From: a virus
IMG/VR virus record: IMGVR_UViG_3300031688_000179
Coordinates: 1-20,426 of that record
DNA: 20,426 bases
Reading direction: 5' to 3' (one strand)
The notes under the pieces were generated by a model, which saw only the letters and a program-made list of their open reading frames with translations, had not been told where the DNA came from and searched no databases. This document shows, one piece after another, positions 1-20,426 of the stretch (the stretch's first letter is position 1; every line of letters starts with the position of its first letter). A program made the translations under genes and the position numbers.

Positions 1-30
1 TAGAGTAGACAGAAGCTAAAATAAATTAAA

Positions 31-297
31 ATGGCAAAAGAATTCAACCCACAGAAGTACGGAAAATTATGGTCAACAGTTGACTGTGAACTAATGACAG
101 GAGCTAAAGCTAAAGTCCCAGCAGGAGATGCTAATCAACCATTGATTGGAACATTTACTATTGGAGGCAAAAGGTTTGAACTTACATTCTCAGAATCTAA
201 TAGAGTATTGGAAACAATGTTAGATATGCAGAATATGTATAAGAAAGCTCAAAGGTTAGGCATGCTAGATGCTGGGTCAGGAACATACAGAGGATAA
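31..297 (+). CDS. Hypothetical 88-aa protein
   Basis: An intact 88-residue reading frame from ATG at 31 to TAA at 295-297. I do not recognise the family. The middle of the protein (about residues 37-56) reads as short beta strands around a GTFTIGGKRFELTF stretch, and the C-terminal third is helical with several Met residues. No signal peptide, membrane segment or catalytic motif is visible. The upstream bases are A-rich without a clear Shine-Dalgarno (SD) sequence. The next gene begins 1 nt after its stop codon, so the two are probably co-transcribed and translationally coupled. Function is unknown; a small virion or accessory protein is possible. Confidence refers to it being a real gene. 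Confidence 0.7.
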   Translation: MAKEFNPQKYGKLWSTVDCELMTGAKAKVPAGDANQPLIGTFTIGGKRFELTFSESNRVLETMLDMQNMYKKAQRLGMLDAGSGTYRG

Positions 298-298
298 T

Positions 299-526
299 AT
301 GATACTATCAGGAATAACAGGACTTGTATTAGGTTGTGGAATAACAATCTTATACTTAAAAAACAAATTCATTACAGTGAAGGCTTTGTTAGAAGACAAG
401 CTTCTAATCAATGATATTTTGAAAAAAGAAATAAATTCATTAACTTGTTGTAAAGAAGATAATTCTAAGAAAGCTGCTTCAAAACCAAGACGCAGAACTT
501 ATAAGAAAAAATCAGATAAACAATAA
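299..526 (+). CDS. Small single-pass membrane protein with basic tail
   Basis: A 75-residue protein starting at ATG 299. I prefer this start to an in-frame ATG at 269 because 269 overlaps the previous gene, while 299 sits just after its stop and has an AGAGGA SD-like run at 289-294. Residues about 2-20 (ILSGITGLVLGCGITILYL) form one hydrophobic membrane segment. A short helical region follows, then two adjacent cysteines, and then a very basic C-terminus rich in Lys and Arg. The layout is that of a membrane-anchored protein with a cytoplasmic nucleic-acid- or phospholipid-binding tail, but I do not recognise the family. It is the last gene before the permuted tmRNA. Confidence 0.7.
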   Translation: MILSGITGLVLGCGITILYLKNKFITVKALLEDKLLINDILKKEINSLTCCKEDNSKKAASKPRRRTYKKKSDKQ

Positions 527-545
527 ATTACATGATATTTATAAT

Positions 546-606
546 TGAACGTTAGTAGTAATGTTAGCTACTCAATTGGACGCGGGTTCGACTCCCGCCA
601 TCTCCA
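546..606 (+). ncRNA. tmRNA acceptor piece (encoded first)
   Basis: This is the 3' part of the mature tmRNA. It contains the 3' strands of P2 (546-550, 558-564, 571-576), the GGAC linker at 578-581, the T-stem and loop (582-598) and the 3' acceptor strand ending at A606. The T-loop TTCGACT has the invariant TTC and A expected in tRNA-like T-loops. The bases after A606 are CAAC, so CCA would have to be added by the host CCA-adding enzyme. The mature 5' end of this piece could lie a few bases further upstream. Confidence 0.85.
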
Positions 607-612
607 CAACAG

Positions 613-640
613 ACTATATTCATTTAGATATAATATAGGG
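613..640 (+). repeat. Direct repeat copy A in the tmRNA intervening segment
   Basis: Begins 7 nt after the tmRNA discriminator base. It matches copy B exactly 40 nt downstream, differing at only four or five of 28 positions. It contains TATAAT (629-634) and a small TATAT/ATATA inverted repeat (615-619 with 628-632). It could be a promoter, a processing signal or a relic of the duplication that created the permutation. Confidence 0.85.
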
Positions 641-652
641 GTTTTTGTTTAA

Positions 653-680
653 ACTATATTCATTAGGATATAATACGGGG
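653..680 (+). repeat. Direct repeat copy B, ending in the tmRNA 5' acceptor strand
   Basis: Second copy of the repeat. It shares the 12-nt run ACTATATTCATT and the 8-nt run ATATAATA with copy A. It contains TATAAT (669-674) and ends inside the GGGG that starts the tmRNA coding piece. The TATAAT lies only 2 nt before the mature 5' end, so a promoter here would start transcription inside the coding piece. That argues against it being the promoter that sets the mature 5' end. Confidence 0.85.
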
Positions 681-816
681 ATGACTTGGATATTGACATT
701 GAGATAAGGATATTATGAAGTTCACACGCATAACAGGCGAACATGTTGAAATGGCAATGGCGGCTTAATAAAGTCCCCAGAACCAACGGTTGAAGAAGCA
801 CACCGTATAAGCTTCG
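677..816 (+). ncRNA. tmRNA coding piece (tag and pseudoknot)
   Basis: This is the 5' part of the mature tmRNA. It starts with the 5' acceptor strand and D-arm-like segment and then the 5' strands of P2. The tag frame follows, with a small hairpin (762-765 with 772-775) holding the stop codons in its loop, as in P5 of standard tmRNA. Downstream, ACGGT (786-790) pairs with ACCGT (802-806), and GAAGC (795-799), inside that loop, pairs with GCTTC (811-815). That is an H-type pseudoknot of two 5-bp stems. Only 59 nt separate the 5' end from the resume codon, compared with 89 in E. coli, so a first pseudoknot is reduced or absent. Confidence 0.85.
736..771 (+). other. tmRNA tag reading frame, GEHVEMAMAA then two stops
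   Basis: The frame ending in TAA TAA (766-771) reads back to GGC at 736-738 and encodes GEHVEMAMAA. The resume codon was chosen because the five bases before it are TAACA, which places U at -5 and A at -4. These match the conserved U85 and A86 before the E. coli resume codon. The tag has 10 residues, as in E. coli, and ends in the hydrophobic AMAA pattern expected of a ClpXP degradation tag. A first residue of Gly followed by Glu resembles Bacteroidota tags more than the A-starting tags of many other bacteria. The exact resume codon is inferred. Confidence 0.8.
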
Positions 817-842
817 GAGGAAGGAGGTAACAAAAAAATATT

Positions 843-1694
843 ATGGACGAAGAACTAAACATAGAAGGAATGGAATTAGCATTTGAAAGCACATATAAAC
901 TTGTGACTGGCAAGATCAGTATAGAGAAAGTAGCCAAAGGAGGAGTAGGTGAGACATTTATATTGTATGACCCGTTTGATGTAAGTATACCGGAATTAAA
1001 AGATATACTGAATGACATCATAGACTATTATATAGAATCAGAAGAATATGAAAAATGTCAAGAGATAAAAAACATATTAGAATCTGGTACTGAAAATATT
1101 GTTAAGCTAATAGAATCAATAACTCTTCCAGATACTGAAGCGTCAGAAGCAATACAAAATATCAATGATACAAAGTCAGAAGGATTAAATTCTATAGATA
1201 ACTTAATAAGTTTATTTAAACAATACAGAAGTAATTACGATCCAGATAAATTAGAAAAAGATCTTAAGGCTAAAAAATATATCCCTGAATATCTTTCTGA
1301 TATAGAACTCTGGTCTTTAATGACTGATCAAGATAGAACTATATTTGAAGATGACTATAATCTTTTTTCAAAATGGACTGAGAAGTTAGGTGACGATAAT
1401 AAAAAGTATTATTCAGAAAGGCTTATAAATAATCTACCGTTAATACCTGTAATACAAGAAGAGCTTTATAACGAAGGTGAATACACATACGATTATAATT
1501 CTCTAGTTGTTACTATGATTGGGGAGTTTATATGTATCAGCAATTACAGCAGGGATAAGATAGATAAGCTACAGAGAGTGCTTGAAGGTCTAGGTATAGT
1601 TGATTCTGAAATAAGAACAAAGATAAGCGAAGGTAAAGACAGTGAGACTGTATATACACTTGTATACTCTTCAAAACAACCACCAACAAAATAA
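843..1694 (+). CDS. Acidic hypothetical protein with a UVR-like helical hairpin
   Basis: A 283-residue acidic protein that I cannot assign. Residues about 47-79 (ending YEKCQEIKNIL) have the spacing of a short helical hairpin resembling UVR-type motifs and similar YEKC segments seen in small T4-like phage proteins. That resemblance is by eye only. A YDPFD motif precedes it at residues 42-46. The rest is mostly helical with no membrane segment. The start at 843 is the first ATG after a very strong purine-rich SD (GGAGGAAGGAGG, 816-827). The spacer from AGGAGG is 15 nt, longer than usual, and the SD directly abuts the tmRNA pseudoknot. Its stop overlaps the next start by one base (TAATG). Confidence 0.8.
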   Translation: MDEELNIEGMELAFESTYKLVTGKISIEKVAKGGVGETFILYDPFDVSIPELKDILNDIIDYYIESEEYEKCQEIKNILESGTENIVKLIESITLPDTEASEAIQNINDTKSEGLNSIDNLISLFKQYRSNYDPDKLEKDLKAKKYIPEYLSDIELWSLMTDQDRTIFEDDYNLFSKWTEKLGDDNKKYYSERLINNLPLIPVIQEELYNEGEYTYDYNSLVVTMIGEFICISNYSRDKIDKLQRVLEGLGIVDSEIRTKISEGKDSETVYTLVYSSKQPPTK

Positions 1695-2632
1695 TGAATA
1701 AAACACTTCCATACCTAATAGCGTTAAGTGCACTGTCAGTTTCTGCATCAGCCGCATTCTATTCTGTATATGGTTTGAGTAAACTGTTTGCCGGTGCAAG
1801 CACTCAGATTATTATAATGGCTGGAGCGCTGGAAGTTTCTAAGTTAATAGTAGCATCATTGCTATATCAATATTGGGATACGTTAAATAAATTTCTAAGA
1901 ACATATTTTGTTATAGCTACGTTTATTTTAATGATAATAACATCGGGTGGTATTTACGGTTTTCTATCAGGAGCATATCAAGAGACAGCTAATCAATCTC
2001 AATTTTTAGACAGACAAGTTGAACTTATAAAATCAAAGCAGACCAGATTTGAAGAACAAAGATCAGAGCTTAAAGAATCTATTGTTAAGTGGACAGATGC
2101 TCTGGCAAACCCCACTCAGATACAGTATGTTGATAAAGAGTCTGGTCAGTTAGTGACTACAACTTCATCGCGTCAAAGAAAGTTATTAGAAGGCCAGCTT
2201 GCAGAAGCAAAGTCAGAATACAATTCCGTTACCGACTCAATTACAAAATTAGATATACAGATACTTGATGAACAAATAGGAAACGAATCTTCAAGAGAAC
2301 TAGGCCCATTAAAATACATGGCTAATCTAACTGGTGAGTCTATGGATAGCATAGTTAACTGGTTCATGTTACTTATTATATTTGTATTTGACCCGCTAGC
2401 AATTGCTATGGTTGTCACTGCCAACTTCGCTTTTACACGCACTAAAAAGATAGAAGAGCTCGAAGACTTAGGTATTGATGTATCTGGAATGAATAGACTA
2501 GAAAAACTTGAGGTTGTTAACTCTGAGGTTATCAAAGGTTTACGCAAAATCAAGGGGTTTGAGGACAAAATAAACTCTGTGTCGGGTATACTTAATAATA
2601 TAAGAAACAAAGTAAAAGGTAAAAAACAATGA
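1694..2632 (+). CDS. Four-TM membrane protein with a large coiled-coil loop
   Basis: A 312-residue membrane protein. Hydrophobic segments are visible at about residues 6-29, 37-58, 70-92 and 220-247. Between the third and fourth lies a roughly 120-residue charged helical region (about 96-215) with coiled-coil character. After the fourth segment comes a soluble C-terminal helix of about 60 residues, rich in Lys and Glu. Conserved-looking polar residues sit inside membrane segments: Glu47 and Lys50 in the second, and an FDPLA motif in the fourth. The start overlaps the upstream stop (TAATG) and its TGA overlaps the next ATG, so it is translated as part of a three-gene unit. I recognise the general layout from marine phage genomes but no function; remodelling of the host envelope is a guess. 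Confidence 0.8.
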   Translation: MNKTLPYLIALSALSVSASAAFYSVYGLSKLFAGASTQIIIMAGALEVSKLIVASLLYQYWDTLNKFLRTYFVIATFILMIITSGGIYGFLSGAYQETANQSQFLDRQVELIKSKQTRFEEQRSELKESIVKWTDALANPTQIQYVDKESGQLVTTTSSRQRKLLEGQLAEAKSEYNSVTDSITKLDIQILDEQIGNESSRELGPLKYMANLTGESMDSIVNWFMLLIIFVFDPLAIAMVVTANFAFTRTKKIEELEDLGIDVSGMNRLEKLEVVNSEVIKGLRKIKGFEDKINSVSGILNNIRNKVKGKKQ

Positions 2633-3144
2633 CAGAAATAGTAAAATATATAGTTGAGTTTAGAAAAGGTACTAAGTGGAATCAAAATCCTGACCAAGAA
2701 TATAGGTATATGGAATGCAAGCTTTGTGGTCAAATGGAACTGTCGTCTGAAGGATCTATATCTACAACATGCCATGATTGCGTGAGAGAAATGACCGATC
2801 CACCTGAGATAAGCACAAGAGGTAATACAGGCAAAGTATCAGGCTGGCATTTTATGAAAGAGTTCGTAGATAAAAATGGTAATGTATATCACAGAGGTGT
2901 AGAACAACCTCAGCTGAAAGGAAAACTCGAGCCTACTACAATCGAAAAGAAAAATAAGCTTTCCAAGAAAGAAAAGGAATGTTATAAGCAAGAGGCTGCA
3001 GTGAAGGTCTCTATATTAAAGAAGGAACTAAAAGGTCTGCGTTGGAAGAAGGATAAGAAATTAGTAACACAGCAGATAAAAAATTATTCAAAAATAATGA
3101 ACGGTAAATTTACCGATACATTGGTTACAAAACTATTCAGCTAA
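2629..3144 (+). CDS. CxxC-x14-CxxC zinc-binding-like protein
   Basis: A 171-residue protein with four cysteines at 30, 33, 48 and 51 in a CxxC-x14-CxxC arrangement, which probably form a zinc ribbon. The N-terminal part (residues 6-27) looks like beta strands, and an IS..G..SGWHFM..FVD..G.VY segment at about 81-107 also looks like beta structure. The C-terminal 60 residues are strongly basic and helical (many KK and KE pairs), suitable for binding nucleic acid or ribosomes. The zinc binding is inferred from Cys spacing. It starts in the ATGA overlap with the membrane protein. The family and function are not recognised. Confidence 0.75.
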   Translation: MTEIVKYIVEFRKGTKWNQNPDQEYRYMECKLCGQMELSSEGSISTTCHDCVREMTDPPEISTRGNTGKVSGWHFMKEFVDKNGNVYHRGVEQPQLKGKLEPTTIEKKNKLSKKEKECYKQEAAVKVSILKKELKGLRWKKDKKLVTQQIKNYSKIMNGKFTDTLVTKLFS

Positions 3145-3171
3145 TTGTTTTCATAATTCATAAAGATTTGT

Positions 3172-3186
3172 TATATTAGTATATAA
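3172..3186 (+). promoter_or_regulatory. Diverged copy of the late-promoter-like AT motif
   Basis: TATATTAGTATATAA matches 13 of 15 bases of the motif found before the structural units. It lies 22 nt before the ATG at 3209, with a GGAG SD in between, in a 64-nt intergenic gap. It is a candidate promoter for the 3209-5740 cluster. Confidence 0.45.
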
Positions 3187-3208
3187 TCAAAATTATTGGA
3201 GTAAACGC

Positions 3209-3427
3209 ATGGCATTAGACAAACTAACATATCATAGAGCCCAGCCATCTAAAGAACCTCAAATTATTGAGTTCAAGATTAGTGACAATCTCACTATAAA
3301 AGAATATAAACGTACATGCAAGAGAATGGCATTAGCTCTAGGTTATTCTAACAAACTTGTAGACGAACACTTCGGTAAAGACATAGAAACCGGAAACCCT
3401 GCACAACTAAAACTATTATTTGACTAA
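3209..3427 (+). CDS. Small hypothetical protein, 72 aa
   Basis: A 72-residue protein with a good SD (TTGGAG at 3196-3201) and a start at 3209. The sequence is a short beta segment (IIEFKISDNLTIKEYKRT) followed by a helix with the pattern CKRMALALGYSNKLVDEHFG. That is compatible with a small helical domain recognising a partner protein or nucleic acid. No known family is recognised. It is the first gene after a 64-nt intergenic region with a promoter-like AT motif, and it ends 1 nt before the ATG of the transglycosylase-like gene. Confidence 0.7.
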   Translation: MALDKLTYHRAQPSKEPQIIEFKISDNLTIKEYKRTCKRMALALGYSNKLVDEHFGKDIETGNPAQLKLLFD

Positions 3428-3428
3428 T

Positions 3429-3953
3429 ATGAAAGATATACTATTTACCGCTGCTATCGCCAGCACGATGTTGCTGATGCTTTGTTTTCAACAAGACTCA
3501 GAAACTCAGATAAACAAAATGGAAATTGAGATTGAAAGATACGAATCAATTATAGATAGCTTACTAACGAAAGTTGATACCGTTGAAGTTATAGAAGAAG
3601 ATGGTGTGAGATGGTATACATTAGATACTTTGGTAAGAGCTATTATGTTTATTGAAAGCAGCTATAACGATTCGGCATATCATGAAGGTGAAGACGCTGT
3701 AGGTTGTTTACAAATAAGACAATGTATGGTTAACGATGTGAACAGAATATTAAAGTATGATGCATATACATACGACGACAGATGGAACAGAACAAAATCA
3801 ATTGAAATGTTAAGAATTTATTGTAAACATTACAGACTTACAACACCAGAGCAGATTGCTCGATGCTGGAATGGCGGACCTAGAGGTATAGATAAACCAC
3901 AAACGGCTAATTATTGGAGTAAGGTAGAAACACAAATAAAGGAGAACTCATGA
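3429..3953 (+). CDS. Membrane-anchored lytic-transglycosylase-like protein
   Basis: A 174-residue protein, probably cleaving peptidoglycan. I chose ATG 3429 over an in-frame TTG at 3420 because the TTG lies inside the previous gene. Residues about 3-20 are hydrophobic (signal anchor or signal peptide). A short coiled segment follows, then a soluble-lytic-transglycosylase-like domain. The expected signatures are the catalytic Glu in FIESS (Glu76), GCLQI at 92-96 (the usual G-L-M-Q position) and ARCWNGG at 144-150 (the usual A-YNAG position). This matches the order and spacing of the SLT/lysozyme superfamily. Three domain cysteines are unusual and might form disulfides in the periplasm. It may be the endolysin, with the anchor giving signal-arrest-release export, or an infection-phase wall enzyme. 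The assignment is by motif only. Confidence 0.75.
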   Translation: MKDILFTAAIASTMLLMLCFQQDSETQINKMEIEIERYESIIDSLLTKVDTVEVIEEDGVRWYTLDTLVRAIMFIESSYNDSAYHEGEDAVGCLQIRQCMVNDVNRILKYDAYTYDDRWNRTKSIEMLRIYCKHYRLTTPEQIARCWNGGPRGIDKPQTANYWSKVETQIKENS

Positions 3954-4705
3954 ATTTAACAGAAGACATGTTATTAGATAATTGGAAAGATTTGATGAAA
4001 ATCATTGATGACAATTTCAAAGATGACAGAAAAGAAAAATTAAAAGCTATGTACGAAAGCTTTCAAGAAAGAATGATGTTTTCACCAGCATCAGGGAACA
4101 TAAATTACCACAACGCATTTATAGGTGGTTATGTTGAACACGTATTAAGAGTAGCTAGGTGTGCTGAACAGACTTATATGCTTTGGAAATCGATGGGCTC
4201 ATCAATGGAAGGTTATACTAAAGAAGAGTTGATGTTCGCTGCGCTAAATCACGATCTAGGAAAATACGGTGACTTAAAAAACGATTTATACGTACCTAAC
4301 CCAAGTGAATGGCATAGAAAAAACCAAGGGTCGCTTTGGAATCTCAACCCTGAGCTGAATTGGATGCCGGTACAGCATAGAAGCTTATGGTTATTACAAC
4401 ATCACGGTATCAAGGTATCTGAAAACGAAATGATTGCCATAATGGTACATGATGGGTTATACGACGAATCTAATACTCAATATTACAAACATTACAATGC
4501 TGATAGAAATTTCAAGACTAATATGCCATTGGTATTACACCAGGCAGATTTAATGGCTTCGAAAATAGAAGGTGAGATAAATAAAGTAAGCGGTGAAGTA
4601 AAAAAGGCATCAACTTCAACTTACAAGAAGAAAACTTTAGATACAGCAACAGCAAGTAAATCCGTCAACGATATATTCAGTGGATTATTTCAGGAGTCTA
4701 AATAA
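3950..4705 (+). CDS. HD-domain metal-dependent phosphohydrolase
   Basis: A 251-residue protein of the HD superfamily. The metal-binding pattern is present: His64 in VEHVL, the His101-Asp102 doublet in LNHDLGK, His151/His152 in LLQHHG and Asp200 in LHQADLMASK. YHNAFIGG at 53-60 resembles the segment before the first His in YhaM-like exoribonuclease and related HD proteins. These enzymes cleave phosphate ester bonds in nucleotides, cyclic nucleotides or RNA; the substrate is not evident. The last 40 residues are a Lys/Thr-rich, probably disordered tail. The start overlaps the previous TGA (ATGA), and the stop overlaps the next ATG (TAATG). HD hydrolases are common in T4-like marine phages. Plausible jobs are nucleotide salvage or inactivating a host signalling nucleotide. 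Confidence 0.85.
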   Translation: MNLTEDMLLDNWKDLMKIIDDNFKDDRKEKLKAMYESFQERMMFSPASGNINYHNAFIGGYVEHVLRVARCAEQTYMLWKSMGSSMEGYTKEELMFAALNHDLGKYGDLKNDLYVPNPSEWHRKNQGSLWNLNPELNWMPVQHRSLWLLQHHGIKVSENEMIAIMVHDGLYDESNTQYYKHYNADRNFKTNMPLVLHQADLMASKIEGEINKVSGEVKKASTSTYKKKTLDTATASKSVNDIFSGLFQESK

Positions 4706-4983
4706 TGGAGTGGATAGTAATTACACTTTCAATACTCCTAACGGTTTGCGCATTTATAATAGTAAATCTTTTAAGAAAGTATGATAAGTTAGAAGAGACA
4801 GTGTTGAATTTAGACGACACCATCCAGCACATCAGAGCAAGAACTATAGATGCTTTAAGTCAGATGAGGGTTATAGACTCAAAGGGAGGGTTTGAATCTG
4901 ATGATGAAATAGGTGTTATATTCAAGTCAATAAAAGATATAATTTCAGAATTAAAAAATGATATTGAGGAAAGCAATGATTAG
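4705..4983 (+). CDS. Small N-terminal membrane-anchored protein
   Basis: A 92-residue protein with a hydrophobic N-terminus (about residues 3-23) followed by a long helical, coiled-coil-like region (KLEETVLNLDDTIQHIRART) and an acidic C-terminus. It is probably a type of small phage inner-membrane protein with its coil in one compartment. The family is not recognised. It is joined to the HD gene by a TAATG overlap, and its 3' end overlaps the start of the sigma-like gene by 8 nt, indicating tight translational coupling. Confidence 0.7.
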   Translation: MEWIVITLSILLTVCAFIIVNLLRKYDKLEETVLNLDDTIQHIRARTIDALSQMRVIDSKGGFESDDEIGVIFKSIKDIISELKNDIEESND

Positions 4984-5740
4984 TCCTGTAGATAAATTTT
5001 ATGAAAATATAGAAAGATACCAACAGGAATTTGAAGACTATATGAACAATAAAAGTAAGAGAGGTAGAAAGAGAAAGAATAAGATGTACTTTACACCTGT
5101 TGCTGAGAAAGCTATTGTTGCATATAACGAAGAGAAAAATCAAGTTAAAAGAAATAGAGTATACTCTCAACATATACACTATCCTGTTTGGAAGTTGGCT
5201 CAAAACATAATAAATAGATTTAAGTTTCCTTACATGAATGGAACAACTGAAGACAAGCAGTATGAAGTTATAGGATTCTTATTACAGAAGCTTCCTAAAT
5301 ATACTGAAGAGAAAGGTAGAGCTTTTTCTTATTTTAGTATAGTTGCAAAGAACTATTGTATTCAGACTAATAACAAAGCATATAAACTACTTAAATCAAA
5401 AACTGATCTATTGGCAGTCGATAAGCAGAGAGACACTGTCAACGAAGAAATACATAGTGAAAGACAACGGTCGCTTAAAGAATTTACGGATATGTTTATA
5501 GAAGCTTATGACATAAAAGTTGAAAGTATATTTTCTAAGAATGCTGATGTCAAGATCGCATACGCTGTTATGGAATTATTTAGACGTAGAGAAAATATAG
5601 AGAAGTATAATAAAAAAGCTTTATATGTTTTGATAAGAGAAATGACAGATGAAAAAACTCAGGATATTTCCAGAGTAGTAAACATAATAAAAAAAGACTT
5701 CAAAGAGAAGTATAAAAAATATGAGCAATCGGCTCATTAA
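4976..5740 (+). CDS. gp55-like late-transcription sigma factor
   Basis: A 254-residue protein resembling T4 gp55, the sigma-like factor that directs host RNA polymerase to late promoters. The recognisable part spans about residues 69-140. It has a helical segment (YPVWKLAQNIINRF), an acidic turn, and then an F.YFSIVAKNY motif of the sigma region 2 kind (about 116-128), with a basic stretch after it. It is longer than T4 gp55 (185 aa), with an N-terminal basic patch (about residues 25-36, KRGRKRK) and a helical C-terminus. I chose ATG 4976 over 4958 because GAGGAA at 4966-4971 is a well-placed SD for it. It probably drives expression from the AT-rich motifs upstream of the virion genes. No gp33-like co-activator is seen in this window. 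Confidence 0.75.
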   Translation: MISPVDKFYENIERYQQEFEDYMNNKSKRGRKRKNKMYFTPVAEKAIVAYNEEKNQVKRNRVYSQHIHYPVWKLAQNIINRFKFPYMNGTTEDKQYEVIGFLLQKLPKYTEEKGRAFSYFSIVAKNYCIQTNNKAYKLLKSKTDLLAVDKQRDTVNEEIHSERQRSLKEFTDMFIEAYDIKVESIFSKNADVKIAYAVMELFRRRENIEKYNKKALYVLIREMTDEKTQDISRVVNIIKKDFKEKYKKYEQSAH

Positions 5741-5743
5741 AAT

Positions 5744-5757
5744 ATAGCGCGCGCTAT
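5744..5757 (+). promoter_or_regulatory. 14-bp perfect GC-core palindrome
   Basis: ATAGCGC followed by GCGCTAT is a perfect inverted repeat with no spacer. It has eight alternating G/C bases in an otherwise very AT-rich gap between the sigma gene and the outer-membrane protein gene. It could be a protein-binding site or a tight RNA hairpin. There is no U-tract, so it is not a standard terminator. Confidence 0.5.
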
Positions 5758-5786
5758 TATAAAAACAAAAAAAAGAAGAATAAAAT

Positions 5787-6197
5787 ATGAAAAATTTAAT
5801 TTTAACAATTGCTTTAATAGTTGCAACGATAGTTGGAACTCAAGCACAAACAAAAGGTGACTGGTACGTAGGTACTGGTGACATTAGTAATGTATCATGG
5901 ACAGCATACGCACTTAGCCCAACTGTAGGATATGGAATTATGGACAACTTAATGGTTGGACTTTCTGTATCTCAATTGGACTCAACAGCTGATATGTCTT
6001 ATGATTTACACGCAAGATATTTTGTAAAAGGATATTTTGTATACGCTGCAACAAGTGGACTAGATACAGAGTCGTTAAGTATTGGTTTAGGTAAAATGTT
6101 TACTATACATAAAGGTGTGTACGTAGACCCAAAAATAGTTTACAACACAGAAGCAAAAACAACGAATCTTACTTTAGGATTTGGTCTAAAATTTTAA
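5787..6197 (+). CDS. Phage-encoded outer-membrane beta-barrel protein
   Basis: A 136-residue secreted protein. Residues 1-20 form a classic signal peptide (Lys at 2, a hydrophobic core, then GTQA), with likely cleavage before Gln21. The mature part is made of alternating strands with Gly and aromatic residues (SPTVGYGIMDNLMVGLSVS, DLHARYFVKGYFVYAAT, SIGLGKMF, TLGFGLKF) and ends in Phe136. This is the usual BAM recognition signature of an outer-membrane barrel, and the size fits a small OmpX/OmpA-type barrel of about eight strands. It lacks a good SD and has an A-rich leader. GCGCGC elements lie on both sides of it. A possible role is altering the host surface, for example superinfection exclusion, but this is inference. 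A Gln at mature position 1 is frequent in Bacteroidota. Confidence 0.85.
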   Translation: MKNLILTIALIVATIVGTQAQTKGDWYVGTGDISNVSWTAYALSPTVGYGIMDNLMVGLSVSQLDSTADMSYDLHARYFVKGYFVYAATSGLDTESLSIGLGKMFTIHKGVYVDPKIVYNTEAKTTNLTLGFGLKF

Positions 6198-6265
6198 TTA
6201 ACTAAACGAAGTTGCGCGCTTGGCAATAATGCCCAAACAACAACAAAGAAAAGGAAGAGAAAATT

Positions 6266-6490
6266 ATGGATTCAGTAATCAAATATGTAAATGGATTTTT
6301 CGGTGGATTATTATCAGTGATGATGACAATTTTACCAGTAACAATCTTATGGACTGTCTTAACAGGCGGAACTGTATTTGGAATGGACGTAATTGCTAAC
6401 TTAACCTCTCTTGTAAACTCACTAGGACAAGGTGGATTTGCAGGGTTGGTAGTATTAGTAATTGTAGGGTCATTCTTTATTAAGAAGTAA
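6266..6490 (+). CDS. Small two-TM membrane protein, holin-like
   Basis: A 74-residue, highly hydrophobic protein. Two membrane segments are visible at about residues 11-33 and 53-72, separated by a polar turn. It has a short amphipathic N-terminus and ends in two lysines after SFFI. Size and layout fit a class II-type holin, but many small phage membrane proteins look like this and no family was recognised. An AAGGAAGAG SD-like run lies at about 6251-6259. It follows the outer-membrane protein and is the last gene before a strong terminator. If it is the holin, the transglycosylase-like gene at 3429 would be its partner. Confidence 0.7.
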   Translation: MDSVIKYVNGFFGGLLSVMMTILPVTILWTVLTGGTVFGMDVIANLTSLVNSLGQGGFAGLVVLVIVGSFFIKK

Positions 6491-6512
6491 ATTACAATCG
6501 TTATATTTAAAG

Positions 6513-6541
6513 AAACCTGGGGCATAAGCTCCAGGTTTTTT
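6513..6541 (+). terminator. Rho-independent terminator
   Basis: AACCTGGGGC (6514-6523) pairs with GCTCCAGGTT (6528-6537) over 10 bp with one G-U, around an ATAA loop, followed by six T residues (6536-6541). It lies 23 nt after the holin-like stop and before the first promoter-like motif of the virion block, so it separates the two transcription units. Confidence 0.92.
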
Positions 6542-6547
6542 GTTTTG

Positions 6548-6562
6548 TATATTTATATATAA
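6548..6562 (+). promoter_or_regulatory. Late-promoter-like AT motif before the hub operon
   Basis: TATATTTATATATAA, identical to the copies at 8449 and 18166. It directly follows a strong terminator. An exact T4 late -10 consensus, TATAAATA, occurs at 6558-6565 but overlaps the SD (AGGAG, 6565-6569). The upstream half of the motif is therefore the likelier -10 element for a transcript that keeps the SD. Confidence 0.65.
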
Positions 6563-6576
6563 ATAGGAGAAAGATA

Positions 6577-6915
6577 ATGGCAATAAGTGAAGATCATATA
6601 TTTGAAGGTAAATCTTTTGAAAGTTTACTCCAAGATATATACAACAATTCCACAAAGAAAGAAAAACAGATAAACGAATTGATACTACAGCTGCAGCCCA
6701 TGATAAAGAATATGGGTGATGCAACAATATTAGTACCGATAATAAAAGAGTACTTGGAAGTCAGTGTAAAGAATGATGAGCATTTGATAAAGATGGCTGC
6801 AATTGTACAGAGGGCAATGGGAAGACCTGAGAGTGAAAACTCAACAGGATTACTTACTGAAGATGAGAAGAAGCAATTATTAAGTTCAGTCCAGGATTTA
6901 GAGGACAATAAATAA
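6577..6915 (+). CDS. Helical hypothetical protein at the head of the hub operon
   Basis: A 112-residue, almost wholly helical soluble protein with a good SD (AGGAG at 6565-6569). It begins with a charged FEGKSFESLLQDIYNNS segment, followed by a long amphipathic region with NDEHLIKMAAIVQRAMGR and an acidic C-terminal helix. I recognise similar proteins only as conserved unknowns next to baseplate genes in marine T4-like phages. It ends in a TAATG overlap with the gp5-like hub gene, which suggests a role in virion assembly or as a minor structural or chaperone protein. No catalytic motif is visible. Confidence 0.75.
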   Translation: MAISEDHIFEGKSFESLLQDIYNNSTKKEKQINELILQLQPMIKNMGDATILVPIIKEYLEVSVKNDEHLIKMAAIVQRAMGRPESENSTGLLTEDEKKQLLSSVQDLEDNK

Positions 6916-7955
6916 TGGGTTTTGGAGATAAAGGAAGTTCGGCTAAGTTTACTAATGCTAATGCAGCTAGTAATCCCCCAGTAGCATCGGGTGAAGTTGT
7001 AGATGTCGTAATGAATCCAGACCATCAATGGTATAAGACAGATACACCAGGTGCAGACTTGGGATATGTAAAAGTAAAGCTATTAGGTGAGCAGGTAGAC
7101 TATGCTCTTGCAGACGAGATACAAGGACACTGGATACCTCCTTTAAATAAAAACATAACATCATATCCACTCAAAGGTGAAGTTGTAGTTTTATTAAGAG
7201 CAGCAACTTTAGGCGCAATGATAAACCCAAAAGATACAGGTTACTATTGGCTGTCAGTTGTTAATATGTGGGGTGACATAAACTCTAATGCTGTGCCTAA
7301 TATAGCATTCAATCCAAAAAACTTTGTCAATGACACATTGGGAGAAACATTTGTAGAAAAAGAGGTAGCTCCACTACAGCATTATGAAGGCGATACAGTA
7401 ATGCAAGGTAGATTTGATAATAGTATTAGACTTGGCGCAACTGCAGTTGCAGGTAAGCCAGAGAACACATGGTCGGTAGGTGGTACAGACGGAGATCCTA
7501 TAATGATCATATCAAATGGCCATGCTGATACGGGTGATTCTCATATAGAAGATATAAACGAAAACGACTCAACTATAATGCTAACAAAGACTCAGAAGAT
7601 AGATCTTATACCTGCAAACGCTATAGCTGATGAGACAGTACCAGTACCTTCAGGAGGACCTTCACCTATGGTCGCTGTAGGTGAATATACAGGTACTTCA
7701 CAAGTAATAATAAACTCAGACAGACTTGTATTCAATTCCAAGACTGAAAATATAATACTTTCAGCTAAAAAAGAAATCGGTCTTTCAACTGCATCATGGA
7801 AGTTAAACGTAAGTGCACTTGCTGATATTGTTTTAGAGATGTTAACAAATTTAGAGATGGAGACACACCCTACAGCTTGTGGTATGTCAGCTCCACCAGT
7901 GCAGGCAGCTGTATACGGAATGTTGAAGGCTCAAATGGAAGCGATGCAACAATAA
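6915..7955 (+). CDS. Baseplate hub protein, gp5-like (OB-fold, no lysozyme domain)
   Basis: A 346-residue protein resembling the T4 gp5 baseplate hub, which forms the tail needle under the tube. The N-terminal part (about residues 24-115) looks like the gp5 OB-fold domain: VDVVMNPDHQWY, then GYVKVKLLG, WIPPLNKNITSYPLKGEVVVLLRA, and YYWLSVVNMWGD. The middle (GDTVMQGRFDNSIRLG) and the GDPIMIISNG and MLTKTQKI segments match the beta-rich C-terminal hub seen in cyanophage-type gp5. T4 gp5 (575 aa) has a lysozyme domain in the middle; none is visible here, so wall digestion must come from another protein. The C-terminus is a short Ala- and Met-rich helix. It overlaps both neighbours by one base (TAATG). 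Confidence 0.78.
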   Translation: MGFGDKGSSAKFTNANAASNPPVASGEVVDVVMNPDHQWYKTDTPGADLGYVKVKLLGEQVDYALADEIQGHWIPPLNKNITSYPLKGEVVVLLRAATLGAMINPKDTGYYWLSVVNMWGDINSNAVPNIAFNPKNFVNDTLGETFVEKEVAPLQHYEGDTVMQGRFDNSIRLGATAVAGKPENTWSVGGTDGDPIMIISNGHADTGDSHIEDINENDSTIMLTKTQKIDLIPANAIADETVPVPSGGPSPMVAVGEYTGTSQVIINSDRLVFNSKTENIILSAKKEIGLSTASWKLNVSALADIVLEMLTNLEMETHPTACGMSAPPVQAAVYGMLKAQMEAMQQ

Positions 7956-8434
7956 TGCCTTTTTTAGTACCTATATTTCAAATGAACATGGCAAAATACT
8001 TTGATTCGGAAAGTATGCTATACTCACCAGCATCTGGAGATATTTCAGAGGTAGCATCTCCAGGAACTGCAAAAGGTTGGTCTGAATCTATGAAGCTTGC
8101 ATCAGCAGCAATATTCCCACCATCTGTAACTATAGCTGCAGCTGAAGGGGCTATGTACGGGATGCTCGCTGGCTGGAGTACTAGCAATGATTCAGCAGGG
8201 GATATGCTAGTAGCGTCAATAGATGTTTTTTATGCCACTTTGGCTTTAGGGATGCTGCCACTACATGCTGCAGTACCGCCAATGCAAGCTCCAATAGCAG
8301 CTCAATTCTCAGCAGGTATGGACGGACTAGGCCATACTGACTGGGCCCAAAATGTTGGTAACTCAATAGCCACTTGGGTACAATCTGGGACATGGGTAAA
8401 TATACCATCAGGTGCCGCAGGCCCTTGGGTGTAA
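7955..8434 (+). CDS. Ala/Gly-rich structural protein
   Basis: A 159-residue protein starting at ATG 7955 in a TAATG overlap with the hub gene. An in-frame ATG at 7877 would lie within the hub gene and is rejected. The composition is rich in Ala, Gly, Met, Ser and Pro with very few charges (SPASGDISEVASPGTAKGW, AAAEGAMYGMLAGW, APIAAQFSAG). It looks like an assembly of short amphipathic helices without a clear transmembrane segment or signal peptide. It is coupled to the hub gene, which suggests a hub or spike accessory protein, but I see no PAAR or other tip motif. The family is not recognised. Confidence 0.7.
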   Translation: MPFLVPIFQMNMAKYFDSESMLYSPASGDISEVASPGTAKGWSESMKLASAAIFPPSVTIAAAEGAMYGMLAGWSTSNDSAGDMLVASIDVFYATLALGMLPLHAAVPPMQAPIAAQFSAGMDGLGHTDWAQNVGNSIATWVQSGTWVNIPSGAAGPWV

Positions 8435-8448
8435 AAACGTATTTTTTA

Positions 8449-8463
8449 TATATTTATATATAA
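8449..8463 (+). promoter_or_regulatory. Late-promoter-like AT motif before the 8481 gene
   Basis: Exact copy of TATATTTATATATAA in the 46-nt gap before the 8481-starting unit. It lies 17 nt before that ATG, with the TGGAG SD (8470-8474) between. It gives the wedge genes their own promoter separate from the hub unit. Confidence 0.6.
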
Positions 8464-8480
8464 AGTAATGGAGTACATAT

Positions 8481-8870
8481 ATGACAAAGAAAGAATTAGT
8501 AAAACTCATTAAACAGGTTGTTAGGCTTGAAATAAAATCAGCTGTTCAAAACGAAATGAACGAGGCACTTAATATGTTGGAGCAAAAAAAGCCAGTGTTG
8601 AAAAGAAGAAAACCAAGCGCAGGAAAAAACTATACAAGTAATTCTATGTTGAATGAAATACTTAACGAGACAAGAGCTTCGACTGAATTCGAACCTTATC
8701 CTGAAGTTTCAGTAGATAGTTTAAGAAGTAAATTCTCCTCAATGCAAGGAGGCGGGGTTACACAACATACAGATATGAATAACAGACCAGTTGATGTTCA
8801 AGCTTTGCCAGATGGTTTAGATAAAGCATTGACAAGAGATTATTCAGAATTAGTGAAAAGATTTAAGTAA
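8481..8870 (+). CDS. Hypothetical virion-operon protein, 129 aa
   Basis: A 129-residue protein with a clear SD (TGGAG). The N-terminal half is a Lys-rich helix (KELVKLIKQVVRLEIKSA, then KKPVLKRRKPSAGK). The C-terminal part contains TDMNNRPVDVQALPDGLDKAL followed by TRDYSELVKRF, a pattern seen in conserved unknown proteins beside gp25 in marine T4-like phages. The middle is Ser/Asn-rich and probably flexible. It has no membrane segment or catalytic motif. It ends in a TAATG overlap with the gp25 gene, so it is likely a small baseplate or assembly protein, but the function is not known. Confidence 0.75.
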   Translation: MTKKELVKLIKQVVRLEIKSAVQNEMNEALNMLEQKKPVLKRRKPSAGKNYTSNSMLNEILNETRASTEFEPYPEVSVDSLRSKFSSMQGGGVTQHTDMNNRPVDVQALPDGLDKALTRDYSELVKRFK

Positions 8871-9379
8871 TGAGAAAAAGACCTATATATAAATTTAATC
8901 CTTTAGATTTTGAAAGAGACATTGCAATAGGTCTTACTCTACCTCTTACTAACGATTCTAGTGCTGAGCGTAGGTACAGCTATGAAACAAAGATGTCGGC
9001 ACCTTTACCTCATAATACAAGTGTTAAAGGTCAGAACAGTGGAGGTTTTAAACAGTCTTATACTACAATCGATCAGACTAAATCAAATTTAATAAACTTA
9101 GTACTAACAAACAGAGGTGAGAGACCAATGCACCCTGAATTCGGATGTGACATTTTCAAGACTTTGTTTGAAAACAATACTAAAGTTGTTAGAGAGGATT
9201 TAGAAAAACTTATAAAAAAACAAGTATCGGTATGGCTTCCTTATGTAGATCTTAAAAGCGTACTGGTTAATTTTACGCAAGCAAATGAAAATAGAATGAA
9301 CATAAAAATCGATTGGTCTTTATTCAAAGGTAACACTATGGATATGCAGTCAATCGCACTAGATATAGGTGAATTATAA
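8870..9379 (+). CDS. 25: Baseplate wedge protein gp25 (GPW/gp25 family)
   Basis: A 169-residue protein with the GPW/gp25 fold, which forms part of the baseplate wedge and starts sheath assembly in T4. The family signature is LINLVLTNRGERPMHPEFGCD (about residues 74-94), followed by LFENN, REDLEKLIKKQV and WLPYVDLKSVLV. T4 gp25 has 132 residues; the extra length is an N-terminal extension of about 45 residues (SSAERRYSYETKMSAPLPHN), probably flexible. It overlaps the upstream stop and the downstream gp6 start by one base each (TAATG). The same order, gp25 then gp6, is found in many T4-like phages and supports the call. Confidence 0.9.
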   Translation: MRKRPIYKFNPLDFERDIAIGLTLPLTNDSSAERRYSYETKMSAPLPHNTSVKGQNSGGFKQSYTTIDQTKSNLINLVLTNRGERPMHPEFGCDIFKTLFENNTKVVREDLEKLIKKQVSVWLPYVDLKSVLVNFTQANENRMNIKIDWSLFKGNTMDMQSIALDIGEL

Positions 9380-11301
9380 TGGCTAACGATTGTAACATAG
9401 ATAAAAAACAAACAAAAGATATAAAGTATCTTAATAAAGATTTTGGAAGATTTAGAAGCGACTTAGTTAATTACGCTAAATCATATTTTCCTGAAACATA
9501 CAACGACTTCAATGAGTCTTCTCCAGGGATGATGTTTATAGAAATGGCATCATACGTAGGTGATGTTTTATCATACTATGTAGACGACCAGCTTAAAGAA
9601 AGCTTGTTGATGCATGCTGAAGAAAGAGATAATGTTGTAGACTTAGCAAGAGCTCTAGGATATTCCGTAAAGCCCTCAGTACCTTCATTAGCAGAATTAT
9701 CAGTATATCAAGTAGTGCCAGCAATTGGAGCAGGTAGTTCTGGAAGACCTGATATGTCTTATGCAATGGAAGTAGCCGAAGGTATGGTAGTCACAAGCGG
9801 CGATCACGAATTCATAACTCAAGATACAGTAAACTTTAATTCAAGTAGTTCTAGAAACCCAACAGAAACATCTGTATATCAAATTGACAATGTATCAGGT
9901 GAACCAACTTACTATTTGCTGAAAAAAGATGTAAGTGCTATGAGTGGAAAGTTAGAGACTGAGACTTTTGAATTTACAACACCAAAGAAATTTGATAAAC
10001 TATCATTAAGCTTAGACAACGTAGTTTCAGTACTGTCAGTAAAAGATTCTGACGGTAATAATTGGAGTGAAGTAGAATATCTTGCACAAGACAATATATT
10101 TGAAGATGTAATAAATAACTGGACATCAGACCCTGCAATGGCTGTATATAACTATGACGCTCCGTATATTCTTAAATTAAGAAGAACTGGCCGTAGATTT
10201 ACAACACATGTTAAAGCTGATAATATAACTCAGCTGTGGTTTGGTTCTGGAATCTCAACTCAACCGGACGAACTTATAGTTCCTAGTCCTAGTAATGTTG
10301 GAATGGCATTGCCTTATGGTAACACAGCTCAGAATTTTATAAACGGAAGCAGTTATATCGATGTTGCGTTTGATCCTGTAAATACAATGTTTACTAGACA
10401 ATATGGGGAGGCACCTAGAGATACAACGCTTACTGTAAAGTATATTGCTGGTGGCGGTATAGGTTCTAACGTAGCTGCAAGAAAAATTGACACAATAATA
10501 GAATCTTCAGCATGGTTAGACGAAGATGGATTAAACGCAGGTACTTTAGATACAGTAAAGAAATCGCTAGCTGTTATAAACATAAGACCAGCAGTAGGAG
10601 GTCGATCGGCAGAGACAACAGATGATATTAAACAGAACGCTCTTGGACATTTTGCCTCACAGAACAGAGCTGTAACTAGAGAAGATTATATTGCAAGAAT
10701 CTATGCAATGCCCGCTAAATACGGATCAGTTGCAAAAGCTTATCTAGATAAAGATGAACAATACTGGATGCAGACTGTAGGTACACACGAGATAAAAAAT
10801 CCATTAGCATTAAACTTATATACAGCTACTTATGATGACAATAAAAACTATGTACCTTTAACACCTTTAGCTAAAGAGAATATGCAGACATATCTTTCTC
10901 AATATAGAATGTTAACGGATGCAATAAATATAAAAGATGCATGGATAATAAACATAGGCGTAGACTTTGGTATTTTACCAAGACCTGGCTTTCAAAACAA
11001 GGATGTATTGTTAAGATGTGTTAAAAAACTAAGATGTATATTTGATCCGGATAACTGGTCTATAAACGAACCTATAGTATTGCCAAATATAGCTACAGAG
11101 CTAGATAAAGTGGAAGGTGTGCAGACAGTTAAGAGTTTAAGAATATTTAACCTATTTGATATTGCATCTGGATATAGTGGAAACATATATGATATAAAGG
11201 GAGCGACAAGAGATGGAGTTGTATATCCTTCGCAAGATCCATGTCTGTTTGAAGTTAAAAATTTAGATACCGATATTAAAGGTAGAATCGTAGGATATTA
11301 A
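9379..11301 (+). CDS. 6: Baseplate wedge protein gp6 (gpJ-like)
   Basis: A 640-residue protein, close to T4 gp6 (660 aa). It forms the inner ring of the baseplate wedge together with gp7 and gp53. The N-terminus contains the family pattern FGRFRSDLVNYAKSYFPETY then ESSPGMMFIEMASYVGDVLSYYVDDQ (about residues 22-73) and EERDNVVDLARALGYSVKPS. The C-terminal half has the gpJ-like repeat-rich part, including ALGHFASQNRAVTREDYIARI. In phage P2-type baseplates the equivalent is gpJ. It is immediately downstream of gp25 with a TAATG overlap. The reading frame is intact, with no truncation or frameshift. Confidence 0.92.
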   Translation: MANDCNIDKKQTKDIKYLNKDFGRFRSDLVNYAKSYFPETYNDFNESSPGMMFIEMASYVGDVLSYYVDDQLKESLLMHAEERDNVVDLARALGYSVKPSVPSLAELSVYQVVPAIGAGSSGRPDMSYAMEVAEGMVVTSGDHEFITQDTVNFNSSSSRNPTETSVYQIDNVSGEPTYYLLKKDVSAMSGKLETETFEFTTPKKFDKLSLSLDNVVSVLSVKDSDGNNWSEVEYLAQDNIFEDVINNWTSDPAMAVYNYDAPYILKLRRTGRRFTTHVKADNITQLWFGSGISTQPDELIVPSPSNVGMALPYGNTAQNFINGSSYIDVAFDPVNTMFTRQYGEAPRDTTLTVKYIAGGGIGSNVAARKIDTIIESSAWLDEDGLNAGTLDTVKKSLAVINIRPAVGGRSAETTDDIKQNALGHFASQNRAVTREDYIARIYAMPAKYGSVAKAYLDKDEQYWMQTVGTHEIKNPLALNLYTATYDDNKNYVPLTPLAKENMQTYLSQYRMLTDAINIKDAWIINIGVDFGILPRPGFQNKDVLLRCVKKLRCIFDPDNWSINEPIVLPNIATELDKVEGVQTVKSLRIFNLFDIASGYSGNIYDIKGATRDGVVYPSQDPCLFEVKNLDTDIKGRIVGY

Positions 11302-11303
11302 AA

Positions 11304-12473
11304 ATGATATATTCAATAACAGCATCAGCTGACACAACATTATACGAAAAAGTGAAAGAAGGCCCATTCTCTTCGAGCATGAATGCAGGCATAGATGAGA
11401 TACTGGAAATAAATAAAGACATGTCAGGGTCATTAGGTGCAGGTCCCTTCAATTCTAGATTTATAGTAAAGTTTGATATACCTCTTACTATGTACTCTGG
11501 GTCTGATACTGTAAACACATTTAAAAATCCTGACGGTACTAAGTTTTCACCACCAACAACGTTCGTAAGAATATATTCAGCAAATAAAGATGAAAGCCTG
11601 GCTTTGGATGACAAGTTAGAGATTAAAGCAGTATCACAATCATGGAATGTGGGTATTGGTAGAGTAGGCAATAAACCTCTTGTAACAGAAGGTGCTAGTT
11701 GGAGCTATCCAGTAAAGTATGGTCAGTCACTATGGGAAAACAATCTTGGCATAAACCAACCTGGTTGTTCAACACATTCTATAGCAGCCAACCCTGCCAT
11801 ATTCGCTAGTTACACTTCTGCAAGTGGAGCTAACTTAGATATAAGACAAGATGTTTCTTATTGGACTACTAAAATGACAATGTCTTCAGGTGTTAACGGT
11901 TTAGATCATATAAAAAACAATGGCTTTTTAATAAAAAGGCCAGACGCAATAGAAGCCGATGTAAACAAACAGGGCAGTTTTAAATATTACTCTACAGAGA
12001 CGCATACAATATATCAGCCTCGTTTAGAATTCTGCTGGGATGATTCTAAGTTTGTAACCACTGGTCTATCTGAACTATCAACAGATGACCCTTCATCTAT
12101 ATTTATGTATCTAAAAAACAACAGAGCAGATTACAAATTAGGCGAAAAAGCTAAGTTCAGAATTATAGGTAGAGAAAAATATCCTGCAAAGACATATGGG
12201 AATACCTCAGCAGAGCTGAAGGTTAAGTATATGCCCTCTGGTTCAGCATTCTATTCAGTTAAAGACCTTAGGACAGGAGAAACTGTAATACCTTATGACG
12301 ATACCTTTACTAAAATCAGCTGTGATTCAAATGGTAACTACTTTGAAGTTTTTACATCAAATCTATCACCTGAAAGATATTACCAGATAGAAATAAAGCT
12401 TAAAGCAAAAGGAAGTACGACAGATATAATTGGTTACTATCCAATTAAAGATATATTCAAGGTGACTAGATAA
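11304..12473 (+). CDS. Virion protein with DNRLRE-like N-terminal domain
   Basis: A 389-residue protein. The first about 130 residues have the pattern of a DNRLRE-type beta domain: SADTTLYE, then NAGIDEILEI, SRFIVKFDI, and later AVSQSWNVGIG and EGASW. In other proteins such domains bind surface sugars or act in extracellular adhesion. The C-terminal part (from about 265) is also beta-rich and may be one or two Ig-like or fibre-like domains (YKLGEKAKFRIIG, RYYQIEIKLKA). No signal peptide is visible, as expected for a virion protein. It lies between gp6 and the Ig-like gene, which fits a baseplate-associated or host-adsorption role. The domain assignment is by eye and needs a structural search. 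Confidence 0.65.
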   Translation: MIYSITASADTTLYEKVKEGPFSSSMNAGIDEILEINKDMSGSLGAGPFNSRFIVKFDIPLTMYSGSDTVNTFKNPDGTKFSPPTTFVRIYSANKDESLALDDKLEIKAVSQSWNVGIGRVGNKPLVTEGASWSYPVKYGQSLWENNLGINQPGCSTHSIAANPAIFASYTSASGANLDIRQDVSYWTTKMTMSSGVNGLDHIKNNGFLIKRPDAIEADVNKQGSFKYYSTETHTIYQPRLEFCWDDSKFVTTGLSELSTDDPSSIFMYLKNNRADYKLGEKAKFRIIGREKYPAKTYGNTSAELKVKYMPSGSAFYSVKDLRTGETVIPYDDTFTKISCDSNGNYFEVFTSNLSPERYYQIEIKLKAKGSTTDIIGYYPIKDIFKVTR

Positions 12474-13780
12474 TGGGAAATGTAGAAAGACAAGCTGCGG
12501 CACGTAAAGCATATTATGCTAAAAAAAATATACAAAAAGCTCTTCCCGAAATAGAGTTTGTAAAGACACCAGAAAGACAGATACAAGTAAAGGTTAAAAA
12601 GATAAGTCCTATAAAATCTGCAACAAGTATAAAGTCTTCTGATCTGTATTCCGATGCCAACTTTGAACTTAGGGATCAGTTCGAATTTGACATAGACAAA
12701 GAAAACGAAAGAAGCGAAACTGGTATAGTAGTATCGAGAGAGGGTATAGATAACTGGAAACTAGAGCTAGCTTCTGCAAGATTTATATTTGATAGAGACA
12801 CATCTGAAGCATACACTGATACTGAATTCAAAGAGCTATTTAAGAAGAAGGATCCGAATTACGGCTTACCTATTGTAGATCAATTTGAATATGAAAACGT
12901 AACATATCACGAAGCAGATGAGTTTAAGCGAGGGGCTAGAAAGCTAGCATATAATATAGGAGAAACACATGTATTATCTAGCTGGGCAAACGGAATAATA
13001 GTTTTTGTTGCAAACGCATATAACTATGAGGATGCAAAAGGCCGTAAAAACAGAGACAAGATGAATTATACTTGGTACTTCTCTGCAGATACAAAGCGTA
13101 ATTTCAACACAGATGTACAGAATAAAATAGTTGGAAAAGGAAGAAAGCTTTTGTTAGACAACGTGCAGAGATTTACAACAGGTAGATATTATTGCGAAAT
13201 ATCAAATGATAAAGGTGTAACTAGAACTATGCCTCACTATGTTAATGTATACCGAGACGGAAGGATCGTGGAGCTTACTGGTGGTGCTGAAAACAATATA
13301 CCGCTTGGAAGATTTGAATGGGCCCCTATAAAAACAACTGCCGACTTTGATAAAAAACATCCAAAGCTAAGACCATATAAAGATTATATATTAGAAGAAG
13401 AGACTTGGGTTCCTATGCAATATAATTCTCAAGCAAACGCATATGAAAGAGCTGATCTTGCTAGCCCTGACAAAACACCTGGAAAAACACCTTGGAATAC
13501 TAACGAAAAAATAAAGTGGGTGAAGGAAAACTCCATGAAAGGAAATACTATAGATCCAGGGTATGGTAGAAAGATGGGATATTGGAAATACAGTGTCGGT
13601 TCAATTGTATACTGGTCTGATTCTGACGGTATAGTATCATTCTTCAACGTTCAAAAATATTACAGGCATAGGGAAGAGATGGGCTACAAAAAAGATTTTT
13701 CTCAAGTAGAAGTATTCAACAAGAAGCAAAATAATCCTTACTATTTGAAAAACGATAATATAGCACAATACAGAGGATAA
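12473..13780 (+). CDS. Virion protein with Ig-like domain
   Basis: A 435-residue structural protein. The central part (about residues 165-262) looks like an immunoglobulin-type domain: a W in YTWYF (Trp201), then LLLDNVQRF, and the F-strand signature GRYYCEISNDKG with Cys241. The usual partner Cys on the B strand is not evident, so the domain may lack the disulfide. The N-terminal 45 residues are basic and probably disordered. The C-terminal third contains many aromatic residues, with WKYSVGSIVYWSD and YYRHREEMGYKK. Ig-like folds are frequent in T4-like virion proteins. It overlaps the upstream stop (TAATG), and its own stop is 3 nt before the large wedge gene. Function in the virion is unknown. 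Confidence 0.7.
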   Translation: MGNVERQAAARKAYYAKKNIQKALPEIEFVKTPERQIQVKVKKISPIKSATSIKSSDLYSDANFELRDQFEFDIDKENERSETGIVVSREGIDNWKLELASARFIFDRDTSEAYTDTEFKELFKKKDPNYGLPIVDQFEYENVTYHEADEFKRGARKLAYNIGETHVLSSWANGIIVFVANAYNYEDAKGRKNRDKMNYTWYFSADTKRNFNTDVQNKIVGKGRKLLLDNVQRFTTGRYYCEISNDKGVTRTMPHYVNVYRDGRIVELTGGAENNIPLGRFEWAPIKTTADFDKKHPKLRPYKDYILEEETWVPMQYNSQANAYERADLASPDKTPGKTPWNTNEKIKWVKENSMKGNTIDPGYGRKMGYWKYSVGSIVYWSDSDGIVSFFNVQKYYRHREEMGYKKDFSQVEVFNKKQNNPYYLKNDNIAQYRG

Positions 13781-13783
13781 GGA

Positions 13784-16700
13784 ATGGATAGAATTGAAAG
13801 GTACGACATAAAACACTTACAGAATATCCCTTCTAAAAAGATATTTACAAACTTTGGCGAAGGAGATATTGATTTAGTAGAGCTACATGTATACGGCGGT
13901 AAGACATTGTTATCTTCGGATTATGATGTAGACGGTTTTGTAATAGACAAATATATAAGCAAAGGCCGAAAGAGAAAAAGACCTAGAATAGAGCTTGACA
14001 TACACAATGATATACGTCAGCTAGGTTTCTCATCAGGTTTATATAAAGTACACTACAATTTCTTTAGAGATATACTAGGTTCGTGGAACACAAATAATGG
14101 ACTGCACGTATCTGAAATATCTCCATCAAGAACTGAGGTTAGAATAAAAACTACTTCTCAAGACGAAGAGTTTATAAGAAAGTTTGAAGAACTACAGGAA
14201 AAAAACGTAGATGATTTTGTAGATGAAGGCTGGCAGGATTTATTAGCTAACTTTGGTAACAATACTGTTGTACTTATAACAAACTGGCAAGATGATGGTG
14301 AAGACGGTATACTGTTAAAGTTATATGAGCCTTTACCTAAAGATGTATTATTAAAAGAGCAACTTTGGATTGTTAAAGAGGTTATAACTTCACACACAGA
14401 AGTAATAAAGCTCATACCAGCAGAAAGACAGAAAGAAGGTAGCGAGATAGCTGGCCCTAACTTCTCAGTAGATATATCCAAAGGTGCAGGTGGTGCCACA
14501 GGATGGGAAACTTGGGATTCTTTGTTGGGAACAAATGCAGTAGCGAAACAGAAGTTAATGAACAAGTTTACTTCTGGATCAGCAGGAGAGTCTGCACATC
14601 TAAACATAGATTATAACGACTTCAGCAAATTTGTACATTTTAGCTCTGCCAAAGAAAGACTTGAGAATTTCAAATATAAATTAGGGTTAGTAGAACATTA
14701 TAATACTCAGATAGCTTCATTAGACGCAATGACAAATGCGGGTGTATATGTTGATAAGAATAGATCAAATTACAGTATAAAGAAGGAAGAGGTTGTTCAG
14801 GGGTTTGATGGATATGAAAGTTATTTATACTTTGAGTCGTCTTCATACTCTTCTACATCAAATGGAGTAAGACACGAGAGAACTTGGCCCAAGACAGGGA
14901 CAGTACAGCCTTACACAAATAGACCAGTAGCTGATTCTATATCAGTTGCATGGTTCGCATCTCAATCGAATGTAGCATTAGACTATGATGTACATAATCC
15001 ACACAATTTAGAAAATACAATACCGTTTCATATAAGGGAAGCAGGAGACGGTGATGACAACGCAAATTATTTACTATTTGTAAATATGATAGCTCATCAC
15101 TTTGACACTGTATACAATTATATAGATGGGACAATGCAGATACACAAAAGGAGTAACCCTCTTTACGAAGATCTCTCAAAAGACTTAGTATACAATGTGC
15201 TGTCTTCTTTTGGATTCGAATCATATCAAGGTTTTCAATTTACAGATCTTTGGGAATATTCATTTGGCCAAAACATGGATGGTACTAACGCAAACACTCA
15301 ACCTACTTTTTCAATAGTAACACCAGGCTCCAGTATAGCTGCTCAATTATCTAACGGTATGCCCACAACTGGATCAGTACAATATGTTACATCTTCTGTG
15401 TCTCAAGGTGATGCTTTAACATCAAGGGAAGATCTTTCAAGAGAAACTTGGAAACGTATGCTTAATAATCTTCCTTATCTGCTTAAAACAAAGGGAGGTG
15501 AAAGAGGTATTCGTGCACTTACAACTACTTATGGTCTACCTCCTACACTATTGAGAATATTTGAATACGGCGGCCCTAAAAAGGCAAAGAAAACAGATTC
15601 TTATGCTGCATACGATAAATTCTCATATGCTTTAGAATTTGGTGAGGCTGGCAGCGCTGGCTCAAACTTACATATCAAATGGCCAGATTTAACCCCACTC
15701 CACCCAATGCAGCCAGACAATGTTGAAGACAGAAGTCCTGATGCACTTGAGTTTCGATTCAATACTAATACAATAACGACTCAATCTTTATATATTTCGA
15801 ATTTTCAAAGCTCTGGCCAAATGTACAACCAATTGAGTATAGTCCCACATCCAAACGCTTTAAAACCTACTTCTGGTTTTTCAAAATATGGCAAGTTGCT
15901 ATATACATCTAGAGAAAACACAGCAGCAAACAACTATGCTAACCAAGTTTCTGGTAGTACTGATTGGCTTCCTTTATATGACAACGACTGGTGGTCAGTT
16001 ATGGTATCAAGGGCAAATGTAAAGCGGCCATCTGCAGCTACTATGACTGGCGCTCAAAGAATAATAGTTACTGTTGCAAAATCTCCTGATCACTCAAAAG
16101 CAAGAATAACACACACAAGTTCTGTAGCTATATCTATTGCTGCAGAGGAAGCAGGGTGGCAAGCACCTAACGACATAGACTTTGGAACTAAATATACACT
16201 AAACTGCCCGCTGCAGGCAGGTACACAAACACCATTCACAGGTTCGCTGCAGGAAATAAGAACATGGTATATACCAGGTAACCAGGATGCATTTGATAAC
16301 TGGAACCCAAGTCACATAAGTCACAATATGACAAGTAGCGACCCTGCACCCTTTTGGAATCATGTACGGGCCCCACTTTCCATAGAAGGTAACAGCGCAA
16401 CGTCTTCATTTGCTCAGCTTTCCCAGAGATATTCATTAGGTGTAGATCTAAACCGAGCAGGCGCAAATCAATTCAACGATGGCTCATGGCACAGTGGAAA
16501 TGTAGTGCTATCATCTTCAGCACAGCAAGCAAATCATAGATGGGTAGGTCCAAATATAGGCGAAGCTATAAATACATTGCATCATGGCGGGACACCTTGG
16601 TGGGAACAGCATCTTACAAATGCTACAGCGTCTGGATTCTCAGGTAACTTATTTAACGACTGGTCAACACAAGAAGAAAGACATTATACAGCAATGCCTG

Positions 16701-18151
16701 ACTTGGTTAGCACTAGAGCAATAAGCGATAAGATAAGAATAGAAAGCTCTACACTACTAGGTAGATTAAATGATAGAAGAAAAGTTGAAAGGTCACAGTT
16801 TGATTCAGCTCCGTTGGATTCTAATAGACTTGGTGTATATTTTGCACCTCACTTTGAAATAGACTTAGATATAGCTCATGAACTAGGTGGTGCTGACTTT
16901 CATAATTACGTAGGTAACCCATTAGATTATAGAGATGATGAATACAAGAGACTTAGGTTTCTTAGAAATCATTATTGGAAGAAGCATACAAATCCATACA
17001 ATTTCTTTGAATATTTGAAAATATTAAGGTATATAGACCACACTCTGTTTAAACAGATAGAGCACCTTGTACCTGCAAGAGCAAACGCACAAATAGGATT
17101 ACTTGTAAAAGGTAACTTACTAGAAAAACCAAAGGTTGCAAACTTACAAGAGTCAGTAGAAGAAAATCACTACGAAGGAACTTTAGACTTCAGCAACTAC
17201 AAAACAACTGCAAACACAGGTGTGCTAGGAGGTGAATATCATAAGTGGCTTAACCCTAAAAACAACAAATGGGAAATAGGCGATGCGTTACAATCACATA
17301 CAGGTTATCTTTCTGGCTCAGAACAATCAGCTGGAGAGTTAGAGATATCTATAGATACTAGAAAGCACTTCGGACAAGATTTAGATGTTGACGGTTCAAG
17401 ATATTACTGGGATAACATGGTTTGGTATAAACAGTTTAGCGTTAATGGTTCGGGAATCACTGTTCCAGGAACATACGAAAACAACCCATCAGCCAGTGTA
17501 ATACAAGGTGGGGCAAGTTACGAAAATGCTGGAGACTTTTTACTAAATGTAGGTGCTGCAGAAGCAAAAGGACATTTTTTCCTTAAAACAAACCTTGAGC
17601 ATACTCACCACCCACTTCCATCATTATCATCTGTTAATTTCAAAACAAGCGCTTCGGCATTTGACCACCCTAGTTATGGACACAGCCAGAGATCAACTCA
17701 AGTTGCTAAGTTTAACGACAGAGGTAATATAAAGTATTATCACCATCAGAAACACTCAAGAACAGCAATGGAATACGAATACCATTACTTCGCAGTTAAA
17801 AACAATATGCAGAATAGTGCGTCTACTGGTGGAAAGCATTCATCTGTTTATATGAGTGGATATCCAGGATCTGCCCTATCAAATGGTTTTTATAGATCAG
17901 GTATCAGACCTGTAAGTAAGAGCTTGAAAATAGCAGAACATCAAGACTATAAGCTTAATGCAACTAATAATATACTATACGGTGGCTGCAAACTCGTAGG
18001 TTCAGACTTTAACATGCCTGTAACCTCAACTGTAGATGGCGGCCCTGTTGTAGAATTTACAGATACAAATCCTAATCAGCTTGTAATTTCTTCACCATCA
18101 GCTGGAGCTGGATCTATACAAGCAGTAAACACAACAAGAAACATAGGATAA
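13784..18151 (+). CDS. Large baseplate wedge/structural protein, gp7- and tail-protein-I-like with LamG-like insert
   Basis: A 1455-residue protein, the largest in the window. Residues about 440-600 contain WKRMLNNLPYLLKTKGGERG and ALTTTYGLPPTLLRIFEYGG, which resemble the LxxLLRxKGT..G...AL..LGL segment of P2 tail protein I. gp7 is the T4 counterpart in the wedge, and the position directly after gp6 fits that, so I infer a gp7-like wedge. Residues about 610-850 look like a concanavalin/LamG-like domain (YALEFGEAG, DNDWWSVMVSR, TGSLQEIRTWYIPG). The region about 1055-1115 (FLRNHYWKKHTN, then LVPARANAQIGLLVKG) resembles the C-terminal part of tail-fibre/wedge proteins. T4 gp7 is 1032 aa. The gp7 identity is an inference; a fibre or pin protein is the alternative. 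Confidence 0.6.
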   Translation: MDRIERYDIKHLQNIPSKKIFTNFGEGDIDLVELHVYGGKTLLSSDYDVDGFVIDKYISKGRKRKRPRIELDIHNDIRQLGFSSGLYKVHYNFFRDILGSWNTNNGLHVSEISPSRTEVRIKTTSQDEEFIRKFEELQEKNVDDFVDEGWQDLLANFGNNTVVLITNWQDDGEDGILLKLYEPLPKDVLLKEQLWIVKEVITSHTEVIKLIPAERQKEGSEIAGPNFSVDISKGAGGATGWETWDSLLGTNAVAKQKLMNKFTSGSAGESAHLNIDYNDFSKFVHFSSAKERLENFKYKLGLVEHYNTQIASLDAMTNAGVYVDKNRSNYSIKKEEVVQGFDGYESYLYFESSSYSSTSNGVRHERTWPKTGTVQPYTNRPVADSISVAWFASQSNVALDYDVHNPHNLENTIPFHIREAGDGDDNANYLLFVNMIAHHFDTVYNYIDGTMQIHKRSNPLYEDLSKDLVYNVLSSFGFESYQGFQFTDLWEYSFGQNMDGTNANTQPTFSIVTPGSSIAAQLSNGMPTTGSVQYVTSSVSQGDALTSREDLSRETWKRMLNNLPYLLKTKGGERGIRALTTTYGLPPTLLRIFEYGGPKKAKKTDSYAAYDKFSYALEFGEAGSAGSNLHIKWPDLTPLHPMQPDNVEDRSPDALEFRFNTNTITTQSLYISNFQSSGQMYNQLSIVPHPNALKPTSGFSKYGKLLYTSRENTAANNYANQVSGSTDWLPLYDNDWWSVMVSRANVKRPSAATMTGAQRIIVTVAKSPDHSKARITHTSSVAISIAAEEAGWQAPNDIDFGTKYTLNCPLQAGTQTPFTGSLQEIRTWYIPGNQDAFDNWNPSHISHNMTSSDPAPFWNHVRAPLSIEGNSATSSFAQLSQRYSLGVDLNRAGANQFNDGSWHSGNVVLSSSAQQANHRWVGPNIGEAINTLHHGGTPWWEQHLTNATASGFSGNLFNDWSTQEERHYTAMPDLVSTRAISDKIRIESSTLLGRLNDRRKVERSQFDSAPLDSNRLGVYFAPHFEIDLDIAHELGGADFHNYVGNPLDYRDDEYKRLRFLRNHYWKKHTNPYNFFEYLKILRYIDHTLFKQIEHLVPARANAQIGLLVKGNLLEKPKVANLQESVEENHYEGTLDFSNYKTTANTGVLGGEYHKWLNPKNNKWEIGDALQSHTGYLSGSEQSAGELEISIDTRKHFGQDLDVDGSRYYWDNMVWYKQFSVNGSGITVPGTYENNPSASVIQGGASYENAGDFLLNVGAAEAKGHFFLKTNLEHTHHPLPSLSSVNFKTSASAFDHPSYGHSQRSTQVAKFNDRGNIKYYHHQKHSRTAMEYEYHYFAVKNNMQNSASTGGKHSSVYMSGYPGSALSNGFYRSGIRPVSKSLKIAEHQDYKLNATNNILYGGCKLVGSDFNMPVTSTVDGGPVVEFTDTNPNQLVISSPSAGAGSIQAVNTTRNIG

Positions 18152-18165
18152 AAATAAAAGAACTA

Positions 18166-18180
18166 TATATTTATATATAA
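18166..18180 (+). promoter_or_regulatory. Late-promoter-like AT motif before the 18206 gene
   Basis: Third exact copy of TATATTTATATATAA, in the 54-nt gap between the large wedge gene and the 18206 gene. It is 25 nt before the ATG, with a TTGGAG SD (18191-18196) between. Confidence 0.6.
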
Positions 18181-18205
18181 TAAAAAAGATTTGGAGTAAA
18201 CAAAT

Positions 18206-18883
18206 ATGGGATATTTAGATAAAACAACAATAACAGTCGATGCGATTCTTACCAAAAAAGGTAGGGAGTTGCTAGCTAAAGGAAGTGAGTTTTTTAACAT
18301 AACTCAATTTGCATTAGCAGATGACGAAGTAGACTACGGTTTATGGGATGTGAACCACCAGCTAGGTACTAATTATTATGGGCAAGCTATTGAAGCTATG
18401 CCGTTAGTAGAAGCAGTACCTAACGAAAACTATGTTATGAAACATAAGTTAGTTACATTACCTAAAAACATTTCAAGAATGCCAACTGTAACTGTAGGTA
18501 TTACTGATATAACATTAACATACGGTGGCGATAAGGCACCTATAACGCCTAACACTGCAAACTTTGCAAACGGCAACAAGACTTACGGATACACTGCAAT
18601 ATTAGCTAACTCAGATGCATGTTATCTTAATGTAGCTCCAGGCGGTAGAGTAAACACTTCAGGTGCACCAACAACAGCAGACTATATAGGCGACACAGGA
18701 AATTCTGTGACATCAATAGGTACAAGATTTGAAATAGTTGCAAAACCTCAACCAACTGCAGACGTAACAACTACATTAACTTTAATTGGAAACGAAACAG
18801 GTGGTTATATTACTATTAACATCACTGTTAAGAAGGAAGCTACTGCGACTAACTTAGTTGAAGATTACTACTTCGAACAATAA
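18206..18883 (+). CDS. Virion structural protein, 225 aa
   Basis: A 225-residue protein with a good SD (TTGGAG). The N-terminus has a pattern widely seen in marine T4-like phage structural proteins: LDKTTITVDAILTKKGRELLAKG followed by FNITQFALADDEVDYGLWD, then LGTNYYGQAIEAMPLVEAVP. The first part looks like an alpha/beta attachment domain. The C-terminal part (about residues 90-215) is strongly beta-stranded and Thr-rich (FEIVAKPQPTADVTTTLTLIGNETGGYITINITV), like an Ig-like or fibre domain. No signal peptide or catalytic motif is visible. It is the first gene of a new unit with its own promoter-like motif. Its exact virion role (tail, baseplate or fibre connector) is not established. Confidence 0.75.
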   Translation: MGYLDKTTITVDAILTKKGRELLAKGSEFFNITQFALADDEVDYGLWDVNHQLGTNYYGQAIEAMPLVEAVPNENYVMKHKLVTLPKNISRMPTVTVGITDITLTYGGDKAPITPNTANFANGNKTYGYTAILANSDACYLNVAPGGRVNTSGAPTTADYIGDTGNSVTSIGTRFEIVAKPQPTADVTTTLTLIGNETGGYITINITVKKEATATNLVEDYYFEQ

Positions 18884-18896
18884 CAGGGAATAAAAA

Positions 18897-20120
18897 ATGG
18901 CACACTCAAAATCACCACGTTTTAACAGAGAAGGCGCACTATCTAGGAATTACTCGACGAGAGTAGGTAGAAGCGACCGAAGAATATCAAGGCCTTATAG
19001 AAGACCAATTACACCACTATTTACTAGATTTGAAGGCGGGGATATAGTAGAAAATGCTCAGGCAGATGTTATAACATCAGCAATGTGGAGTAACAACGAC
19101 GGCGAAATGAAAATGGGGGATAACGAGTTATTCACATCATCAGTCCAAGACGCAGCATCAGGAGTATATTATAAAGAATTCTATAGAGATAACCCACAAC
19201 TTACAGCATCAGCTGAACCTCAGTTTGCAATAGCGTACGGCCATTATCATGGTTCTGGTTCAGCACCTATAAGTCAATATGCTAGTGCTGGTAAGACACC
19301 TACAAAGACTATATACTCTCAATATGCAAATTTACTTTTGTCAGCAGGTGATGAGCAGTTTACTATAGGCTCGGTAAACGAAACATCTTCTATTTTCATA
19401 AATGTAAATAGACAAAGATTTAAAGAAAGAATAGATCCAGGAAATTGGGCTATTACAATTTCAAGTTCCAATATACATAAAGGACATTCACCAAATCCAA
19501 CTGTAGGTTCTAACATAACACTTACAGACGACAGCTCTGCAAATCAAGCAACAAAAGGAGACTTTGGTGCACTTTACAAAGTAGTTTCTGGATCAATAGG
19601 TATCACAACAGACACTGGAGCGATAATACCAAGTTCACCTCAATACGGATGGTTTTATCCAGATATGGGTGTGATAATGTTATCACCTAGACTTTTAAGT
19701 CAAGATATAGATGAGACAAATTACTGCTGGTGTCCTGGACAAGGTGGTAATATAGGTGCGTCAAATGCAAATGCTACATTAAACCAAGTTGTAGGTTTCT
19801 TCACATCATCAAACACAACAGTACCGCAAGGACAGGTATCTAATTCGTTTGCTGCTCGTAGTTCTGAAAGAGTGTTTGCAACACATTACTTCTGTAGGTT
19901 AAAAAATGCTGAATATAACTTCTCAAATAATCCTACGTTTACTTCTGGATCTCAAGGGACATTTTCACACCCTTCAATGTATAAAGATCCTAAAGTATAC
20001 ATTACTACTGTTGGAATGTACAACGATAAAAACGAATTGTTAGCAACTGCAAAGTTAAGCAAGCCGTTGTTAAAATCATTTACACGAGAAGCACTGATCC
20101 GAATTAAATTAGAGTTCTAA
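18897..20120 (+). CDS. Virion structural protein, 407 aa
   Basis: A 407-residue protein with an Arg-rich N-terminus (SKSPRFNREGALSRNYSTRVGRSDRRISRPYRRP, broken here as separate basic clusters) followed by TRFEGGDIVENAQADVITSAMW. The remaining sequence is rich in Ser, Thr, Asn, Gly and aromatic residues, with short beta strands, and has no membrane segment. It looks like a structural protein with a positively charged attachment region, perhaps a sheath- or fibre-associated protein. I do not recognise a named family. Its start is 13 nt after the previous stop, with an AGGGAAT SD-like run. Similar proteins accompany the 225-aa structural protein in marine T4-like phages, by my recollection. Confidence 0.7.
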   Translation: MAHSKSPRFNREGALSRNYSTRVGRSDRRISRPYRRPITPLFTRFEGGDIVENAQADVITSAMWSNNDGEMKMGDNELFTSSVQDAASGVYYKEFYRDNPQLTASAEPQFAIAYGHYHGSGSAPISQYASAGKTPTKTIYSQYANLLLSAGDEQFTIGSVNETSSIFINVNRQRFKERIDPGNWAITISSSNIHKGHSPNPTVGSNITLTDDSSANQATKGDFGALYKVVSGSIGITTDTGAIIPSSPQYGWFYPDMGVIMLSPRLLSQDIDETNYCWCPGQGGNIGASNANATLNQVVGFFTSSNTTVPQGQVSNSFAARSSERVFATHYFCRLKNAEYNFSNNPTFTSGSQGTFSHPSMYKDPKVYITTVGMYNDKNELLATAKLSKPLLKSFTREALIRIKLEF

Positions 20121-20135
20121 AAATAGGAGTATAAC

Positions 20136-20426
20136 ATGTCTGGTATATTTAAGAAGTTTCGAAAGGACGATATACAATTTACTCCGTTCGAGGCACATAA
20201 AGAATATAAGTTTACCATTTCTAATTATACTGGTAGTTATTACGAAAAGCACTACGAACAGTATAAGATAATTGACCATTGGCAAACATCATCTCAACAT
20301 AACCCTCAGGATATACGAATAGTATCTCTGAGCGTGTTTGCTTATGATACAGTGTTCGACGATACTCAGTTTCTTGCAAGCGAAATGGGTTCTTATTTAC
20401 AAGTTGTAACACCATCACTCCTGGGG
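20136..20426 (+). CDS. Partial structural gene running off the window
   Basis: A reading frame of 97 codons starting at ATG 20136, preceded by AGGAG at 20125-20129, and still open at the last base of the window. It begins MSGIFKKFRKDDIQFTPFEAH and continues with KEYKFTISNYTGSYYEKHYEQYKIIDHW. It follows the 407-aa structural gene by 15 nt and is very probably part of the same virion unit. Too little is present to assign a family. The minus-strand frame in the same region is a shadow. Confidence 0.75.
   Translation, partial: MSGIFKKFRKDDIQFTPFEAHKEYKFTISNYTGSYYEKHYEQYKIIDHWQTSSQHNPQDIRIVSLSVFAYDTVFDDTQFLASEMGSYLQVVTPSLLG

Follow-up and report, generated by a model that had tools for sequence, protein, structure and literature searches.

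A circularly permuted tmRNA gene with Bacteroidota-like sequence and tag in a T4-like phage

A circularly permuted tmRNA gene is located at positions 546-816 of the window, which here means the whole 20,426-nt stretch of viral DNA that was analysed (IMG/VR record IMGVR_UViG_3300031688_000179). On sequence comparison, the locus is read as a phage-borne circularly permuted ssrA that would yield a functional two-piece tmRNA using host SmpB, and that was probably derived from the one-piece tmRNA of Bacteroidota (probability about 0.85). The virus is a myovirus with T4-like baseplate genes, in agreement with the original prediction of a permuted tmRNA in a T4-like phage. Marine T4-like phages were already known to carry permuted tmRNA. 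The new element is the subtype, which is not of the alphaproteobacterial (alpha), betaproteobacterial (beta) or cyanobacterial (cyano) type, has Bacteroidota-like sequence and tag, and is without PK1.

The gene was identified with covariance models. RF04321 (tmRNA_permuted), a merger of the RF01849 (alpha), RF01850 (beta) and RF01851 (cyano) models, matched the window at 57.8 bits (E 4e-9) with a gathering cut-off of 47 bits. The same cut-off was exceeded by the other phage contigs of this tmRNA family that were searched. ARAGORN also called a permuted tmRNA in the window, with the tag GEHVEMAMAA. The gene is flanked by a small gene that ends at 526 and by another that starts at 843. Its parts are listed here in window coordinates.

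About 545-606, + strand: acceptor piece, placed by the window sequence, the RF04321 alignment and covariation; CCA not encoded
546-550, 558-563 and 571-576, + strand: 3' strands of P2c, P2b and P2a, within the acceptor piece
582-598, + strand: T-arm, with T stem 582-586/594-598
599-605, + strand: acceptor 3' strand CATCTCC, followed by discriminator A606
607-676, + strand: intervening segment (70 nt), presumably lost from the mature RNA
677 to about 816, + strand: coding piece, placed by the RF04321 alignment and covariation
677-683, + strand: acceptor 5' strand GGGGATG, followed by the D-loop region (684-697)
698-703, 711-716 and 720-724, + strand: coding-piece strands of P2a, P2b and P2c
736-771, + strand: tag frame, with resume codon GGC (736-738), peptide GEHVEMAMAA (736-765) and stops TAA TAA (766-771), placed by ARAGORN and 53 relatives
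763-774, + strand: P5 hairpin (763-766 with 771-774), covering the last Ala codon and the stop codons
786-815, + strand: H-type pseudoknot 3' of the tag, with S1 786-790/802-806 and S2 795-799/811-815
843-1694, + strand: downstream neighbour gene, used as the query for relatives

The elements named in the original prediction are all present. The T-arm and the acceptor 3' strand (582-598, 599-605) precede the matching 5' strand (677-683). All 7 bp of the acceptor helix are formed, and G679-U603 is the predicted G3:U70 pair, the feature recognised by alanyl-tRNA synthetase. P2 is split between the two pieces as P2a (571-576/698-703), and two more helices, P2b (558-563/711-716) and P2c (546-550/720-724), pair across them. 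The tag frame (736-765, stops 766-771) and the pseudoknot (786-815) follow in the coding piece.

The structure was tested on an alignment of 35 genes, with shuffles and slid 3' strands as controls. Standard pairs filled 91.9% of cells, compared with 80.8% in shuffles and at most 46.8% in slid strands. The number of pairs changed on both sides was 22, compared with 13.7 shuffled and at most 7 slid, and the covariation score was 0.331, compared with 0.127 shuffled and at most 0.069 slid. All four inter-piece helices (acceptor stem, P2a, P2b and P2c) covary. Within the acceptor stem, 100% of cells are paired, columns 63/145 vary among CG, UA and GC, and the G-U pair is invariant. Similarly, the three P2 helices are paired in 88-95% of cells with 12 pairs changed on both sides, and the P5 hairpin is paired in 100% of cells with compensatory changes. 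The folding energy of the window is ordinary for a single sequence (z -0.42), so the evidence for the tmRNA is comparative.

Relatives were collected by gene neighbourhood and by tag. A search with the downstream protein found 14 full-length relatives besides the window, 13 of which carry the tmRNA. ARAGORN placed a permuted tmRNA just upstream of the gene in 12 of these, and in L071 a permuted tmRNA with a TAG stop was recognised by eye. No tmRNA was found at the corresponding place upstream of the relative in L073. This indicates that at least one lineage can do without the gene. The tag pattern matched 46 IMG/VR stretches, and a pattern built on the coding piece's 5' end gave 22 further loci. 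In all, 53 distinct genes were compared, in viral contigs and in several gene neighbourhoods. The tag pattern had no match in the bacterial and archaeal genomes of 84,980 species, searched in contigs of at least 3 kb, a scope from which small contigs could escape. When the tmRNA was sought in phage records, the matches spanned no more than the T-arm region; plasmid records gave no match.

The 53 tags follow the pattern G[EAT][QHTS]VE[ML]AMAA with few variants, and the end AMAA is invariant (53/53). The alanine codons of the tag vary synonymously (GCA/GCG, GCG/GCT and GCT/GCC/GCG), and all three stop codons are used after it. An invariant AMAA with synonymous codon change is as expected from selection on a translated C-terminal degradation signal. 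Acceptor, P2 and tag frame are thus all kept in the relatives, with covariation (35 aligned genes, 53 tags). One family member, L339 (4480-4990, minus strand), has a 37-residue tag, GTQIKPVKAGIFATLAAIRLLGTKEIATKEPVLAMAA, instead of 10 residues, and a terminator hairpin stands directly after its pseudoknot.

Two readings other than a working tmRNA can be weighed with these data. The first is a decayed or chance tmRNA-like sequence without function. The ordinary folding energy and the loss of the gene in L073 agree with it, but the strong covariation, the conserved tag and the 53 distinct genes in several gene neighbourhoods leave it an extremely small likelihood. Covariation together with tag conservation was taken to rule it out, and the earlier judgement that chance is unlikely is borne out by the RF04321 score, the ARAGORN call and the covariation in the 35 relatives. 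In the second, the RNA would act as a decoy or would inhibit trans-translation in the host, binding SmpB or the ribosome without productive tagging, like the RNA of mycobacteriophage DS6A, which consists of a tRNA-like domain only. A tRNA-like domain by itself is a strong inhibitor of tmRNA (PMC4131195, citing Mao 2009). SmpB was not found in 13 contigs of the tmRNA family and three related records, many of which are fragments, and a phage RNA without its own SmpB would compete for that of the host. However, a decoy needs neither the tag frame, nor the stop-codon hairpin, nor AMAA, all of which are kept with synonymous change in 53 genes. Conservation of the tag weakens the decoy reading, which is considered improbable.

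The immediate surroundings of the gene hold further conserved sequence. GATATTTATA is found at window 534-543, just before the acceptor piece, and at the same place in L067-L080, L160-L173 and others; it is kept also in L073, which is without the tmRNA. It contains TATTTATA, which is the T4 late promoter TATAAATA in reverse complement, and it is possibly a regulatory element. A sigma-70 scan upstream of the tmRNA gave no clear excess for a promoter at GATATTTATA. The N-terminal 80 residues of the downstream gene (window 843-1694; L081-L145) are common to many other phage contigs, and some contigs have a relative of this gene on both sides of the tmRNA.

An H-type pseudoknot is found 3' of the tag in 36/36 genes. 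Its S2 helix occurs as GAAGC/GCTTC, GGGC/GCCC, GAGGT/ACCTC, AGGAT/ATCCT and GGGT/ACCC. For L161 the top-scoring computed alternative differs, and GGGAT/ATCCC is present at the usual place. In the phage genes the resume codon lies 27-34 nt from P2a, and P2b and P2c take up part of this stretch; in 27 of 28 Bacteroidia one-piece tmRNAs the distance is 68-71 nt. When PK1 was sought between P2a and the resume codon of the phage genes, pseudoknot scores were no better than those of shuffles. The short, partly occupied space and the shuffle-level scores indicate that PK1 is absent. This absence is unusual, since both PK1 and PK2 are typical of the two-piece coding pieces known so far (PMC3985003).

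The intervening segment falls into three classes: 18-23 nt (42 genes), 68-70 nt (9 genes including the window) and 90-91 nt (L072 and L339). The 68-70 nt segments contain two hairpin-forming repeats; the window has a 28-nt direct repeat with copies at 613-640 and 653-680, mostly within the segment, each of which can form a hairpin. The 90-91 nt segments enclose a complete tRNA-Ala(UGC). The position of this tRNA-Ala, after the discriminator and before G1, agrees with the segment being excised by tRNA-processing enzymes, which would be the predicted route of processing. The long segment mainly accompanies the CATTGAG/CTCAA P2a allele and the GEHVEMAMAA tag, in differing gene neighbourhoods. This association suggests recombination of tmRNA alleles between phages. 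A published survey notes one 'nominally archaeal' permuted tmRNA that holds a tRNA-Ala in its intervening sequence and for which misbinning was suspected (PMC11915505). By its description, this tmRNA, from the MAG GCA-2688965 sp002688965, has an intact tRNA-Ala in the intervening sequence, as in L072 and L339. It is plausible that it comes from a misbinned phage contig of the window tmRNA family.

Two-piece tmRNA has been described in three bacterial lineages and in their phages or organelles. The alpha, beta and cyano types share with the window gene the order of the pieces, the acceptor stem with G3:U70, the T-arm, the inter-piece P2, the tag and the pseudoknot after the tag; in the window family P2c stands in the place of PK1. 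The Infernal check proposed with the original prediction held for the general model RF04321 and failed for the three lineage models. With RF01849 (alpha, cut-off 50 bits) the window scored 25.9 bits, and the window and two relatives together 25.9-36.3. With RF01850 (beta, cut-off 84) the corresponding values were 32.6 and 32.6-46.8 bits. With RF01851 (cyano, cut-off 70) they were 21.4 and 21.4-49.5 bits; no control passed this model, which makes the result less informative. The matches of all three models to these sequences were confined to the tRNA-like core. The alpha control, Pelagibacter phage HTVC008M, passed RF01849 at 83.8 bits, and two other IMG/VR phage contigs passed RF01850 at 116.9 (L002) and 104.9 bits. 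Membership in the alpha and beta lineages was ruled out by the sub-cut-off scores with these positive controls, and membership in the cyano lineage by the sub-cut-off score without a passing control. L014 and L034 are viral contigs with another permuted tmRNA type, and L014 was called with a 31-residue tag.

The earlier impression that no permuted tmRNA was well described in a phage with this gene set needs correction: a permuted tmRNA in a phage is not new in itself. Marine T4-like cases have been described, with 53 two-piece tmRNAs counted among phage genomes and Methylophilales phage Melnitz treated as an example (PMC9004378), and 79 phage tmRNA sequences are listed in another study (PMC11915505). 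The sequenced T4-like isolate HTVC008M (L374, NC_020484 145161-145370) has an alpha-type permuted tmRNA with the tag ANFNEYALAA. HTVC008M and Melnitz resemble the window virus in that each is a marine T4-like myovirus with a permuted ssrA and a tag frame. However, the HTVC008M tmRNA is of alpha type with an encoded CCA, whereas the window gene fails RF01849, and the Melnitz tmRNA was reported as alphaproteobacterial by its authors (PMC9004378), unlike the window gene. The window family differs from both in its Bacteroidota-type resume site and tag, in the absence of PK1 and in usually having no encoded CCA. CCA is unencoded in most family members and encoded in most other permuted phage genes inspected. 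No account of this subtype, or of any permuted tmRNA in a Bacteroidota phage, was found in the literature searched, most subscription journals and supplements lying outside that scope.

A close counterpart is the one-piece tmRNA of Bacteroidia (RF00023). The phage genes share with it the UUUGACAG region, the P2a helix sequence and the UAACUGGCGAA resume site; tags in both start with GE and end with A[LM]AA, and CCA is often unencoded in both. Of 28 Bacteroidia one-piece tmRNAs sampled without selection, 24 carry UUGAC in their D-loop region and nearly all resume at GGC, with tags like GENNYALAA or GESNYAMAA (G[E,N,D]..A[LM]AA). In the phage genes the corresponding sequences are UUGACA, UAAC[UA]GGCGAA and GE...AMAA, and UAAC-N-GGC is conserved as the resume site. 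They differ from the Bacteroidia genes in being permuted, in being without PK1 and in a 10-residue tag in which VEM replaces [NS][YF]. The tRNA-like part comprises only 61 columns, too few for a decisive tree, and the other permuted genes in the comparison set were collected by T-arm sequence, which biases that block. Group identities and nearest-match counts were therefore used, over anchored windows that span the D-loop, the GGAC junction and the two strands of P2a. For 36/36 phage genes Bacteroidia were in the group with the best score, with 5 ties with other one-piece tmRNAs; a permuted tmRNA of another type never was. L159 and the Flavobacteriaceae sequence L248 are identical at 29/33 anchored positions. 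In these short alignments the resume site, tag ends and P2 sequence are of the Bacteroidota type. L253 (PBYL01000424.1), from a MAG titled Thalassovita (Alphaproteobacteria) and from the same sample as L248, behaves as Bacteroidia in class sampling and is probably misnamed or mixed.

The permuted form appears to be confined to the phages. None of 395 Bacteroidia genomes had a permuted tmRNA over cut-off, which rules out a permuted gene resident in these hosts, and seven weak permuted-model matches lay on or beside ordinary one-piece tmRNAs. The ordinary one-piece tmRNA was over cut-off in 55 of 60 sampled Bacteroidia genomes. The virus is probably a phage of Bacteroidota. Its nearest isolate by DNA, Flavobacterium phage immuto, has a named Bacteroidota host and is collinear with the window contig; no permuted tmRNA was found over the whole immuto genome. 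The single best match of the window contig's baseplate protein is Microcystis phage Mel-JY01, not a Bacteroidota phage.

From these comparisons we infer that a one-piece Bacteroidota tmRNA was permuted within phages, apart from the alpha, beta and cyano lineages. A fuller account, favoured with some reserve, is a fourth independent tmRNA permutation that arose and lives only in phages. The Bacteroidota one-piece gene would have been rearranged into two pieces in a lineage of marine phages, where PK1 was lost; this form, bearing a degradation tag peculiar to viruses, would have passed from phage to phage, and the hosts would have retained the one-piece gene. The competing account needs no separate permutation: marine T4-like phages would have exchanged a permuted tmRNA belonging to one of the known lineages (the alpha type found in pelagiphages), whose tag and resume codon were afterwards adjusted to a Bacteroidota host. 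The alpha type is indeed present in marine T4-like phages, HTVC008M among them, and HTVC008M shares UUUGAC, so this D-loop motif is not unique to Bacteroidota. The order of the pieces is the same and the gene is broken at a point very similar to that in other permuted tmRNAs, so the family may descend from a permuted gene of another phage whose tag was converted to the Bacteroidota type. The family alleles also differ in combinations that suggest recombination. On the other hand, the window family fails all three lineage models, and its fast-changing P2a helix and resume context match Bacteroidia and not other permuted genes. Its prevailing lack of an encoded CCA and its lack of PK1 also set it apart from the other permuted phage genes inspected and from the known two-piece forms, respectively (PMC3985003). 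Exchange of an alpha-type gene is therefore regarded as unlikely, though less so than the decoy role.

The proposed working of the two-piece tmRNA is as follows. RNase P would cleave the precursor at G677, and a tRNA 3'-end enzyme would cleave it after A606. CCA would be added to the acceptor piece, which host AlaRS would charge with alanine. With host SmpB and EF-Tu, the tmRNA would enter ribosomes stalled on broken mRNA and add the tag A-GEHVEMAMAA to the stalled peptide, and host ClpXP-type proteases would remove the product. The phage would probably use it to sustain ribosome rescue in the infected cell, with a tag specific to the phage.

If the gene represents a fourth, virus-only subtype that corresponds to the one-piece tmRNA of the probable host phylum, a gene permutation event would be placed inside viruses, and its steps could be tested by setting hosts with the one-piece gene against phages with the two-piece gene. 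The family amounts to a set of natural mutants: there is no space for PK1, the intervening segment is of three types (one enclosing an entire tRNA-Ala), and one tag is 37 residues long. A phage contig in the wrong bin is a testable explanation for at least one odd 'archaeal' permuted tmRNA. The family also shows that phages of marine bacteria carry a ribosome rescue RNA of their own.
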